From positions 62,001 through 126,000 of the forward strand of contig NZ_BONV01000026.1 in assembly GCF_016862895.1 (NCBI RefSeq): a stretch of DNA of 64,000 bases. The letters run 5' to 3'. This document shows, piece by piece, positions 1 through 64,000 of the stretch; the stretch's first letter is position 1; each line of letters begins with the position of its first letter. This DNA is from Planotetraspora kaengkrachanensis. Lineage in GTDB: Bacteria > Actinomycetota > Actinomycetes > Streptosporangiales > Streptosporangiaceae. The notes beneath the pieces were generated by a model. That model worked only from the letters and a program-made list of their open reading frames with translations, was not told the DNA's origin and searched no databases. The translations under genes were made by a program, and so were the position numbers.

Positions 1-357
1 TTCTTCGTCTTCGGCGACCGCCTCGTGACCCCTGCGCTGACCGGCACCCTGCTCCCCGGCATCACCCGTGAGTCGATCCTGAGCATGGCCGGCGAGCTCG
101 GGATCAAGGCCGAGGAGGGCAAGATCTCCATCGAGGAGTGGCAGTCGGCCTGCGAGGCGGGGGAGCTCACGGAGGTCTTCGCGTGCGGGACCGCCGCCGT
201 CGTCACGCCCGTGGGCACGGTCAAGGGTTCCGACCGCGGCTGGACGATCGGCGACGGCACCCCCGGCCCGGTCACCCTCAAGATCCGTGAGGAGCTGATG
301 GGCATCCAGTTCGGCACCCGCCCCGACACCCACAACTGGGTCCACAAGATCTGCTGA
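1..357 (+). CDS. ilvE: Branched-chain amino acid aminotransferase, C-terminal part (partial)
   Basis: The window opens inside this gene in frame 1, so only the last 118 codons are visible and the stop is TGA at 355-357. The fragment matches the C-terminal half of class IV PLP aminotransferases of the IlvE type: a PALTGTLLPGITRES segment, then the GTAAVVTPVG segment that contacts the cofactor phosphate, and the usual FGTRPDTHNWVHKI end. IlvE interconverts leucine, isoleucine and valine with their 2-oxo acids using glutamate, in the cytosol. The position next to cimA and about 14 kb from leuCD fits a branched-chain amino acid region. Start, lysine and N-terminal domain lie outside the window. 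No frameshift is visible. Confidence 0.92.
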   Translation, partial: FFVFGDRLVTPALTGTLLPGITRESILSMAGELGIKAEEGKISIEEWQSACEAGELTEVFACGTAAVVTPVGTVKGSDRGWTIGDGTPGPVTLKIREELMGIQFGTRPDTHNWVHKIC

Positions 358-404
358 CCCCACCCGGCGGGTGGGCTGGGGTCGGGTTGGGGTTGGGGTT
401 GGGT

Positions 405-566
405 GTGATCACGCACAGGTCCGCGCACCCACCCCCCACCCCCCGCGTGATCATGCACGGGTTCGGGAAAGGTCCCCGCGACCTGCACCCTCCCCCCGCG
501 TGATCATGCACGGATTCGATGGAAGGCCCTCCGACCAGGCCTTCCACCGGCCGTGACCATGCAGGG
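405..566 (+). repeat. 53-bp periodic intergenic repeat array A (4 units)
   Basis: Four copies of the dispersed motif start at 405, 447, 500 and 553, all on the plus strand. Units at 447 and 500 are intact (GTGATCATGCAC, then GGGTTCG or GGATTCG) and are exactly 53 bp apart, as are 500 and 553. The first copy (405, GTGATCACGCACAGG) and last copy (553, GTGACCATGCAGGG) are degenerate, and the first spacing is shortened to 42 bp. A second box CGACCTGC or CGACCAGG sits at unit positions 33-40 in the two intact units. The array fills the gap between convergent ilvE and the O-methyltransferase gene. Function unknown. Confidence 0.85.
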
Positions 567-607
567 GAAGGGGCAAGCCGGCCAGGCCGGCCTTTCGCGG
601 ACCTGGG

Positions 608-1261
608 TCAGCCCTTGCGGACCAGGGTCAGCCCGTCGCCGATCGGCACCAGCACCGTGCGGACGCGTGCATCATCCACGACCAGGTCGTTGAAGGCGCG
701 CATCCCCGGGACGTTGCCGCCGTACGACGGGTCGGTGATCTTCCCGTGCTGCAGCGTGTTGTCCACGGCGATCAGGCCGCCCGGTGCGAGTCGCGCGAGG
801 ATCTCCTCGTAGTAGACGGGGTAGCCGACCTTGTCCGCGTCGATGAAAGCGAAGTCGATCCACTCCTGCTCGGGCAGCGCCCGCAGGGTCTCCGCGGCCG
901 GGCCGAGGCGGAGCTCGATCTTGTCGGCCACGCCCGCCTCGTCCCAGTAGCGCCGCGCGATCGACGTCCACTCGTCGCTCACGTCGCAGGCCAGGAGGCG
1001 CCCGCCGGACGGCAGGCCGCGGGCGATGCAGATCGACGAATAGCCGGTGAAGGTCCCCACCTCGACGGCCTGGCGTGCACCCGTGAGCTGCACGAGCATG
1101 GTGAGCAACGTGCCCTGCTCGGGGGCGATCTGCATGCCGGCGTTCCCGCCGGTGACCCGCCGCGTCTCCTCCGCAAGGGCGAGCAGCAGATCGTCGGGTG
1201 GGGTGGTGTGTGAGACGGCGTACTCGGCCACTGCGGCGTCGATGAAATTGGCAGCCTTCAT
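608..1261 (-). CDS. SAM-dependent O-methyltransferase (COMT-like class I)
   Basis: A 217-residue cytosolic methyltransferase of the small catechol/caffeoyl-CoA O-methyltransferase family (O-methyltransferase family 3). Motif I, VEVGTFTGYSSICIA, lies at about residues 67-80. The metal and substrate residues of the family are present: FIDADK at 139-144 (Asp141) and AVDNTL at 165-170 (Asp167, Asn168). These enzymes transfer methyl from SAM to a catechol-like hydroxyl with Mg2+; the substrate here cannot be read from sequence. I chose ATG at 1261 (MKAANFIDAA) over a TTG six codons upstream because homologues begin near this point. It is convergent with ilvE across repeat array A and divergent from cimA. 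A substrate link to branched-chain metabolism is not suggested by the family. Confidence 0.85.
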   Translation of the reverse strand: MKAANFIDAAVAEYAVSHTTPPDDLLLALAEETRRVTGGNAGMQIAPEQGTLLTMLVQLTGARQAVEVGTFTGYSSICIARGLPSGGRLLACDVSDEWTSIARRYWDEAGVADKIELRLGPAAETLRALPEQEWIDFAFIDADKVGYPVYYEEILARLAPGGLIAVDNTLQHGKITDPSYGGNVPGMRAFNDLVVDDARVRTVLVPIGDGLTLVRKG

Positions 1262-1281
1262 GGCGACCACCCTAGACAACG

Positions 1282-1310
1282 CGAATATCCCCCGAAATAT
1301 GGCTATTCGG
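1282..1310. promoter_or_regulatory. AT-richer inverted repeats in the O-methyltransferase/cimA divergent region
   Basis: Just upstream of the O-methyltransferase start there is a locally AT-rich stretch with overlapping inverted repeats. CGAATA (1282-1287) matches TATTCG (1304-1309), and CCGAA (1292-1296) matches TTCGG (1306-1310). It could be an operator or promoter element for one of the divergent genes. No regulator is identified, so confidence is low. Confidence 0.3.
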
Positions 1311-1416
1311 ACATCCTTGGGGTCGTGATCAGGGGCGTGTCCCCGCCTGATCGGCGTCTCGTCATTCGAGATCGATGTGCCAAATGCTGAAGTCGTATGG
1401 CAGACTGCAAGGCACT

Positions 1417-1458
1417 ATGCGCTTCAGCCTGCTCATTATCAGCGGGCGCGCCGGTTAA
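1417..1458 (+). CDS. Leu/Ile leader peptide of cimA (13 aa)
   Basis: A short reading frame, MRFSLLIISGRAG then TAA, sits 113 bp upstream of cimA. It has a ribosome binding site (AAGG, four bases before ATG). Codons 5-8 are CTG CTC ATT ATC, that is Leu-Leu-Ile-Ile, and ATT is a rare codon at this GC content. The frame is open back to another ATG at 1384, but that one lacks a ribosome binding site. It is followed at once by a 9-bp hairpin and a strong intrinsic terminator before cimA, the arrangement of amino-acid attenuators such as trpL or ilvL. CimA feeds isoleucine synthesis, so Ile/Leu codons are the expected sensor. The peptide itself is probably without further function. Confidence 0.75.
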   Translation: MRFSLLIISGRAG

Positions 1459-1511
1459 AGGGACAACGCCGGCGCGCAGACCTCTCACGTCCGTGGGGGG
1501 TCTTTTTGTTT
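1446..1511 (+). terminator. Attenuator: leader hairpin plus intrinsic terminator before cimA
   Basis: Hairpin 1 pairs GCGCGCCGG (1446-1454, overlapping the end of the leader peptide) with CCGGCGCGC (1469-1477). Directly after it, 1478-1488 pairs with 1493-1503 (11 bp, two G-T pairs, loop GTCC), followed by a T-rich tract at 1503-1511. This is a textbook Rho-independent terminator placed between the Leu/Ile leader peptide and the cimA start. I could not find an obvious antiterminator pairing for the terminator 5' arm, so the exact switching mechanism is unresolved. No T-box core sequence is present. Confidence 0.8.
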
Positions 1512-1570
1512 GGCCGGAATCCCCGGGAAGCGCGCGCGGCGACATGGACAACCGCGAAGGAGACAGAGCA

Positions 1571-3145
1571 ATGGCCGACGACGGCTTCCACGTGTACGAC
1601 ACGACGCTCCGTGACGGCGCCCAGCAGGAAGGGCTCAACCTCACGGTGGCCGACAAGCTGGCGGTCGCACGTCACCTGGACGCCCTCGGCATCGGCTTCA
1701 TCGAGGGCGGCTGGCCGGGCGCCAACCCCAAGGACACCGAATTCTTCCGGCGAGCCCGAACAGAGCTCGACCTGAAGCACGCGCAGCTCGCCGCGTTCGG
1801 CGCGACCCGCCGGGCCGGAGTGAAGGCCGCCGACGACCCACTGGTGGCCGCATTGCGCGAGTCGGGCGCGCCGATCGTGACCCTTGTCGCCAAGAGCCAC
1901 GACCGGCACGTCGAGCTGGCCCTCCGGACGACACTGGAGGAGAACCTCGCGATGATCCGCGACACGGTCTCCCACCTGCGCGCGGAGGGCCAGCGCGTCT
2001 TCCTCGACGCCGAGCACTTCTTCGACGGCTACAAGTCCAACCCGTCGTACGCGCTGGAGGTCCTCCGTACGGCGGCGGAGGCGGGGGCGTCGGTGATCGC
2101 GCTGTGCGACACCAACGGCGGCATGCTGCCCGACGAGCTCGGGGGCGTCGTCCACGCCGCGGTGGGCACGGGCGCCAGGATCGGCATCCACTGCCACGAC
2201 GACACCGGCTGCGCCGTGGCCAACACCCTCGCCGCCGTCGCGGCCGGAGCCACCCACGTCCAGGGCTGCGCCAACGGGTACGGCGAGCGGTCCGGCAACG
2301 CCAACCTGTTCACGGTCGTGGCCAACCTCCAGCTCAAGAAGGGCTTCGACCTCGTCCCCAGGCAGTCGCTCGGCGACATGACGCGGATCGCCCACGCGAT
2401 CACCGAGGTGACCAACGTCACCCCCAACTCGCACCAGCCGTACGTCGGGACCTCGGCGTTCGCGCACAAGGCGGGGCTGCACGCGTCGGCGATCAAGGTC
2501 GACCCCAACCTCTACCAGCACATCGACCCCGCGGAGGTCGGCAACGACATGCGGATGCTGGTCTCCGACATGGCCGGCCGGGCGTCGGTCGAGCTCAAGG
2601 GCCGCGAGCTGGGCTACCGGCTCTCCTCCGACCAGTCACGGCAGCTCGTCGACCGGGTGAAGGAGCTGGAGTCCCGCGGCCACACGTTCGAGGCGGCGGA
2701 CGCGTCCTTCGAGCTCCTGCTCCGCGACACGGTCGCGGGCGAGCGGAAGCGGCACTTCTCGGTCGAGTCGTGGCGGGTGATCGTCGAACGGCGTCCCGCC
2801 GGGGACATCGTCAGCGAAGCCACCGTGAAGCTGCACGCCAAGGGTGAGCGGATCGTCGCCACGGGCGAGGGCAACGGCCCGGTGAACGCGCTCGACAAGG
2901 CCGTACGGCTGGCCCTCGAGCAGCTCTACCCCGAGCTCGCGGCCGTCCAGCTGGTCGACTTCAAGGTGCGCATACTGGAGGGCACGCTCGGCACGGACGC
3001 GGTCACCCGCGTGCTGATCACCTCCAGTGACGCGACCGGCGAGTGGGCGACCGTGGGCGTCGACGAGAACATCATCGAGGCCTCGTGGCAGGCGCTCGAG
3101 CAGGCCGTGACGTACGGGCTGCTGCGCGCGGGCCACACCGTCTGA
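1571..3145 (+). CDS. cimA: (R)-citramalate synthase
   Basis: A 524-residue enzyme of the alpha-isopropylmalate/homocitrate synthase family, of the citramalate synthase branch. It condenses pyruvate with acetyl-CoA to (R)-citramalate, opening a threonine-independent route to 2-oxobutyrate and isoleucine. The N-terminus carries the HMGL-like TIM-barrel signature YDTTLRDGAQQEG (residues 9-21). The second catalytic and metal motif HCHDDTGCAVAN is near residue 207. The C-terminal 130 residues form a LeuA-type dimer/regulatory domain where isoleucine inhibition would act. The ATG at 1571 is preceded by GAAGGAGAC; reading upstream in frame gives junk that overlaps the attenuator. Downstream LeuC and LeuD can process citramalate to 2-oxobutyrate precursors, which links this gene to the leuCD operon. 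A 2-isopropylmalate synthase identity is less likely on length and motif. Confidence 0.9.
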   Translation: MADDGFHVYDTTLRDGAQQEGLNLTVADKLAVARHLDALGIGFIEGGWPGANPKDTEFFRRARTELDLKHAQLAAFGATRRAGVKAADDPLVAALRESGAPIVTLVAKSHDRHVELALRTTLEENLAMIRDTVSHLRAEGQRVFLDAEHFFDGYKSNPSYALEVLRTAAEAGASVIALCDTNGGMLPDELGGVVHAAVGTGARIGIHCHDDTGCAVANTLAAVAAGATHVQGCANGYGERSGNANLFTVVANLQLKKGFDLVPRQSLGDMTRIAHAITEVTNVTPNSHQPYVGTSAFAHKAGLHASAIKVDPNLYQHIDPAEVGNDMRMLVSDMAGRASVELKGRELGYRLSSDQSRQLVDRVKELESRGHTFEAADASFELLLRDTVAGERKRHFSVESWRVIVERRPAGDIVSEATVKLHAKGERIVATGEGNGPVNALDKAVRLALEQLYPELAAVQLVDFKVRILEGTLGTDAVTRVLITSSDATGEWATVGVDENIIEASWQALEQAVTYGLLRAGHTV

Positions 3146-3163
3146 TCTTCGTGTGGGGGCGGG

Positions 3164-3538
3164 TCAGGGCCGGCGGGGCGCGGCGCTCTCCACGACCTCG
3201 AACGACCACAGCTCCGAGCCGGACGCGGCGGGGCCCTGCCCGTGGCCGTGCCCCTGCCCCTGCCCGTGGCCGTGACCCTGGGCGCCGGCCTCCGCCGCCG
3301 CCCGGGCGTGACCGGCCTGGAACGCCTGGCTCTGCTGCCAGCGCTGGAAGTCGTCTTCGCTGCGCCAGCGGGTGTACACGAGATAGCGGTCCGTCCCGTC
3401 GACGGGCCGCAGCAACTCGAACCACTCGAACCCGTCGGAGGACTCGACCATCCCGGCTCGGTTGGCGAACCGCTTCTCCAGTTGCTCGCGCATCTCCTCG
3501 GGCACCGTCAGCACATTGATCTTCACGACCGAAGGCAC
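3164..3538 (-). CDS. IsdG/MhuD-like heme-degrading monooxygenase (ABM domain) with His-Gly-Gln insert
   Basis: A 124-residue antibiotic-biosynthesis-monooxygenase fold protein. The IsdG/MhuD catalytic triad is recognisable: Asn8 (KINVL), Trp67 (DFQRW) and His77 (QAGH), at the spacing expected for actinobacterial heme-degrading monooxygenases that release iron from heme. The body aligns to a ferredoxin-like dimer subunit (FEWFELLRPVDG, YLVYTRWRSEDDF). Between the last helix and the last strand (WSFEVVES) there is an insert of about 20 residues, roughly 85-104, rich in Gly, His and Gln with six histidines; this is not typical of the family and could bind metal. GTG at 3538 is chosen because GGGAG lies just upstream. 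It is divergent from the FAH gene, with an inverted repeat between them. Confidence 0.78.
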   Translation of the reverse strand: MPSVVKINVLTVPEEMREQLEKRFANRAGMVESSDGFEWFELLRPVDGTDRYLVYTRWRSEDDFQRWQQSQAFQAGHARAAAEAGAQGHGHGQGQGHGHGQGPAASGSELWSFEVVESAAPRRP

Positions 3539-3571
3539 ATGGACTCCCGTAAGACTCGATGCTCGTAGGAC

Positions 3572-3589
3572 GGTGACCGTCCGGTCACC
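3572..3589. promoter_or_regulatory. Inverted repeat, candidate operator (heme monooxygenase / FAH hydrolase)
   Basis: GGTGACC at 3572-3578 and GGTCACC at 3583-3589 form a perfect 7-bp inverted repeat with a 4-base centre. It lies 34 bp upstream of the monooxygenase start and about 100 bp upstream of the divergent FAH-family gene. The symmetry suggests a dimeric regulator site, but a short transcript hairpin is also possible. The cognate regulator is unknown. Confidence 0.45.
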
Positions 3590-3691
3590 AAGGACCACCT
3601 TACGGCGACAGTACGGCCCGGCCGGGCAGGCGGCTCGCCGCGGGCGCAAATGCGAGTGTGACCACTCGTCGATCGGCACTAGGCTCGTGAC

Positions 3692-4462
3692 GTGCGTATC
3701 GCGAGGTTCTCCACGGGCGACGGGGTCGCTTTCGGAGTGGTGGAAGAGGGCGAGCAGGTCATCGCCAAGATCGACGGTCACCCCTTCGGCGGGGTCCAGC
3801 TCACGGGTGAGCGGTACCCGCTGGCGGAGGTCCGCGTGGTCGCCCCGATGTTGCCGAGCAAGGTCGTCGCGATCGGACGCAACTACGCCGACCACGCCAA
3901 GGAGATGGGCAACGAGGCTCCGGCGGAGCCGATCGTTTTCCTCAAGCCGAGCACGTCGGTGATCGGCTCGGGTGAGGCCGTCGCGTACCCGGAGAAGCTG
4001 ACGGAGCGCGTCGACTTCGAGGGCGAGCTCGCCGTGGTCATCGGCCGGCTGTGCCGTGAGGTGCCGGTCGAGCGGGCGTACGACGTGATCTTCGGCTACA
4101 CCTGTGCCAACGACGTGACCGCCCGCGATCTCCAGTCCAAGGACGGGCAGTGGACGCGGGCCAAGGGCTTCGACACGTTCTGCCCGCTCGGCCCGTGGAT
4201 CGAGACGGACCTCGACCCGAGCGACCTCGCGCTGACCACCACGGTCAACGGCGAGCTCCGGCAGAGTGCGCGCACGTCGCTGCTGCTGCACGACATCCCG
4301 GCGCTGATCGCGCACGTGACCGCTTTCATGACCCTGCTGCCGGGCGACGTCATCTTGACGGGCACGCCCGCCGGAGTCGGCCCGCTGTCCGTCGGCGACG
4401 AGGTCAGCGTCGGCATCGAAGGAATCGGAACTCTCACGAACCGGGTGGTCTCACGTGACTAG
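3692..4462 (+). CDS. Fumarylacetoacetate hydrolase (FAH) family protein
   Basis: A 256-residue cytosolic FAH-domain protein. Members hydrolyse or isomerise acylpyruvate-type C-C bonds (acylpyruvase, oxaloacetate decarboxylase or HpcE-type isomerase). The core begins with [13 protein letters not shown] (61-73). The metal ligands are visible as [12 protein letters not shown] (Glu110 and Glu112) and Asp141 in CANDVTARD. The [10 protein letters not shown] segment near the C-terminus is the usual active-site loop. The start is GTG at 3692. The stop overlaps the gltX start by 8 bp, so the two are translationally coupled; this FAH-gltX pair is common in actinobacteria. The exact substrate is unresolved. 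Confidence 0.88.
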
Positions 4463-5819
4463 GGTGCGCTTCGCCCCCTCGCCCACCGGCATGTTCCACG
4501 TCGGAGGGGCACGCTCCGCGCTGTTCAACTGGGCGCTCGCCGAACAGTCCGGCGGCACCTTCGTCCTGCGCATCGAGGACACCGACGCGGCGCGCAACCG
4601 GCCGGAGTGGACCGAGGGGATCATCTCCGCCCTCGCCTGGATCGGCATCAACGGGGACTCGCCGCACTTCGAGGGTCCGTACTTCCAGTCGGCCTATGAG
4701 CAGCAGCACCGCGAGGCCGCGGCGAAGCTGCTGAAGGACGGCAGGGCCTATCACTGCACCTGCACCCGCGACGACGTCAAGGCCAGGACGGGCTCCGAGC
4801 ACCAGGGCTATGACGGCCACTGCCGCGACCGGGGCCTCACCGAGGGCGCGGTGCGCTTCCGCACGCCCGACGACGGCATCACCGTGGTGGACGACAGGGT
4901 CCGCGGCCGGGTCGAGTTCCCGAACTCGGCGATGGAGGACTTCGTGATCGTCCGCGGCGACGGCTCCCCGCTGTTCGTCCTGGCCAACGTGGTCGACGAC
5001 ATGGAGATGCGGATCGACAGCGTGGTCAGGGCCGAGGAGCACCTGTCGAACACGCCCAAGCAGCAGCTGCTCTGGGAGGCGCTCGGGGCCGAGCCGCCCC
5101 AGTGGGCGCACGTGCCGGTGATCGTCAACGAGAAGCGGCAGAAGTTGTCCAAGCGCCGCGACAAGGTCGCCCTGGAGTCCTACCGGGACGAGGGCTACCT
5201 CGCGGAGGCGATGGTCAACTACCTGATGCTGCTCGGCTGGTCACCCGGCGACGACCGCGAGATCCTGCCCTGGGCGGAGATGATGCCGCTGTTCCGGCTG
5301 GAGGACGTCAACCAGTCGCCGGCGTTCTTCGACGAGAAGAAGCTGCGCGCCTTCAACGGCGAGTACATCCGGGCGCTGCCGCTCGACGTCTTCGCCGCCC
5401 GCTGCGAGCCGTGGCTGGATCCGGCGTGGGACCGCGGGGTGTTCGCCCGGGTGGCGGAGCTCGCCCAGACCCGCATCGCGGTGCTCTCCGAGATCACGGC
5501 GAACGTCGACTTCCTCTTCCTGGAGGAGCCCGTCTTCGACCAGGCGTCCTGGGACAAGGCGATGAAGCCGGGCGCGGCCGAGATCATCTCCGGCTACGCC
5601 GAACGGCTCGAGTCGGTCAGCTGGGACGCGGAGTCGCTCAAGGTCGCGCTGGAGGAGGTCGGCGCCGAGCACGGGCTCAAGCTCGGCAAGGCCCAGGCTC
5701 CGGTGCGGGTCTCGATCACCGGCAGGACGGTGGGCCTGCCGCTGTTCGAGTCCATCGAGGTCCTCGGCAGGGAACGCTCCCTCGACCGGCTGCGCACCGT
5801 CCTCGCGAAGCTCTCCTGA
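4455..5819 (+). CDS. gltX: Glutamyl-tRNA synthetase
   Basis: A 454-residue class I aminoacyl-tRNA synthetase that charges tRNA-Glu with glutamate. The N-terminal Rossmann domain starts with [16 protein letters not shown], where HVGG (16-19) is the HIGH signature. The KMSKS counterpart is QKLSKRRDK near residue 233. The anticodon-binding helical domain fills the C-terminal third. The start is GTG at 4455, overlapping the FAH gene; the conserved [12 protein letters not shown] start supports it. Two tRNA-Glu genes and one tRNA-Gln gene lie 4.5 kb downstream. In most actinobacteria this enzyme is non-discriminating and also glutamylates tRNA-Gln for GatCAB; that is family knowledge, not visible here. 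Confidence 0.96.
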
Positions 5820-5831
5820 CCGTACGCGCCT

Positions 5832-5879
5832 GATCACACACAGCTCCGTGTGGGCCGGTTCGCCCACACGGAGGTGATC
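5832..5879 (+). terminator. Large stem-loop downstream of gltX
   Basis: A perfect 12-bp stem pairs 5844-5855 (CTCCGTGTGGGC) with 5862-5873, loop CGGTTC. An outer GATCAC (5832-5837) pairs with GTGATC (5874-5879). It begins 12 bp after the gltX stop. There is no T tract, which is common for actinobacterial terminators. The TGATCACACACAG start faintly resembles the 53-bp array motif. Confidence 0.6.
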
Positions 5880-6273
5880 GCGCGCGCCCTTCCGCACGCC
5901 GGTGTCGTACGGCGTGCACGTCTGCCTTCAGAACTTGCCGGCAGTCAAAAAATACTGTCCGGTTTTCGCGCGATCGGCGACCGCCGATCCGGAAACGCCC
6001 GCCCCGTTGCCGTTGATCCAGCTCGACTATGGCGTCGACACCGACGCGGGCGGCAGTGAGGACCGGTCGGCCATGTTCACGCTGACGCCGTCTCACCTGC
6101 CCGATCGCCGGGGGTCCCCGGTCCGCGGCGCGGACCGGGGACGTCCCCGCGTGATCTCATCGGCCACCGGCACCGGGCCGGTGGCCGAACCCTTTCCGAG
6201 GGCTGTGATCATGTGTCCCGGGGGAGCATGACCTGGTGACGGTCGCCCGTCCCCCCACTGAAAGGACACTCTC
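5880..6273. other. Structured non-coding stretch upstream of thuA-like gene
   Basis: About 390 bp without a convincing gene. It holds two strong hairpins: 6114-6125 with 6131-6142 (12 bp, loop CGGCG) and 6162-6170 with 6178-6186 (9 bp). It also holds two degenerate matches to the array motif, GTGATCTCAT at 6151 and GTGATCATGTG at 6205, 54 bp apart. This may be a long 5' untranslated region of the downstream gene or a decayed repeat array. No RNA family is recognised. Confidence 0.45.
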
Positions 6274-7098
6274 TTGTCTGAACGTCCGACGGATCGCCCG
6301 ATCCGCGTCACGATCTGGAACGAGTTCCTCCACGAGCGCCACGACGAGTCCGTGCGTGCGAACTATCCCCGGGGCATGCACGCGGTGATCGGCGACGCAC
6401 TCGAGCGCGAGCTGGGGGCGCGCGTCACGGTACGGCACGCGACGCTCGACATGCCCGAGCACGGCCTGACCGACGACGTGCTCGAGACGACCGACGTGCT
6501 CACCTGGTGGGGCCACCGGGCCCACCAGGACGTCTCCGACGAGGTCGTCGCCAAGGTCGTCGACCGGGTGCGACGCGGAATGGGCCTGCTGGTGCTGCAC
6601 TCGGCCCACTTCTCCAAGGTGTTCCGCGCGTTGATGGGCACGAGCTGCCGGCTGCGCTGGCGAAACGGGAACGACCGTGAGCTCGTGTGGAGCGTGGACC
6701 CCGCGCACCCGATCGCGCGGGGCGTGCCCGTCCCCATCGTGATCCCCGAGCAGGAGATGTACGGCGAGTTCTTCGACATCCCGGCGCCCGACGAGCTCGT
6801 CTTCATCAGCTCGTTCAGCGGCGGCGAGGTGTTCCGGAGCGGCTGCTGCTTCCACCGGGGTCACGGGAAGATCTTCTACTTCAGCCCGGGCGACCAGGAG
6901 TACCCCGTCTACCACCATCCCGCTGTCGGCCGCGTTCTGGCGAACGGGGTGGAGTGGGCGGCGCCGACGGCCGGCGTGCTCGACCGCGAGTACGCGCCGG
7001 AGCTGTGCGGCACCGGCTGGTACGACGAGGAGATCGCTGAGCAGGGAGCCGCCCAGGCCGAGGCGCTCGCCGCCGAGGCGAAGGAGGGCGCGCGGTGA
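6274..7098 (+). CDS. ThuA-domain protein (trehalose-utilisation-like)
   Basis: A 274-residue protein of the ThuA family, a glutamine-amidotransferase-like fold often paired with sugar oxidoreductases. In rhizobia ThuA/ThuB convert trehalose or maltitol to 3-keto forms. The sequence opens with IRVTIWNEFLHE and has the family segments LTWWGHRAHQDV, GLLVLHSAHFSKVF and IIPEQEMYGEFFDIP. No signal peptide is seen. The start is TTG at 6274, preceded by AAAGGA at good spacing. The next gene starts inside its stop codon (GTGA overlap), so the two are one operon, and the Gfo/Idh/MocA partner makes a role in carbohydrate oxidation or isomerisation likely. The substrate is unknown. Confidence 0.85.
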   Translation: MSERPTDRPIRVTIWNEFLHERHDESVRANYPRGMHAVIGDALERELGARVTVRHATLDMPEHGLTDDVLETTDVLTWWGHRAHQDVSDEVVAKVVDRVRRGMGLLVLHSAHFSKVFRALMGTSCRLRWRNGNDRELVWSVDPAHPIARGVPVPIVIPEQEMYGEFFDIPAPDELVFISSFSGGEVFRSGCCFHRGHGKIFYFSPGDQEYPVYHHPAVGRVLANGVEWAAPTAGVLDREYAPELCGTGWYDEEIAEQGAAQAEALAAEAKEGAR

Positions 7099-8171
7099 GC
7101 GGCGCCCCCCTCCGTGCGGGCGTCGTTGGGCTCGGCTGGGCCGGCGTCACCCATGCGGAGGCCTACGCGGGGCTTCCCGGAGTCGAGGTGCACGCCCTCG
7201 CGGCACAGGAGCCGGAGCGGTTGGCGGCGGTGGGCGACCGGCTCGGCGTTCCGCATCTCCACACGGACTGGGAGGATCTGGTCGCGCGTGACGACCTCGA
7301 CGTCGTCAGCGTCGCCGCCCCCAACTGGCTGCACGACCGGATCGCCGTCGCCGCGCTGGAGGCGGGCAAGCACGTGCTGTGCGAGAAGCCGCTGGCTCTG
7401 GACGCGGCGCGGGGGCGGAGCATGGTCGACGCCGCCGTGGCCGCCGATCGTGTCCTCTGGACGGTGTTCAACCACAGGGAGCGCGGCGACGTCCGCACCC
7501 TCAGGCGTTACGTCGACGAAGGCGGCCTCGGGCGGATCTACCACGTCAAGGCGGCCTGGACCCGGCGGCGGCACACGGTCGGCGACACGTGGTTCATCCG
7601 CAGGGACCGGTCGGGCGGAGGACCGCTCATCGATCTCGGCGTGCACATGCTCGACCTCGTCCTCCACCTGATGGACGAGCCGGTCGTGACGCGGGCGTCC
7701 GGGTTCACGCACGCCGAACTGGTGCCCGCCTCGATCGCGGCGGCCGGCGGCGACCCGGCGGGGTACGAGGTCGAGGACCTGGCCGGCGGCATGTTGCGTA
7801 CGCGGTCGGGGGCGAGCATCTATCTCGAGGCCAGCTGGGCGTTGCACGCGCCGATCTCGGGCAACGAGATGGCGGTGACCCTGCACGGGACGAAGGGGGC
7901 CGCCACCCTCGTGATCAAGGACTACGCCCCCGCCGGCGTCCTGCAGATCTCGACGGACGTGGCCGGGACGCCTGCGGAGACCTTCCCCGTGGTCCCGCGT
8001 GGCGGCGGCCACTCCGACGTCGTCGAGAAGTTCGTGACGGCGGTGCGATCGGGCGAATGGGGGGCGCATCGCGGGGTCGAGGGCCTCCGGCGGTCGATCA
8101 TCGTCGACGCGCTCTACCGGTCCGCGGAGAAGGACGAGGAAGTCGACGTCGCCGACGAAGGCGAGGCGTAG
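7095..8171 (+). CDS. Gfo/Idh/MocA family oxidoreductase
   Basis: A 358-residue NAD(P)-dependent oxidoreductase. The N-terminal Rossmann fold starts with GVVGLGWAG (9-17). The diagnostic EKP motif is in HVLCEKPLALD near residue 100. The C-terminal alpha/beta domain carries the GGGPLIDLGVHMLDLVLHLM helix with the catalytic-type Asp and His. The acidic tail DEEVDVADEGEA is poorly conserved. It overlaps the ThuA gene by four bases and is probably co-translated, as in ThuA/ThuB pairs. The likely reaction is oxidation of a sugar, sugar alcohol or inositol at a ring carbon. It ends at a strong bidirectional terminator shared with the convergent peptidase gene. Confidence 0.88.
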   Translation: MSGAPLRAGVVGLGWAGVTHAEAYAGLPGVEVHALAAQEPERLAAVGDRLGVPHLHTDWEDLVARDDLDVVSVAAPNWLHDRIAVAALEAGKHVLCEKPLALDAARGRSMVDAAVAADRVLWTVFNHRERGDVRTLRRYVDEGGLGRIYHVKAAWTRRRHTVGDTWFIRRDRSGGGPLIDLGVHMLDLVLHLMDEPVVTRASGFTHAELVPASIAAAGGDPAGYEVEDLAGGMLRTRSGASIYLEASWALHAPISGNEMAVTLHGTKGAATLVIKDYAPAGVLQISTDVAGTPAETFPVVPRGGGHSDVVEKFVTAVRSGEWGAHRGVEGLRRSIIVDALYRSAEKDEEVDVADEGEA

Positions 8172-8177
8172 GCCGGT

Positions 8178-8206
8178 CGTGGGGCGCCTCTGGAAGGCGC
8201 CCCACG
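8178..8206. terminator. Bidirectional terminator hairpin
   Basis: A perfect 12-bp stem pairs CGTGGGGCGCCT (8178-8189) with AGGCGCCCCACG (8195-8206), with a 5-base loop. It lies between the convergent oxidoreductase (+) and M3 peptidase (-) genes, four bases before the peptidase stop. There is no T tract. Confidence 0.75.
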
Positions 8207-8210
8207 GGGG

Positions 8211-10190
8211 TCACAGGAGGCCGCGGCGGGTGAGGAGGGGAGTGATCTCCGGATCCCGGCCGCGGAAGTTGCGGAAGGCCGTGAGCGCGTCGACGCTGCC
8301 GCCCTTCGAGAGCAGCTCCCGCCGGAACGTGTCGCCGTTCTCACGCCGCAGGCCGCCGTTCTCCTTGAACCACTCCACCGTGTCGGCGTCGAGGACCTCG
8401 CTCCAGATGTAGGAGTAGTAGCCGGCGCTGTAGCCGCTCGCCCAGATGTGGGCGAAGTAGGTGCTCCGGTAGCGGGGCGGGACGGCCGCGAGGTCGACTC
8501 CGGCGCGCTTCAGCGCCTCCGCCTCGAACCGCTCCGCGTCGCCGTCCGCATAGTCCGTGTGCCACGCCCAGTCGAGCAGGGTGGCGGCCAGGTACTCGAC
8601 GGTGGCGAACCCCTGGTTGAACTTCTGCGCCTCGAGCATGCGGTCCACGAGCTCCTGCGGCATCGGCTCGCCGGTCTCGTAGTGCTTCGCGTAGTTCGCC
8701 AGGATCTCCGGGTCGGTCGCCCACATCTCGTTGACCTGCGACGGGTACTCCACGAAGTCCCGCGGCACCGCCGTCCCCGAGAAGCGAGGAAAGCGGACGT
8801 CGGAGAACAGAGCGTGCAGGGCGTGCCCGAACTCGTGGAACATCGTGTTGACCTCGTCGAACGTCATCAGGGTCGGCTCGCCCTTGACGATGTTGAGGTT
8901 GTTGACGACGACCGGCCCGGTGCCGAGGAGGCTCGACTGCTTGACCAGGCTGTTCATCCACGCCCCGCCCCGCTTGGACGCCCGGGAGTGGAAGTCGCCG
9001 AGGAACAGGCCGAGCGGCGTGCCGTCCTCGTTGAAGACCTCGAAGACCCGGACGTCGGGGTGGTATCCGTGCAGATCGGTGCGCTCGGTGAAGGTGATGC
9101 CGTACAGGCGGGTCGCGGCGTGGAAGACGCCCTTCTCCAGGACGGTGTTCAGCTCGAAGTACGGCCGCATCCGGGCGCTGTCGATGTCGTAGCGCGCCTT
9201 CCTGACCTTCTCGGCGTAGAACTGCCAGTCCCACGGCTGTACGGCGTGTCCGGCGATCTCCTCGAGATCCGACTGCTCCTTGCGGGCGTTCGAGACGGCC
9301 GGGGGGACGAGCCGGTCGAGCATGTCCGTGACGGCCTGGGCGGTCTTGGCCGTCTGGTCGGCCAGGACGTACTCCGCGTGGTTCCGGTACCCGAGCAGGG
9401 TCGCCCGCTCCTGCCGCAGGGCGGCGATCTCGGTGATCAGCTCGGCGTTCGCGGCGCCGCGTCCGGTGGACGCCTCGTGGATCCGCTGCCGGAGCGCCCG
9501 GTCGGTCAGCTCAGTCAGGGACGGCTGGCTGGTCGGCAGCACGAGCGTCACCAGGTACCTGCCGTCGAGGCCGCGCTCCTTCGCGGTCTCCCGCAGCCCC
9601 TGAACCGCGTCGGCCGACAGCCCGTCGAGTTCGGAGACGTCGTCGACGATCACGGCCCGCGCGTTGGTGTCGGCGAGCAGGTTCTGCTGGAACGTCGTCG
9701 CCAGGGTGGAGAGCCGCTCGTTGATCCGCTTGAGGCGCTGCTGGTCCTCCTGGCCGAGGACGGCTCCCGCTCGCGTGAAGTCCGTGAGATAACGATCGAG
9801 CAGCCAGCGCTGCTCGTCGTCGGCCGCCTCGACCGCCTGGATGCGGGCGAAGAGCTTCGCGTCGAGGTGCACGGCGTCGGCGTGCGCGGCCAGCCTGGGC
9901 GTGACGTCCTTCTGGATCTCCTGGACGCCCGGGGTCGCGTCCGAGGACACCTGGTTGAAGAAGACCGTGGAGACCCGGTCGAGGAGGTCTCCTGAGCGCT
10001 CGAGGGCCTCGATGGTGTTCTCGAACGTGGGCGGCTCGGGATTGCCGGTGATCTCCTCGATCTCGGCGAGGTGCTCCGCCATGCCCTGCTCGAACGCCGG
10101 CGCGTAGTGCTCCTCCTCGATCTCCTGGAAGGGAGGCAACAGGTAGGGGAGCGGGCTGGGGCTCAGGAAGGGATTGGCGTCCGGCGTCAT
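8211..10190 (-). CDS. M3 family metallopeptidase (peptidyl-dipeptidase Dcp-like)
   Basis: A 659-residue zinc metallopeptidase of family M3A. The zinc site HEFGH is near residues 452-456 in FHEFGHALHALFSD, and the third ligand glutamate is expected in the YPSQVNEMWA segment that follows. The late FAHIWASGYSAGYYSYIWSE segment and the C-terminal GGSVDALTAFRNF stretch are characteristic of Dcp and oligopeptidase A. No signal peptide is visible, so it is cytosolic and likely removes C-terminal dipeptides or recycles short peptides. The start at 10190 (MTPDANPFLSP) follows GAGGAG. An in-frame start 16 codons upstream has weaker support. It is monocistronic, with a terminator shared with the convergent gene. 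Confidence 0.9.
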   Translation of the reverse strand: MTPDANPFLSPSPLPYLLPPFQEIEEEHYAPAFEQGMAEHLAEIEEITGNPEPPTFENTIEALERSGDLLDRVSTVFFNQVSSDATPGVQEIQKDVTPRLAAHADAVHLDAKLFARIQAVEAADDEQRWLLDRYLTDFTRAGAVLGQEDQQRLKRINERLSTLATTFQQNLLADTNARAVIVDDVSELDGLSADAVQGLRETAKERGLDGRYLVTLVLPTSQPSLTELTDRALRQRIHEASTGRGAANAELITEIAALRQERATLLGYRNHAEYVLADQTAKTAQAVTDMLDRLVPPAVSNARKEQSDLEEIAGHAVQPWDWQFYAEKVRKARYDIDSARMRPYFELNTVLEKGVFHAATRLYGITFTERTDLHGYHPDVRVFEVFNEDGTPLGLFLGDFHSRASKRGGAWMNSLVKQSSLLGTGPVVVNNLNIVKGEPTLMTFDEVNTMFHEFGHALHALFSDVRFPRFSGTAVPRDFVEYPSQVNEMWATDPEILANYAKHYETGEPMPQELVDRMLEAQKFNQGFATVEYLAATLLDWAWHTDYADGDAERFEAEALKRAGVDLAAVPPRYRSTYFAHIWASGYSAGYYSYIWSEVLDADTVEWFKENGGLRRENGDTFRRELLSKGGSVDALTAFRNFRGRDPEITPLLTRRGLL

Positions 10191-10349
10191 CGGCGACGAC
10201 TCCTCACATGGTGCTGGCGTGTGGTCCCAGCCTCGCATACGTCAAGCTCACGCCGTGATCGCGGGACGCGCGGCAATCGTTTTGGTGATGGGTGCGAAGC
10301 TGGGCTATTCTTTCGGAGTCGCAAGCGGCCCAAGGGGTTCGCGAGCAGA

Positions 10350-10421
10350 TGGGGTATGGGGTAATTGGCAGCCCGGCTGATTCTGGTTCAGCTAGTCTAG
10401 GTTCGAGTCCTGGTACCCCAG
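10350..10421 (+). tRNA. tRNA-Gln (anticodon CTG)
   Basis: A cloverleaf is complete. Acceptor TGGGGTA (10350-10356) pairs with TACCCCA (10414-10420), followed by discriminator G. The D arm is GGG/CCC around TAATTGGCAG. The anticodon arm is GCTGA-TTCTGGT-TCAGC with anticodon CTG, and the T arm contains GTTCGAGT. CCA is not encoded. It is the first of three tRNA genes in a row. Confidence 0.95.
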
Positions 10422-10472
10422 CTGGATCCCCCCGTATGGGATTCTGCTGGATAGATAGAAGTGCAGTGCGAA

Positions 10473-10545
10473 GGTCCCGTCGTCTAGTGGCCCAGGACGC
10501 CGCCCTCTCAAGGCGGTAGCGGCGGTTCGAATCCGCTCGGGACTA
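10473..10545 (+). tRNA. tRNA-Glu (anticodon CTC), copy 1
   Basis: Acceptor GGTCCCG (10473-10479) pairs with CGGGACT (10538-10544), with G-T as the first pair; the discriminator is A. The anticodon arm is CCGCC-CTCTCAA-GGCGG, anticodon CTC. The T arm is GGCGG-TTCGAAT-CCGCT. It is almost identical to copy 2 in the D and anticodon arms, but the acceptor and T stems carry compensated changes. Confidence 0.95.
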
Positions 10546-10557
10546 CTCACTGCGCAA

Positions 10558-10630
10558 GGCTCCGTCGTCTAGTGGCCTAGGACGCCGCCCTCTCAAGGCG
10601 GTAGCGCCGGTTCGAATCCGGTCGGGGCTA
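10558..10630 (+). tRNA. tRNA-Glu (anticodon CTC), copy 2
   Basis: Acceptor GGCTCCG (10558-10564) pairs with CGGGGCT (10623-10629) using G-T pairs, and the discriminator is A. The anticodon arm matches copy 1 (anticodon CTC). The T stem is GCCGG/CCGGT. Only 12 bp separate it from copy 1, so the three tRNAs are probably one precursor ending at the terminator that follows. Confidence 0.95.
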
Positions 10631-10645
10631 CAAACTCGGGTAGAA

Positions 10646-10672
10646 CCCTCGGACACTTCGTCCGGGGGTTTT
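10646..10672 (+). terminator. Intrinsic terminator of the tRNA cluster
   Basis: CCCTCGGAC (10646-10654) pairs with GTCCGGGGG (10660-10668), with a loop of five and one T-G pair, and runs into TTTT at 10669-10672. It follows tRNA-Glu copy 2 by 15 bp. Confidence 0.85.
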
Positions 10673-10736
10673 CGCCGTTTCTGGGCGCTTTCTCGATGCT
10701 CCTCCACGCTCTCTCGTTCTTCGCGATTGACTGGAC

Positions 10737-10776
10737 AGCGACACTATCCAATAATTGGAGAGCGTAGCTATCCAAT
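10737..10776 (+). promoter_or_regulatory. Direct and inverted repeats before the redoxin gene
   Basis: Two 16-bp direct repeats, AGCGACACTATCCAAT (10737-10752) and AGCGTAGCTATCCAAT (10761-10776), lie 24 bp apart with 13 of 16 identities. Between them ATTGG makes an 11-bp palindrome CCAATAATTGG with the end of the first copy (10748-10758). The second repeat ends next to the ribosome binding site of the redoxin gene. This is strongly operator-like; the regulator is unknown. Confidence 0.55.
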
Positions 10777-10786
10777 GGAGGTGCCC

Positions 10787-11794
10787 ATGTACACGTTGCT
10801 GATGGACGGCCGGGAGGAACAGGTCGAGGGTCCGGTGGTTCCCCATGGTCGGCCGATCTTCGGATGGGAGCGCAAGCCGCACGGCTGGTGCCGGGGGGAC
10901 GCGTGCATCCCGGCCTTCCGTGCGGCCGAGGCCGAGACGCCGGACGGCGTCGATCTCGCCGGGTTCGCCGGGCTGCTCGGCAGGGCGGCCGTCGTCGACC
11001 CGGACGAGCGCCTGATCGCGGTGGGCGACGCCCAGAGGCTCGGCCCGGACGAGGCGCCGGATTTCAGGCTCGACGGCTTCTCGCTCAGTGAGGCGCGAGG
11101 CAGCAAGATCGCGCTCGTCTTCTGGGCCTCCTGGTGCGGTTGCCGCTACGACCTGGCCGCGTGGGACGAGCTCCACGACGAGCTCTCGCCGTACGGGCTG
11201 ACCGTGGTGAGCGTCTCCCTCGACCGGAATCCGGAGGACGCCCGGCCGTGGATCGAGGGCCTGAGGCATCCGTCGCTGGTCGACGCCGAGGGCTCGGTGG
11301 CGGAGCTCTACAACGTCGTCAACGTGCCGACCGTCGTCTGGGTCGACGAGGAGGGCCGGATCGCCCGGCCGCAGGACACCATGACCGCGACGGACACGTT
11401 CCGTGAGATGAACGGCCTGTCGTCCGAGGACGCCAAGAAGGCCCTGCGGAGGTGGGCCATCGACGGGGAGTCCGGCCTGACGCGGGAGGCCGTACGGGAG
11501 CATCTGCGGATCCCGACGGAGGAGGAGCGCCGCGCGCGGCTGCACGCGCGCCTGGCCGCCTGGCTGTTCCGCCGTGGACGTACGGCTCCCGCGGGGGGAC
11601 ATGCCCGCCTGGCGGCGGAGCTCGCCCCGCACGATGTGGCCGTACGACGAAGCCTGATGCCGCTGAGCGGCGTCGACCCCTTCGGCGACGAGTACTTCAG
11701 GCTCAGAGACGAACTGGAGGCCGGAGGCGTCCCCCTCTACCGCCCGCTGCCGGACTGGTCGAGAGGGCGGCAGGCCGCGCAGGCCGGCGCCTGA
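10787..11794 (+). CDS. Redoxin (TlpA/ResA-like thioredoxin fold) with CxC active site
   Basis: A 335-residue protein. A short N-terminal region (about 1-90) is followed by a thioredoxin-fold domain: APDFRLDGFSLSEARG, then VFWASWCGCRYDL, then YNVVNVPTVVWVDEEGRI with the expected cis-proline. The active site reads Cys117-Gly-Cys119, a CxC motif, where the family normally has CxxC. The C-terminal region (about 240-335) is charged and helical and resembles nothing I can name. There is no signal peptide or transmembrane segment, so it is probably cytosolic, unlike most TlpA proteins. ATG at 10787 follows GGAGGTG. A peroxide or disulfide role is plausible; the partner is unknown. Confidence 0.75.
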   Translation: MYTLLMDGREEQVEGPVVPHGRPIFGWERKPHGWCRGDACIPAFRAAEAETPDGVDLAGFAGLLGRAAVVDPDERLIAVGDAQRLGPDEAPDFRLDGFSLSEARGSKIALVFWASWCGCRYDLAAWDELHDELSPYGLTVVSVSLDRNPEDARPWIEGLRHPSLVDAEGSVAELYNVVNVPTVVWVDEEGRIARPQDTMTATDTFREMNGLSSEDAKKALRRWAIDGESGLTREAVREHLRIPTEEERRARLHARLAAWLFRRGRTAPAGGHARLAAELAPHDVAVRRSLMPLSGVDPFGDEYFRLRDELEAGGVPLYRPLPDWSRGRQAAQAGA

Positions 11795-11850
11795 CGGAAC
11801 CTCCCGCGCGAGATTGCGTTCAACGCCATCTGGGTTCCAAAATCAGACTC

Positions 11851-12345
11851 ATGACGACGACCATCAACTCGCGCACGCACTCCTGGGTTCCGCCGACGCC
11901 GCCCACCGGAGAGCTCAGCGGGCTGGACTTCCTCCGCGCGCTGATCGACGGCGAGATCCCGCCCCCGCCGATCGCCGGCACCCTCGGCTTCACCCTGGTT
12001 CACGTCGAGCCGGGCAAGGCGATCTTCGAAGGGGAGCCCGGTGAACACCTCTACAACCCGCTGGGCTCGATCCACGGCGGCTACTACGCCACCCTGCTCG
12101 ACTCGGCTCTCGGCTGCGCGGTGATGACCCGCCTGACGGCGGGGTTCGGCTACACCACCACGCAGCTGGGGGTCCACATGACCCGGCCGGCGTTCGCCCA
12201 CACCGGAATCCTCCGCTGTGAGGCGAACACCGTGCACGTCGGACGGACGACCGCCACCGCGGAGGCGCGGCTCGTGGGCGTGAACGACGGCAAGCTCTAC
12301 GCCCACGGCACGACGGCCTGCGCTATCTTCCCGATCGCGCCTTGA
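11851..12345 (+). CDS. PaaI-type hotdog-fold thioesterase
   Basis: A 164-residue cytosolic hotdog-fold protein of the PaaI/YdiI thioesterase group, which hydrolyse acyl-CoA thioesters. The core helix has the family pattern SIHGGYYATLLDSALG, with His75-Gly-Gly. The preceding loop EHLYNPLGS holds the usual Asn-Pro. The later strand TTTQLGVHMTRPA matches the dimer sheet. ATG at 11851 is the natural start, and no strong ribosome binding site is visible. The gene runs 23 bp into the 3' end of the convergent gene on the minus strand, so the two share termination sequence. The substrate cannot be inferred. Confidence 0.87.
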   Translation: MTTTINSRTHSWVPPTPPTGELSGLDFLRALIDGEIPPPPIAGTLGFTLVHVEPGKAIFEGEPGEHLYNPLGSIHGGYYATLLDSALGCAVMTRLTAGFGYTTTQLGVHMTRPAFAHTGILRCEANTVHVGRTTATAEARLVGVNDGKLYAHGTTACAIFPIAP

Positions 12346-14017
12346 ACAGGGCGCGCTTGGCGGCCTTGCCCACCTGCGGATCCGGGTGGGCGTCGCCCAC
12401 GGCCTCCAGCAGTTCCTCCAGGTGCGGGTGACGGACCTTCCAGATCACGTCGAGCAGCCCGATGATCGTCTCCGCCGGGCCGATGTCGTGCAGGCTGCTC
12501 ACGAACTCGCTGCGGCCGAGACCCGCCGAGATCGTCCACATGTCGAGGATCAGCCAGTGCGTGTCCGCCTGGGTGGGCTCCAGGGCGTCCTCGGCGTCGA
12601 GCTGGGCGAGGTGGGTCGCGGCGTACGGCCGGAGCGAGGGCTCCTCGAGCGCCTCACGCCAGGCCGGGACGGCCGCATCGCCGAGGGAGCCCACCAGGCT
12701 GGCGGCCTGGACCCGGATGAGGGCGTCGGCCTCGTCCTCCGCGGCGGCCTCGAGGAGCTCGGCGGCCGCGCGGCCGGGGTCGCGCAGGGCCATCCAGGCG
12801 GCGAACTCGGCGTCGGCCTCGTCCTCCGGCAGGTCGGCGCTGAACGACAGCAGATCGAGTGCCGTCATCGCGTCGATCGCCGGACGGGCGTCCACCTCGA
12901 TGTCCGCCTCGTCGATCATGTGGACGACGCCCTCGGTGCCGAGCGGCGTCAGCCTGACGTCGCCGTCCTCGACGGTGACCATTCCATAGCCGGTGAGCCA
13001 GGCGACGACCGGGGCGAGCGGGTCGACCGCGGCGGCCCAGGCGTCCGCGCCGAGATCGTCGTACTCCGCGGTCGCCTCGGCCAGTTCGCCGCGCAGCTCG
13101 TCGAGTGAACGGCTGCCGCCGTTGAGCAGGACCCTGATCAGCAGCGCCCGGGTGAGCCCGGAAAGCGCCAGCGTGAGGTCGTCGTCATCGAGCTCGGGGT
13201 CGCCGTAGTCGATCGAGTGGAGGCCCAGCATCCAGACGTCCAGGGCGTCCTCGTCGTCCTCGAACGGCCAGGCCGCGGTGTCGGAGTCGACGCTCACGGT
13301 GTCGTCGCCGTCGGGAGCGAGGAACTCCAGGTCGATGGCGAGGTTCCAGATGTTCCAGAGGGCCTGCGGCTCGGACAGGCCGAGCGCCTTGACGGCGTCG
13401 CGGACCTCCTCGTCGCTGAGCAGGTTCTCCTCGCCCACCTTGCGGCCCGTGCCGACCCACAGCGCCAGATCGCGCGCCTGGCCGACGAGCGTGACCCCGC
13501 GGGCGGCCGCGGCGAGCTCGGAGTCCGGCCGCAGCCGGATGGTGGGAAGGTCGGAGATCTCGTCGGCGAACGGCTCGAAGTCGCCGAGGCTCTCGTCCTC
13601 GTCGAGCTCGTCCTCCTCCTCGTCCCAGTCGCGCTCGGCGAGCGCGTCCTCCATCGCGTCGACGAAGTCGTCCTCGAGTTCGTCGAGCTCCTCCAGGAGG
13701 CCCTCGAGCGGGTCGGAGCCGGCCGACAGGCGGCCGGTCGAGGACAAGAAGGTCAGGTACGCCCGGAGTGCGGGCACCATGCCGTCCGCGGCGGCGTCGG
13801 GATCCTCGACCGCCTGGGGCATCCGCTCCAGAAGCAGGCCGCGCAGATCCTGCCGCTTCCACAGCCCGACGTCGCCCTTGACGTCCAGGCGGTGCCACAA
13901 CGCTGCCGGGCCAACGAGGTCAGGGTCGCTGTCCGGTGCGTTGGCCGGCGCCCAGAGGATGAATTCTTGGAGCAGGGGACGCAGTTCAGCGGCGGCTGCC
14001 TCGATGCGATCTGTCAC
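12323..14017 (-). CDS. Acidic hypothetical protein with HEAT-like C-terminus
   Basis: A 564-residue very acidic protein that I cannot assign to a named family. Residues about 105-155 are an Asp/Glu-rich stretch (for example DALAERDWDEEEDELDED) likely to be disordered. The middle (about 170-400) contains helices and a winged-helix-like segment with YGMVTVEDGDVRLTPLG. The last 180 residues look like HEAT/ARM-type repeats with alternating Ala/Leu helices (VQAASLVGSLGDAAVPAWREAL and similar). No signal peptide or membrane helix is visible. The position between the tRNA block and the IclR-leuCD locus is conserved in related actinomycetes as far as I recall. Its function is unknown; the repeats suggest protein-protein contact. 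Its 3' end overlaps the thioesterase gene. Confidence 0.8.
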   Translation of the reverse strand: MTDRIEAAAAELRPLLQEFILWAPANAPDSDPDLVGPAALWHRLDVKGDVGLWKRQDLRGLLLERMPQAVEDPDAAADGMVPALRAYLTFLSSTGRLSAGSDPLEGLLEELDELEDDFVDAMEDALAERDWDEEEDELDEDESLGDFEPFADEISDLPTIRLRPDSELAAAARGVTLVGQARDLALWVGTGRKVGEENLLSDEEVRDAVKALGLSEPQALWNIWNLAIDLEFLAPDGDDTVSVDSDTAAWPFEDDEDALDVWMLGLHSIDYGDPELDDDDLTLALSGLTRALLIRVLLNGGSRSLDELRGELAEATAEYDDLGADAWAAAVDPLAPVVAWLTGYGMVTVEDGDVRLTPLGTEGVVHMIDEADIEVDARPAIDAMTALDLLSFSADLPEDEADAEFAAWMALRDPGRAAAELLEAAAEDEADALIRVQAASLVGSLGDAAVPAWREALEEPSLRPYAATHLAQLDAEDALEPTQADTHWLILDMWTISAGLGRSEFVSSLHDIGPAETIIGLLDVIWKVRHPHLEELLEAVGDAHPDPQVGKAAKRALFKARSGR

Positions 14018-14053
14018 CCCGCCAGCCTAGGGCCAACGGCCCCAGCTCTCTAA

Positions 14054-14770
14054 TCAGTTGGCCCGCCGCATCGCCTCGGTGATCCTCTCGGCCGCGGCCA
14101 CGACGGGGGCGGCGTGCATGCGGCCCGGCGTGCGGGTGAGGCGCTCGATCGGCCCCGAGACCGACACGGCCGCGATCACCTTGCCGCCGGTGCCGCGGAT
14201 GGGGGCGGAGACGCTGGCCACGCCCTGCTCGCGCTCGCCGACGCTGTGGGCCCAGCCCCGCCTGCGCACGCTCGCGAGGGTGGCGGCGGTGAACTTCGCT
14301 CCGCGCAGCCCGCGGTGCAGCCGGTCGGGCTCCTCCCAGGCGAGCAGTATCTGCGCCGCGGACCCGGCGGTCATCGGGAGCGCGGACCCGACGGGAACCG
14401 TGTCCCGCAGGCCGCTCGCCCGCTCGGCGGCGGCGACGCAGACGCGCTCGTCGCCCTGGCGGCGGTAGAGCTGGGCGCTCTCCCCGGTGAGGTCGCGGAG
14501 GTGGATCAGGACGGGTCCTGCGACCGCGAGCAGCCGGTCCTCGCCCGCGGCGGTGGACAACTCCGACAACCGCGGTCCCAGCACGAACCGCCCCTGAGTG
14601 TCGCGGGAGACGATGCGATGGTGTTCGAGTGCCACCGCGAGCCGGTGAGCCGTGGGCCTGGCCAGGCCGGTCGCCTGGACGAGTTGTGCGAGGGAAGCGG
14701 GGCCCGCCTCCAGCGCGTTGAGTACCAGAACCGCCTTGTCGAGTACTCCGACCCCGCTAGAGTTGTCCAT
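14054..14770 (-). CDS. IclR-family regulator (LtbR/NdgR type) of leuCD
   Basis: A 238-residue IclR-type transcription factor. The N-terminal winged helix-turn-helix is at about 24-48 ([20 protein letters not shown]). The IclR effector domain fills about 80-238 with [19 protein letters not shown] and the [21 protein letters not shown] segment. It is divergent from leuC at the position of NdgR in Streptomyces and LtbR in Corynebacterium, which control leuCD and other amino acid genes. The ATG at 14770 overlaps the first copy of the repeated operator and has no clear ribosome binding site, so the mRNA is probably leaderless and autorepressed. The regulatory assignment rests on position and family, not on shown binding. 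Confidence 0.88.
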
Positions 14771-14871
14771 ACCCCGATACTGCCGTCTCGGTATCCGAGA
14801 TGCAAACCCAATCTTGGGGTGCAGCGGGTACAGTGTCCATATCCCGATATTTCCGTCTCATCATCAGAGAT
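14765..14871. promoter_or_regulatory. Duplicated operator between ltbR-like gene and leuC
   Basis: Two 37-bp imperfect direct repeats, at 14765-14801 and 14835-14871, are 70 bp apart and agree at about 30 of 37 positions. Both begin GTCCATA and contain CCCGATA, CCGTCTC and GAGAT. The first copy covers the IclR-gene start and contains CTCGG-TAT-CCGAG. The second lies 34 bp upstream of the leuC start. A 70-bp spacing and shared half-sites fit cooperative binding of the adjacent IclR regulator to both promoters. Confidence 0.65.
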
Positions 14872-14904
14872 TTCGGGGTTGAGCGCAAGGAGGCGATCAC
14901 AATC

Positions 14905-16290
14905 ATGGGCCGCACACTGGCTGAGAAAGTCTGGGAGAAGCATGTCGTCCGCCGTGCAGAAGGCGAGCCCGACCTGCTCTACATCGACCTGCACCTCGTC
15001 CACGAGGTGACCAGCCCGCAGGCCTTCGACGGTCTGCGTCTCAGCGGCCGGACGGTGCGCCGTCCCGACCTCACGATCGCCACCGAGGACCACAACGTCC
15101 CGACCGTGCTCGGCCCCATCGCCGACGTGGTCTCCCGCACCCAGGTCGAGACCCTGCGCAAGAACACCGCCGAGTTCGGCATCCGCCTCCACCCCATGGG
15201 GGACGCGGGGCAGGGCGTCGTGCACATCATCGGCCCGCAGTTCGGCCTCACGCAGCCCGGCATGACGGTCGTCTGCGGCGACTCCCACACCTCCACGCAC
15301 GGCGCGTTCGGGGCGCTGGCCTTCGGCATCGGCACCTCCGAGGTGGAGCACGTGCTGGCCACCCAGACCCTGCCCGCCTACCGTCCCAAGACGATGGCGA
15401 TCGAGGTCTCCGGCGAGTTGCCGGTCGGCGTGACGGCCAAGGACCTGATCCTCGCCATCATCGCCCAGATCGGCACGGGCGGCGGCCAGGGCTACATCGT
15501 CGAGTACCGCGGCGAGGCCGTGCGCAGGCTCTCGATGGAGGGCCGAATGACGGTCTGCAACATGTCGATCGAGGCCGGGGCCAGGGCCGGGATGATCGCG
15601 CCGGACGAGACGACGTTCGAGTACCTGCGCGGACGCCCCCACGCCCCCACGGGGGCGGCGTGGGACGAGGCCGTCGAGTACTGGAAGAGCCTGCGCACCG
15701 ACGACGACGCCGAGTTCGACAAGGTCGTGCACATCGACGCCTCGACGCTGACGCCCTTCGTCACGTGGGGGACCAACCCGGGCCAGGGAGCTCCGATCGG
15801 CTCCGCCGTACCCTCGCCCGAGGATTTCACGGACCCGGTCCAGCGGTCCGCCGCGGAGCGGGCGCTCGAGTACATGGGGCTGGCCGCCGGGACGCGGCTC
15901 CGGGACGTCGAGGTCGACACCGTCTTCGTCGGGTCCTGCACCAACGGCAGGATCGAGGACCTGCGGGCCGCGGCCGACATCCTGCGCGGCCGTACGGTGG
16001 TGACCCGCACGCTGATCGTCCCGGGCTCGATGCAGGTGAAGAGGGCCGCCGAGGAGGAAGGCCTGCACGAGGTGTTCAAGGCCGCCGGCGCCGAGTGGCG
16101 TGAGGCCGGCTGCTCGATGTGCCTCGGCATGAACCCCGACACGCTCAAGCCGGGGGAGCGCAGCGCCTCGACCTCCAACCGCAACTTCGAGGGTCGCCAG
16201 GGCAAGGGCGGACGCACCCACCTGGTGTCGCCGCAGGTCGCCGCCGCGACCGCCGTCACCGGCAGGCTCACCGCCCCCGCCGACCTCTGA
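14905..16290 (+). CDS. leuC: 3-isopropylmalate dehydratase, large subunit
   Basis: A 461-residue aconitase-family subunit that, with LeuD, isomerises 2-isopropylmalate to 3-isopropylmalate in leucine synthesis; it can also act on citramalate from CimA. The [4Fe-4S] cysteine ligands are Cys345 (VGSCTNGR) and Cys403/Cys406 (CSMCLGMN). Other aconitase segments are [22 protein letters not shown] and [13 protein letters not shown] at 14905 follows AAGGAGG. Upstream in-frame codons lie inside the operator region and are not coding. leuD follows 28 bp downstream in one operon. Confidence 0.96.
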
Positions 16291-16318
16291 CCAGGCCCGT
16301 TTCCAGGAGAGACCACCT

Positions 16319-16906
16319 ATGGACGCCTTCACCACTCACACCGGCCGGGCCGTGCCGCTGCGCCGCAGCAACGTCGACACCGACCAGATCATCCCGGCCG
16401 TCTGGCTCAAGCAGGTCAGCCGTACCGGCTTCGAGAACGGCCTGTTCTCCGCCTGGCGTGAGGACCCGGCCTTCGTTCTGAACGACCCCGCGTACGAGGG
16501 CGCCTCGATCCTCGTCTCCGGCCCCGACTTCGGCACCGGCTCCTCGCGCGAGCACGCCGTCTGGGCGCTCCAGCAGTACGGCTTCCGCGTCGTCATCGCC
16601 GCGAGGTTCGGCGACATCTTCAGGAACAACTCCACGAAGATGGGCCTGCTGCCGGTCGTCCTCCCCGCCGACGTCGTCGAGCGCATCCAGGCCGCGGTCG
16701 AGGCGGACCCGGCCGCCGAGGTGACCGTGGACCTCGTCGAGCGGCAGGTACGGCTCGGCGACCTGGTGGCGGATTTCGAGATCGACGACTACACGCGCTG
16801 GCGCCTGACGGAGGGGCTCGACGACATCGGGCTCACCCTGCGTCACAAGGACGACATCGCGGAGTACGAGAGCGGCCGCCAGGGGTGGCTGCCGACCACC
16901 GTCTGA
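16319..16906 (+). CDS. leuD: 3-isopropylmalate dehydratase, small subunit
   Basis: A 195-residue swivel-domain partner of LeuC. The conserved substrate-contact segments are present: [13 protein letters not shown] near residues 15-27, [14 protein letters not shown] in the middle, and [19 protein letters not shown]. The length is normal. ATG at 16319 is preceded by CAGGAGAG. It is co-transcribed with leuC. A hairpin 30-60 bp after the stop may end the transcript. Confidence 0.96.
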
Positions 16907-16934
16907 ACGATCTTCAGGCCGCATATTGCCTGCT

Positions 16935-16968
16935 GGCACGGCGACTGCGTGATGCGCGGCGCCGTGCC
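16935..16968 (+). terminator. Hairpin after leuD (possible terminator)
   Basis: GGCACGGCG (16935-16943) pairs with CGCCGTGCC (16960-16968) over a 16-base loop, about 30 bp after the leuD stop. There is no T tract. The remaining 225 bp to the HU gene contain no gene that I can support. Confidence 0.45.
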
Positions 16969-17193
16969 GGCGGGTTAGCCTTACCACAGGAGAAGCGGAG
17001 CGCCGACTGGACGGTGCTCGCCATCTGTGACGTGGCATATCGGGACATAGCCCATGCGGCCCGCCCGGCCGGACGCCTTCATCGCCTGTCTGGACGGCGC
17101 ATTCGACACGCCGAGCAGGCGAAACATGCCCCCCGGTGATTGAGTCCCGCGCCCTCGTCCCCTAATTTCAAGCGCGTAAGGGGGAGGAAACCA

Positions 17194-17493
17194 ATGAACA
17201 AAAAAGAACTCGTCGACGCGATCATCGACCGTGTAGGTGACCGGAAGACGGCCACGGAGGCCGTCAACGCGGTGCTCGAGGCGATCCAGCAGGCCGTCGC
17301 AAGTGGTGACAAGGTTTCGATCACCGGCTTCGGCGCTTTTGAGATGGTGCACAAGCCCGCCCGCACGGCGCGCAACCCTTCGACCGGCGACCCGATCAAG
17401 GTGGCGGAGAGCTGGGCGCCGAAGTTCCGCCCGGGAGCGGACTTCCGCGACCAGGTCAACGCCGGCGGCAAGGCGTCCGCGAAGAAGAGGTAG
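17194..17493 (+). CDS. HU-family nucleoid DNA-binding protein
   Basis: A 99-residue HU protein that bends and packages DNA as a dimer. It begins MNKKELVDAIIDRVG, carries the HU/IHF signature in GFGAFEMVHKPARTARNPSTGD (about residues 47-68) and ends in a short Lys/Ala-rich tail KASAKKR. This is the short HupA-like form, not the long actinobacterial HupB/HupS form with a Lys-Ala-Pro repeat tail. ATG at 17194 follows GGGGAGGA. It is monocistronic and ends in a strong terminator. It is a candidate protein partner for periodic DNA sites elsewhere in the window, but there is no evidence for that. Confidence 0.95.
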   Translation: MNKKELVDAIIDRVGDRKTATEAVNAVLEAIQQAVASGDKVSITGFGAFEMVHKPARTARNPSTGDPIKVAESWAPKFRPGADFRDQVNAGGKASAKKR

Positions 17494-17517
17494 CCCGGCG
17501 GCATCACATTCAGAGCC

Positions 17518-17558
17518 ATGAAACGGCGTCCGGCCATTCCGGGCGCCGTTTCATTTTC
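17518..17558 (+). terminator. Intrinsic terminator of the HU gene
   Basis: ATGAAACGGCG (17518-17528) pairs perfectly with CGCCGTTTCAT (17544-17554), with additional inner pairing, followed by TTTT from 17554. Confidence 0.85.
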
Positions 17559-17619
17559 CGCCGCCCGGGCTTCGTTGCCCGGCTTCGTCGTCGGCTGTTG
17601 CCGGCTGTCGTCTGCGGGC

Positions 17620-17841
17620 TCAGGCCGAATCAGGGCCGGGCTGAGGGAGCGGAAACGTGGAGAGCGTCACGTAGGTGATCCGCTCGCCGGTCATGATGAT
17701 GTTGACCCGCTGCCCGGACCGCAGGTGCCGCAACGGCCCGGCGTCGAACGCGTCGGCGTCGAACGGGATCTCCGTTCCGTCGTCGAGGAAAACCGATCCC
17801 GAGCGGGTGGCGCCGTCGAAGGTCTTCACTGTGGCCTGCAC
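17620..17841 (-). CDS. Small cold-shock-like (OB-fold) protein
   Basis: A 73-residue protein whose sequence pattern resembles a cold-shock domain: MQATVKTFDGATRSGSVFLD gives strands beta-1 and beta-2 with a GS..FLDDG turn, followed by EIPFDADAF and GQRVNIIM. The aromatic RNA-binding motifs RNP1 and RNP2 of true Csp proteins are only partly kept, so nucleic acid binding is an inference. The start is GTG at 17841 and the ribosome binding site is weak. The gene lies between the HU terminator and the downstream end of the tetR-like gene, both genes being on the minus strand and about 45 bp apart. Similar small proteins are widespread in actinomycetes without known function. Confidence 0.65.
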   Translation of the reverse strand: MQATVKTFDGATRSGSVFLDDGTEIPFDADAFDAGPLRHLRSGQRVNIIMTGERITYVTLSTFPLPQPGPDSA

Positions 17842-17885
17842 ATGATCAGACTACTCACGATGCCTCGCCTGTCAGCACGGCTCGG

Positions 17886-18632
17886 TCAGGAGGCCTCGTC
17901 CTCGGCCTTGTCTTCGTAGCCGGACGGGGGGCCGTATGACGCGAGGCCCCGGACGATGATGTCGAGGCCCAGCTCGAACCGGTAGTCGTTGGTCTCGCCC
18001 ACCATCAGGTCGGATAGGGCGACCAGGTTCGGGAAACGGTCAGGCGGCAGCGAGGCGAAGTAGTTCTCCAGCTGGGCGCCGATCACGGTCCACGAGGAGT
18101 CCTTCATGCGCTCCTTCCACATGCTCTCCTCGAGGGTGAAGCCCTCCATGTACGTCGAGAGCAGGTCGCCCGCGATCGCCGTCACCCGGTCGGGTAGACC
18201 GCCCGCCCGCAGGATGGCGAAGAGCCTCTCCACGTGGGGGAGCAACTCCGCGGTGAACGGGACGTGCTGCATCGAGATCCTGGCCATGTCGCGGTGGCGC
18301 AGCAGGCGCTGACGGCCGTCCCGCGCGAAGTCCTTGATCTGTTCCTGCCACGTCTCCGGATCGGGCTCCGGCAACTGCACGTCGTCGAACAGCCGGTTGT
18401 ACATCAGCTGGAGCAGCTCGTCCTTGTCGTCGACGTGCACGTACAGCGCCGACACGGCGACGCCGAGCTCCGCCGCCACCTGGCGCATGCTCAGCTTGTC
18501 GTAACCGTCTCTGTCGAGGACGACGAACGCGGCTTCGACGATCCGCTCCCTGGTGAGAGGGATCCTGGCCGGAGCCTGGCGTCTGCGCGGACGCTCCCAC
18601 GGCGCTGTGGGCACGTCGTCCTGCTGGCTCAT
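17886..18632 (-). CDS. TetR-family repressor (TetR C-terminal domain)
   Basis: A 248-residue regulator. A basic N-terminus (ERPRRRQAPAR) precedes a TetR helix-turn-helix at about 28-72, with LSMRQVAAELGVAVSALYVHV as the recognition region. The rest is a helical ligand domain of the TetR_C type seen in tetracycline-like repressors. ATG at 18632 follows GGGAGGAC. It is divergent from an MFS exporter, and three palindromes lie between them, so it most likely represses itself and the exporter until an exported drug binds. Confidence 0.9.
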   Translation of the reverse strand: MSQQDDVPTAPWERPRRRQAPARIPLTRERIVEAAFVVLDRDGYDKLSMRQVAAELGVAVSALYVHVDDKDELLQLMYNRLFDDVQLPEPDPETWQEQIKDFARDGRQRLLRHRDMARISMQHVPFTAELLPHVERLFAILRAGGLPDRVTAIAGDLLSTYMEGFTLEESMWKERMKDSSWTVIGAQLENYFASLPPDRFPNLVALSDLMVGETNDYRFELGLDIIVRGLASYGPPSGYEDKAEDEAS

Positions 18633-18701
18633 GAGGTCCTCCCGCTGTCGCGCCCATCGTATGGAACGGCGCTCGGCGTCGGCGAACAGCGACCCCTTTT
18701 G

Positions 18702-18810
18702 CGATATATCTTGTCTTGCTCTGTCTTGAGATATATCGTGAGAACGCCGAACTTGTAAATGAGCACTGTTCGATAGTAGAACGGTGCTCAGTAACTTGTG
18801 AACACTGTTC
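18702..18810. promoter_or_regulatory. Cluster of palindromes, candidate TetR operators
   Basis: Three symmetrical elements lie in the 200-bp gap. CGATATATCT (18702-18711) pairs with AGATATATCG (18729-18738) perfectly over a 17-bp centre. GAGCACTGTTC (18761-18771) pairs with GAACGGTGCTC (18779-18789) with one mismatch. GAACACTGTTC (18800-18810) is a perfect 11-bp palindrome sharing the ACTGTTC half-site with the second element. The last two probably bind the adjacent TetR protein. The first is different and may serve the tetR-side promoter or another factor. Confidence 0.65.
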
Positions 18811-18832
18811 TCCCACGCACTCAGGAGGAGTG

Positions 18833-20302
18833 ATGGTCAATTCCGCCGACGTGAAGGCCTCCGCGGCCCCGGCCGGTGAGGCCACGCCGTACAGGTGGCG
18901 CTGGGTGGCCCTGTTCGTGATCCTGGCCGCGGAGGTCATGGACCTGCTCGACGCCATGGTCACCAACATCGCCGCGCCCACCATGCGCGCCGACCTCGGC
19001 GGCACACCCGCGACGATCCAGTGGCTGGGTGCCGCGTACACGTTGTCGATGGCCGTGGGCCTGATCACCGGAGGCCGACTGGGCGACATCTTCGGGCGCA
19101 AACGGATGTTCCTGATCGGCGCCGCCGGATTCACCTTGGGATCACTGGCCTGCGCCGTCGCGCAGTCGCCCGAGATGCTGATCGGCGCCCGTGTCATGCA
19201 GGGCGTGTTCGGCGCGGTGATGCTTCCCCAGGGTCTGGGGATGATCAAGGAGATGTTCCCGCCGAAGGAGATGCAGGCCGCCTTCGGGATGTTCGGCCCG
19301 ATCATGGGTCTTTCCGCCGTCGGCGGTCCGATCCTGGCGGGCTGGCTGGTCGAGGCCGACTACTTCGGCACCGGCTGGCGCATGATCTTCCTCATCAACC
19401 TGCCCCTCGGCGCCGCCGCGTTGCTCGCCGGGGCGCGGTTCCTCCCCGAGTCGCGTTCGCCGCATCCCCTCAGGCTCGACTTCCCCGGAATCATCCTCGC
19501 CTCGCTCGGCGGATTCCTGGTGATCTACCCGCTGGTCCAGGGGCGCGAGAACGACTGGCCCGCGTGGACGTTCGTCATGCTCGCCGCCTCGGCCGTCGTC
19601 TTCGCGGCGTTCGGCTGGTTCGAGTCGCGCAGGAGCCGTCAGGGCGGCGACCCGCTGATCGTCCCCAGTCTGTTCCGCAAGCGGGCCTTCACGGGCGGCC
19701 TGCTCACGGGCGCCGTCTTCTTCTCGGGCATGGCCGGCTTCATGCTGGTCTTCAACCTCTACACCCAGATCGGGCTGGGCTACTCCTCCCTGAAGGCCGG
19801 TCTCACGATGGTGCCCTGGTCGGCAGGCATGATCGTCGGCTTCGGTATCGCCCAGGCCGTACAGAGGTTCGGGCGCAAGGTGCTGCACGGAGGCACCTTG
19901 ATCATGACTGTCGGCGTGCTCGCCGTGCTGTTCACCGTGAGCTCCGCCGGGCTCGGGGTCACCCCGTGGCAGCTCGTGCCGGCTCTGGTCGTGAGCGGCG
20001 TGGGAATGGGCCTGCTGATGGCCCCCTTCTTCGACATCGTCCTCGCGGGAGTCGAGCAGCACGAGACCGGGTCGGCGTCCGGCACGCTCACGGCCGTCCA
20101 GCAGTTGGGCAACGCCTTCGGTGTGGCGCTGCTCGGCACGATCTTCTTCGACCTGCTGGGCTCCGTTCCCAGCGGCGCGACGTTCGACCACGCCATGAAG
20201 ATCACGTTGTGGGTGGTGGCGGGAATGCTCGTCGTGACGTACGCGGTGGCCTTCCTCCTCCCCAAGCAGGCCAGAGAGGAACCCACCCCATCCCTGGACT
20301 GA
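18833..20302 (+). CDS. MFS drug exporter, DHA2 (EmrB/QacA) family
   Basis: A 489-residue integral membrane protein with about 14 predicted hydrophobic segments, the DHA2 layout. The first helix is WVALFVILAAEVMDLLDAM. The MFS motif A between helices 2 and 3 is GGRLGDIFGRKRMF. The motif C type helix PIMGLSAVGGPILAGWLVE is typical of antiporters. It should export drugs or metabolites using the proton gradient. ATG at 18833 follows AGGAGGAG. Repeat array B begins 9 bp after the stop codon. Confidence 0.92.
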   Translation: MVNSADVKASAAPAGEATPYRWRWVALFVILAAEVMDLLDAMVTNIAAPTMRADLGGTPATIQWLGAAYTLSMAVGLITGGRLGDIFGRKRMFLIGAAGFTLGSLACAVAQSPEMLIGARVMQGVFGAVMLPQGLGMIKEMFPPKEMQAAFGMFGPIMGLSAVGGPILAGWLVEADYFGTGWRMIFLINLPLGAAALLAGARFLPESRSPHPLRLDFPGIILASLGGFLVIYPLVQGRENDWPAWTFVMLAASAVVFAAFGWFESRRSRQGGDPLIVPSLFRKRAFTGGLLTGAVFFSGMAGFMLVFNLYTQIGLGYSSLKAGLTMVPWSAGMIVGFGIAQAVQRFGRKVLHGGTLIMTVGVLAVLFTVSSAGLGVTPWQLVPALVVSGVGMGLLMAPFFDIVLAGVEQHETGSASGTLTAVQQLGNAFGVALLGTIFFDLLGSVPSGATFDHAMKITLWVVAGMLVVTYAVAFLLPKQAREEPTPSLD

Positions 20303-20310
20303 CCGTTGGG

Positions 20311-20522
20311 GTGATCATGCACAGGTTCGTGGTGAGGCCGCCCCACCTGCCAAGCCCCCGCGCGTGATCATGCACAGGTTCGCGCGCGGCGGTCTCGACC
20401 TGCGGATCCTTCGTTCGTGATCATGCACGGATTCGCTGGCGGGTGGGCCTGCCTGGCAAGTCGTCGAGCGTGATCATGCAGAGAGGTCTCTCGCGTGATC
20501 GCGCTCACGGCGTCGGTCGATG
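20311..20522 (+). repeat. 53-bp periodic repeat array B1 (4 units, plus orientation)
   Basis: Motif copies start at 20311, 20364, 20417 and 20470, each exactly 53 bp apart. The first three are intact (GTGATCATGCAC followed by AGGTTCG, AGGTTCG and GGATTCG). The fourth keeps only GTGATCATGCAG. The second box (ACCTG, CGACCTGC, CCTGG) is at unit positions 33-41 in the first three. The array begins 9 bp after the MFS stop and reads in the same direction. The variable parts between motifs are not similar to each other. Confidence 0.88.
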
Positions 20523-20732
20523 TACGGCATGCTCGCCGCCTATGGCTCGACATGCGAATGTGTGCATGATCACGTCGGATGTTTCTGCTGGTCGACCCCA
20601 TTGATCGCGAACCTGTGCATGATCACGAATAAAGACGGGCCAGGCCAGGTCGGCGATCCACGAATGCGTGCATGATCACGCCAGAGGGGTTGGCTGGTCG
20701 GGGGGCCGCACCGCGAACCTATGCATGATCAC
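20521..20732 (-). repeat. 53-bp periodic repeat array B2 (4 units, minus orientation)
   Basis: On the minus strand, four motif copies occupy 20555-20573, 20608-20626, 20661-20679 and 20714-20732, again exactly 53 bp apart. The motifs are followed by ACATTCG, AGGTTCG, GCATTCG and TAGGTTCG variants. The second box CGACCAGC or TGGCCTGG is at positions 33-40 in three of four. The array begins 24 bp beyond the stop of the convergent cofC-like gene and reads in its direction, so B1 and B2 face each other. Confidence 0.88.
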
Positions 20733-20755
20733 GGCAAGGTCGGGAGGGGAGGAGG

Positions 20756-21403
20756 TCAGGAGGGGAGGATGTGGGGGGCGATCCGGGCGGTGGCGGGGCC
20801 CAGGCCGAGGGCCTCGGCCTCCTTGAGATCCTCGACCGTGTCGACGTCCGTCCGTACCGAGGGGATCGCCTCCAGCGTCAGCTCCTTCGCCCCGCCCGAC
20901 AGATGCCTGGCTCTCGACTCGCCCCCGAACCGCGGCTGGAACGCGATCCCCGGCCGCACGCCGTAGAAGGTGGTCCCCACCTCGGCGGCGTCCGGCACAA
21001 AGGACTCGTCGAACTCCAGCGCCGCCGTCAGCACCTTCTCCAGCTCCAGCGGGCGCAACGCCGGCAGATCCGCCTGAAGGGCGCCCACGGCGTCGCCCGC
21101 CGCCAGCCGTACCGCTTCCGCCGCGCCCACGCGTAACGCGGCGTTGAGGCCCCTGTCCGGGTCGTCCACCACATGCGCGCCGAGCGCGGCGAGCCGTTCC
21201 GCAGGCACCGGGTCGGCGGTCACCACCACGACGCGCGCCACGCGGCGACACGCCAGCGCGGCCGCCACCGTGTCGCTCGCGACGGCCACGGCCAGATCGG
21301 CCCGGTACGGCCCGGCCGCTCCGGCCAGCCGGGTCTTGGCCCGGATGAGAGTCTTGACCGGCACCACGATGGACCATCGAGCGAGCTGCATAACCTTAAG
21401 CAT
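20756..21403 (-). CDS. cofC: Phosphoenolpyruvate / 2-phospho-L-lactate guanylyltransferase (F420 biosynthesis)
   Basis: A 215-residue nucleotidyltransferase of the CofC/FbiD family. It activates phosphoenolpyruvate (bacterial FbiD) or 2-phospho-L-lactate (archaeal CofC) with GTP for coenzyme F420 synthesis. It begins WSIVVPVKTLIRAKTRLAG, the nucleotide-binding start of the family. It has VVTADPVP, GLNAALRVG and the metal-site segment GALQADLPALRP. The C-terminus FQPRFGGESRARHL is typical. ATG at 21403 (MLKVMQLARW) is preferred over the internal ATG at 21391, which has no room for a ribosome binding site. It is divergent from plsC. Other F420 genes are outside the window. Confidence 0.88.
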   Translation of the reverse strand: MLKVMQLARWSIVVPVKTLIRAKTRLAGAAGPYRADLAVAVASDTVAAALACRRVARVVVVTADPVPAERLAALGAHVVDDPDRGLNAALRVGAAEAVRLAAGDAVGALQADLPALRPLELEKVLTAALEFDESFVPDAAEVGTTFYGVRPGIAFQPRFGGESRARHLSGGAKELTLEAIPSVRTDVDTVEDLKEAEALGLGPATARIAPHILPS

Positions 21404-21537
21404 CCCGCCTCGACATTCCGGCGACGCAGCCGGGAGACTTGAGCCGCGCGCGGTGACTTGGAGACCAGGTGCCCCGGTGCGCGACGCGACACACGTTGAT
21501 TCAGCGGCCGCTGGAACGCGGCCGTGAAGGAGGAGAA

Positions 21538-22326
21538 GTGAGCCAGCCCAGCGAGCCCACCGGTGAGGTGGAGCAGTCGCCGTCCGGCGAGGCTCGGACA
21601 CCCGCTTCGAGGCGCAGCTCACGCCCGCCGCGTTTCTGGGAGTTCCTCGCCGTCCTGATCGTGAAGCCGCTGTCGCTGCTGTTCGTCCGGCGGAGATGGC
21701 GTGGGGGAGAGAACATCCCGCGCAAGGGCGGCCTGATCATCGCGGCCAACCACCTGTCCTGGTCGGACCCGGTGCTGCTCTCGCACTACCTGTACAACAC
21801 CGGCCGCTGGCCGATCATTTTGGCCAAGTCGGGGATCTTCAAGGTCCCGTTCCTCGGTCACGCGGTCTCCCAGCTGCGGGCCATCCCGGTCCACCGCGGT
21901 AGCACCGAGGCGACGCAGTCGCTCAAGACCGCCGAGGAGCGGCTCAGGGCGGGCGGCTGCATCCTGTTCTACCCGGAGGGCACGATCACCCGCGACCCCG
22001 ACATGTGGCCGATGGCGTCCAAGACGGGCGCGGCCCGGCTCGCCCTCGCGACGGGTGTGCCGGTGGTCCCGATCGCACACTGGGGCGCCCAGGAGCTCCT
22101 GCCGTACGGCGAGAAGAAGCCCCGGCTGTTCCCCCGTAAGACGTTCCACGTGGTCGCCGGACCGCCCGTTGACCTGTCGAAGTACGCCGGCCAGCCGCTG
22201 CGCGGATCGGTCCTGCGTGACGCGACGGCCGACATCATGGCGGCGGTCACCGGCCTGCTCGCCGAGATCCGGGATGAGAAGGCGCCCGAAGTCCCGTATG
22301 ACCCGAAAACCGCTGCGCAGGACTGA
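21538..22326 (+). CDS. plsC: 1-acyl-sn-glycerol-3-phosphate acyltransferase
   Basis: A 262-residue PlsC-domain acyltransferase that makes phosphatidic acid from lysophosphatidic acid at the inner membrane face. After a Pro/Ser-rich N-terminal 35 residues, a hydrophobic anchor FWEFLAVLIVKPLSLLFV precedes the catalytic motif NHLSWSD (His72, Asp77). The substrate motif is LFYPEGTITR. GTG at 21538 follows AAGGAGGA. gpsA follows 66 bp later, and together they supply glycerol-3-phosphate and acylate it. The function may include lysophospholipid remodelling. Confidence 0.92.
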   Translation: MSQPSEPTGEVEQSPSGEARTPASRRSSRPPRFWEFLAVLIVKPLSLLFVRRRWRGGENIPRKGGLIIAANHLSWSDPVLLSHYLYNTGRWPIILAKSGIFKVPFLGHAVSQLRAIPVHRGSTEATQSLKTAEERLRAGGCILFYPEGTITRDPDMWPMASKTGAARLALATGVPVVPIAHWGAQELLPYGEKKPRLFPRKTFHVVAGPPVDLSKYAGQPLRGSVLRDATADIMAAVTGLLAEIRDEKAPEVPYDPKTAAQD

Positions 22327-22392
22327 GCACGACGTACGGTAGGGAATGGCACGTGACCGCGAGCCTGGGCGATGAGGAGTGGTGAGCGACCC

Positions 22393-23400
22393 GTGAGTAA
22401 AGCGGTCGTCTTCGGTACGGGCTCGTGGGGCACCACGTTCGCGATGATCCTCGCTGAGGCGGGCACCGACACGACGTTGTGGGGCAGGCGGGCGGAGGTC
22501 GTCGACGCGATCAACGACCGGCACGAGAACCCCGAATACCTTCCCGGCGTGAAGCTGCCCGAGGCGCTGACGGCCACGACCGATCCCGTCGCCGCCATGG
22601 TCGGGGCGGACTTCGTCGTCCTCGCCGTCCCGGCGCAGACGTTGCGCGGCAACCTCGCCGAGTGGAAGGACGCCATCCCGCCAGGCGCCGTGCTGGTCAG
22701 CCTGATGAAGGGCGTCGAGCTCGGCACCGGCAAGCGGATGAGCGAGGTCATCTGCGAGGTGGCCGAGGTGCCGGAGAGCCGCGTGGCGGTGGTCTCCGGG
22801 CCCAACCTGGTCCCCGAGCTGGCTCGCCGGCAGCCGGCCGCGGCCGTCGTCGCCTGCACGGACGACGAGGTGGCGAGCAGGCTCCAGGACGCCTGCCACC
22901 TGCCGTGGTTCCGTACGTACACGAACGCCGACGTCGTCGGAGTCGAGCTCGGCGGCGCGGTCAAGAACGTCATCGCGCTGGCCGTGGGCGTCGCGGCGGG
23001 CATGGGCCTCGGTGACAACATCCGGGCCACGCTGATCACCCGCGGGCTCGCCGAGATCGCCCGGCTGGGCGCGGCCCTGGGCGCCGACCAGCACACGTTC
23101 GCCGGCCTCGCCGGGATGGGCGACCTGATCGCGACGTGCACGTCGCCCCTGTCCAGGAACCGCACCTTCGGGGAGAACCTCGGCCGCGGCATGACCCTGG
23201 CCGAGGTCGTGGCCGCGACCAAGCAGACGGCCGAGGGGGTCAAGTCCTGCGAGTCCGTTCTCGAGCTGGCCAGGAAACATGACGTGGAGATGCCCATCAC
23301 CGAGGTGGTGGTGGGGGTGGTCCACGACGGTCTGTCGCCCAGTGAGGCCGCGCTCCTGTTGATGAACCGGACTCCCAAACCGGAGCGATACGGTCTGTGA
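22393..23400 (+). CDS. gpsA: Glycerol-3-phosphate dehydrogenase [NAD(P)+]
   Basis: A 335-residue cytosolic enzyme that reduces dihydroxyacetone phosphate to sn-glycerol-3-phosphate for phospholipid synthesis. The Rossmann motif [10 protein letters not shown] is at residues 8-17. The catalytic lysine segment [15 protein letters not shown] and the substrate loop [11 protein letters not shown] are in the C-terminal helical domain. GTG at 22393 gives the family start [10 protein letters not shown]; an ATG seven codons earlier is possible. The stop overlaps the next start (GTGA). Confidence 0.95.
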
Positions 23401-24635
23401 ACCCCATGAGGCGATCGCGGAAGCGGCCCGGGGAGAACACCCGGGCCGTTCATCTGCCCTCGCCTCCGCTGCCCCGGCAGGTCCCGATCGGCCTTCCCGT
23501 GTGGCGGACCGCCGCGTGGGAGTTCGAGTCGTCCGGTGAGTACGGCGACGTGCTTGCGGGACGCATGCCGGGCTTCGCCTACAGCCGGATCGACAACCCG
23601 ACCGTCGCCGCCTTCGCCGCCGGGGTGGCCGCCATCGAGGGCGCGGCCGCGCCCGACGACGTGTCGGGTGAGGCGTTCCCCTCGGGGATGGCCGCGATCA
23701 ACACGGTCTTCCTGACCTTCCTGCGCGCTGGGGCGCACATCGTCGCGCCCGCTCCCGTCCACGGCGGGACGTACGCGCTGCTGATCGACGTGTTGTCCCG
23801 CTTCGGGGTGACCGTGGACTTCGTCGACTACTCCGACCTGCGCCGGGTCCACGCCGCGATGCGGTCCACGACGAAGATCGTGTACGCCGAGGCGCTGGCG
23901 CACCCGACGATGATGGTGGCCGACATCCGGGGTCTCTACCGGATAGCCCGTGAGGCGGGGGCCCTGCTCGTCGTCGACTCCTCCACCGCCACCCCAGTCG
24001 TGTGCCGCCCGCTCGAACACGGCGCCGACCTGGTCGTCCATTCGGCCACCAAGTACCTCGGCGGCCACGACGACAGCACCGGGGGAGTGGTGGTGGGCAG
24101 GCACGACCTGATGTCCCAGATCAGGGAGGTCAGGGTGGCCACGGGCGGCGCGCTCTCGCCGGACGACGCCTTCCTCCTGCACCGGGGGCTCGAGACGCTG
24201 ACGCTGCGCGTGCGGCGGATGTGCGCGACGGCGATGGAGGTCGCCGCCGCCGTGGCCAAGCACCCGGCCGTGCGCAGGGTCGACTATCCCGGCCTGCCGG
24301 GGCACCCGGCCCACCAGCTCGCCCGGCTCGTCTTCGACTCCGGTCCCGAGGGCACCAGGTTCGGCGCGTGCCTGACCGTGATCCCGCACGGGGGGTATGC
24401 GGCGGGCATGACCCTGGCGGACGGCCTGCGACTCGCCGGCATCGCCTCGTCCGTCGGCGGCACCCACACCAAGGTGACGCATCTCGCTTCAGTGGCGCGT
24501 TCCGACGAGGCGCTTTCCGGCGTCGACGCGGGAGCCGTGCGCTTCTCCATCGGGCTCGAGGACGCCGAAGACCTCATCATGGACGTCACCCAGGCGCTCG
24601 ACACTCTGCGTTCGACCAGTACGGCGCGCGGCTGA
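23397..24635 (+). CDS. Cys/Met-metabolism PLP enzyme (cystathionine gamma-synthase/lyase-like)
   Basis: A 412-residue PLP-dependent enzyme of the cystathionine gamma-synthase family. The Schiff-base lysine is Lys219 in [12 protein letters not shown], and the preceding [12 protein letters not shown] holds the ring-nitrogen aspartate. [10 protein letters not shown] matches the family Tyr/Arg phosphate site (usually YSRxxNPT). The C-terminal [15 protein letters not shown] is standard. The exact reaction (gamma-synthase, gamma-lyase or methionine gamma-lyase) is not clear; the spaced insertions around 77-90 ([12 protein letters not shown]) are unusual. The gene overlaps gpsA by four bases, so it is in that operon without an obvious metabolic link. 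Confidence 0.85.
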
Positions 24636-24675
24636 CAAGCCGTTTTGCCTCCCAGACGCGGTAGATTCGGGCATC

Positions 24676-25791
24676 ATGAACGAGGTTCGCGAATCACGGT
24701 CGCGTATACGTGTGGCGGTCGTCTTCGGAGGGCGCAACTCCGAGCACGCCGTCTCCCTTATGGGCGCCGGGAGCGTGCTTGAGGCGATCGACCGCTCAAA
24801 GTACGAGGTGTTCCCCATCGGCATCGCCCAGGACGGGCGCTGGGTGCTGGTCTCCGGCAGCCAGAGTTACGCGATCGAGGCGGGCCGCCTGCCCTCTGTC
24901 GAGGAGTCCGGCACGGCTCTGGCCCTGCCGTCCGAGTCGGGCTCGCTGGTCGCCCTCGAACCCGGGCAGATCCCGAGGTCCCTCGGTGAGGTCGACGTCG
25001 TGTTCCCCGTCATGCACGGCCCCTTCGGCGAGGACGGCACGATCCAGGGGTTGCTGGAGATGGCCGGGGTGCGGTACGTGGGGTCCGGGGTGCTGGCCAG
25101 CGCCGTCGGCATGGACAAGGCGTACATGAAGCTCGTTCTGCGGGCGGCCGGGTTGCCGGTGGGGCCGTTCGTCACCGTCACCGACCGCGCCTGGCGCACC
25201 GACCGCGCGAGCGTCCTCAAGGAGGTCGAGGAGCTCGGCTGGCCGGTGTTCGTGAAACCCGCCCGCGCGGGATCGTCTCAGGGCATCTCCAAGGCCCACG
25301 ACGTCGAGTCCCTCGAGGCGGCCGTCGAGTTCGCCCGCGCCCACGACCCCAAGGTGCTCGTCGAGGCCGCGATCGTCGGCAGGGAGATCGAGTGCGCCGT
25401 GCTCGAGTCGCTCGGCGACGCTCCCGCCCAGGCGAGCATGCCCGGCGAGGTGCTGGTCAGGGGCGAGCACGAGTTCTTCGACTTCGAGGCCAAGTACTAC
25501 CCCGACCAGATGGCGCTCGACGTGCCCGCGGACATCCCCGCGGAGGCGATCGAGGCGCTGCGCGGCATGGCCGTACAGGCCTTCGAGGCGCTGGGCTGCG
25601 AGGGGCTGTCCCGGGTCGACTTCTTCTACACGCCGTCGGGCGAGCTCGTGCTGAACGAGATCAACACCATGCCCGGCTTCACGTCCCTCTCGGTGGCTCC
25701 GCAGTTGTGGGCCGCCAGCGGGCTGTCGTACGCCGATCTCGTCGACCGGCTGATCCAGCTCGCCTACACCAGGCCGACGGGACTGCGCTAG
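24676..25791 (+). CDS. ddl: D-alanine--D-alanine ligase
   Basis: A 371-residue ATP-grasp enzyme that joins two D-alanines for peptidoglycan precursor synthesis. It opens RIRVAVVFGGRNSEHAVSL. It has the MHGPFGEDGTIQGLLE segment, the ATP-lid region FVKPARAGSSQGISK, and the magnesium site LVLNEINTMPGFT near the C-terminus. The length is normal. ATG at 24676 lies 40 bp after the preceding gene, so it probably belongs to the gpsA operon. Its stop is one base from that of the convergent lipoprotein gene. Confidence 0.96.
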   Translation: MNEVRESRSRIRVAVVFGGRNSEHAVSLMGAGSVLEAIDRSKYEVFPIGIAQDGRWVLVSGSQSYAIEAGRLPSVEESGTALALPSESGSLVALEPGQIPRSLGEVDVVFPVMHGPFGEDGTIQGLLEMAGVRYVGSGVLASAVGMDKAYMKLVLRAAGLPVGPFVTVTDRAWRTDRASVLKEVEELGWPVFVKPARAGSSQGISKAHDVESLEAAVEFARAHDPKVLVEAAIVGREIECAVLESLGDAPAQASMPGEVLVRGEHEFFDFEAKYYPDQMALDVPADIPAEAIEALRGMAVQAFEALGCEGLSRVDFFYTPSGELVLNEINTMPGFTSLSVAPQLWAASGLSYADLVDRLIQLAYTRPTGLR

Positions 25792-25792
25792 A

Positions 25793-26239
25793 TCACTGCG
25801 GAACGGCGGCCTTGATGGGCCCGGCGAGATCGACCTGGATGGCGGCAGGAGCGTGCTCGGGGGAGATCGTCAACTCGACGTACGCCTCGCGGTTGACGGC
25901 GGTGTACAGCGCGGGCCGCTGCGGATCGTTGAACCAGCCGACGCCGTCGACGTCCGAGACCTCGGCGGTGGGGTCCATCGCGGCCGGCCGTTCGACGCCG
26001 CAGCGCAGAGCGATCTCGCCTTCGCCCCAGACGGCCACGTACGGCGAGGCGGGCTCGGACGCGACGCGGTCGAGCCCGTCGAGCGTGCGGGGGAGCGCGC
26101 CGGCGAGTTTCTCGCACGCGGCCGCGGCCACGCCCGTGGGAGTGGGCGGGTCGACGCGCACGACGCCGGAACATCCGGCCAGGACGGTCAGGACCGCGAT
26201 GGCGGCCGCCGCTCCGGCGGGCAGGGCTGTTCTGGGCAT
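25793..26239 (-). CDS. DUF3515 lipoprotein
   Basis: A 148-residue exported protein. The signal peptide ends in a lipobox, LTVLAGC, with Cys23 as the lipidated residue. The mature part has the DUF3515 pattern: ACEKLAGALPRTLDG, a WGEGEIALRCGVERP strand with one cysteine (the other in AAACEKL, probably a disulfide) and VGWFNDPQRPALYTAVNREAYVEL. It is membrane-anchored on the outer face. DUF3515 genes are regularly found between ddl and thiL in actinobacteria; the function is unknown. The gene is convergent with ddl. Confidence 0.88.
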   Translation of the reverse strand: MPRTALPAGAAAAIAVLTVLAGCSGVVRVDPPTPTGVAAAACEKLAGALPRTLDGLDRVASEPASPYVAVWGEGEIALRCGVERPAAMDPTAEVSDVDGVGWFNDPQRPALYTAVNREAYVELTISPEHAPAAIQVDLAGPIKAAVPQ

Positions 26240-26288
26240 GGTCTTCCAGATCGGCTGTCCGGCGGCGGTCGGCGCCCGCCGTCCCGGA

Positions 26289-26522
26289 CTAGATGTGGAC
26301 TATCGGACACGTAAGCGTACGCGTGATGCCCCGCACCGCCTGAATCTGGGCCACCACGAGCTTGCCGAGTTCGTCCACGTTGCGGGCCTCGGCCCGGACG
26401 ATCACGTCATAGGGGCCGGTGACATCCTCGGCCTGTGTGACGCCCGTGATCGACGCGATCTGCCCGGCCACATCGGCGGCCTTGCCGACCTCGGTCTGGA
26501 TAAGGATGTAGGCCTGCACCAT
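26289..26522 (-). CDS. Stand-alone Lrp/AsnC ligand-binding (RAM) domain protein
   Basis: A 77-residue protein consisting only of the alpha/beta RAM domain of Lrp/AsnC regulators (MVQAYILIQTEVG, VTGPYDVIVRAEA, VRGITRTLTCPIVHI) with no DNA-binding helix-turn-helix. Such proteins form dimers to octamers, bind amino acids and may modulate full-length Lrp proteins. ATG at 26522 is preferred because GGAGGAC lies five bases upstream; GTG at 26525 would be too close. It is divergent from thiL by 47 bp. Small stand-alone RAM proteins next to thiL are common in actinomycetes. Confidence 0.85.
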   Translation of the reverse strand: MVQAYILIQTEVGKAADVAGQIASITGVTQAEDVTGPYDVIVRAEARNVDELGKLVVAQIQAVRGITRTLTCPIVHI

Positions 26523-26569
26523 CACGTCCTCCGGATAGAGATCAGTGCCGGAGCGTAACCGTACCTCGA

Positions 26570-27559
26570 ATGCACAAGGGGTGTGTCATCAGAGTCGGAG
26601 ATCTTGGTGAATTCGGTGTGATCAGGCGGATTTCGGGACGCCTACCCCAGGGGTCAGGGGTGATCCTGGGTCCCGGCGACGACGCCGCGATCCTGGAAGC
26701 ACCTGATGGACGGGTCGTGGTGAGTACCGATCTCCTGATCGAGGGTAGGCACTTTCGCCGCGATTGGTCCAGTGGGTATGACATAGGCAGAAAAGCCGCA
26801 GCACAGAATCTTTCCGACATTGTTGCCATGGGGGCCGCCCCCACGGCGATCGTGGTCGGCCTCGGATTGCCCGGTGAGGCGTCGGCCGAGTGGCTCGACG
26901 CCCTGACCGACGGATTCAGGGACGAATGCGCCCTGGTCGGCGCCACGGTCGCCGGCGGTGACATCGCGCGCTCGGACGTCGTGGTGATCGGGGTGACCGC
27001 GCTCGGTGATCTCGGCGGGCGGCGGCCGGTGACCAGGTCGGGCGCGCGCCCCGGCGACGTGGTCGCCGTGGCCGGCCGGCTCGGATACGCCGCCGCCGGC
27101 CTCGCCTTCCTCTCGGCGCGGCGGGAAGCCGCGGAGGCGGGGACGCCGGACCTCGCCGAGGAGTTCGTCGACGCCCACCGCAGGCCGGAGCCGCCGTACG
27201 CGTGCGGGCCGGAGGCGGCCGGGCTCGGCGCCACGGCCATGCTCGACGTCAGCGACGGGTTGTTGCAGGATGCCGGCCACATCGCGGCCGCCAGCGGGGT
27301 GCGGATCGTCCTCGACCCCGAGGCGCTGCCCGTGCCCGAGGCGATGGCCAGGCTCGCCGGTGAACTGGGTGCGGACCCGCTGAACTGGGTCCTCACGGGC
27401 GGCGAGGACCACGCGCTCGCCGCGACCTTCCCCCCGGACGTCTCGCTGCCGCCTTCCTGGCGTGTCATCGGGCAGGTCTCCGAGGCGGCGGGAGAGGCGA
27501 AGGCCGAGGTCACCGGGCGTGCCGAGACCTCAGGTGGCTGGGATCACTTCCGAGAATGA
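26570..27559 (+). CDS. thiL: Thiamine-monophosphate kinase
   Basis: A 329-residue kinase of the AIRS/PurM fold that phosphorylates thiamine monophosphate to the diphosphate cofactor. The N-terminal GPGDDAAILEAPDG and STDLLIEGRHFRRDW segments hold the metal-binding aspartates. AAAQNLSDIVAMGA is the glycine-rich helix, and TAMLDVSDGLLQDAG gives the second nucleotide site. ATG at 26570 has no clear ribosome binding site, so the mRNA may be leaderless. No TPP riboswitch is visible upstream. thiD lies 1.1 kb downstream. Confidence 0.94.
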   Translation: MHKGCVIRVGDLGEFGVIRRISGRLPQGSGVILGPGDDAAILEAPDGRVVVSTDLLIEGRHFRRDWSSGYDIGRKAAAQNLSDIVAMGAAPTAIVVGLGLPGEASAEWLDALTDGFRDECALVGATVAGGDIARSDVVVIGVTALGDLGGRRPVTRSGARPGDVVAVAGRLGYAAAGLAFLSARREAAEAGTPDLAEEFVDAHRRPEPPYACGPEAAGLGATAMLDVSDGLLQDAGHIAAASGVRIVLDPEALPVPEAMARLAGELGADPLNWVLTGGEDHALAATFPPDVSLPPSWRVIGQVSEAAGEAKAEVTGRAETSGGWDHFRE

Positions 27560-27629
27560 GGGGAATTTTGTGACAACGAATAATTGGCTCTGTTATTAAG
27601 TAAGGCGGTACCAACAGGAAAGGACCCTC

Positions 27630-28607
27630 ATGGGCCGCCACGCGGCAGAACATCCGGCTGGAACGGGACAACCGCATCTCCCGGACGAAGGGGCGAACAC
27701 GGCCGTCCGGTCCGGCGATCTGGCGGAGCGGCGGCAGGAGGGTCACGACACTCACCGGAGCGGGTTCCTCGGCTCCGGGCTGAGCAGCGGCTCCGGATCC
27801 GGCGACGACTCCTCGAAGGGGCTGCGCAGGCTGGCGCTCGTGTCGGGCGTCTCGGTCGTGCTTACCCTGGGTCTGATCATCGGCGGCGTGCAGGTGCTGT
27901 CCGGGCGCACCGAGCTCACCGTCCAGGCGTCGGACTCGAGTTGCGCCGCACCTGGGCAGTGCGACACCGAGCAGACGGCGGACAGCGCCCCCACCGAGGA
28001 CGACCCGGCCGGAGACGGTCCGGCGTCCTCCGCACCCACGGCGTCGGCGGGACGGACGCCGGTCGGCTCACGCAGCGCCACGCCCGGCACCACGCCCAGC
28101 GTCACGGCGGGCACGACCGCCCCGGCCACTCCGGGCACCACCCCGGCCGGGGCGCCGGCCGGCTCGCCCACCCGTGACGTCACGCAGTCGCCCGTGACGA
28201 CGCCGAGCGCCTCCACGCCGGTCGACGCCGCACCTCCTCCCGCTCCGCCTTCGGGCGACGGGGGGTCCGAGCCCGAGGCCACCCAGCCGGCCGCCTCGGA
28301 CCGGGTACGGGTGAGCGTCCGCCTCGACTGGCAGGCCGGAGGCTGGTACGGCGCGAAGGTCACCGTGCACAACGAGGCCGACGACCTTTCCTCCTGGACG
28401 GTCGCCCTGCCCCTCGAAGGCTCGGCGGTGCAGGTGGGGGCGGAGCACTGGGACCAGGACGGGGACACGTTGTCGATCGGCTCCAGCCGGAGTCTGCGCA
28501 GCGGACGCGACACGACGGTGAGCCTCACCTTCCGCGGCCGGTTCCAGGCCCCCGGCGGCTGCACCCTCGCCGGCGGCGAGTGCACCGTCTCCAGCACGAG
28601 CAGGTGA
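27630..28607 (+). CDS. Membrane-anchored protein with Pro/Thr linker and CBM2-like domain
   Basis: A 325-residue protein. A cytoplasmic N-terminus of about 65 residues is followed by one transmembrane segment (about 67-90, [20 protein letters not shown]). Then comes a 120-residue Thr/Pro/Ala/Ser-rich linker and a C-terminal beta domain of about 95 residues. The domain resembles a family 2 carbohydrate-binding module: [33 protein letters not shown], and Trp residues at typical positions. It should sit outside the membrane and may bind polysaccharide. No catalytic domain is present. ATG at 27630 follows AAAGGA. It lies between thiL and thiD with no link to thiamine. Confidence 0.75.
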
Positions 28608-28644
28608 GGCGGGCGGTTCCCGCGGGCCCTGGTTTGATGGGGGC

Positions 28645-29436
28645 ATGACCACCCCTCCACGCGTGCTGACGATCGCCGGCTCGGACTCAGGCGGCGGCGC
28701 CGGAATCCAGGCCGACCTCAAGACGATGCTGGCCTTGGGCGTTCACGGGATGAGCGTGATCGCCGCCGTGACGGCCCAGAACTCACTGGGCGTCCAGGGC
28801 TACTGGGAGCTTCCCCCCGAGGCGGTGCGGGCACAGCTCGACTCCGTACTCGGGGACATCGGCGCCCAGGCGATCAAGACCGGCATGCTGGCCTCCCCGG
28901 TGCTCGTGGAGACCGTCGCGGAGGTCCTTTCGGGCGTCGCCGCGCCCGTCGTGGTGGACCCGGTCGGTGTGTCCAAGCACGGCGACTCCCTCCTCGCGCC
29001 CGAGGCCGTGGGCACCGTGAAGACCCGGCTGCTTCCCTTCGCGACCGTCGTGACCCCCAACCTCTGGGAGGTGGCGCAGCTCACGGGCGTCAAGGTCGAG
29101 GACGAGAGCGATCTGCCGCGGGCGGCCGAGGCCGTCCTGGCACTCGGGCCGACGTGGGCGCTGATCAAGGGCGGGCACCTGCCCGGCGAGCCCGTGGACC
29201 TGCTCACCGACGGATCCCGGAGCTTCCGCTTCACCGCCGAACGGCACGACAACCGGCACACCCACGGCACCGGCTGCACGCTCGCCTCCGCCATCGCCTC
29301 CTACCTCGCGCTGGGACAGGACGTCCCCGGCGCGGTACGGCAGGCCAAGGAGTACGTCACCGGGGCGATCGCACACGGTTTCCCCCTCGGCGCGGGCATC
29401 GGCCCGGTCGACCACGGCTGGCGCTGGAGGTCCTGA
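28645..29436 (+). CDS. thiD: Hydroxymethylpyrimidine/phosphomethylpyrimidine kinase
   Basis: A 263-residue ribokinase-fold enzyme that phosphorylates HMP and HMP-P in thiamine synthesis. It starts [20 protein letters not shown], the canonical substrate-binding region, followed by [17 protein letters not shown]. The anion-hole motif [16 protein letters not shown] with the catalytic Cys/Asp-type site is near residue 212. The C-terminus [13 protein letters not shown] is duplicated, out of use, in the DNA just downstream. ATG at 28645 is the natural start. Confidence 0.95.
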
Positions 29437-29524
29437 CCCGGGGTCAGATCAGGCGGGCGATCGGCCCGGTCGACCACGGCTGGCGCTGGAGGTCCTGACC
29501 CGGGGTCAGATCAGGCGGGCGATC
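29401..29524. repeat. Perfect 62-bp tandem duplication across convergent gene ends
   Basis: Bases 29401-29462 are repeated without a mismatch at 29463-29524. The first copy contains the last 11 codons and stop of thiD. The second contains the stop and last codons of the minus-strand membrane gene. Each copy also carries the GACCCGGGGTC palindrome that could act as a terminator stem. The duplication leaves both proteins intact and adds one non-coding copy of both gene ends. The lack of mismatches indicates a recent event. Confidence 0.95.
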
Positions 29525-30150
29525 GGGTCGGTCGCGAGGCGGCGCAGGATCGCGGCGGTCTGGGCGGCGTGTGCTGCGTCGGGCCCGGGGCGCGTGCCCG
29601 ACTCGATCGCGTCGGCGAGGGCGTTCAGCTCGCCGGAGGGCAGGAGCCCGCGGTCCCTGCCGTGCAGCCGCAGCCGTACGGGCCGGCCCGAGGGGTCCGC
29701 GGCGATCAGCCGGGGGATCCTGCGGCCCGTGGGCACCACCCGGTCGTCGGAGCCGCGGACGTACTCGGGGACGGTGTCGATCCGGACCGGTCCACTCGCC
29801 AGATCGGCGCGCCTGGTGGAGAGCGCACCCCTGATCTCGAGCGTCGTTCCCGACAACGTGGCCCGGCTCCGGAACGTCTGCAACAGGAATGTGACCACGG
29901 CCACCGCGGCGATCATCGCGATCAGCGCGAAGAATCCCGCGAACAGGACGGCCCCGCCGTAGAGGATGCCTCCGTTGTCCGGCGCCATCGAGTCGGGCAG
30001 GCCGGAATCGGCCTCGACCGCGAAGAAGGCGGAAGACACGAGAGCGCCCACGCCGACGACGCCCGCGAGGATGCCGAGGAAGAAGACCCCGAAGACCGAG
30101 GCGGCGATCTTCTGCCCAGTGGTCGCGTGAACGCTTATCCGAGTGATCAC
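29506..30150 (-). CDS. Two-helix membrane protein with cytosolic C-terminal domain (unknown)
   Basis: A 214-residue protein that I cannot name. Two hydrophobic segments are clear, at about 18-42 (VFGVFFLGILAGVVGVGALV) and 65-90 (LYGGAVLFAGFFALIAMIAAVAVVTFLL). A beta-rich domain of about 80 residues (ATLSGTTLEIRGALSTRRADL and onward) with a PH-like pattern follows, then a helical tail. The start is GTG at 30150. It is convergent with thiD and divergent or neutral relative to rpmB. Membrane location and a PH-like fold are inferred from pattern only. Confidence 0.7.
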   Translation of the reverse strand: MITRISVHATTGQKIAASVFGVFFLGILAGVVGVGALVSSAFFAVEADSGLPDSMAPDNGGILYGGAVLFAGFFALIAMIAAVAVVTFLLQTFRSRATLSGTTLEIRGALSTRRADLASGPVRIDTVPEYVRGSDDRVVPTGRRIPRLIAADPSGRPVRLRLHGRDRGLLPSGELNALADAIESGTRPGPDAAHAAQTAAILRRLATDPIARLI

Positions 30151-30258
30151 AGTTCGGATGCTAACCGGGGCCTTCGCGTAGCGGAACTTTCTACGCGGAA
30201 CCGGCAGGGAACGCGAAAGCCCGCCACCTCACGGCGACGGGCTCGGCGGAATCTCAGG

Positions 30259-30444
30259 TCAGCGGGTGACCTTGCCTGCCTTGATGCAGGAGGTGCACAC
30301 GTTCAGCCGCTTCGGCGTCCCCTCGACCACCGCGCGCACGGTCTGGATGTTGGGGTTCCAGCGGCGGCGAGTACGGCGGTGCGAGTGGGAGACGTTGTTG
30401 CCGAAGATCGGCTTCTTGGCGCAGATGTCGCAGACGGAAGCCAC
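30259..30444 (-). CDS. rpmB: 50S ribosomal protein L28
   Basis: A 61-residue L28. It begins MASVCDICAKKPIFGNNVSHS and ends LNVCTSCIKAGKVTR. Both CxxC pairs (Cys5/Cys8 and Cys50/Cys53) are kept, so this is the zinc-binding C+ form, not the zinc-independent paralogue that many actinobacteria induce through Zur. GTG at 30444 follows GAAGGAG. It is divergent from the DAK2 gene, as usual in this group. Confidence 0.96.
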   Translation of the reverse strand: MASVCDICAKKPIFGNNVSHSHRRTRRRWNPNIQTVRAVVEGTPKRLNVCTSCIKAGKVTR

Positions 30445-30655
30445 GGTAAATCGCTCCTTCAAAATCAGTCGATCGGCCCGGTCCGCGTCGAGAGCGGCCC
30501 ATCCGAGCAATGCCGGGACAACCGGCTGGCCAGACGAGGATATCCGATGTCAGCCGCTGCACACCAAACGGAGATCCCGGCGAACGGGGATAATCTCGTA
30601 TCCGCCAACGGTAGCGCATCGGGGGAGTCGCGCGTTTGGAAGGAAGGACAGCGGA

Positions 30656-32215
30656 ATGCTGGACGTGCTCGACCCCCCGGCCGTGCGGCGCTGGTTCCGG
30701 CACTGCGCGGACGCGCTCGGCAGGGCCAGGGCGGAGATCGACGCCCTCAACGTCTTCCCCGTGCCCGACGGCGACACAGGAACCAATCTGCATCTCACGC
30801 TGCTCTCGGCCGCGGAGGCGCTGGACGGCCTGCCCGGCGACGCGGGCCGGGACACCACCTGGCGGACGCTCGCCCGCGGCGCGCTGCTCGGGGCGAGGGG
30901 CAACTCCGGAGTAATCGTCAGCCAGGCCATCAGGGGGCTGGCCGACGTCCTCAGGCAGGCCGAGGGCCGCGGCGCCGATCTCCGCGACGGCCTGGTCAAG
31001 GCGGCGGAGCTGGCCAGGGCCGCGGTCGTCCGCCCCGTCGAGGGCACGCTGCTCAGCGTCCTGTCCGCGGTGGCGGGAGCCGTACGGGACGCTCCCGACG
31101 ACCTCGCCGAGGTCTCGAGACGGGCGGCGGAGGAGGCGCGCAGGGCCCTGCGCAGGACGACCGGGCAGCTTGACGTGCTGGCCCGCAACGGCGTGGTGGA
31201 CGCGGGGGCCGCCGGGCTGGCGATCATCCTGGAGAGCCTGGCGGAGGTGGTCTCCGAGGCCTACAGCGACAGGCATGAGGTCCCCGCGCCGACCGAGAAG
31301 ATCACCGCCGAGGCGGACACGGGGGCGGGCTACGAGGTCATGTACCTCCTCGACGCCGAACAGGCCGGCGTCGACCGTCTCACGACCGTCCTCGACGCGC
31401 TGGGCGACTCCCTGGTGGTCGTCGGAGGCGACGGCCTGTGGAACGTCCATGTCCATGTGGACGACGCGGGCGCGGCGATCGAGGCGGCGCTGGGCGTGGG
31501 CCGCCCGCACCGCATCCGCGTCACCCACCTCGGCGCCCGCACGCACGAGCCGAGCCACGGGCGGGGCGTGGTGGCCGTCGCGGCGGGCGACGGCCTGAGC
31601 GCCCTGTTCCGCCAGGCGGGGGCCGTCGTCGTGCGGCGCGATCCGGGAGCGACGCCGCCCCTGGCGGCCGTGCTGCAGGCGATCAGGGAGGCCGGGACCG
31701 AGGTCGTCGTCCTGCCCAACGACGGCGGCGTCCAGGCCGTCGCGGCCGCTGCCGCGGAGGTGGCGCGCGAGGAGGGCGTGACGGTCAGCGTGCTGCCCAC
31801 GAGGGCGTCGGTCCAGGGGCTCGCGGCCCTCGCCGTCCACGACCACCTCCGCCGCTTCGACGACGACGTGGTCGCGATGACCGACGCGGCGGGTCACACC
31901 CGTCACGGTCATGTGTGGGTCGCCGACCGCGAGGTGATGACGAGCGCGGGGCTCTGCGGCCCGGGAGACGTCCTCGGGGTCGTCGACGGCGAAGCCGCCC
32001 TCATCGGCACGGCGCTCGCCGGCACGGCCGTCGAGGTGGCCCGTCGCCTCCTTTCGGAGGGCAGTGAGCTCGTGACGCTCGTGACGGGCGAGGACGCCCC
32101 TGACGACGTCCTGCGGGCCGTGCGGGACCATCTGGAGCGCACCCGGCCGGACGTCGAGGTGACCGTCTTGGCGGGAGGTCAGGGCGGCTATCCGCTCCTC
32201 ATCGGCGTCGAGTGA
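30656..32215 (+). CDS. DAK2-domain protein, fatty acid kinase FakA-like (YloV)
   Basis: A 519-residue two-domain protein. The N-terminal DAK2 kinase domain shows the ATP/metal motif NVFPVPDGDTGTNL (about residues 30-43) and the glycine loop LLGARGNSGVIVSQ. The C-terminal half is the FakA/DegV-associated domain (YEVMYLLDAE, VVVLPNDGGVQAV, VSVLPTRASVQGLAAL). In Firmicutes FakA with a FakB lipid carrier phosphorylates fatty acids for phospholipid synthesis. In actinobacteria the family is found, as here, just upstream of recG. No FakB gene is seen in the window. ATG at 30656 has AGGACAGCGGA upstream. The substrate in this organism is inferred. Confidence 0.85.
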   Translation: MLDVLDPPAVRRWFRHCADALGRARAEIDALNVFPVPDGDTGTNLHLTLLSAAEALDGLPGDAGRDTTWRTLARGALLGARGNSGVIVSQAIRGLADVLRQAEGRGADLRDGLVKAAELARAAVVRPVEGTLLSVLSAVAGAVRDAPDDLAEVSRRAAEEARRALRRTTGQLDVLARNGVVDAGAAGLAIILESLAEVVSEAYSDRHEVPAPTEKITAEADTGAGYEVMYLLDAEQAGVDRLTTVLDALGDSLVVVGGDGLWNVHVHVDDAGAAIEAALGVGRPHRIRVTHLGARTHEPSHGRGVVAVAAGDGLSALFRQAGAVVVRRDPGATPPLAAVLQAIREAGTEVVVLPNDGGVQAVAAAAAEVAREEGVTVSVLPTRASVQGLAALAVHDHLRRFDDDVVAMTDAAGHTRHGHVWVADREVMTSAGLCGPGDVLGVVDGEAALIGTALAGTAVEVARRLLSEGSELVTLVTGEDAPDDVLRAVRDHLERTRPDVEVTVLAGGQGGYPLLIGVE

Positions 32216-32252
32216 CCCGCCTTGTCGGTGGTCCGGGGTAGAAACTGGATCC

Positions 32253-34424
32253 GTGACAAGGTTCGACGAGCCGCTGAAGAAGGCCCTCGGTGACAAGACG
32301 GCCGCTCCGCTCGAGAGCGCGCTGGGCATCGCCACGGTCGGTGAGCTGCTGCGGCACTATCCGAGGCGGTACGCGCAGCGCGGCGAGCTGACCCCGATCG
32401 CGTCGCTCGAGCACGACGAGCACGCGACCGTCGTCGGCAAGGTGTCGGCCGCGATGCGGCGCCCGATGAAGAACCGGCAGGGCACCTGGCTCGACCTCCA
32501 GGTCACCGACGGCAGGGACAAGCTGCACCTCGCCTTCTTCGGCAAGGGGGCGTACGTCGCGGAGCAGCGGCTGACGCCGGGCACCGAGGCCATGTTCTCC
32601 GGCAAGGTCAACATCTTCGCGAGCGGGAAGACGCGGCGGGTGTCGCTTGCGCACCCCGACTACGAGTCGTTCGACGAGACGCAGGAGACGGCGGAGGAGT
32701 TCGCGACCGCGCCCGTGCCGATCTATCCCTCCGCGCAGGGCCTGGCCACCTGGAAGATCCGCCGGGCCGTGCGCACCGTGATCGACGTGCTGAGCCTGGA
32801 GGACCCGCTGCCCGCCGAGGTGCGCGAGCGGCACGGTCTGTCCCCCCTGGAGGCCGCGCTGCGGCAGATCCACCGGCCGCGCGACATGGGGGAGGTCTCC
32901 AAGGCGAGGCGCCGGCTGAAGTTCGACGAGGCGTTCATCCTGCAGGCGGTGCTGGTGCGCCGCAGGCTCGCCGCTTCTGCCTGGCCGGCCAGGTCGCGGC
33001 CGGGGGCCGACGACGGGCTGCTGAGGGCCTTCGAGGGGCGGCTGCCGTTCCAGCTGACCGAGGGGCAGCTGGCGGTCGGAGAGGAGATCGCCGCGGACCT
33101 CTCGCTGGAACACCCCATGCACCGGCTCCTCCAGGGCGAGGTGGGCGCGGGCAAGACCGTGGTGGCGCTGCGGGCCATGCTGCAGGTCGTCGACTCCGGC
33201 GGCCAGGCCGTGCTGCTCGCCCCCACCGAGGTGCTCGCCCAGCAGCACCACAGGTCGATCGTGAAGATGCTCGGCGACCTCGCCACCGGCGGCATGTTCG
33301 GCGGCACGGCGGTCGCCCTGCTCACCGGCTCGATGGGCGCGGCGGCCCGCAGGAGCGCCCTGCTCGACGCCGCCTCGGGGAACGCCGGCATCGTGGTCGG
33401 CACCCACGCCCTGCTTCAGGAGCACGTCCAGTTCGCCGATCTCGGCCTGGTCGTGGTCGACGAGCAGCACCGGTTCGGCGTGGAGCAGCGCGACGCCCTG
33501 CGTGAGAAGGGCGGCGGGGGCAGGCCGCACGTCCTGGTGATGACCGCGACCCCGATTCCCCGGACGGTCGCGATGACCGTCTTCGGCGATCTGGAGGTCT
33601 CCACGCTCACCCAGCTGCCCTCGGGCAGGGCGCCGATCTCGACGCACGTGGTCCCCGCGGCCGAGAAGCCGCGCTTCCTCGACCGCACGTGGGAGCGGGT
33701 ACGCGAGGAGGTCGGCCTCGGCCGGCAGGCCTACGTCGTCTGCCCCCGCATCGGCGACCAGGAAGGCGACGAGGGGGATCTGGACAAGGAGGGCTCGGAG
33801 GAGGAGCGCAGGCCCCCGCTGGCGGTCCTGGACGTCGCCGAGGCTCTGTCCGCAGGCCCCCTGCAGGGGCTGCGGATCAAGGTGCTGCACGGCAAGCTGC
33901 CGCCCGAGGAGAAGGACGCGGTGATGACCGCGTTCAGCCGCGGGGAGGTCGACGTCCTGGTGGCGACCACGGTCATCGAGGTGGGCGTCGACGTGCCCAA
34001 CTCCTCCGTGATGATCATCATGGACGCCGACAGGTTCGGCGTCTCGCAGCTCCACCAGCTGCGCGGCCGCGTCGGCCGGGGCGGCCTGCCGGGGTTGTGC
34101 CTGCTGGTGAGCGAGGCGCCGGAGGGCACCCCCGCGCGGGCCAGGCTGGACGCGGTGGCGGGCACGCTCGACGGGTTCGAGCTGTCGCGGGTGGACCTCG
34201 AGCAGCGCCGCGAGGGCGACGTCCTCGGCGCCGCGCAGTCCGGCCGGAAGTCGTCGCTGAAGATGTTGCAGCTGCTCAGGGATGAGGACGTGATCGAGGC
34301 CGCCCGGGCGGAGGCGACGACCGTGCTGGTGGGTGATCCCGAGCTGAACTCCCACCCGTCCCTGCGGTCGGAACTCGACGCGATGGTGGCCGACGAGCGG
34401 GCGGAATACCTGGAAAAGGCATGA
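32253..34424 (+). CDS. recG: ATP-dependent DNA helicase RecG
   Basis: A 723-residue superfamily 2 helicase that reverses stalled replication forks and migrates Holliday junctions. An N-terminal OB wedge domain (about 50-150, including VVGKVSAAMRRPMKNRQG) precedes the motor. Walker A is GEVGAGKT (about 295-302). Walker B is the RecG-type DEQHRFGVEQR (about 403). Motif III is MTATPIPRT, and motifs IV-VI include TTVIEVGVDVP and the HQLRGRVGRGG arginine finger. GTG at 32253 lies 37 bp after the DAK2 gene, and the two are probably co-transcribed. A very large hairpin follows about 100 bp after the stop. Confidence 0.96.
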   Translation: MTRFDEPLKKALGDKTAAPLESALGIATVGELLRHYPRRYAQRGELTPIASLEHDEHATVVGKVSAAMRRPMKNRQGTWLDLQVTDGRDKLHLAFFGKGAYVAEQRLTPGTEAMFSGKVNIFASGKTRRVSLAHPDYESFDETQETAEEFATAPVPIYPSAQGLATWKIRRAVRTVIDVLSLEDPLPAEVRERHGLSPLEAALRQIHRPRDMGEVSKARRRLKFDEAFILQAVLVRRRLAASAWPARSRPGADDGLLRAFEGRLPFQLTEGQLAVGEEIAADLSLEHPMHRLLQGEVGAGKTVVALRAMLQVVDSGGQAVLLAPTEVLAQQHHRSIVKMLGDLATGGMFGGTAVALLTGSMGAAARRSALLDAASGNAGIVVGTHALLQEHVQFADLGLVVVDEQHRFGVEQRDALREKGGGGRPHVLVMTATPIPRTVAMTVFGDLEVSTLTQLPSGRAPISTHVVPAAEKPRFLDRTWERVREEVGLGRQAYVVCPRIGDQEGDEGDLDKEGSEEERRPPLAVLDVAEALSAGPLQGLRIKVLHGKLPPEEKDAVMTAFSRGEVDVLVATTVIEVGVDVPNSSVMIIMDADRFGVSQLHQLRGRVGRGGLPGLCLLVSEAPEGTPARARLDAVAGTLDGFELSRVDLEQRREGDVLGAAQSGRKSSLKMLQLLRDEDVIEAARAEATTVLVGDPELNSHPSLRSELDAMVADERAEYLEKA

Positions 34425-34514
34425 ACCCTGCGAGACTCGCTCAAAGGCGGAAGATCTCGGAAAGGCCGCAAATCGCCGTCAGACGCAGACGCGCCGACGG
34501 CGCGGGCGCTTAAA

Positions 34515-34584
34515 TGACCCAGGGCCCAGCCATGGGACGGCCTCCCCCCGAATGCCGTCCCCGGCTGGGCCCACCCTCGGGTCA
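34515..34584. other. 70-bp near-perfect hairpin between recG and rsmD (terminator or structured RNA)
   Basis: The gap of 381 bp between recG and rsmD contains one striking structure. GGGCCCAGCC (34522-34531) pairs with GGCTGGGCCC (34563-34572), inside which GGGACGGC pairs with GCCGTCCC (34554-34561). An outer TGACCC/GGGTCA adds more pairs. There is no T tract on either strand. It could be a factor-independent terminator of recG, a processing site or an unknown RNA. The rest of the gap (34425-34514 and 34585-34805) shows nothing that I can name. Confidence 0.6.
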
Positions 34585-34805
34585 GGTGCCGAGGGCGCCG
34601 ACGCGCGGAAGGGCTCACGATCACGTCGGCCGGCCTTCCCCTGGGTCACCTGAAGGCCGCAGAACTCATCATGCGGATGCCACAGGCCTCGCGATACCGC
34701 TCTTACTCATTCCTCGCTCCCTCTTGCCCACTCTTGACCTGAGACGATCTCCGCGGGAACCGGCCCGCGGAGCGGGACGGCCGAGCCTGACGGGACAATG
34801 AACGG

Positions 34806-35375
34806 ATGACGCGGGTGATCGCAGGGACCGCCGGAGGCCGCAGGCTCGCCGTTCCCCCAGGTGGCGCGACCAGGCCCACCAGTGACCGGGCCAGGGAAGG
34901 CCTGTTCTCCAGCGTGGGATCGGTGTTCGGCTCGCTCGACGGGCTGAGGGTGCTCGACCTCTACGCGGGGTCCGGCGCCGTCGGTCTCGAGGCGCTCAGC
35001 CGGGGCGCCGTGCACGCGCTGCTCGTCGAGTCGGACGCGAGAGCCGTACGGACGATCAGGGGGAACATCGCCTCCCTCGGCCTGCCGGGAGCCGTGCTCG
35101 CGGCAGAGAAGGCCGAGCGGGTGGTGGCCCGCCCGTGTGAGGAGCCGTACGACTTCGTCTTCGCCGATCCGCCCTACGCCGTGACGGACGAGGCGGTCAC
35201 CAGGGTGCTCGAGGCGCTCAGGGACAACGGCTGGCTGGCCGGGGACGCACTTGTGGCGGTGGAGCGGGAGTCCAGGGGGAAGGACCTGGTGTGGCCGCGC
35301 GGGTTCGAAGAAGACAGGGTCCGTCGGTACGGCGAAGCGTCCGTTTGGTACGGTCACGCCGCCGGGAACCCGTAA
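34806..35375 (+). CDS. rsmD: 16S rRNA (guanine(966)-N2)-methyltransferase
   Basis: A 189-residue Rossmann methyltransferase that modifies G966 of 16S rRNA. The N-terminal GTAGGRRLAVPPG and RPTSDRAREGLFSSV segments, SAM motif I DLYAGSGAVGLEALSRG and the catalytic DPPY in VFADPPYAV are all present. The length is normal. ATG at 34806 is used. coaD follows 17 bp downstream, the standard rsmD-coaD pair. Confidence 0.95.
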   Translation: MTRVIAGTAGGRRLAVPPGGATRPTSDRAREGLFSSVGSVFGSLDGLRVLDLYAGSGAVGLEALSRGAVHALLVESDARAVRTIRGNIASLGLPGAVLAAEKAERVVARPCEEPYDFVFADPPYAVTDEAVTRVLEALRDNGWLAGDALVAVERESRGKDLVWPRGFEEDRVRRYGEASVWYGHAAGNP

Positions 35376-35392
35376 ACCGTGGGGGTGCGCCT

Positions 35393-35869
35393 TTGCGTCG
35401 CGTCGTCTGTCCGGGGTCGTTCGACCCTGTGACCAACGGACATCTGGACATCATCGGCCGGACGTCACGGCTCTACGACGAGGTCGTCGTCGCCGTGCTG
35501 ATCAACGTCGAGAAGAAGAGCCTGTTCACCGTCGACGAGCGCATCGAGATGCTCACGGCGGTGACCAAGGAGTACGGCAACGTCCGCGTGGAGAAGTTCC
35601 ACGGGCTGCTGGTCGACTTCTGCAAGCAGCAGGGCATTCCGGCGATCGTCAAGGGACTGCGGGCGATCAGCGACTTCGACTACGAGTTGCAGATGGCCCA
35701 GCTGAACTACCGCATGTCGGGCGTGGAGACGCTGTTCATGTCGACCAACCCGGAGTACTCGTTCCTGTCGTCGAGCAGGCTGAAGGAGATCGCCCGCTAC
35801 GGCGGCGACGTCTCCGGGCTGGTTCCCGACCTGGTGAACGAGCTGCTCGTCGAGCGGCTCAGAGGCTGA
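35393..35869 (+). CDS. coaD: Phosphopantetheine adenylyltransferase
   Basis: A 158-residue nucleotidyltransferase that makes dephospho-CoA in coenzyme A synthesis. The start MRRVVCPGSFDPVTNGHLDI contains the TNGH ATP site. KGLRAISDFDYE and EYSFLSSSRLKEIA are the substrate and ATP-binding loops. The family start requires TTG at 35393, which sits after GGGGGTG. Longer in-frame versions extend into rsmD and are not supported. Confidence 0.95.
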   Translation: MRRVVCPGSFDPVTNGHLDIIGRTSRLYDEVVVAVLINVEKKSLFTVDERIEMLTAVTKEYGNVRVEKFHGLLVDFCKQQGIPAIVKGLRAISDFDYELQMAQLNYRMSGVETLFMSTNPEYSFLSSSRLKEIARYGGDVSGLVPDLVNELLVERLRG

Positions 35870-35941
35870 CGCCGGGCTGGTATTCTTTCCTTTCAGCCTT
35901 GCACGACGGCGGTTGTTCGCCATGCCTAAACCGAGAGCAGG

Positions 35942-36514
35942 ATGACTCAGCGCAGCCTTGACCCCCGAGCCCCTTGGGTGATCTCCACTCATGATCTGGG
36001 GCGCCGACCGGGGTCGATGCGCAAGACGACTCCCGTTCTCCCGGCGCCGGTGGATCTCGCGGTCGGAATGATCGGCGTCCCCAAGGACGCCGACGTCGAG
36101 CTGGACATCCGGCTCGAGGCGGTGATGGAGGGCGTGCTCGTCACGGGCACGGCGCGGGCTCCGCTCCACGGAGAATGCTCGCGCTGCCTGGACCCGTTGA
36201 CCTCGGAGATCGAGGTCGACTTCCAGGAGCTCTTCTATTACTCGGCGGACGACGCGCTTCCTGGAGGCGCGGGGGGAGAGGACGACCTCTTCCTCGATGG
36301 AGAGTTGCTCGATCTCGAGCCGGTATTCCGTGACGCGGTGGTGCTCGCACTGCCGCTGAGCCCGGTCTGCAGTGATGACTGCGCTGGACTCTGCACGGGA
36401 TGCGGGGTCAAGCTGGCGGAGGCCGGCCCTGACCACGGTCACGAGAAGCTCGATCCACGCTGGGCGTCGCTGCAGGGTTTGGTTGTGGACAACGAAGACG
36501 ATCAGGAGGGTTGA
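35942..36514 (+). CDS. YceD/DUF177 family protein (23S rRNA-associated)
   Basis: A 190-residue protein of the DUF177 family, linked in bacteria and plants to 23S rRNA accumulation. Conserved features are [18 protein letters not shown] with a CxxC, and the cysteine-rich [16 protein letters not shown], which together form a probable zinc site. The C-terminus ends [10 protein letters not shown], a family hallmark. ATG at 35942 is used. rpmF starts one base after its stop, so the yceD-rpmF-rnc order forms the usual operon. Confidence 0.9.
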
Positions 36515-36515
36515 C

Positions 36516-36695
36516 GTGGCCGTCCCCAAGCGGAAGATGTCGCGGAGCAACACCCGCGCCCGCAGGGCCCAGTGGAAGGCCGCCGCGGTGTCACTCGTGA
36601 GCTGCCCCCAGTGCCGCTCGCCGAAGCGCCCGCACGTGGCGTGCCCCACATGTGGCACCTACAACCGCCGGCAGGTCATCGAGCCGTCGGCCTGA
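36516..36695 (+). CDS. rpmF: 50S ribosomal protein L32
   Basis: A 59-residue L32 starting [20 protein letters not shown]. Two CxxC pairs (CPQC and CPTC) mark the zinc-binding form. GTG at 36516 follows AGGAGGG, which lies inside the end of the upstream gene. Coupled to yceD. Confidence 0.96.
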
Positions 36696-36715
36696 TCGCG
36701 CGCTAGCGGATCGGG

Positions 36716-36750
36716 ACGCCGGCCGGATCGTCAAACGACCCGGCCGGCGT
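36716..36750 (+). terminator. Hairpin after rpmF (terminator or processing site)
   Basis: ACGCCGGCCGG (36716-36726) pairs with CCGGCCGGCGT (36740-36750), an 11-bp perfect stem 21 bp after the rpmF stop. Only a weak T-rich run (TTACCTTGCTT) follows. It may attenuate transcription into rnc. Confidence 0.6.
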
Positions 36751-36815
36751 TACCTTGCTTAGAGGCGCGTGCGGTGGCGGTTGGAGCGAAAGACCGGCAT
36801 TAACGTGCCCGCGGC

Positions 36816-36864
36816 CGTGGTGGACGCCGGGGCCCCCGACTTCGGTGGCCCGGCGTCCACCACG
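36816..36864 (+). promoter_or_regulatory. 16-bp perfect stem-loop in the rnc leader
   Basis: CGTGGTGGACGCCGGG (36816-36831) pairs without mismatch with 36849-36864 over a 17-base loop, ending 70 bp upstream of the RNase III start. A 16-bp double-stranded RNA is a good RNase III substrate, and RNase III is known to cut its own leader or operon mRNA in several bacteria. Autoregulation is therefore a sensible inference. It could also be a terminator. Confidence 0.6.
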
Positions 36865-36934
36865 CCCTCGGGCCTCACATCGATCCACTTGCCTCCGTGC
36901 TCGGCCTTGCCATGCATGAGTCAGGAGGACGAAA

Positions 36935-37684
36935 GTGGCTGCACCATCGGGAAAGCCGGTGGCCGTGGAGGTCGCCAGAGACGAGCTTTACCAGGTCATC
37001 GAGGTACGGCTCAACACTCCCATCCTTGAGCGTGCGCTGACGCACCGCTCCTACGCCTACGAGAACGGCGGACTGCCCACCAACGAGCGCCTGGAGTTCC
37101 TCGGCGACTCGGTGCTGGGCCTGGTGGTCACCGACACCCTGTACCGGGGCCATCCCGACCTGCCGGAGGGGCAGCTCGCGAAGCTGCGCGCCGCGGTCGT
37201 GAACATGCGGGCGCTCGCCGACGTGGCCAGGACCCTCGGCCTCGGCAAGTACCTCAGGCTCGGACGCGGGGAGGAGGGGACCGGCGGCCGGGACAAGTCG
37301 TCGATCCTCGCCGACACGCTGGAGGCCCTGATCGGCACCGTCTATGTCGACAAGGGCCTGGACGAGGCGTTCCGCGTGGTCCACCTGCTCTTCGACCCGC
37401 TGATCACCCGGTCGGCGTCGCTGGGCGCGGGGCTCGACTGGAAGACCTCGCTGCAGGAGCTGACCGCCGCCGAGATGCTCGGCGTCCCGGAGTACCACGT
37501 CGACGAGAGCGGGCCCGACCACGCCAAGTCGTTCGTGGCCGCGGTGCGCGTGGGCGGCCGGCAGTACGGCACGGGCGCCGGGCGCAGCAAGAAGGAGGCC
37601 GAGCAGCAGGCGGCCGAGGCGGCCTGGACGGCGATCCGCGCGCTCAGGGACGCCCGCGAGGGCGCGGGGCTCGGCCAGTCCTGA
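36935..37684 (+). CDS. rnc: Ribonuclease III
   Basis: A 249-residue double-strand RNA endonuclease. The signature [13 protein letters not shown] is near residues 48-60, and the second metal ligands are in [15 protein letters not shown]. The C-terminal dsRNA-binding domain covers about 165-238 ([34 protein letters not shown]). GTG at 36935 follows AGGAGGA. It is followed by mutM, the order seen around absB/rnc in Streptomyces. It processes rRNA precursors and structured mRNAs. Confidence 0.96.
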
Positions 37685-37752
37685 CGGCTCGCCGCAGATC
37701 GTGGCCCGGGACCGACAGGTGATCCGGGCTCGGGCACGAGGGGAGGAGCGGG

Positions 37753-38667
37753 ATGCCTGAACTGCCCGAGGTGGAAGTGGTCCGGCGCGGCCTGGCCAGT
37801 TGGGTCGCGGGGAGGACCATCGCGTCGGCGGAGGTCCTGCATCCCCGTGCGGTCCGGCGGAACGCGGGAGAGCTCCCCGACCAGCTCAAGGGCAGGACCA
37901 TCCTGTCCGCCGAGCGCCGCGGCAAGTATCTGTGGCTGCCGCTGCACGACAGCGCGGCCGATGACGCCCGTGGTGTGAGCGGTGACGCCGCTGAGCCGCC
38001 TGTGGCCGCGGAGGCGCTGCTCGCCCATCTTGGCATGAGCGGCCAACTGTTAATGGTGGAGCCGCTCGCGCCCCTGGAGAAGCACCTGCGCGTCCGGCTC
38101 GGCTTCACCGACGGGGGCCCGGATCTCCGGTTCGTGGACCAGCGCACGTTCGGCCACCTCCTGGTCGCCCCCATGGTCCACATGTCGCCGAGGTCCGTTC
38201 CCGAGCCGATCACGCACATCGCGGCGGATCCCCTCGAGAGCGCCTTCGACGACGCGGAGTTCGCGAACCGACTGCGGCGGCGCCATACCGGGATCAAGAG
38301 GGCGCTCCTCGACCAGTCGCTGATCAGCGGGGTCGGCAACATCTACGCGGACGAGGCGTTGTGGCGTGCGCGGTTGCACTGGGCCCGCCCGACGGAGACG
38401 CTCTCCCGCCCTGCGATCGCGGAGTTGTTGTCGGCGGTCCGCGAGGTCATGTCCGAGGCGCTCGGCCAGGGCGGCACGTCCTTCGACAGCCTCTACGTGA
38501 ACGTCAACGGCGAGAGCGGCTACTTCGACCGGTCACTCGCCGTGTACGGCAGGCGGGACGAGCCGTGCCCCCGATGCGGGACCGCGGTCCGGCGCGAGGC
38601 GTTCATGAACAGGTCGTCCTACAGCTGCCCGAAGTGCCAGCCGACGCCGAGAAACGCCAGGCCATGA
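37753..38667 (+). CDS. mutM: Formamidopyrimidine-DNA glycosylase
   Basis: A 304-residue base-excision repair glycosylase/AP lyase. The mature N-terminus Pro2-Glu3 ([14 protein letters not shown]) is the catalytic site. The beta-turn lysine is in [10 protein letters not shown]. The H2TH segment is [20 protein letters not shown], and the C-terminal zinc finger has CPRC and CPKC with the intercalating Arg in NRSSYS. An insertion at about 73-88 ([17 protein letters not shown]) is longer than usual. ATG at 37753 is exact. Confidence 0.94.
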
Positions 38668-38707
38668 CGGATCCCCGCCCAACGGCCGCCGGGATCGGCC
38701 AGCTACT

Positions 38708-38983
38708 GTGAACGTGGTGAGGTTGACGGCGTGGGTCCGGGGCCGGGTGCAGGGGGTCGGCTTCCGCTGGTGGACACGCGCGAGGGCGCTGGAGCTCGGC
38801 CTGGTGGGCTGGGCGGCCAATCTCGCCGACGGCAGAGTCGAGGTCGTGGCCGAAGGGCCCCGGGAGTCGTGCGAGAGGCTTCTGGAGCTGCTGCGCGGGC
38901 CCGACACGCCAGGTCAGGTGGAGGGGGTGGTGGAGCGCTGGAGCGACGCCAAGGGAAGTATGGCGGGGTTTGTAGAGCGATAG
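38708..38983 (+). CDS. acyP: Acylphosphatase
   Basis: A 91-residue ferredoxin-like enzyme that hydrolyses acyl phosphates. The active-site loop [11 protein letters not shown] holds the catalytic Arg, and the catalytic Asn is in [10 protein letters not shown]. The length is normal. Starts at 38708, 38714 and 38717 (all GTG, in frame) are close together; 38708 is given, but the third may be used. It follows mutM by 40 bp and is probably co-transcribed. Confidence 0.93.
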
Positions 38984-39010
38984 GGCTTCCCTCAAACCAC
39001 CCAAATGCGG

Positions 39011-39126
39011 TATATTTACCTACCGAGAGTGCCCACTGGCAGGTCTGTACGGAGCGTTCAGCTTGACCGCCTCCATTGCCGGTGCGACTCTTGAGAGGAA
39101 CCACGCGCACCCCTCCCGCGGCAATG
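39011..39126 (+). promoter_or_regulatory. Promoter-like TATATT and leader hairpin before the coiled-coil gene
   Basis: TATATT (39011-39016) is an unusually good -10 element for this DNA. About 60 bp downstream, CATTGCCG (39074-39081) pairs with CGGCAATG (39119-39126) over a 37-base loop in the presumed leader of the 64-residue gene. The -35 region is not clear. Confidence 0.4.
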
Positions 39127-39172
39127 AAGTGCGCGAACCAGTCTGGTCACTCAGCGTGGAGGACCCTTTACT

Positions 39173-39367
39173 ATGGCGAAGGCTCTACTCGGCCACGTCG
39201 GCGGTCCTGACCCTCGAATGGTCTCGGAAATGCGCCGTCTCCAGCAGCGCATCCGGGATCTGGAGGCAGAACTAACCCGGCTCCAGGCACAGAACGACGC
39301 GCTATCGGCGCAAACTCGTGAAGAGACCCTGGTCCGGCTGCAGGATCGCGAGCCGGCCCTCACTTGA
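39173..39367 (+). CDS. Small conserved coiled-coil protein upstream of smc
   Basis: A 64-residue protein: MAKALLGHVGGPDPRMVSEM followed by one amphipathic coiled-coil helix (RRLQQRIRDLEAELTRLQ with heptad Leu/Ile) and a short acidic tail. I know similar small proteins of unknown function in actinomycetes. ATG at 39173 follows GGAGGA. It ends in its own terminator, so it is a separate unit from smc. The coiled coil suggests dimerisation; a role in nucleoid or cell-cycle biology is only guessed from position. Confidence 0.75.
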   Translation: MAKALLGHVGGPDPRMVSEMRRLQQRIRDLEAELTRLQAQNDALSAQTREETLVRLQDREPALT

Positions 39368-39393
39368 GGGACCGGCGCAAAAGAAGGATTGTC

Positions 39394-39425
39394 AGGGACG
39401 CCCGCAAAGGCGTCCCTTGTCATTT
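39394..39425 (+). terminator. Intrinsic terminator of the small coiled-coil gene
   Basis: AGGGACGCC (39394-39402) pairs perfectly with GGCGTCCCT (39409-39417) over a 6-base loop, followed by TGTCATTT. Confidence 0.8.
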
Positions 39426-39739
39426 GTGGAAACCGTTCGTCCGCCATTAATTCGCCGGCCAAGTGTCCACAAAGTCCATTTTTGTGCTGAGTGGTAGTTC
39501 CATCGGTGATTCGTCGCTGACGTCGGGTGTTCTCTGAACCGTCCCGGACGTCCTCACGCCGGCGGCCGGCCGGCGGATCCACGCGACCGTCCCAGGCCTG
39601 ACCGGCTTTCGCCGGGGCAGTATGCCTCGTTGCCGGGGACCGCGTCACCACAACCGGTGTCATGGGGTCTATCCGACGTCTCGGCACTGCCGGGACCGGT
39701 AGTCTTCCCCGATAAGTCTTGCGTCATGGAGGGGGCCGC
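39426..39739. other. Non-coding stretch upstream of smc
   Basis: About 310 bp that presumably contains the smc promoter. The only open frames are poor on both strands. I see no strong hairpin, no array motif and no recognisable RNA. Confidence 0.5.
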
Positions 39740-42700
39740 GTGTATCTGAAGACGCTCACCCTGCGCGGCTTCAAATCCTTCGCCTCCGCCACGTCCCTGC
39801 GTTTCGAGCCCGGCATCACCTGCGTGGTCGGCCCCAACGGCTCAGGGAAGTCCAACGTCGTCGACGCCCTCGCCTGGGTCATGGGCGAGCACAGCGCCAA
39901 ATCGCTGCGCGGCGGCAAGATGGAGGACGTGATCTTCGCGGGCACCTCGAGCCGCCCGCCGCTCGGCCGCGCCGAGGTGACGCTGACCATCGACAACTCC
40001 GATGGCGCGCTGCCGATCGACTACACCGAGGTGACGATCAGCCGGCTGATGTTCCGGTCGGGGCAGAGCGAGTACGCCATCAACGGCGACACCTGCCGCC
40101 TTCTCGACATCCAGGAACTCCTGTCCGACTCCGGCATCGGCCGTGAGATGCACGTCATCGTCGGCCAGGGCCAGCTCGACCAGGTGCTCCACGCCGGCCC
40201 GGAGGAGCGCCGCGCGTTCATCGAGGAGGCCGCCGGCGTCCTCAAGCACCGCAAGCGCAAGGAGAAGGCGCTTCGCAAGCTCGACGCGATGCAGGCCAAC
40301 CTCACCCGTGTGCAGGACCTGGCCACCGAGCTGCGGCGCCAGCTCAAACCGCTGGGACGGCAGGCGGAGATCGCCCGCAAGGCGGCCGTCATCCAGGCCG
40401 ACCTGCGCGACGCCCGGCTGCGCCTGCTCGCCGACGACGTCGTGAACCTGCGCGAGGTCCTGCAGCGCGAGGCCGCAGACGAGGCGGCCGTCATCGCCAG
40501 GCGCACCCAGGTCGAGACCGAACTGGCCGACGGCCAGCGCCGGGAGGCCGAGCTTGAGGCCGCGGAGAACGACGCCCAGCCCCGCCTGAAGGCCGTCCAG
40601 GAGACCTTCTACCGCCTGTCCGCCCTCAGAGAGCGGCTCCGCGGCGTCGAGAGCCTCGCGGCCGAACGGGGACGGCACGCAGCCGACGCCGCCTCGATCG
40701 AACGCCGCGGCCGCGACCCGGAGGACCTCGAGCGTGAGGCCGCCGAGATCCGGGAGCAGGAACAGGCGCTGTCCGACGAGCTCGACGAGGCACGCGACCG
40801 GCTGGAAGCCGCCGTTGAGATCCGCGCCGAGGCCGAGGAGTCCCTCGCCGCCGAGGAACGACGCCTGTCCGTCGCGGCCCGTGCGGCCGCCGACCGGCGC
40901 GAGGCGCTCGCCAGGCTCCGCGGTCAGGTCGAGTCCGCCAGGAGCCGAGCCCGCGCAGCCGGCGACGAGATCGGCCGCCTGACCAAGGCCGTGGAGGACG
41001 CGCACCACCGGGCCGAGCGGGCGCAGGCCGACTGCGACGCGCACGAGCTCGGCGAACCCGCGGCCGACCCGGAGCTGGTCGCCGAGTTCGAGGCTGCCCA
41101 GGAGGGCGTCGACCTCGCCAGGGCCGCCGTCGAGGTGGCGCGGGATGTGGCCGAGCAGGCGGAGACCGCCGTACAGCAGGCCAAGGCCGCCGCCTCCGCG
41201 CCGCGTGAGGCGCTCGGCGCCGCCAAGTCGGCCGTCGGCACGGCACAGGCCGCCGACCAGGAGTCGCAGCGCGCCGTCGCCGCGCTCCGGGCACGGCGCG
41301 AAGCGCTGGAGATGAGCCTCGCCGGAGGGATCGACGGGGCCGCCGCGCTGCTCGGCGCCGACCTTCCCGGCATCCTCGGCCCGATCGCCACCATGCTGAC
41401 CGTCCGGCCGGGGGCCGAGGCGGCCGTCGCCGCGGTCCTCACCGCCGACGCCGTCACCGTCGACTCCCTGAACGCCGCCGTGGCCGCCCTCGAGCACCTG
41501 CGGGTCGCCGAAGGGGGCAGGACGGCGCTGCTGATCGCCGGCGACGGCCAGGCCCTCCCCGCACGGACGGCCGTCGACGGAGCGGAATGGGCCTGTGACC
41601 TGGTCACCGTGCCGGAGGCGCTCAGGGCCACCGTCGACGTCCTGCTGGCGGACGTGGTCGTCGTCGACGATCTCGCCGCCGCGCGGAAGGTCGTCGAGGC
41701 CGACCCGAGCCTGCGGGCCGTCACGCGCTCGGGAGACGTCCTGGGGGCACACTCCGCGCACGGCGGTTCCGGAAGTGTGGCGTCGCCGCTACAGATGCGG
41801 GCCGCGCTCGACGAGGCCGCCGCCGACCTCGCCGCCGCCGAGACGGGTGCGGAGACCCACGCGGAGGCTCTGGAAGAGGCCGTGGCGGCCGAGGAGGAGG
41901 CCCAGCTGGCGGTCGACGCCGCGCAGACGCGCGTCGCCGAGGCGCAAAACGGTCTCACCATGGCGCAGAACGGCATCAACAGCGCACAGACCGGGCTGAA
42001 CGCGGCCCAGTCCGTGCTCGACCGGCTACGCGGACGACAGCGGGACGCCGACCAGAAGGCGGCAGCCGCCGCCAAGGAACTCGCCCGGCTCGAAGCGGCC
42101 GTCAAGGCCGCCCAGGACGAGGCCGCCCGCCTGGCGAGAGCCGTACAGGACGGCGAACAGGCCCGCGAACTGGCCCAGGCGGCGGTCACCGAGCTGGAGG
42201 AGCAGCTGGCCGAGGCCGAATACGCCCAGGAGCTGGAGGCCGAGCCGACCACCGACACGCGTGACGAGCTCGCGACCGGAGCCGGGGTGGCGCGCCAGGC
42301 CGAGATGGAGGCCAGGCTCACCGTCAGGACGTCCGAGGAACGCGTCAGGGGCATCGCCGGCCGTGCCGACGGGCTGATGCGCGCGGCCAGGCGCGAACGG
42401 GACGACCGCGCCCGTGCCGCGGCGCAGCGAGAGCGGCGCCGCAGGCAGGCCGAGGTCGCCGCCGGCGTGGTCGGCGCGGCGCAGATCGCGCTGAAGGCGC
42501 TGGAATCCTCGCTCACACGGGCCGCACAAGAGCGCGACGAGGCGGAGCGGGCACGCGGCGAGATCGACGCCGAGCTCAAGGCGGTGCGGCTCCGCGTCCG
42601 CGCGCTCAGCGCGGAACTCGACACCCTGGTCAACCGCGCACATGGTAGCGAGATGGCCAGGACCGAGCAGCGCCTGCGGCTCGAGCAGATGGAACAGCGG

Positions 42701-43447
42701 GCCCTGGAGGAGTACGGCGTCGAGCTGGAGCCCCTCATCTCCGAGTATGGGCCGAGCGTCCCCGTGCCCGGCGACCCTCCCGTGCCGTACGTCCGCGAGG
42801 AGCAGGAGAAGCGCGCCAGAACGGCCGACAAGCAGATGACCCAGCTGGGCAAGGTCAACCCGCTCGCGCTCGAGGAGTTCGCCGCGCTCGAGGAACGGCA
42901 CACGTTCCTCAGCTCGCAACTCGAAGACCTCAAGAAGACCCGCAGAGACCTCCTGCTCGTCGTCAAGGAGGTCGACGACCGGGTCGAGCAGGTCTTCTCC
43001 GCGGCCTACGAGGACGTCGCCCGGGAGTTCTCCCAGATCTTCGAGCGGGTCTTCCCCGGCGGCGAGGGACGCCTGCTGCTGACCGACCCGTCCGACATGC
43101 TCACCACAGGAGTCGAGGTCGAGGCCCGCCCGCCGGGCAAGAAGGTCAAGCGGCTGTCGCTGCTGTCCGGTGGCGAACGGTCCCTCACCGCCGTGGCGTT
43201 CCTCATCTCCATCTTCAAGGCCCGCCCGTCGCCGTTCTACGTGATGGACGAGGTCGAGGCCGCCCTCGACGACACCAACACCCAGCGGCTGCTGACCCTC
43301 TTCGAGGAACTGCGCCAGAGCTCGCAGCTCATCGTCATCACCCACCAGAAGCGGACGATGGAGATCGCCGACGCCCTGTACGGAGTCTCCATGCGCGGCG
43401 ACGGCGTCACCCAGGTGGTGAGCCAGCGCCTGCGCGAGCACGCGTGA
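39740..43447 (+). CDS. smc: Chromosome segregation protein SMC
   Basis: A 1235-residue structural-maintenance-of-chromosomes ATPase that, with ScpA and ScpB, organises and separates replicated chromosomes. Walker A is GPNGSGKS (31-38). A long coiled coil runs to about residue 500. The hinge covers about 515-660 (LPGILGPIATMLTVRPG and onward). A second coiled coil follows, with the ABC signature LSGGER (about 1142) and Walker B YVMDEVEAALDD (about 1170). The coiled coils are very Ala/Glu/Arg-rich. GTG at 39740 follows GGAGGGGG and gives the family start MYLKTLTLRGFKSFA. ftsY is next. Confidence 0.96.
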   Translation: MYLKTLTLRGFKSFASATSLRFEPGITCVVGPNGSGKSNVVDALAWVMGEHSAKSLRGGKMEDVIFAGTSSRPPLGRAEVTLTIDNSDGALPIDYTEVTISRLMFRSGQSEYAINGDTCRLLDIQELLSDSGIGREMHVIVGQGQLDQVLHAGPEERRAFIEEAAGVLKHRKRKEKALRKLDAMQANLTRVQDLATELRRQLKPLGRQAEIARKAAVIQADLRDARLRLLADDVVNLREVLQREAADEAAVIARRTQVETELADGQRREAELEAAENDAQPRLKAVQETFYRLSALRERLRGVESLAAERGRHAADAASIERRGRDPEDLEREAAEIREQEQALSDELDEARDRLEAAVEIRAEAEESLAAEERRLSVAARAAADRREALARLRGQVESARSRARAAGDEIGRLTKAVEDAHHRAERAQADCDAHELGEPAADPELVAEFEAAQEGVDLARAAVEVARDVAEQAETAVQQAKAAASAPREALGAAKSAVGTAQAADQESQRAVAALRARREALEMSLAGGIDGAAALLGADLPGILGPIATMLTVRPGAEAAVAAVLTADAVTVDSLNAAVAALEHLRVAEGGRTALLIAGDGQALPARTAVDGAEWACDLVTVPEALRATVDVLLADVVVVDDLAAARKVVEADPSLRAVTRSGDVLGAHSAHGGSGSVASPLQMRAALDEAAADLAAAETGAETHAEALEEAVAAEEEAQLAVDAAQTRVAEAQNGLTMAQNGINSAQTGLNAAQSVLDRLRGRQRDADQKAAAAAKELARLEAAVKAAQDEAARLARAVQDGEQARELAQAAVTELEEQLAEAEYAQELEAEPTTDTRDELATGAGVARQAEMEARLTVRTSEERVRGIAGRADGLMRAARRERDDRARAAAQRERRRRQAEVAAGVVGAAQIALKALESSLTRAAQERDEAERARGEIDAELKAVRLRVRALSAELDTLVNRAHGSEMARTEQRLRLEQMEQRALEEYGVELEPLISEYGPSVPVPGDPPVPYVREEQEKRARTADKQMTQLGKVNPLALEEFAALEERHTFLSSQLEDLKKTRRDLLLVVKEVDDRVEQVFSAAYEDVAREFSQIFERVFPGGEGRLLLTDPSDMLTTGVEVEARPPGKKVKRLSLLSGGERSLTAVAFLISIFKARPSPFYVMDEVEAALDDTNTQRLLTLFEELRQSSQLIVITHQKRTMEIADALYGVSMRGDGVTQVVSQRLREHA

Positions 43448-43563
43448 CATTGGCGCTGTGTTTGATTGCGCTCGCTTCGCTCGCGCGGGCTCGGGGCGCC
43501 TAGAGGCCGCGTCTTCCCTCGTCGTTCGGGGTCGCTCGTTCCTCGCTTCCCGCTCACTCCTCA

Positions 43564-43647
43564 GTCCAGACACGGCCGCGCCCCTCGCGTGGTGGCTGAG
43601 GTCCGTACCCGACCATGTCCAGACACGGCCGCGCCCCTCGCGTGGTG
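43564..43647 (+). repeat. 31-bp direct repeat, 53 bp apart, between smc and ftsY
   Basis: GTCCAGACACGGCCGCGCCC and the following CTCGCGTGGTG occur identically at 43564-43594 and 43617-43647. The sequence is unrelated to the TGATCATGCA arrays, yet the start-to-start distance is again 53 bp. The remaining part of the 284-bp gap holds the ftsY promoter and no gene. Confidence 0.9.
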
Positions 43648-43731
43648 CCCGGATGATCCTTGTGGTCGGCCGGGGGCATCTGACGCGGTTTGGTGACCGG
43701 AGCAGTGCGGTGTGTCTGGGAAACTGCATTT

Positions 43732-44907
43732 GTGGATGGTTACCTCGGCGTCATCGTGATCGTGGCCGTCGTCGCCGTACTGGCGATCGGTGGCCTGTTC
43801 CTGTACTTCCGGCCCAAGGCCAAGGAGCGCCCCACGGTGGAGGCGCCTCCGGCGCCGCGCGCCCCGGGCGTCGAAGAGCCGCAAGGCGGCGGCCTTGGCG
43901 ACCAGGAAGGCGGCGTGACCACGACGCTGCCCCCGCCGGCGCCCGCCGAGGAGCTCGTCAAGGCACCGGAGATCGAGATCCCGCCGCCGTCGGCGGGCAG
44001 GATGGTACGGCTGCGCGGGCGCCTGGCCCGTTCACAGAGCGCGTTCGGCAGAGGACTGCTCGAACTGCTCTCGAGGGACCGGCTCGACGACGACGTCTGG
44101 GACGAGATCGAGGAGAACCTGATCACCGCCGACGTCGGCGTGGCCCCGACCCGGGCCATCGTCGAGGATCTCCGCACGAAGGTGAAGGTCCTCGGCACCA
44201 GGACGCCGACCGAGGTCAGGGCGATGTTGCGCGAGGAACTGCTCACCCAGATCGCCCCCGAACTCGACCGCACCCTGCACGTCCGGCCGCACGGTGAGCG
44301 TCCCGCGGTGGTCCTGGTCGTCGGGGTCAACGGCACCGGCAAGACCACCACGTCGGGCAAGCTCGCCCGGGTGCTGATCGGCGACGGGAACAAGGTCGTC
44401 CTCGGCGCGGCCGACACGTTCCGCGCGGCGGCGGCGGACCAGCTCCAGACCTGGGGCGACCGGGTCGGGGCCGCCGTGGTCCGCGGGCCGGAGGGCGGCG
44501 ACCCCGCGTCCGTGGCGTTCGACGCCGTGGCGAGGGGCTTCGAGGACCACGCGGACACCGTCATCGTCGACACCGCCGGACGTCTGCACACCAAGACCGG
44601 CCTCATGGACGAGCTCGGCAAGGTCAAGCGCGTGATCGAGAAGCGGGCGCTGGTCGACGAGGTGCTCCTGGTCCTCGACGCGACCACGGGCCAAAACGGC
44701 ATGCGCCAGGCTCAGGTGTTCGCCGAAGTTGTCAACATCACCGGCATCGCGCTGACCAAGCTGGACGGCACCGCCAAGGGCGGCATCGTGATCTCGGTTC
44801 AGCGTGAGCTGGGTGTCCCGGTCAAGCTCGTGGGGCTCGGGGAGGGCCCCGACGACCTGGCGCCGTTCGACCCCGAGGTGTTCGTCGACGCCATCCTGGG
44901 CGACTGA
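43732..44907 (+). CDS. ftsY: Signal recognition particle receptor FtsY
   Basis: A 391-residue SRP GTPase that docks ribosome-SRP complexes at the membrane. Actinobacterial features are an N-terminal membrane helix (about 4-24, LGVIVIVAVVAVLAIGGLFL) and a Pro-rich acidic linker. The NG domain begins near residue 95. GTPase motifs are GVNGTGKTTT (G1), DTFRAAAADQL, DTAGRLHTK (G3) and TKLDGTAKGG (G4). GTG at 43732 is chosen because it gives the membrane helix at once; its ribosome binding site is weak. ffh is not adjacent here. Confidence 0.94.
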   Translation: MDGYLGVIVIVAVVAVLAIGGLFLYFRPKAKERPTVEAPPAPRAPGVEEPQGGGLGDQEGGVTTTLPPPAPAEELVKAPEIEIPPPSAGRMVRLRGRLARSQSAFGRGLLELLSRDRLDDDVWDEIEENLITADVGVAPTRAIVEDLRTKVKVLGTRTPTEVRAMLREELLTQIAPELDRTLHVRPHGERPAVVLVVGVNGTGKTTTSGKLARVLIGDGNKVVLGAADTFRAAAADQLQTWGDRVGAAVVRGPEGGDPASVAFDAVARGFEDHADTVIVDTAGRLHTKTGLMDELGKVKRVIEKRALVDEVLLVLDATTGQNGMRQAQVFAEVVNITGIALTKLDGTAKGGIVISVQRELGVPVKLVGLGEGPDDLAPFDPEVFVDAILGD

Positions 44908-44918
44908 CGGCGCCCCTC

Positions 44919-44945
44919 GTCGCGGGGCCTGGGCGGCCCCGCGAC
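44919..44945. terminator. Bidirectional terminator between ftsY and the Cds1-like gene
   Basis: GTCGCGGGGCC (44919-44929) pairs perfectly with GGCCCCGCGAC (44935-44945) over TGGGC, between two convergent genes. Confidence 0.75.
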
Positions 44946-44953
44946 CGGAGGGC

Positions 44954-46027
44954 TCAGCTCCGCATGAACTGGCGGAGGTCGGCGAGGTGGGGCTCGATGT
45001 CGATGCCCTTGTCGGCCAGCCATCGATCGTCGCCGTAGGTGTCGCGGTAACGCTCGCCGCCGTCGCAGATCAGCGTGACGACGCTTCCCTGCTCACCCCG
45101 GGCCCGCATCTCCTTGACGATCTCCACTGCCGCCGCGATGTTGGTGCCCGTCGAGCCGCCGACGTCCCGGCGGGTGACCTCCTTCACCCAGTGCATGGCG
45201 GCGATCGACACGGCGTCGGGCACCTGGGTCATCCGGTCGATCACGGTGGGCAGGAACGACGGCTCGACGCGGGGCCGTCCGATCCCCTCGATACCCGAAC
45301 CGGGGCCGGTGGTGAGATCGTCTCCCGAGATCCACGAGGGGAAGAACGCAGAACCTTCGGGGTCGGCGACGCACAGCCGGGTCGAGTGACGGCGGTACCT
45401 GATGTAGCGCCCGACGGTGGCGGACGTGCCGCCCGTGCCCGCCCCCACCACGATCCACGCAGGCTCCGGGTGCCGCTCGTGGGTCATCTGCTGGAAGATG
45501 CTCTCGGCGATGTTGTTGTTGCCCCGCCAGTCGGTCGCCCGCTCCGCGTAGGTGAACTGGTCCATGTAGTGGCCGCCCGTCACCCAGGCGAGCTTCCTGG
45601 ACTCCTCGTAGATCGCCCCGGGGTCCTCGACGAGGTGACACTTGCCGCCGTAGAACTCGATGATCTCCCGCTTCTCCGGCGACGTGGTGGCCGGGATCAC
45701 GGCGATGAACGGCAGCCCCAGAAGCCGGGCGAAGTAGGCCTCGCTGACCGCGGTCGACCCGCTGGAGGCCTCGATGATCGTCGTCGTGGGGCCGATCCAC
45801 CCGTTGGCCAGGCCGTACAGAAAAAGCGAGCGGGCGAGCCGGTGTTTGAGTGAACCGGTCGGGTGCACCGACTCGTCTTTCAAGTAGAGGTCCACGCCCC
45901 AGTGAGAGGGGAGGGGGAACACATGCAGGTGGGTGTCACAACTGCGGTTCGTGTCGGCTTCCACGGCCAAGATGGCGTCGGCGGCCCAAGCCCGGGTGAC
46001 GGGATCATGCCGGTTCACGTGTTTCAT
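44954..46027 (-). CDS. PLP-dependent cysteine synthase-like enzyme (Cds1 type, L-cysteine desulfhydrase)
   Basis: A 357-residue fold-type II PLP enzyme. The Schiff-base lysine is Lys61 in [10 protein letters not shown]. The substrate loop is [15 protein letters not shown]. The phosphate-binding glycine loop is [15 protein letters not shown]. The closest named family I recognise is mycobacterial Cds1, an L-cysteine desulfhydrase that releases sulfide, pyruvate and ammonia and protects against oxidative stress. A true cysteine synthase is less likely because the loop sequences differ. ATG at 46027 is preferred; an upstream start at 46057 would add ten residues. It is divergent from the SigR-like sigma gene, and both touch thiol/redox biology. 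Confidence 0.82.
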
Positions 46028-46289
46028 GCCGATACTGTAGCGAGTGAGGTTTGCCACACTTTACTCCGGATTGAGGCTGGAGTGTTACGCTACTGAGATT
46101 CGTCCGGCCCGCACGTGACCTGCCCGTGCCGGGCGCCCGGCCTGAGCGACCCCGCTGAACAGGTGAAACATTTAACACCATGCTTACGGTTCGGCTGGGA
46201 CGATGTCCCGGGACCGCAAATGAACCAGGCCTTCTCGCATGGGTCGATGCCGGACGGGTAACGGGGGAGAAGTTCCGTAGGGGGAAGAG

Positions 46290-46886
46290 ATGATCTCGAT
46301 GACTGAAGAGCAGCGACACGCGTGGTTCGAACGCGACGTCGTCCCGGTTACCGGTCAGCTCTACGCGTCCGCCATGCGGCTCACCCGTAACCCGGCCGAC
46401 GCGGAGGACCTGGTCCAGGAGACCGTGGCGAAGGCCTACACCTCTTATCACCAGTTCCGTGAAGGCACGAACCTCAAGGCGTGGCTGCATCGGATCCTGA
46501 CCAACAACTTCATCAACGACTACCGCAAGAAGCAGCGCTCGCCGAAGCTCTCCGCCGCCGAGGACATCGAGGACTGGCAGCTCGCCGCCGCCGAGTCCCA
46601 CACCTCGACCGGCCTGCGCTCGGCTGAGAACGAGGCGCTCGACCAGCTGCCCGACAGCGTCGTGATGGACGCCCTGCGCTCCCTTCCAGAGGAGTTCCGC
46701 ATGGCCGTCTACCTGGCCGACGTCGAGGGATTCGCCTACAAGGAGATCGCCGACCGGATGGGCACCCCCATCGGAACGGTGATGTCCCGGCTGCACCGCG
46801 GCCGAAGGCAGCTTCGCGGAATGCTCGAGGGCTACGCGCGTGAAGAAGGCGTGGTCCGGGTACCCGAGCCCGCCGTGGCCGCCTGA
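46290..46886 (+). CDS. ECF RNA polymerase sigma factor, SigR/SigH type
   Basis: A 198-residue ECF sigma factor of the redox-responsive SigR/SigH group. Region 2 spans about 18-90 ([35 protein letters not shown]). Region 4 spans about 125-180 ([45 protein letters not shown]). This group normally controls thioredoxin, mycothiol and proteolysis genes under disulfide stress, and is held by a zinc anti-sigma factor (RsrA/RshA) encoded directly downstream. No such gene follows here: the next gene is convergent. ATG at 46290 follows GGGGGAAGAG; ATG at 46299 is possible. The 262-bp upstream gap shows no GGAAT/GTT SigR promoter that I can find. Confidence 0.9.
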
Positions 46887-46914
46887 GATCACCTCCTCCT
46901 CCGCGGTTCTCCCC

Positions 46915-46945
46915 GGTACGGCTGTCGCATCGCGGCAGCCGTACC
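46915..46945. terminator. Bidirectional terminator between sigma factor and EamA genes
   Basis: GGTACGGCTG (46915-46924) pairs perfectly with CAGCCGTACC (46936-46945) over an 11-base loop, between convergent genes. Confidence 0.7.
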
Positions 46946-46958
46946 TGTGTGTCCGGGG

Positions 46959-47795
46959 TCAGGCGGCGGCGATGAGGGCGATGGCCCCGAGCGCGAAGCC
47001 GACCCCGGTGATCTGTACCGGGCTCAGCCGTTCGCCGAGCACGTAGCGCGCCAGCAGGAGGGTGCTCGCGGGGTAGAGCGACACGAGGACGGCGACCAGG
47101 CTGAGCAGGCCGCGCTGCGCGGCGAGGAGATAGAGCACGTTGGCGGCCATGTCGAGCAGCCCGGCTGCGAAGGTCACGCGCAGCGTCCCCGGCATGGGGC
47201 GCAGGCTCCTGTGCGTCACGACCGCGAGCAGCGCGACCAGCACGATCGACGCGATGCGCGCGCCGAGGAGCGGCCACACGCCCGAGTCCTCCGGGGCCAG
47301 CTTCAACAGGATGAAGAAGCCGCCGAACCCCGCGCCCGAGGCGAGGGCGTTGAGGATCGAACCGATCCGGGATCCTCTCGCCGGCTCGTTCGGTGACCGG
47401 CTGACCAGGGTCACGGCGAACAGGCCGAGAACCACGCCGACGAGCGCCAGCGACGACGGGCGCTCGCCGGTGATCAGGCCGAAGATCACCGGAACCGCCA
47501 TCGAGGCGGTGGCGGTGGTGGGAGCTACCACCGACATCACACCGGTGGCCAGGCCTCGGTAGAACATCACGATGCCGCAGGCGCCGGCCACGCCCGAGGC
47601 CATCCCCCACAGCAGGGCCGCCGGGCTGGGCGAGCCCGGCAGGACGGCGAGCAGCGGCGCGATCAGCAGCAGCCCTCCGGCCTGCGAGAGCAGGACGACC
47701 GCGAGCACGCGCGAGCGCCTGGTGGCGAGACCTCCGAAGAAGTCGGCCGTCCCGAAGATCACCGCGCACACCGTCGCGAGTACAGCCGCTGTCAC
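46959..47795 (-). CDS. EamA-family (DMT) transporter
   Basis: A membrane protein of about 278 residues with ten hydrophobic segments and the two-fold EamA repeat (VFGTADFFGGLATRR-like first half beginning CAVIFGTADFFGG; second half GAGFGGFFILLKLAP). EamA proteins export amino acids, metabolites or drugs. The start is uncertain: GTG at 47795 has GGATGG upstream, and TTG at 47810 is the alternative. It is divergent from an XRE-cupin regulator 69 bp away, the common arrangement in which the regulator controls the exporter. Confidence 0.85.
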   Translation of the reverse strand: MTAAVLATVCAVIFGTADFFGGLATRRSRVLAVVLLSQAGGLLLIAPLLAVLPGSPSPAALLWGMASGVAGACGIVMFYRGLATGVMSVVAPTTATASMAVPVIFGLITGERPSSLALVGVVLGLFAVTLVSRSPNEPARGSRIGSILNALASGAGFGGFFILLKLAPEDSGVWPLLGARIASIVLVALLAVVTHRSLRPMPGTLRVTFAAGLLDMAANVLYLLAAQRGLLSLVAVLVSLYPASTLLLARYVLGERLSPVQITGVGFALGAIALIAAA

Positions 47796-47864
47796 CTGAT
47801 CGCCATCCAAATCGACATCATGAGAGTGCAATGGATTGTATATGTGAATCACTAGACTGTACTC

Positions 47865-48443
47865 ATGCCGGATCCGGAGATCCTCGCCGCCGCCATCGCG
47901 GCCAACGTCCGAGGGCAGCGCGCCCACCGTGGGATGACACTCGACGAGCTCGCCGCACGGTCGAACGTGAGCCGCGGCATGCTCATCCAGATCGAGCAGG
48001 GCAGGACCAACCCCAGCGTGAACACCCTCAGCCGGATCGGCGACGCGCTCGGCGTGACCGTCGGACGGCTCGTCGAGGTCTCGGACACCCCCGTGGTGCG
48101 GATCGTCCACGCGGACGACATCGTGACGTTCGAGCACGGCGGAGGCGGCTCGGCGCGACTGCTCGTCGGCACCGACGCCCCCGCGATCCTCGAGTTGTGG
48201 GACTGGCGGCTCGGCCCGGGTGAGCTGCACGACGGCGACGCGCACCCCGCCGGGACCCGCGAGATGATCACGGTCCTCGACGGTGAGCTCACGATCAGCC
48301 TGTACGGCAAGAGCCACGTCGTGGGGACGGGTGACGCGGTCGTCTTCAGCGCCGACCGCCCGCACCGATACGCCAACGAGGGCGACGTGCCGCTCCGGTT
48401 CGTCATGGTGGTCACCGAGCCCGCCGAACGACTTGATGACTGA
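47865..48443 (+). CDS. XRE-family regulator with C-terminal cupin
   Basis: A 192-residue regulator. The N-terminal XRE helix-turn-helix is at about 14-70 (MTLDELAARSNVSRGMLIQIEQGRTNPS). The C-terminal cupin_2 barrel is at about 110-185 (HPAGTREMITVLDGELTISL, GDAVVFSADRPHRYAN), with a likely small-molecule or metal pocket. It is divergent from the EamA gene. The short AT-rich gap between them includes GCAAT-GG-ATTG, a possible operator. It probably controls the exporter in response to its substrate. Confidence 0.9.
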   Translation: MPDPEILAAAIAANVRGQRAHRGMTLDELAARSNVSRGMLIQIEQGRTNPSVNTLSRIGDALGVTVGRLVEVSDTPVVRIVHADDIVTFEHGGGGSARLLVGTDAPAILELWDWRLGPGELHDGDAHPAGTREMITVLDGELTISLYGKSHVVGTGDAVVFSADRPHRYANEGDVPLRFVMVVTEPAERLDD

Positions 48444-48585
48444 CGGGTACGGCTGCGCGGTGACGCTCCGGAGTCTCATGATTACTCCATGAGTGTGCGA
48501 GGGCCGGCTCAAGGTTGGGTACATCCCTTTTTGTGTGCGTCTCTTCGGCGACGGATCGTGAGCGTCCAGCGGCGGGTGGTGGCGG

Positions 48586-48891
48586 GTGAGTGAGTCGCAG
48601 GCCGCGCTTGAGAAACTCCGCGCGGAGCTCGCCGTGCTCGGGGTTCCCGACGCGTACGAGATCGGTGATGAGGTGACCCTCTCGGTCTGGATCGGCCTGG
48701 TCGTCAGCTTCCGGGAGGGTCTTTACCGTTGGCGTGAGGGTGCCGTGAAATGCCGGCACCTGGGTACGGACCCTGTCGGATGCGCCATCCGGGTCGCCCG
48801 GCGGTACGCCGAGCTCAGGGCACACGAGCCGCCCTGGTGGGAAGACCTGGCCAAGGTTCTCCGGGGGGAAGGGGTCAAGGAGCATCCGTAG
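48586..48891 (+). CDS. Small actinobacterial hypothetical protein
   Basis: A 101-residue protein with no family that I can name. It starts with a helix (ESQAALEKLRAELAVLGVPD), followed by a beta-rich WIGLVVSFREGLYRWREG segment and VGCAIRVARRYAELRAHEPPWW. The pattern suggests a small alpha/beta regulatory or nucleic-acid-associated protein, without evidence for either. GTG at 48586 lies in a GTG-rich stretch, so the start could be off by a few codons. It is 33 bp upstream of the deacetylase gene, in the same direction; a GC hairpin (48899-48905 with 48915-48921) covers the region just before that gene's start. Confidence 0.65.
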   Translation: MSESQAALEKLRAELAVLGVPDAYEIGDEVTLSVWIGLVVSFREGLYRWREGAVKCRHLGTDPVGCAIRVARRYAELRAHEPPWWEDLAKVLRGEGVKEHP

Positions 48892-48924
48892 CTGCCGCAC
48901 CCCCCGAGCTCTCCGGGGGGTCGT

Positions 48925-49740
48925 ATGCGGGTCGGATGGGTCCTGCTGTCGTTGCTGCTTGCCGCGGGATGTGGCGAGGCCAGATCGCACGCGGTTCCGA
49001 GTCCGTCCTCCAAGTCCCATCACGCGTTCCGCGTGGGCGGCCAGTTCGACGCCGAGGTTTTCGGCAGCAGGCTGGCGGCCAGGCAGCGCGGCTGGCCGGG
49101 GCCGCGGATGCCGGTCGCGCCGCCGCCGAGGAAGATCGACTGCCGCCAGCTGAAATGCGTGGCGCTGACCTTCGACGACGGGCCGGGCGACCAGACGGGT
49201 CACGTGCTCGACGTCCTGGCGGCCCATCACGCCCGCGCCACCTTCTTCATGCTGGGCGAGATGGTCACCGACAACACGCGGGACATCGTCCGGCGCATGG
49301 TCTCCGAAGGCCACGAGCTGGGCAACCACTCCTGGGGCCACCCCTCGCTCGTGGGGCTGTCGGAGGCGGCGCTCCGGCGTGAGCTCGAACGCACCCAGGA
49401 CGTCGTCCAGCAGGCGACCGGGGTGCGGATGCGCGTGATGCGCCCGCCGTACGGCTCGACCAACCACGAGGTGGAGGCGATGGCGAAACAGCAGGGGCTC
49501 GCCCAGATCATGTGGGACCTGGACACCCTCGACTGGCGGGACCGCAACGCCGGTCTCGTGGCCAAACGATCCGGTGAGGCCAAGCCCGGTGACATCGTGC
49601 TGATGCACGACATCCACCCCACGACCGTCGAGGCGCTCCCGCGCCTCCTCGACGAGCTGGACCGCAAGAAGTTCACCTATGTGACCGTGCCGGAGCTGCT
49701 CGGCGGCGTCACTCCCGGAAAGCAGTACCACAACAAATGA
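48925..49740 (+). CDS. Polysaccharide deacetylase family lipoprotein (NodB domain)
   Basis: A 271-residue exported enzyme. The signal peptide ends with a lipobox LLLAAGC (Cys16). The carbohydrate esterase 4 motifs follow in order: TFDDGP (motif 1), HELGNHSWGHPSL (motif 2, two metal histidines), RPPYGSTN (motif 3), DLDTLDWRD (motif 4) and LMHDIHPTT (motif 5). It should remove N- or O-acetyl groups from peptidoglycan or other wall polymers on the outer membrane face. ATG at 48925 follows a G-rich stretch. The stop overlaps the HerA-like start (ATGA). Confidence 0.9.
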   Translation: MRVGWVLLSLLLAAGCGEARSHAVPSPSSKSHHAFRVGGQFDAEVFGSRLAARQRGWPGPRMPVAPPPRKIDCRQLKCVALTFDDGPGDQTGHVLDVLAAHHARATFFMLGEMVTDNTRDIVRRMVSEGHELGNHSWGHPSLVGLSEAALRRELERTQDVVQQATGVRMRVMRPPYGSTNHEVEAMAKQQGLAQIMWDLDTLDWRDRNAGLVAKRSGEAKPGDIVLMHDIHPTTVEALPRLLDELDRKKFTYVTVPELLGGVTPGKQYHNK

Positions 49741-51245
49741 AGGGCTACGACTTCCCGGGACCGGCGCTCGAACTGGGCGCCCTGGTGAAGGACGACGGCA
49801 CGGCCGACCCGTCGTCTCCGATCCGGATCCCGCTCGCGATGATGAACCGCCACGGCCTCGTCGCCGGGGCGACGGGCACGGGCAAGACCAAGACGCTCCA
49901 GCTCATGGCCGAGCAACTGTCCGCCCAGGGCGTCCCGGTCTTCCTCGCGGACGTGAAGGGCGACCTTTCCGGCATGGCCTCGCCGGGCGCCCCGTCCGAC
50001 CGCACGGCGAAGCGGGCGGCCGAAGTGGGCCAGTCCTGGACGGCCACGGCCTGCCCCGTCGAGTTCTTCTCCCTCGGAGGCATGGGGGAGGGCATCCCGC
50101 TGCGCGCCACCATGACGGCATTCGGGCCCACCCTCCTGTCCAAGGTGCTCGGGCTCAACGAGACCCAGGAGTCGTCGCTCGGGCTGGTCTTCTACTTCGC
50201 CGACCAGCACGGCATGCCACTGCTCGACCTCAAGGACCTCATCGCGGTCATCACCTACCTGACCGAGACGCCCGAGGTGCTGAAGGGCGTCGGCGGCCTG
50301 TCGTCGGCGACGGCCGGGGTCATCCTGCGCGCGGTGGTCAACTTCCAGGCGCAGGGCGCCGACGCGTTCTTCGGTGAGCCCGAGTTCGACGCCCGCGACC
50401 TGCTGCGGCAGTCGCCGGACGGCCGGGGAGTCGTCTCCATCCTGGAACTGCCCGCCGTGCAGGACCGGCCGCGGCTGTTCTCCACATTCCTGATGTGGCT
50501 GCTCGCGGATCTGTTCGAGGCGCTGCCCGAGGTGGGCGACCCCGACAAGCCCAAGCTCGTGTTCTTCTTCGACGAGGCGCACCTGCTGTTCAATGACGCC
50601 TCCAAGGCGTTCCTGGAGTCGATCACGCAGACCGTGCGGCTGATCCGATCGAAGGGGATCGGCGTCTTTCTCGTCACCCAGACACCCAAGGACGTGCCGG
50701 CCGACGTGCTGGCCCAACTGGGCGCCCGGGTGCAGCACGCCCTGCGGGCGTTCACCCCGCAGGACGCCAAGGCGCTGAAGGCGACCGTCTCGACCTTTCC
50801 CGAGTCGGACTACGACCTGCAGAGGCTGCTGACGGAGCTCGGCATCGGAGAGGCGGTCGTGACCGTGCTCTCGGAGACCGGAGCTCCCACACCGGTCGCC
50901 TGGACCCGTCTGCGCGCCCCCCAGTCGCTGATGGCGCCCTCGGATCCCGCCGTCGTCCGCGGCGTGGTCGCGGCCTCCGCGCTCCTCGCCAGGTACGGCA
51001 CGGCGATCGATCGGGAGTCGGCCTACGAGATGCTCAGCTCCCGTCTGGCCGCGCCCGCCTCCACCGACTCCTACGGCGCTCCTCCACCAGAGCCGGAGCG
51101 GCGGCGACATGAGGAGCAGAAGAAGTCGGTCCTGGAGGGCGTCCTCGGCTCGTCGGAGTTCAGGTCGCTGGCCCGTTCCGCGGCGTCGGCGCTGGGCCGG
51201 GAGATCACCCGCTCGATTTTCGGGACCGCGAGACGGCGGCGCTGA
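49737..51245 (+). CDS. HerA-like ATPase (DUF853 family)
   Basis: A 502-residue ATPase of the HerA/FtsK superfamily. Walker A is GATGTGKT (44-51) and Walker B is LVFFFDEAHLLF near residue 280. The family segments FLADVKGDLSG and VFLVTQTPKDVPADVLAQLG are present. The C-terminal 70 residues are a basic, helical tail (RRRHEEQKKSVLEG and SAASALGREITRSIFG). DUF853 proteins are widespread in bacteria; DNA or protein translocation is inferred from the fold only. The gene is translationally coupled to the deacetylase gene by a four-base overlap. Confidence 0.88.
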   Translation: MKGYDFPGPALELGALVKDDGTADPSSPIRIPLAMMNRHGLVAGATGTGKTKTLQLMAEQLSAQGVPVFLADVKGDLSGMASPGAPSDRTAKRAAEVGQSWTATACPVEFFSLGGMGEGIPLRATMTAFGPTLLSKVLGLNETQESSLGLVFYFADQHGMPLLDLKDLIAVITYLTETPEVLKGVGGLSSATAGVILRAVVNFQAQGADAFFGEPEFDARDLLRQSPDGRGVVSILELPAVQDRPRLFSTFLMWLLADLFEALPEVGDPDKPKLVFFFDEAHLLFNDASKAFLESITQTVRLIRSKGIGVFLVTQTPKDVPADVLAQLGARVQHALRAFTPQDAKALKATVSTFPESDYDLQRLLTELGIGEAVVTVLSETGAPTPVAWTRLRAPQSLMAPSDPAVVRGVVAASALLARYGTAIDRESAYEMLSSRLAAPASTDSYGAPPPEPERRRHEEQKKSVLEGVLGSSEFRSLARSAASALGREITRSIFGTARRRR

Positions 51246-51250
51246 CCGCT

Positions 51251-51287
51251 CACGCCCCTTCGGCGGCGCCGTTGTCGGAGGGGCGTG
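51251..51287 (+). terminator. Hairpin after the HerA-like gene
   Basis: CACGCCCCT (51251-51259) pairs with AGGGGCGTG (51279-51287). It lies immediately after the stop and 15 bp before the DUF2461 start, so it may end or attenuate transcription between the two genes. Confidence 0.5.
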
Positions 51288-51301
51288 CGAAGGTGGGTGC
51301 C

Positions 51302-51928
51302 ATGGGTTTCAGCGGGTTTCCTGACGAGGCGCTCATCTTCTACGAGGGTCTCGTGGCCGACAACTCCAAGTCGTATTGGGCGGCCAACAAAGAGCTCTAC
51401 GACAACGCGGTGAAGGCGCCGATGCTGGCGCTGATGGACGAGCTGGCCCCAGAGTTCGGGACGCCGCACCTGTTCCGGCCCAACCGGGATGTGCGCTTCG
51501 CGAAGGACAAGTCGCCCTACAAGACCCACCAGGGGGCGTACGTGCAGGTGGGGGTCGACGGCGTCGGCTACTACGTGCAGCTCGACGCCGAGGGCCTCTA
51601 CGTGGCCGGCGGCTGGTGGGCGGGGGGAGACCAGATCCTCCGCTTCAGGGACGCTCTCGACGACGACGTGGCGGGCGGCAGGCTCGAGTCCGCGCTCGCG
51701 TCACTGCCGCCTGAGCTGGCCATCGGGGGCGACCGCCTCAAGACCCGGCCGCGCGGCGCGCCGGAGGACCACCCGCGCCTGGAGTTGCTCCGGCACAAGT
51801 CGCTGCACGCCGGCCGCCGCTTCGAGCCTGAGCTGTGGCTGAACACTCCGGAGGCCCTCGACCGGGTCCGGGTCACCTGGCGGTCGCTGACCCCGCTGGT
51901 CGACTGGCTGAGGATTCACCTCGGCTGA
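51302..51928 (+). CDS. DUF2461 family protein
   Basis: A 208-residue protein of the DUF2461 family (TIGR02453-like). The hallmark segment RDVRFAKDKSPYKTHQGAY is near residues 65-83, followed by GYYVQLDAEGLYVAGGWW. ATG at 51302 follows AAGGTGGG. No signal peptide or membrane helix is visible. Function unknown. Its stop is 3 bp from that of the convergent SOD gene. Confidence 0.88.
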   Translation: MGFSGFPDEALIFYEGLVADNSKSYWAANKELYDNAVKAPMLALMDELAPEFGTPHLFRPNRDVRFAKDKSPYKTHQGAYVQVGVDGVGYYVQLDAEGLYVAGGWWAGGDQILRFRDALDDDVAGGRLESALASLPPELAIGGDRLKTRPRGAPEDHPRLELLRHKSLHAGRRFEPELWLNTPEALDRVRVTWRSLTPLVDWLRIHLG

Positions 51929-51931
51929 CCG

Positions 51932-52561
51932 TCAGGTGAGGACCCTGATCACGCCACAGCCGACCCGGTCACCGGCGTCCCCGGTCTTCAGTGTGGTGGA
52001 GTCCGGCCCGATGGTGCCCGTGGTGTCGGAGGGGTGCGTGTAGCGGGTGGGGATGTTGGCGAAGTTGTCGGCCTTGGCGTGCACGACGACCGCGCTGCCG
52101 TCGGTGTCCGCCAGTTGCGCGATGGCGAACCTGTCGGTCACGAACGACGCGTTGCCGGTGCCGTCGCCCGACACGAGCAGGGAGGGCAGGTTTCCGGCCG
52201 CCATGCCGTACGAACCGGCGGTCGGGTCGAGATGGGCGCCCGCGCTGGAGAACGGGCTGCCGGTGGCCGCGTCCACCGAACGGGGGTCGCACACGCCCGC
52301 GGTGTGGATGTGGAGGCCGTGGAATCCGGGGGTGAGCCCGCGGACGTTGACCGTGACCCGCGACTTGGTCATGTCGTAACGCTCGATGCGCAGGGTGCCG
52401 AGCGCGGTTCCGGCGGTGTCCTTGATCACGGCGATGGCCGACGGTCCCACCGGGGGACGAGCGGGCTCCGACTGCGCGAGGACCCCTGTGCCGACGCAGA
52501 TGACGAGGTTGGCGGCCAGGGCGAGATGGCTCTTCCGAAGCATGGACGGCATGGACGGCAT
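51932..52561 (-). CDS. Exported Cu-only superoxide dismutase (SodC type)
   Basis: A 209-residue Cu/Zn-SOD-family protein with an N-terminal signal sequence (about 10-30, LALAANLVICVGTGVLAQ). Copper ligands are His84 and His86 (GLHIH), His110 (GAH) and His161 (VVVH). The electrostatic-guidance Arg199 and the disulfide cysteines 91 and 202 are kept. The zinc loop is degenerate: the usual His-His-Asp ligands between HxN and DLPNL are replaced by GSYGMAAGNLP. The same loss and the ADNFANIP loop occur in mycobacterial SodC. It should dismutate superoxide outside the membrane. The first of three in-frame ATGs (52561) follows GAAGGAG. Repeat array C lies upstream. Confidence 0.88.
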   Translation of the reverse strand: MPSMPSMLRKSHLALAANLVICVGTGVLAQSEPARPPVGPSAIAVIKDTAGTALGTLRIERYDMTKSRVTVNVRGLTPGFHGLHIHTAGVCDPRSVDAATGSPFSSAGAHLDPTAGSYGMAAGNLPSLLVSGDGTGNASFVTDRFAIAQLADTDGSAVVVHAKADNFANIPTRYTHPSDTTGTIGPDSTTLKTGDAGDRVGCGVIRVLT

Positions 52562-52567
52562 GGACGG
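52541..52567. repeat. 9-bp triplet repeat at the sodC start
   Basis: CATGGACGG occurs three times in tandem (52541, 52550, 52559) and encodes Met-Pro-Ser repeats on the minus strand, giving three in-frame ATG codons, 52561, 52552 and 52543. Slippage would change the number of starts without breaking the frame. Confidence 0.85.
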
Positions 52568-52675
52568 CTCCTTCGTGTGCGCTCGTGACCTGGCACAGGA
52601 GAGCACGGCCCGCATCGGGGGAGAGATGGGGAAACGCCGCTCGTGGAGCGCAGTTTGCCCCCACCTTGCCGCCGC

Positions 52676-52821
52676 GTGATCATGCGCGCGCACCTGTGCC
52701 GCGTGATCATGCACGGGTTCGTGAATTCGGCGGCCGGCCTGGGCGGACCCTGCCCGTGATCATGCACGGATTCGGCGAAACGTCAGCCGACCAGCGAAAA
52801 CGCCCCTCGTGATCATGCGCG
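52676..52821 (+). repeat. 53-bp periodic repeat array C (4 units)
   Basis: Plus-strand motif copies start at 52676, 52703, 52756 and 52809. The intact ones (52703, GTGATCATGCACGGGTTCG; 52756, GTGATCATGCACGGATTCG) are 53 bp apart, and 52756 to 52809 is also 53 bp. The outer copies are degenerate (ATGCGCG instead of ATGCACG), and the first spacing is cut to 27 bp. The second box CGGCCTGG or CGACCAGC is at positions 33-40. The array lies between sodC and typA, both on the minus strand, and reads against them. Confidence 0.85.
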
Positions 52822-52842
52822 TTGGCATGTCCACGAGGGGCG
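52797..52842 (-). terminator. Intrinsic terminator of typA with an array motif in its loop
   Basis: CGCCCCTCGTG (52801-52811) pairs perfectly with CACGAGGGGCG (52832-52842). On the minus strand the stem is followed by TTTT (AAAA at 52797-52800 on the plus strand), which makes a standard terminator about 90 bp after the typA stop. The fourth motif of array C (from 52809) forms part of the stem and loop. Confidence 0.8.
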
Positions 52843-52930
52843 TCGTCGCTGTTCACACGGCCGGATCACGGCCGTCGGGTCTTCGACGTGGCCCGAGGCC
52901 GTTTGGCAGAGCCTGCCGTCCGAGGCCCGG

Positions 52931-54784
52931 TCAGTTGACGCGCTTGGCCCGCGCGGTCGCGCGGCCGCGGCTGGCCGCGTCGAGCACGACCTTGCGGATG
53001 CGGACGGTCTCCGGCGTGATCTCCACGCACTCGTCGTCACGGATGAACTCCAGCGCCTGCTCCAGCGACAGGGAGCGCGGTGGGATCACCTTCTCCGTCT
53101 CGTCGCTGGTGGACGAGCGCATGTTCGTGAGCTTCTTCTCCTTGGTGATGTTCACGTCCATGTCGTCGGAGCGGGAGTTCTCGCCGACGATCATGCCCTC
53201 GTAGACCTCGGTGGTGGGGGAGACGAACAGCGTCCCGCGCTCCTGCAGGTTCAGCATCGCGAAGGGGGTGACGGGGCCCGACCGGTCGGCGACGAGGGAG
53301 CCGTTGTTGCGGGTCCGCAGCTCGCCGAACCACGGCTCATAGGCGTCGAACACGTGGTGGACCAGGCCGGTTCCCCGGGTCTCGGTGAGGAACTCCGTAC
53401 GGAAGCCGATCAGGCCACGTGCGGGAACCACGAACTCCATGCGGATCCAGCCGGTGCCATGGTTCGTCATGTGCTCCATGCGGCCCTTGCGTACGGCCAG
53501 CAGCTGGGTCACGGCCCCCAGGTACTCCTCGGGGCAGTCGACGGTGAGCCGCTCGACCGGCTCGTGCACCTTTCCGTCGACGAGCTTGGTCACAACCTGG
53601 GGCTTGCCGACGGTCAGCTCGTAGCCCTCGCGGCGCATCTGCTCGACCAGGATGGCCAGCGCGAGTTCGCCACGGCCCTGGACCTCCCAGGTGTCGGGGC
53701 GGTCGGTGGGGATCACGCGCAGTGAGACGTTTCCGACCAGTTCCTTCTCGAGCCGGTCCTTGACCATCCGCGCGGTGACCTTGGAGCCCTTCACCTTGCC
53801 CACGAGCGGGCTGGTGTTGGTGCCGATCGTCATCGAGATCGCCGGCTCGTCGACCGTGATCAGCGGCAGGGGCCGCGGGTCGTCCGGGTCGGCCAGCGTC
53901 TCGCCGATCATGATGTCGGGGATGCCGGCGATGGCGATGATGTCACCGGGCCCGGCCTCCTCGGCGGGCTTGCGCTCCAGGGCGTCGGTCATGAGCAGCT
54001 CGGAGATCTTCACGCGCTGGATCGTGCCGTCGGTACGGCACCAGGCGACCTGCTGTCCCTTCTTGATCGTGCCCTGGTGAACGCGGCAGAGCGCGATTCG
54101 GCCCAGGTAGCTGGAGGCGTCGAGGTTGGTGACGTGCGCCTGGAGCGGGGCGGTCGGGTCGTAGAGGGGAGCCGGGATCGTCTTGGTGATCGTCTCGAAC
54201 AGTGGCTCGAGGTTGTCGGCGTCCGGCATGCCGCCGTCCTGCGGCCGGTTGAGCGAGGCCCGTCCGGCCTTGGCCGAGGCGTAGACGATGGGGAAGTCGA
54301 TCTGCTCCTCGGTGGCGTCGAGGTCGAGGAACAGCTCGTAGACCTCGTCGACGACCTCGGCGATCCGGGCGTCGGGCCGGTCCACCTTGTTGATGCACAA
54401 GATCACCGGGAGCTTGGCGGCGAAGGCCTTGCGCAGCACGAAGCGCGTCTGGGGCAGCGGTCCCTCGGAGGCGTCCACCAGGAGCACCACGCCGTCCACC
54501 ATGGACAGGCCGCGCTCGACCTCTCCGCCGAAGTCGGCGTGGCCAGGGGTGTCGATGATGTTCAGGGTCATTCCGCCGTGCTTGACCGCGGTGTTCTTCG
54601 CGAGAATGGTGATGCCCTTCTCGCGCTCGAGGTCGTTGGAGTCCATCACGCGCTCGTCGACGTCCTGGTTGGCGCGGAACGCCCCAGACTGCCACAACAT
54701 GGCGTCCACCAGCGTGGTCTTGCCATGGTCGACGTGCGCGATGATCGCGATGTTCCGCAGGTCGTCGCGGCTGTTCAAAGGCAT
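52931..54784 (-). CDS. typA: Ribosome-associated GTPase TypA/BipA
   Basis: A 617-residue translational GTPase that assists ribosome assembly and stress responses. G1 is AHVDHGKTT (16-24). Switch I has [12 protein letters not shown]3 is [14 protein letters not shown] and G4 is NKVDRPDA. The C-terminal TypA-specific domain has [17 protein letters not shown] and the late [15 protein letters not shown] segment. The basic tail [14 protein letters not shown] ends the protein. ATG at 54784 is used. Arrays C and D flank this gene and face it from both sides. Confidence 0.95.
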
Positions 54785-55034
54785 AGTGGAGTCTCGCTCT
54801 AGTTCGTCGGGGTGTCGTCCGCGTCCCGGAACTTCGGCGAGACGGACATCCGCCGCGGAGTGCGGCCATTCGATTTTAGTTGATCCCCGTTACCACCATG
54901 TGCCGTGGAAGCGGGAATCCCCACGACCTGCGGTTTTAGCGGCGAATTCGCTACGGGTTCGCTACGGGTTTCCTACGGGTGTGCGTGTGCGTGACTGTCG
55001 CGACCGGCGGGCCTCTCCGGCGTTGGCCGCCGAT
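54785..55034. other. Non-coding stretch upstream of typA
   Basis: About 250 bp between the typA start and the first unit of array D. It must hold the typA promoter. It includes short direct repeats (GCTACGGGTT and CTACGGGTG at 54951-54980) and nothing else that I can name. Confidence 0.4.
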
Positions 55035-55203
55035 TGCATGATCGTGGCCGGTGATGCCGCAGGTGGTGGAGATTCTTGCGAATCCGTGCATGATCACGAA
55101 TCGTGTTTGGCCAGGTGGTGGGGGGTTTCTCTGAACCTGTGCATGATCACGCGGAGTGTTTTGGCTGGTCAGGTGGCCTGTGGGCGAATCTGTGCATGAT
55201 CAC
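55035..55203 (-). repeat. 53-bp periodic repeat array D (4 units, minus orientation)
   Basis: Minus-strand copies end at 55045, 55097, 55150 and 55203 in plus coordinates, with spacings of 52, 53 and 53 bp. The last three are intact (CGAATCCGTGCATGATCAC, TGAACCTGTGCATGATCAC and CGAATCTGTGCATGATCAC as read on the plus strand). The first keeps only TGCATGATCG. The second box (CCACCTGG, TGACCAGC) is at positions 32-40. The array lies in the divergent gap between typA and the hydrolase gene. Confidence 0.85.
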
Positions 55204-55264
55204 GGGGATGGGGGTGGGGGGTGGCGTCCGAGATCGGCACAGGTGAGGAAATAAGGTCGGCGGC

Positions 55265-56020
55265 ATGGGTTTTGCTCCTGCCTTCGGGGCGATGTTGCGG
55301 ACGGGCGACGGAATCAGGATCGACGCGTCGCACACGCCCAACGGTTCGCTCGACCTCGGCGTCATCGTCGCCCACGGGTTCACGGGATCCTGGCGAGAGC
55401 GACCCACGCGGCGCATCGTCCACGTCCTGTCCGGTTTCGGAGGCGTGATCTCGTTCGACTTCCGGGGGCACGGACGGTCCGGCGGCGTCTCCACCGTGGG
55501 TGATCTCGAGGTGCTCGACCTCGAGGCGGCGGTGAAGCACGCCCGCTCGATCGGCTACCGGCAGGTCGTGACCGTGGGCTTCTCCATGGGCGCCGCCGTC
55601 GCCGTACGGCACGCGGGGCTGCACGGGGGAGTGGACGCGGTGGTGGCGGTGAGCGGCCCGGCTCGCTGGTACTACCGGGGGACCCGGCCGATGCGGCAGG
55701 TGCACTGGGCGATCGAGCGGTGGTCGGGACGGCTCGCGGCCCGCGTGGCCAAGCGCACCAGGATTTCGAACGGCACGTGGGATCCCATCCCGCTGCCTCC
55801 CCACGAGGCCGCCGCGCTGATCTCGCCGACGCCCCTGCTGATCGTCCACGGGGACGCCGACCCGTTCTTCCCCCTGGAGCACGCCCACCAGTTGTACGAG
55901 GGAGCCAAGGACCCCAAGGAGCTGTGGATCGAGCCGGGGTTCGGCCATGCCGAGGCGGCGGCGACGCCCGAACTGATCCGGAAAATTGGCCGGTGGATTT
56001 CGCGAACCAAATCCCAATAA
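55265..56020 (+). CDS. Alpha/beta hydrolase
   Basis: A 251-residue cytosolic alpha/beta hydrolase. The nucleophile elbow is GFSMGA with Ser107. The acid is in HGDADPFFP (Asp197 or Asp199) and the base is His228 in PGFGHAEA. The oxyanion segment is VIVAHGFTGSW. The closest general type is a serine aminopeptidase/monoglyceride-lipase-like esterase; the substrate is unknown. ATG at 55265 comes 61 bp after the last unit of array D, with AGGTGAGG further upstream and a weak ribosome binding site. Monocistronic. Confidence 0.85.
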   Translation: MGFAPAFGAMLRTGDGIRIDASHTPNGSLDLGVIVAHGFTGSWRERPTRRIVHVLSGFGGVISFDFRGHGRSGGVSTVGDLEVLDLEAAVKHARSIGYRQVVTVGFSMGAAVAVRHAGLHGGVDAVVAVSGPARWYYRGTRPMRQVHWAIERWSGRLAARVAKRTRISNGTWDPIPLPPHEAAALISPTPLLIVHGDADPFFPLEHAHQLYEGAKDPKELWIEPGFGHAEAAATPELIRKIGRWISRTKSQ

Positions 56021-56179
56021 GGGTCGTCTACTAGAACGTACGGGTCCCTCGATGGACCCTGACCGCCGGTCAAGGGGGGCCGGCGCGCACCTCCGGGTGT
56101 GGCCCAGCGACGCGGGGGCGCGCTGGGCGACCTTCCCGGTCCTGTACGGCTCGCCGTACAGGACCGGGAAGTGCACATC

Positions 56180-57616
56180 TCAGCCCAGGCGGGCGATCGA
56201 CTTGTACTCCAGATACGCCGACAGGCCCTCGGGGCCGAGTTCCCGGCCGAGCCCGCTGGACTTGTAGCCGCCGAACGGGGTGTTCGGGTCCATGGTGTTC
56301 ATCATGTTGACGCCGTAGGTCCCGGTGCGTACCTGGCGGGCGACGTCCACGCCGTGATCGGCGTCGGCCGTCCACACCGTGCCGGACAGGCCGTAGTCGC
56401 TGTCGTTGGCGATCCTGATCGCGTCGCCCTCGTCCTCGTAGGGGATCACGGTCAGAACCGGGCCGAAGATCTCTTCACGGGCGATGCGCATGTCGTTCGT
56501 CGCGCCGGCGAACACGGTCGGCGCGACGTACCAACCCCGGTCGAACGGCCGGTCGAGCCCGCCGATCACCGCCTTGGCGCCCTCGTCGAGGCCGGCGCGG
56601 ATGTACCCCTCGACGCGGTCCTGCTGGCGCTTGGCCACCAGGGGGCCGATCCCGGTCGCCGGGTCCGCCGGGTCGCCGACGGCCTGGCTCGTCACCATGT
56701 CGGCCACGGCCTGGACGACCTCGTCGTACCGGTGCCGTGAGGCCAGGATGCGGGTCTGGGCGACGCAGGCCTGGCCGTTGTTCATGAGGGAGGCGATCGA
56801 CAGGAAGCCCATCGCCGAGGGCAGGTCGCAGTCGTCAAGGATGATCGCGGCCGACTTGCCACCCAGCTCCAGCGTGCAGCGCTTGAGCTGCTCGCCGCAG
56901 ATCGCGGCGATGCGGCGGCCCGCGGCGGTCGAGCCGGTGAAGGCGACCTTGTCGATGCCGGGGTGGGAGACCAGGTGCTCGCCGGCTTCGCGGCCCGCGG
57001 CCACGATGTTGACCACGCCCGCGGGGATCCCCGCCTCCCTGATCATCTCGGCGAGGAGGTAGGAGTCGAGCGGGGTCTCGGGGGCCGGCTTGATCACGAC
57101 GGTGCAGCCGGCGACGAGCGCGGGGGCCAGCTTGGTCATGATCACGAACTGCGGGACGTTCCACGGCACGATCGCGGCGACGACGCCGACGGGCTCGCGG
57201 CGGATGGTGACCGGCCCGAAGGTCCCGGGCCGCTCCTCCTCCTCGGGGAACGTCGCGCCGAGCCCGGCGAAGTACTGCAGCATGCCGAGCGGCTGGGGAG
57301 CCTGCGCGAGCTGCGAGAACGTGATGGGGGAGCCCATCTCGAGGGTGATGACGTCGGCGAGTTCCGCCTGACGCGACGCGTAGATCTCCGCCAGCCTGCC
57401 GACGACCACGGCGCGCTCGGCCATGCTCATGCGCGGCCAGGGTCCGTTGTCGAAGGCCTCGCGCGCGGCGGCCACCGCCCGGTCCATGTCCGCGGGGGTG
57501 CCGTCGGGCACGCGCCCGACGATTTCCTCCGTATGGGGGGAGATGACGTCGATGGTGCCGGTGCCCGCGGGGGCCACCCACTCGCCCCCGATGAATAGCG
57601 TGTCGTGCTGAAGCAT
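56180..57616 (-). CDS. NAD(P)-dependent aldehyde dehydrogenase
   Basis: A 478-residue aldehyde dehydrogenase. The catalytic cysteine is Cys284 in NNGQACVAQTRIL and the general base is Glu250 in LELGGKSAA. The NAD site is VPWNVPQF followed by KPAPETPL and FTGSTAAGR. The C-terminal FGGYKSSGLGRELG is standard. It oxidises an aldehyde to an acid; the substrate cannot be read from the sequence, although the position next to a TetR-like palindrome suggests inducible catabolism. ATG at 57616 follows AGGAGG. A longer frame upstream is non-coding. Confidence 0.92.
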   Translation of the reverse strand: MLQHDTLFIGGEWVAPAGTGTIDVISPHTEEIVGRVPDGTPADMDRAVAAAREAFDNGPWPRMSMAERAVVVGRLAEIYASRQAELADVITLEMGSPITFSQLAQAPQPLGMLQYFAGLGATFPEEEERPGTFGPVTIRREPVGVVAAIVPWNVPQFVIMTKLAPALVAGCTVVIKPAPETPLDSYLLAEMIREAGIPAGVVNIVAAGREAGEHLVSHPGIDKVAFTGSTAAGRRIAAICGEQLKRCTLELGGKSAAIILDDCDLPSAMGFLSIASLMNNGQACVAQTRILASRHRYDEVVQAVADMVTSQAVGDPADPATGIGPLVAKRQQDRVEGYIRAGLDEGAKAVIGGLDRPFDRGWYVAPTVFAGATNDMRIAREEIFGPVLTVIPYEDEGDAIRIANDSDYGLSGTVWTADADHGVDVARQVRTGTYGVNMMNTMDPNTPFGGYKSSGLGRELGPEGLSAYLEYKSIARLG

Positions 57617-57652
57617 GTCCCTGCCTCCTGGTCGGGCGCGCCTCACGAATTT

Positions 57653-57668
57653 GAGCGAACGCTTGCTC
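57653..57668. promoter_or_regulatory. Palindrome upstream of the aldehyde dehydrogenase gene
   Basis: GAGCGAACGCTTGCTC contains a perfect AGCGAACGCT palindrome and an outer GAGC/GCTC. It lies 37 bp upstream of the aldehyde dehydrogenase start, where TetR/FadR-type repressors of catabolic genes usually bind. The regulator is not adjacent. Confidence 0.5.
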
Positions 57669-57810
57669 GGACAAGTCTGTTCTCGCGCGCCGGACGTCAC
57701 AAGTCCCCGCGCACTCAGTGAGACCGAATCATGTTCTGTCGCTCGTTGGCAATACCCCGCGGCGGGGGGCTTGGCGGCGTATGCCGCACCGCGCGTGGAT
57801 CCCCCGCGGT

Positions 57811-57850
57811 GCGTACGGCTCCCGCCCCCGAAGGAGCCGGAGCCGTACGC
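57811..57850 (-). terminator. Hairpin after the M14 carboxypeptidase gene
   Basis: GCGTACGGCTCC (57811-57822) pairs perfectly with GGAGCCGTACGC (57839-57850), 9 bp beyond the stop of the minus-strand carboxypeptidase gene. There is no T tract on the minus strand. Confidence 0.65.
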
Positions 57851-57858
57851 GTGCGGGA

Positions 57859-60800
57859 TTACGGGAGGGTCGGGTTGAGCAGGTGCTTCATCGAGCGCTT
57901 CACCAGGTCGGTCCGCATGGCCTGGGTGGTCGCCCCTTCGGCGCCGAAGCCGAAGTACACCGTGTCCTTCGTGGTGATGCCGGCGCCGTCCTCGAGTGAC
58001 TGGTCGCTGCGCGTCCAGTCGTTGGGAGCCTCGGCCGAGTCGGCGGGCGGTCCGGCGACCGTCCACCCGCCGAGGTCGCCCTCGAAGGAGGTCTCGGAGA
58101 CGGCCGCGCCGTCAGCCGTGACCGTCGCGTCGTCGAGCCAGACGCCGAGGCCCTGGGTGCCCCAGTCGCTGATGTAGGAGATCGACACCTCGACCTGCTT
58201 GCCCGCGTACGCGGTCAGGTCCATCGACCACTGCTGCCAGCCGTTCGACGAGCCGGAGGCCGCGTGCCACGAACCGGTGGTGCCGGTGGCGGTGCACGAG
58301 GTCGCGCCGTCGAAGGTCTGGTAGTGCGCGGTGGACGGATGGATGGTCGCCCAGCCGCTCGCGCAGCTGTCGCCGGTCTCGTCCGAGGTGTGCCCGTTGG
58401 CGTCGGGCAGGGTCGTCCAGTCGTCCTGGCCCACGGTGTGCGCCTCGACGGTCAGGAAGTCCCAGTTCGGCTCGGTGTTGTACGACGTCCAGAACGACAG
58501 GTTGCCGCTCGTCTTCCCGGTCAGGTCGATCGTGCGGGTCAGCCGCTTCCAGGACACGTCGGCCTGGCCACTCTGCACGTCCCACGCGCCGGTGTGCGGG
58601 CTGAAGGGTGCTCCCGCGCTGTACTGCCACTTCAGCGGGGCCGAGCTGGCGAACTGCGGGAACGTCTTCGGCGACAACACCGAGGAGGTCGTCACGAACG
58701 TCGAGGTGTGGTCCTGGTTGTTCGCCGAGTCCCCGCCGTTGAGCGTGCCGAGGAAGCCGGAGAACGCGCCGCTCGTGCCCTTCAGCGGAAGCGCGTTGCC
58801 GTCGGCGTCCTGGCCGCCGCCGTCCACGAAGGTGTAGGCGCCAAGGTAGTACTGCACGAAGTCGTTGCTCAGCGCGAGACACGGCGGCTTGGTGCCCGTG
58901 GTGCACTCGGGCTGGCCAGGGAAGTCGGGCTCGTACCAGTACGCGCCGTTCACGTTCTGTGGGTACAGCGCGTACTTGCCGGTGGCGAGGAGCTTGCCGC
59001 CCTCGTTGAGGTAGTCGCGGAAGGCCAGTTCGAGCGCCTCCGCGAGGTTCGCGGCGGTGCCGGCGGGCTGGCCGGCCGCGCGCGGGATGATGTCGTCGCC
59101 CGTCTCCCAGACGACGGCCTTGTAGTGGCTGAGCACGCCCAGCGGATGCGGCGCGGTACGGCCGTTCTTGTCGACGTCGTACACGTCGGAGCTGTAGCCG
59201 GCCTTCGACAGCGCCGTGGCGTAGTCGTCGGCGTACTTGGCCTCGGTCACGCCCTGGGCCGGGCTCGCGCCGGTGACGTCCTCCGCCGCGACGACGAGCA
59301 CCTTGCCGCCGATGTCGCCGGCCACCTTGTAGGTGAACGACTCGCTCTTGCCGGTGAGCGAGGTGAACCATACCTTCACGCTGTCGCCGGGCTTGGCGCC
59401 CTTGACCGTGCCGCGGAGCTGGTGGAAGTAGGTGTCGTAACCGTCGCCGTAACGCTCGCCGCCCTTCCACTCGGACGTCGGGGCGACGCGCGGGCTCCCG
59501 CCGTTGATCTGGTACCTGAGCAGGACGGGGCCGAGTCTGCGCTGGGCGTCCACCTGGACGACCTGGTCCCTGCCGTAGCTCACGCCGAACTTGTCGACGA
59601 CGAAGTCGGGGACGGTGTTGCCGAGGTGGCTGACCGGCTTGGTCAGGTTCGGCGCCGACTTGATGATGTCGAGCGCGAACGGCAGTTGCTTCTCGAACTC
59701 GGCATGGACCAGCGCCTCGTCGTCGGGGAAGACGAAGCCGCAGCCCTCACACCCCTCCTCGAGCTCCGGCGTCCACGCCAGCGTGCCGTACTTCGAGTGG
59801 GCGTGGTCGGTGGTCTCGCCGTTGGTCGTGTACAGCTCGGCGCCCACGCCGGGGTCGAAGCCGGGGACCGCCGGGTTCTCGTCCGTCCCGGTCAGAGCCA
59901 GGTAGATCGGGTCGTCGGGGGTCTTGGTGGCGACCTGCCAGCCCTGGGGGTAGAGCAGCAGCGGGCCGTAGGAGTGGTAGTTGACCTGGGCCTTGGGCCG
60001 CAGCCGCTTGAGCAGCCCGTCCATGGCCCTGGTCTCCGGCTCGGAGGCCGGCGCCTTGCCGCGGTAGGTCTCGCTGCTGAAGACGCTGGACGAGCCCTCC
60101 TCGTCGTAGCCCCACTTGGTCGGGTAGTTCCGGTTGGGGTCGACGCCGTCGTTCCCGGTGATCTCCCCGTCGCCGTCGTTGTCGCGCAGGTTCTTGCGCC
60201 ACAGGCGGTTGCCCTCGGTGAAGGTGAAGTCGTAGCCGTCCGGGTTGGCCACCGGGACGAACCACACCTCGGTCGAGGACAGCAGCTTGCCGATCTCCGG
60301 CTTGGACTTGTTGGCCACGAGGTACTTCAGCAGGCGCATGTCGACCTCGGTGGAGATCCACTCACGCGCGTGCTGGGTCGCGGAGTAGAGCACCGCCGGC
60401 CTGGCCCCGTCCGGCAGGACCCGGGCGAGCTTGGTCAGCTTGACGGCGAGGATGTCCTTGCCCTGAACGGTCTTGCCGATCGACTGGAGCTTCGCGATGT
60501 CCTTGTTGGCGTCGGCGATGGCGCGGAGCTGGTCGGCGATGCCGCCCTTCTGCGAGTAGGAACGCCACACGGTGTACCCGCCGGCGGCCTGGGCCCGGGC
60601 GGCCTGCGACTGCGTCTGGCCCTGGGGGTTGCGGACGGGCTGCGGCCGGTAGCCGAGGATCTGCAGCTTCTTCAGCTCGGCGGGGGTGGCGGTGAGCTCG
60701 ATGTGCTCCGTGGCGCCCTCGGCCGTCTGCTGAACGATGTCGAAGCCCTTCTGGGCCAGCGTGCCGCCGGTCCCGGCTGGGCTGTCCAGCTCGTAAAGCT

Positions 60801-60918
60801 CTATCTGGTCCGTGGGTGGAAGGGGGTCGGTGGCAACGGCCTGTGCACCGGCGGTCGGCATCAGGGGCGCGAGCAGTGCGCCGGCCGCAAGGACTGACAA
60901 GATCAGTCTTCGGGACAT
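57859..60918 (-). CDS. Secreted M14 zinc carboxypeptidase with C-terminal beta domains
   Basis: A 1019-residue exported protein with a signal peptide (about 1-25, LILSVLAAGALLAPLMPTAGAQA). An activation-type N-terminal region (to about 115) precedes the M14 carboxypeptidase domain (about 120-440). Zinc ligands His183 and Glu186 are in TQHAREWISTE, the third His is in QVNYHSYGPLLLYP and the catalytic Glu is in AWTPELEEGC. The domain belongs to the M14 group with carboxypeptidase T. The rest (about 450-1019) is beta-rich, with a GKVLVVAAEDVTG segment and a C-terminal region (about 760-970) resembling immune-inhibitor-A or jelly-roll modules. It probably degrades proteins outside the cell. It is monocistronic, with a hairpin after the stop. 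Confidence 0.87.
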   Translation of the reverse strand: MSRRLILSVLAAGALLAPLMPTAGAQAVATDPLPPTDQIELYELDSPAGTGGTLAQKGFDIVQQTAEGATEHIELTATPAELKKLQILGYRPQPVRNPQGQTQSQAARAQAAGGYTVWRSYSQKGGIADQLRAIADANKDIAKLQSIGKTVQGKDILAVKLTKLARVLPDGARPAVLYSATQHAREWISTEVDMRLLKYLVANKSKPEIGKLLSSTEVWFVPVANPDGYDFTFTEGNRLWRKNLRDNDGDGEITGNDGVDPNRNYPTKWGYDEEGSSSVFSSETYRGKAPASEPETRAMDGLLKRLRPKAQVNYHSYGPLLLYPQGWQVATKTPDDPIYLALTGTDENPAVPGFDPGVGAELYTTNGETTDHAHSKYGTLAWTPELEEGCEGCGFVFPDDEALVHAEFEKQLPFALDIIKSAPNLTKPVSHLGNTVPDFVVDKFGVSYGRDQVVQVDAQRRLGPVLLRYQINGGSPRVAPTSEWKGGERYGDGYDTYFHQLRGTVKGAKPGDSVKVWFTSLTGKSESFTYKVAGDIGGKVLVVAAEDVTGASPAQGVTEAKYADDYATALSKAGYSSDVYDVDKNGRTAPHPLGVLSHYKAVVWETGDDIIPRAAGQPAGTAANLAEALELAFRDYLNEGGKLLATGKYALYPQNVNGAYWYEPDFPGQPECTTGTKPPCLALSNDFVQYYLGAYTFVDGGGQDADGNALPLKGTSGAFSGFLGTLNGGDSANNQDHTSTFVTTSSVLSPKTFPQFASSAPLKWQYSAGAPFSPHTGAWDVQSGQADVSWKRLTRTIDLTGKTSGNLSFWTSYNTEPNWDFLTVEAHTVGQDDWTTLPDANGHTSDETGDSCASGWATIHPSTAHYQTFDGATSCTATGTTGSWHAASGSSNGWQQWSMDLTAYAGKQVEVSISYISDWGTQGLGVWLDDATVTADGAAVSETSFEGDLGGWTVAGPPADSAEAPNDWTRSDQSLEDGAGITTKDTVYFGFGAEGATTQAMRTDLVKRSMKHLLNPTLP

Positions 60919-61155
60919 GGATACGACCCTTCGTAGGGAACGATCACCCGAATCTCGCCTGCGGTCAGATCACCTGCAAGTCACGCCGGGACTCGTGTAA
61001 GTCACGAATTGATCACGGCTTGCTCAATGGTAGATCCTCACAAATCACGAAAAAGTGGGAGATTCCTCCTTAATGGGGCATGCGTTTCTCCCGTTCCGGT
61101 AGCAGGCATAAAGATCGCCTTCTATAGTTTCGGACCGAATGGGATTGGAGGCCAC

Positions 61156-62043
61156 GTGCGACCGAGGCGCCTGCTGGGGCTGGCGGTGGTAGCCACCGCG
61201 TTACTCGGAACGTTCGCGGTACCCGTCGCGCAGGCCGCGCCGGACGAGCAGGCGACGCTGGCCAAGCTCACCAAGCAGGCCGACGAGCTCACCAAGGCCT
61301 ACCGCGGTGAGATCGCCAGTCTCGAGGACGCGAAGACCGCCGTGAAGAAGGCCTCGTCCCGGGCCAAGAAGCTCAAGGGGCAACTCGGTGCGGCCGAGGA
61401 CCGGGTCGCCGAGTTCGCCCAGACGTCGTACATGGGCGGCGGACTGGACGACTCGCAGTTGTTCAGCCTGAACATCGACCCCGGCACCGTCTCCACGATG
61501 TCGTACCTGTCCACGCAGAAGGCCGCGCAGCTCACCACCGTCAGGCAGCTCATCGCGGACCACAAGAAGGCCACGGAGGACGCCGACGAGGAGATCGCCA
61601 AGCTGGAGAAGGACATCAAGGACCTCCAGTCGAAGCGGCGAGACGTCGAGCGGCGCATGGCCAAGTTCGGCATCCAGCAGCCAGGCTCGGCGTCGGGCCT
61701 GACCGCCCGCCTGGTCAACGTGCGGGCCGCGATCATGTCGCAGTTCCCGATGCCGTTCGGTGTCGGATGCCTGCGCGTCGGCGACCCGGGCGAGCACGGC
61801 AAGGGCCGCGCCTGCGACTTCATGATGAGCTCCGGCGGCCGCCTGCCGGACGCCGTGGCCAAGGAGCGCGGCGACGCCCTGGCCCAGTGGTGCATCAGCC
61901 ACGCCGACCAGTACGGGATCATGTACATCATCTGGCAGCAGCGCATCTACGACATGCGCACCGGCGGCGGCTGGAAGATGATGGAGGACCGCGGCGGCAC
62001 CACGGCCAACCACTACGACCACGTGCACGTCTCGGTGTTGTGA
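61156..62043 (+). CDS. Secreted coiled-coil protein with a peptidase-like C-terminal domain
   Basis: A 295-residue exported protein. The signal peptide covers about 1-29 (RRLLGLAVVATALLGTFAVPVAQAA). A coiled coil at about 30-170 (LAKLTKQADELTKAYRGEI, AEEIAKLEKDIKDLQSKRRD-like heptads) resembles the N-terminal half of RipA/CwlO wall hydrolases. The C-terminal 95 residues hold ACDFMMSSGG and HYDHVHVS, a His-x-Asp-His-x-His pattern similar to the actinobacterial VldE/ARB-07466-like domain and to M15 peptidases. Wall cleavage is inferred. GTG at 61156 follows TTGGAG; longer frames lack a signal. Confidence 0.8.
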   Translation: MRPRRLLGLAVVATALLGTFAVPVAQAAPDEQATLAKLTKQADELTKAYRGEIASLEDAKTAVKKASSRAKKLKGQLGAAEDRVAEFAQTSYMGGGLDDSQLFSLNIDPGTVSTMSYLSTQKAAQLTTVRQLIADHKKATEDADEEIAKLEKDIKDLQSKRRDVERRMAKFGIQQPGSASGLTARLVNVRAAIMSQFPMPFGVGCLRVGDPGEHGKGRACDFMMSSGGRLPDAVAKERGDALAQWCISHADQYGIMYIIWQQRIYDMRTGGGWKMMEDRGGTTANHYDHVHVSVL

Positions 62044-62075
62044 CGGCCGGCCCCCAGAGGATGCGCTGAGGGCGG

Positions 62076-63362
62076 TCAGCCCTGCTTCGCGAGGAACTCC
62101 CTCAGCCAGTGGTAGGACGCCTTCGGCGTGCGCTCCTGGGTGTCGAAGTCGACGTGCACCAGCCCGAATCGCTGGTGGTAGCCCTCGGCCCACTCGAAGT
62201 TGTCGAGCAGCGACCACACGAAGTAGCCGCGGACGTCCACGCCCTCGGCCTGGGCCCGCCGCATGGCCGCGATGTGGCCGTCGAGGTATTCGATCCGCGC
62301 CCGGTCGTCGACGCCCTCGTAGGAGCAGCCGTTCTCGGTGATGTAGACGGGCGGGAGCGCCGTGCCGTACCGGGTCTTGAGCGAGACGAGGAGTTCGCAC
62401 AGACCGTCGGGGACCACGGGCCAGCCGAACGCCGTTGTTGGGTAGCCGGTGACGCCGGCGTCGGTGAACGGCAGGCTGTCGGAGCCCGGTCCCGCTATCC
62501 GGGTGGGGTTGTAGTAGTTGATCCCCAGGCCGTCGAGGGGCTGGGCGATGATCTCCAAATCCCCGGTACGGACGAAGTCCAGCTCTGCCATGCCGTACGC
62601 CGAAAAATCGGGATATGCGGACAGGAGGAGAGGGTCGTTGAACAGCCGGTTGTGCAGGGTGTCGTAGGCCTCGGCGGCGGCCAGGTCCTCGGTGGAGTCC
62701 GAGGCCGGCCACACGGGCGTGCAGTTGTTGGTGATCAGCACGCGCTCGGCGCCGACGCCGCGCAGGGCCTGTACGGCCAGGCCGTGCGCGAGCAACTGGT
62801 GGTGGGCCGCGGGCAGCGCGTCGAGGAACAGGGCCTTGCCGGGGGCGTGGATGCCGAGGCCGTAGCCGAACACCATGTGGATGAAGGGCTCGTTGAGCGT
62901 GATCCACGTCGTGACGCGGTCGGAGAGGCGGTCCGCCACGACGGCGGCGTAATCGGCGAAGTACGCGGAGACGTCGCGGTTGAGCCAGCCGCCCTCGTCC
63001 TCCAGGGCCTGAGGGAGATCCCAGTGGAAGAGCGTGGGCGTGGGGGCGATGCCCTTCTCGCACAGCGCGTCCACGAGGCGGTCGTAGAAGTCGAGACCGG
63101 CCGCGTTGACCGCGCCGCGTCCGGACGGCTGGACGCGCGGCCAGGAGATCGAGAAGCGATAGGCGTTCAGGCCCGCCTCCGCCATCAGCGCGACGTCCTC
63201 GGGCCACCGGTGATAGTGGTCGCAGGCGACGTCGCCGGTGTGGCCGTCTCGGATCCGGCCGGGTTCATGGGAGAAGGCGTCCCAGATCGACGGGCCCTTG
63301 CCGTCCTCGTGGGCGGCCCCTTCGATCTGGTAGGACGCGGTGGCCGTACCCCAGAGGAACAT
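62076..63362 (-). CDS. GH1 beta-glucosidase
   Basis: A 428-residue family 1 glycoside hydrolase. The acid/base is Glu158 in TLNEPF and the nucleophile is Glu343 in YITENGCSY. The N-terminus FLWGTATASYQIEGA and the C-terminal WSLLDNFEWAEGY are canonical. There is no signal peptide, so it is cytosolic and probably hydrolyses imported cellobiose or aryl-beta-glucosides. ATG at 63362 follows AGGAGG. It is divergent from a TetR gene 77 bp away that may control it. Confidence 0.94.
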   Translation of the reverse strand: MFLWGTATASYQIEGAAHEDGKGPSIWDAFSHEPGRIRDGHTGDVACDHYHRWPEDVALMAEAGLNAYRFSISWPRVQPSGRGAVNAAGLDFYDRLVDALCEKGIAPTPTLFHWDLPQALEDEGGWLNRDVSAYFADYAAVVADRLSDRVTTWITLNEPFIHMVFGYGLGIHAPGKALFLDALPAAHHQLLAHGLAVQALRGVGAERVLITNNCTPVWPASDSTEDLAAAEAYDTLHNRLFNDPLLLSAYPDFSAYGMAELDFVRTGDLEIIAQPLDGLGINYYNPTRIAGPGSDSLPFTDAGVTGYPTTAFGWPVVPDGLCELLVSLKTRYGTALPPVYITENGCSYEGVDDRARIEYLDGHIAAMRRAQAEGVDVRGYFVWSLLDNFEWAEGYHQRFGLVHVDFDTQERTPKASYHWLREFLAKQG

Positions 63363-63439
63363 GCCGCCTCCTGCTCGCTCTTATGTGAGTAGAGCTCATG
63401 TTAAACCGCCTGCCGCCGGAATCGGGAGACAATGACGGA

Positions 63440-64000
63440 ATGACGGACGCCACGGGAGGAACACTGCGTCGCCGGCCGGCCCAGCGTCGAAGTCAGGAGC
63501 GGGTCGAGCGGATGCTGGACGAGTGCGCCCGGCTGCTCGACGAGGGAGGGTACGACGCGCTGACGACCAAGGAGGTCGCGCGCCGGGCCGAGGTGCCGAT
63601 CGGGACCTTCTACCAGTTCTTCTCCGACAAGCAGGGCCTGGTCAAGGCACTCGCGCTGCGCAATCTCGACGCCTTCCTCGACAGCGTGGCCACCCGGCTG
63701 GCCGCCGCCGCTCCCTCGGGCTGGACCGACGTGGTCGACCTGGGCATCGACGAGTTCGTGCGGATGAAGCGGACGGTCCCCGGGTTCGGCGTCGTCGACT
63801 TCGGCGAGGTCCAGGCGTCGCCGGGCGGCCCCGGCCTGCCCGGCACCCAGCGGATGCTGGACGCCGCGCTGGAGAACAACGTCATCGTGGCCGACCGGCT
63901 GCGCTCGCTCACCACCGACGTGCTCGGCCTGCCGCGGGGCGAGGAGACGGCGCGGGCGTTCCTGGTGGCCGTCGAGGCGGCGGACGCGGTCCTGAAACTC
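63440..64000 (+). CDS. TetR-family regulator (partial, runs off the window)
   Basis: 187 codons are visible with no stop. The protein begins MTDATGGTLRRRPAQRRSQE. The TetR helix-turn-helix occupies about 20-65 (ALTTKEVARRAEVPIGTFYQFFSDKQGLV). The rest is the helical ligand domain (DAFLDSVATRLAAAAPSGW onward). ATG at 63440 is chosen; ATG at 63432 runs into a stop after three codons. It is divergent from the GH1 gene, with TGAG-TAGAG-CTCA in the gap as a possible operator. The full-length protein and its ligand are not visible. Confidence 0.88.
   Translation, partial: MTDATGGTLRRRPAQRRSQERVERMLDECARLLDEGGYDALTTKEVARRAEVPIGTFYQFFSDKQGLVKALALRNLDAFLDSVATRLAAAAPSGWTDVVDLGIDEFVRMKRTVPGFGVVDFGEVQASPGGPGLPGTQRMLDAALENNVIVADRLRSLTTDVLGLPRGEETARAFLVAVEAADAVLKL

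Follow-up and report, generated by a model that had tools for sequence, protein, structure and literature searches.

Facing arrays of a 53-bp repeat in Planotetraspora kaengkrachanensis: a dispersed DNA element that probably belongs to an AbiEi-nuclease-like gene

Results

A pair of facing arrays between two converging genes

Two blocks of one short motif lie head-on between converging genes of the soil actinobacterium Planotetraspora kaengkrachanensis, which raises the question of what these repeats are and what might read them. The window (the whole stretch of 64,000 nucleotides analysed here) places the element between an MFS transporter gene (18830-20302, plus strand; Pfam MFS_1, 3.5e-49) and cofC (20756-21403, minus strand; TIGR03552, 1e-43), both of which are neighbours outside it. 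By motif scan, block B1 (20310-20480, plus strand) consists of full copies at 20310, 20363 and 20416 and a terminal, truncated copy reduced to its core at 20469-20480, which retains CGTGATCATGCA and is divergent afterwards. Block B2 (20555-20733, minus strand) faces it with copies at 20555, 20608, 20661 and 20714. The centre that separates the blocks (20481-20554, assigned to no strand) contains a degenerate core-like stretch at 20492-20507. The outermost GTGATCATGCA cores sit 8 bp from the MFS stop codon and 23 bp from the cofC stop codon, and the facing arms are partly complementary (73% over 131 nt). The original prediction had described eight copies, four on each strand, at a constant spacing; both the coordinates and the exact 53-bp spacing within B1 and B2 were confirmed.

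With three mismatches allowed, a scan of the whole window yields 15 matches where 0.03 would be expected, and these fall in four places: 404-518, 20310-20733, 52702-52774 and 55079-55204. The first of these is a further plus-strand array of the same motif (404-518), with copies at 404 (degenerate), 446 and 499. Another plus-strand array spans 52676-52819 with four cores, and a minus-strand array of three copies 53 bp apart (55079-55204) faces it across typA. The typA/bipA gene (52931-54784; typA by Pfam) is bracketed by this facing pair, whose centre is unusually wide at about 2.3 kb.

The motif is dispersed through the genome in phased, inward-facing arrays

The 8.77-Mb genome of P. kaengkrachanensis (G000) holds 353 + 375 = 728 copies of the motif, against 1 + 0 for a reversed-pattern control. 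Since the motif is found genome-wide, the MFS/cofC site is not special; the facing pair there is one among many copies of a DNA element that is dispersed through the genome. Four other Planotetraspora genomes carry 764, 303, 787 and 780 copies, and in a tandem search of named genomes all of the matches listed come from three species, Planotetraspora silvatica, P. mira and P. phitsanulokensis.

Spacing was counted in stretches chosen without regard to motif or spacing, in place of a count of 385/401 that rests largely on loci fetched by the 53-bp pattern. The distance from one core to the next is exactly 53 bp in 48/54 cases in the P. kaengkrachanensis genome, 53/58 in G001, 7/7 in G002 and 11/12 in the window; in G062 the spacing is 53 bp in 40/72 and 52 bp in 17/72. 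A 20-mer scattered without 53-bp phasing, which the original prediction had named as evidence against itself, was not what the genome-wide check found. At two places on contig C1 of P. kaengkrachanensis (28554-28633 and 282440-282470) the outermost copies have a spacing of 30 bp and not of 53 bp, which looks like the outcome of local duplication.

The consensus of 385 units, mostly from loci fetched by the 53-bp pattern, has a near-invariant GTGATCATGCA at positions 2-12, followed by C-RGRTTCG at 13-20, a second box (box B) at 33-41 and a weaker AC at 46-47. Box B, which had been glimpsed as a weak feature of the window copies, reads C-Y-G-A-C-C-W-G-C. The GGTTCG within the consensus has some likeness to a tRNA T-arm, an idea that was dropped because other lineages alter it.

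The placement of arrays relative to genes was surveyed with a simple gene caller in seven stretches, namely about 400 kb each of G000, G001, G002, G062, G406 and G054, plus the window. Arrays of at least two cores occupy 25/345 convergent, 55/1487 codirectional and 4/341 divergent gaps, and stand mostly at the 3′ ends of genes. The first copy of sense arrays lies a median 5-25 bp past the stop codon of the upstream gene. Arrays in codirectional gaps run in both orientations, and for that reason a sense-oriented 3′UTR element was rejected. Where two arrays neighbour each other within 400 bp, they face inward (plus, then minus) in 29/29 pairs. Some facing arms in G186 join in a palindrome, such as GTGATCATGCAATTGCATGATCAC, and cores in G053 (of the g50 genus) occur as outward doublets instead of inward arrays.

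Reach of the core across lineages

The core CGTGATCATGCA is also present outside the genus, both within the family and in three further families, with tails and spacings specific to each lineage. Of 341 genomes of the family, 30 have it in tandem at 53 bp, and 13 of these reach at least ten pairs (five of the same genus, g1; G062; five of g65; two of g34). A draw of 150 genomes of the order, four of them from other families, contained 13 with the tandem core, all of the same family. In a draw of 396 genomes of the phylum there were five matches, P. kaengkrachanensis included, and besides it only G406, with 413 exact cores against 0 in the control, looks real. A laxer core search of 394 genomes of the class gave seven matches, and three other families account for five of these. 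Spacing is 41 bp in 8/9 cases in G054, variable in G406 with 37 bp commonest (6/22), and 34-35 bp in G812 among the matches listed. At G762:C9:47884-48115, CGTGATCATGCA repeats head to tail every 22 bp (CGTGATCATGCAGCCGCTCGGC), an arrangement that differs from the phased arrays of other places.

Arrays bracket a gene for an AbiEi-nuclease-like protein

The gene was found through two genomes, G937 (locus L335) and G853 (L336), where a single gene stands between facing arrays; its products in the two genomes are 64% identical. P. kaengkrachanensis has a single such gene (G000:C58, about 39897-40865; L337), bracketed by the same inward-facing 53-bp arrays as are found elsewhere in its genome. Inward arrays on both sides are likewise present in G186 (L338), G001 (L354), G004 (L353), G406 (L350) and G812 (L351), which makes eight genomes (three Planotetraspora, one of another genus, and members of three other families), each with its own lineage's kind of array. 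Even the aberrant repeat tail of G004 (GAAGTTCGG) flanks the gene there. In G092 (L352) palindromes of the genus type stand on both sides, and in G003 an array flanks the gene on the one side that was covered. The background frequency of bracketing is 5/1738 genes of at least 500 bp in the seven stretches. Four of these, a MobA-like, an FdhD-like and an ABC ATPase gene (all named by eye) and typA (by Pfam), had been considered as cargo and were dropped as chance; the fifth lies in G062 at 349761-351980.

The Planotetraspora-type protein (P0001) matches MTES_1575 at residues 224-287 with 41.6 bits (cut-off 38.2), and AbiEi_4 (2-36) and AbiEi_1 (65-181) below their cut-offs. In a second protein, P0002, AbiEi_1 scores 25.8, above the cut-off of 22.2. 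PADLOC gives a match to AbiEi (1.6e-16), and in some members the C-terminal domain matches DUF559. Judged by these matches, the gene encodes an AbiEi-type winged-helix start and an AbiEi C-terminal-type region, followed by a putative PD-(D/E)XK-type domain (MTES_1575/DUF559). An alignment, read like the protein tree without the Arthrobacter L343 protein, has the pattern D...EYDG..H...D..R largely kept in the repeat-bracketed proteins. In two Tsukamurella relatives that have no repeats beside the gene the stretch reads EFDG..K, and a Nonomuraea relative that is also repeat-less has EYDG. The family match and the conserved D...ExD...H pattern make the protein a predicted PD-(D/E)XK endonuclease. 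Support in the tree is low between its two main groups. Transposase families, Y1 transposase included, gave no match to the bracketed protein at E<=0.1, and a sequence search of the PDB returned protocadherins (0.085) and an ‘endonuclease-like protein’ (3hrl, 0.82), neither of them convincing.

The immediate neighbours of the gene in L337 and L338 encode a cytochrome P450 and a GDP-mannose dehydratase; neither of these two is the AbiEii nucleotidyltransferase toxin that accompanies AbiEi in AbiE. In P. kaengkrachanensis, G186 and G853 the bracketed gene directly follows the cytochrome P450 gene. Because this P450 neighbour is common to two families, the gene may be an old, vertical inheritance.

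Co-occurrence of gene and arrays, and its exceptions

A profile built from G853 and G937 was run over 31 genomes with most or all candidates scored, and 18 of the 31 gave a match, some of them through paralogues. Homologues were found in G000, G001, G003 and G004, with no match in G002; within g65 they were found in G186, G215 and G120 and were absent from G193, G199 and ten array-less genomes. A second profile, built from G000 and G186, was run over 338 family genomes with at most six candidates scored per genome. Near-full-length close orthologues (E<=1e-168) appeared in seven of the 338, the two profile members included, and all seven fall among the 13 genomes with at least ten tandem pairs. 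Within g1, the genomes with the gene have 633, 706, 718 and 731 tandem pairs and the one without it, G002, has 194. Within g65 the corresponding numbers are 62, 69 and 180 with the gene and 43 and 10 without, ten genomes having neither gene nor arrays (Fisher 0.022, for a small set of genomes that are not independent).

G062 is an exception, with 532 tandem pairs and only a distant paralogue (1.5e-26) that carries different repeats. The flanks of the gene locus lie 1809 bp apart in this genome, which, having many arrays, no close orthologue found and no comparator genome, is the main unexplained case. The paralogous AbiEi-nuclease gene (L339, G062:C71) itself has a hairpin repeat of another kind on either side; this repeat contains CGATCATGACGATAGTGCTG and has GATCATG in common with the window core. 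Close orthologues were also not found in G037 (52 pairs), G193 (43) and G199 (10), where the flanks of the gene locus are 73, 5958 and 1418 bp apart; loss of the gene covers these three only if arrays outlive it. In G086 (239 pairs) the profile match extends over residues 1-116 only (2.1e-47). Conversely, G028 has a 1.5e-96 homologue and no 53-bp arrays, and many genera have homologues at 1e-60 to 1e-87 without them.

Decay of arrays where the gene is missing

G002 is a Planotetraspora genome in which profile searches gave no match to the gene. At the gene locus its flanks are 95% identical to those of P. kaengkrachanensis but stand 83 bp apart instead of 1565, and the 83-bp stretch contains one unit, read as decayed. 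This decayed unit between the matching flanks argues that gene and arrays were once present at the locus and have since been lost.

P. kaengkrachanensis and G001 are about 90% identical and share most arrays, with mismatches at 16/495 core and 480/1125 variable positions. The comparison with G002 gives 34/228 core and 166/524 variable mismatches, a different contrast between core and variable positions (Fisher 4.5e-8), and G002 is the closer of the two to P. kaengkrachanensis at nearly all flanks. Units are absent or gapped in 35/56 cases in G002 and 16/61 in G001, in automatic unit alignments of which some are possibly out of register. By these alignments, the arrays of G002 are judged to be shortened and decaying. 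Neither P. kaengkrachanensis nor G002 has a match for one array pair of G001, at 60171-60491; this pair could be a gain or a loss, since its flanks are not continuous. The three-genome comparison yielded no clear new insertion.

Relatives with repeats of their own

Nine records of a plasmid collection hold relatives of the gene at ten places, nine of which were fetched. Strong inverted repeats stand on both sides of the gene in six of these and do not in the other three, a strong repeat being one with a score of at least 17, a threshold chosen after the scores were known. With P. kaengkrachanensis, G186, G062, G853, G937 and one phage record added, 11/15 are bracketed, or 9/13 without two selected genes, against 2/400 control genes. 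The bracket tests failed in L340, L346 and L347, and the phage record scored 15. Four of the flanking repeats were tested within the plasmid collection, and all are multicopy, each in one organism. Those of Tsukamurella tyrosinosolvens occur at 13 and 20 places and those of two Arthrobacter strains at 12 and 25, counts that include the copies beside the gene, possibly a large part of the 12. In the Nonomuraea gerenzanensis relative (L340) the match leaves out the DNA-binding part at the N-terminus, and its flanks show no strong repeats. Homologue hits that begin at about residue 45 occur often in the family, and such N-terminally short forms are perhaps retired ones. Among viral contigs, 52 pattern matches included no relative, and phages gave the one weak record.

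Discussion

There are several possible explanations for a repeat of this kind. The most improbable is a transcribed unit that acts through RNA structure. The partial complementarity of the facing arms is in its favor, as are GC-rich hairpins that the eye can pick out in some of the centres, and the original prediction had seen a hint of RNA structure in the variable parts. An analysis of base dependences in 268 non-redundant units of 73 nt each tells against it: 28 of the 30 strongest join columns 1-3 apart, and the other two (41/52 and 35/45) are barely above the permutation maximum of 0.071, with little or no pairing excess. The covariation check of aligned units proposed earlier thus found no RNA helix in these units (top pairing excess z 2.3, columns at least 4 apart), and an Rfam search of window positions 20200-20900 gave no match up to E=1. 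Together these contradict RNA structure within the unit, and it is also hard to square with an RNA repeat that spacing is near-constant while sequence varies freely. Short-range covariation without an RNA helix makes the unit look like DNA that is read by a protein. The choice left by the original prediction, between an array bound by one protein and a repeated transcribed unit, leans to the former, for which 53-bp phasing and short-range dependences both speak.

Protein-bound DNA at the 3′ ends of genes could also be a roadblock terminator, with arrays that stop or insulate transcription for the benefit of the host, bound by the nuclease-like or another protein, and with no copying. We consider this unlikely, if the least improbable of the alternatives. 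The distribution over convergent, codirectional and divergent gaps fits it, as do the closeness of sense arrays to stop codons and the strong constraint on each site while the gene is present. Avoidance of promoters would, however, be expected of any intergenic repeat, arrays of both orientations in codirectional gaps mean that polarity to transcription is not kept, and a nuclease-type domain with conserved acidic residues is left unexplained. Short MITE-like transposon copies, whose ends would be arrays of transposase sites and which would move by cut and paste, are less probable again. Facing ends with several sites each would suit such elements, and so would an autonomous-looking copy with one gene inside, positions that are empty in one genome (for example G002 against P. 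kaengkrachanensis 34005-34500) and the G001 pair that lacks a counterpart. Yet most arrays occupy shared positions in P. kaengkrachanensis and G001, where they evolve unit by unit, no target duplication was noticed in six alignments, the empty gene locus of G002 bears the scar of a loss, and the bracketed protein lacks a transposase match.

What probably explains the observations better is that the facing-array elements belong to the AbiEi-nuclease-like gene and form a population of sequences comparable to REPIN/RAYT, in which the enzyme is an unrelated one; the inferred parts of this account are that the protein binds, cuts and copies. The AbiEi part would read CGTGATCATGCA plus the tail of its lineage, and proteins would stack every five helical turns on one face of the DNA. 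Two facing arrays would then bring nuclease domains together at the centre, and cutting followed by templated repair would copy or renew arrays at other places. So long as a genome keeps the gene, the arrays would persist as a sequence population, much as REPINs do alongside RAYT. At the 3′ ends of genes there may be a side effect or a benefit to the host, such as insulation between converging genes. The original prediction is partly borne out by this account; it missed that the facing pair is genome-wide and that matching repeats surround a nuclease gene elsewhere. More tentatively, and with somewhat less than even confidence, we propose that Actinomycetota have a class of nuclease-driven repeat populations, in which each AbiEi-nuclease fusion copies or renews a dispersed repeat of its own through cutting and templated repair. 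The repeats would evolve together with the part of the protein that reads DNA, and in Streptosporangiaceae the sites would have turned into helically phased arrays on which a protein filament is held at the ends of genes.

REPs are single palindromes with GTAG, and the RAYT gene is flanked by its own repeats. The repeats described here are similarly dispersed, intergenic and vertically kept, and a single-copy enzyme gene is flanked, on both sides in eight genomes, by the dispersed repeats of its genome. They are likewise fewer where the gene is missing (g1 and g65, and at unit level in G002), with G062 as an exception. For Escherichia coli, one study reports fewer REPINs where the RAYT gene is missing (PMC8049555). 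The enzyme here differs from RAYT in being of AbiEi plus MTES_1575 type, with no match to the tyrosine HUH (Y1) transposase at E<=0.1, and the repeats of Planotetraspora are tandem, phased 53-bp direct arrays that face each other, unlike the palindromes of REPINs. The doublets of g50 and the hairpin repeats around other relatives of the gene are nearer to the REPIN form. The system works like REPIN-RAYT and is not a member of it, as both the enzyme and the form of the repeat differ.

Its components have other relatives. The N-terminal two thirds of the protein match models of AbiEi, the antitoxin and repressor of a type IV toxin-antitoxin system, but are fused here to a nuclease-type domain. 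That C-terminal domain, with its above-cut-off match to MTES_1575, resembles the DUF559/MTES_1575 restriction-endonuclease-like family, with Vsr-like and EDxHD homing nucleases as further comparisons; no DUF559/MTES_1575 protein is known to us that has dispersed repeats of its own. The BIME arrays that enterobacteria carry and the tandem Sal-box terminators of rDNA also stand at the 3′ ends of genes, like the arrays here, and differ from the 53-bp arrays in motif, spacing and bound factor. CRISPR arrays are unlike them too, since here the repeats vary, the intervals keep box B and the arrays are many. Among the matches listed, searches of open-access papers yielded no description of the motif, of such repeats at convergent genes or in Planotetraspora, of a REPIN/RAYT counterpart in actinobacteria, or of an AbiEi/DUF559 enzyme with repeats. 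The arrays have the look of sites, dispersed through the genome, of a system that pairs repeats with a nuclease, and we found no earlier description of one there.

If the preferred reading, a repeat population tied to the AbiEi-nuclease-like gene, is true, it would be a second and unrelated solution to the role of REPIN/RAYT, in which the repeats of a genome are under the care of one enzyme. It would also provide a hypothesis of function for the solitary ‘DUF559 / AbiEi’ proteins of actinobacteria, and unassigned repeats in actinobacterial genomes may be explained by it. Genomes that kept the gene, set against those that lost it, are a natural experiment on the persistence of repeats.
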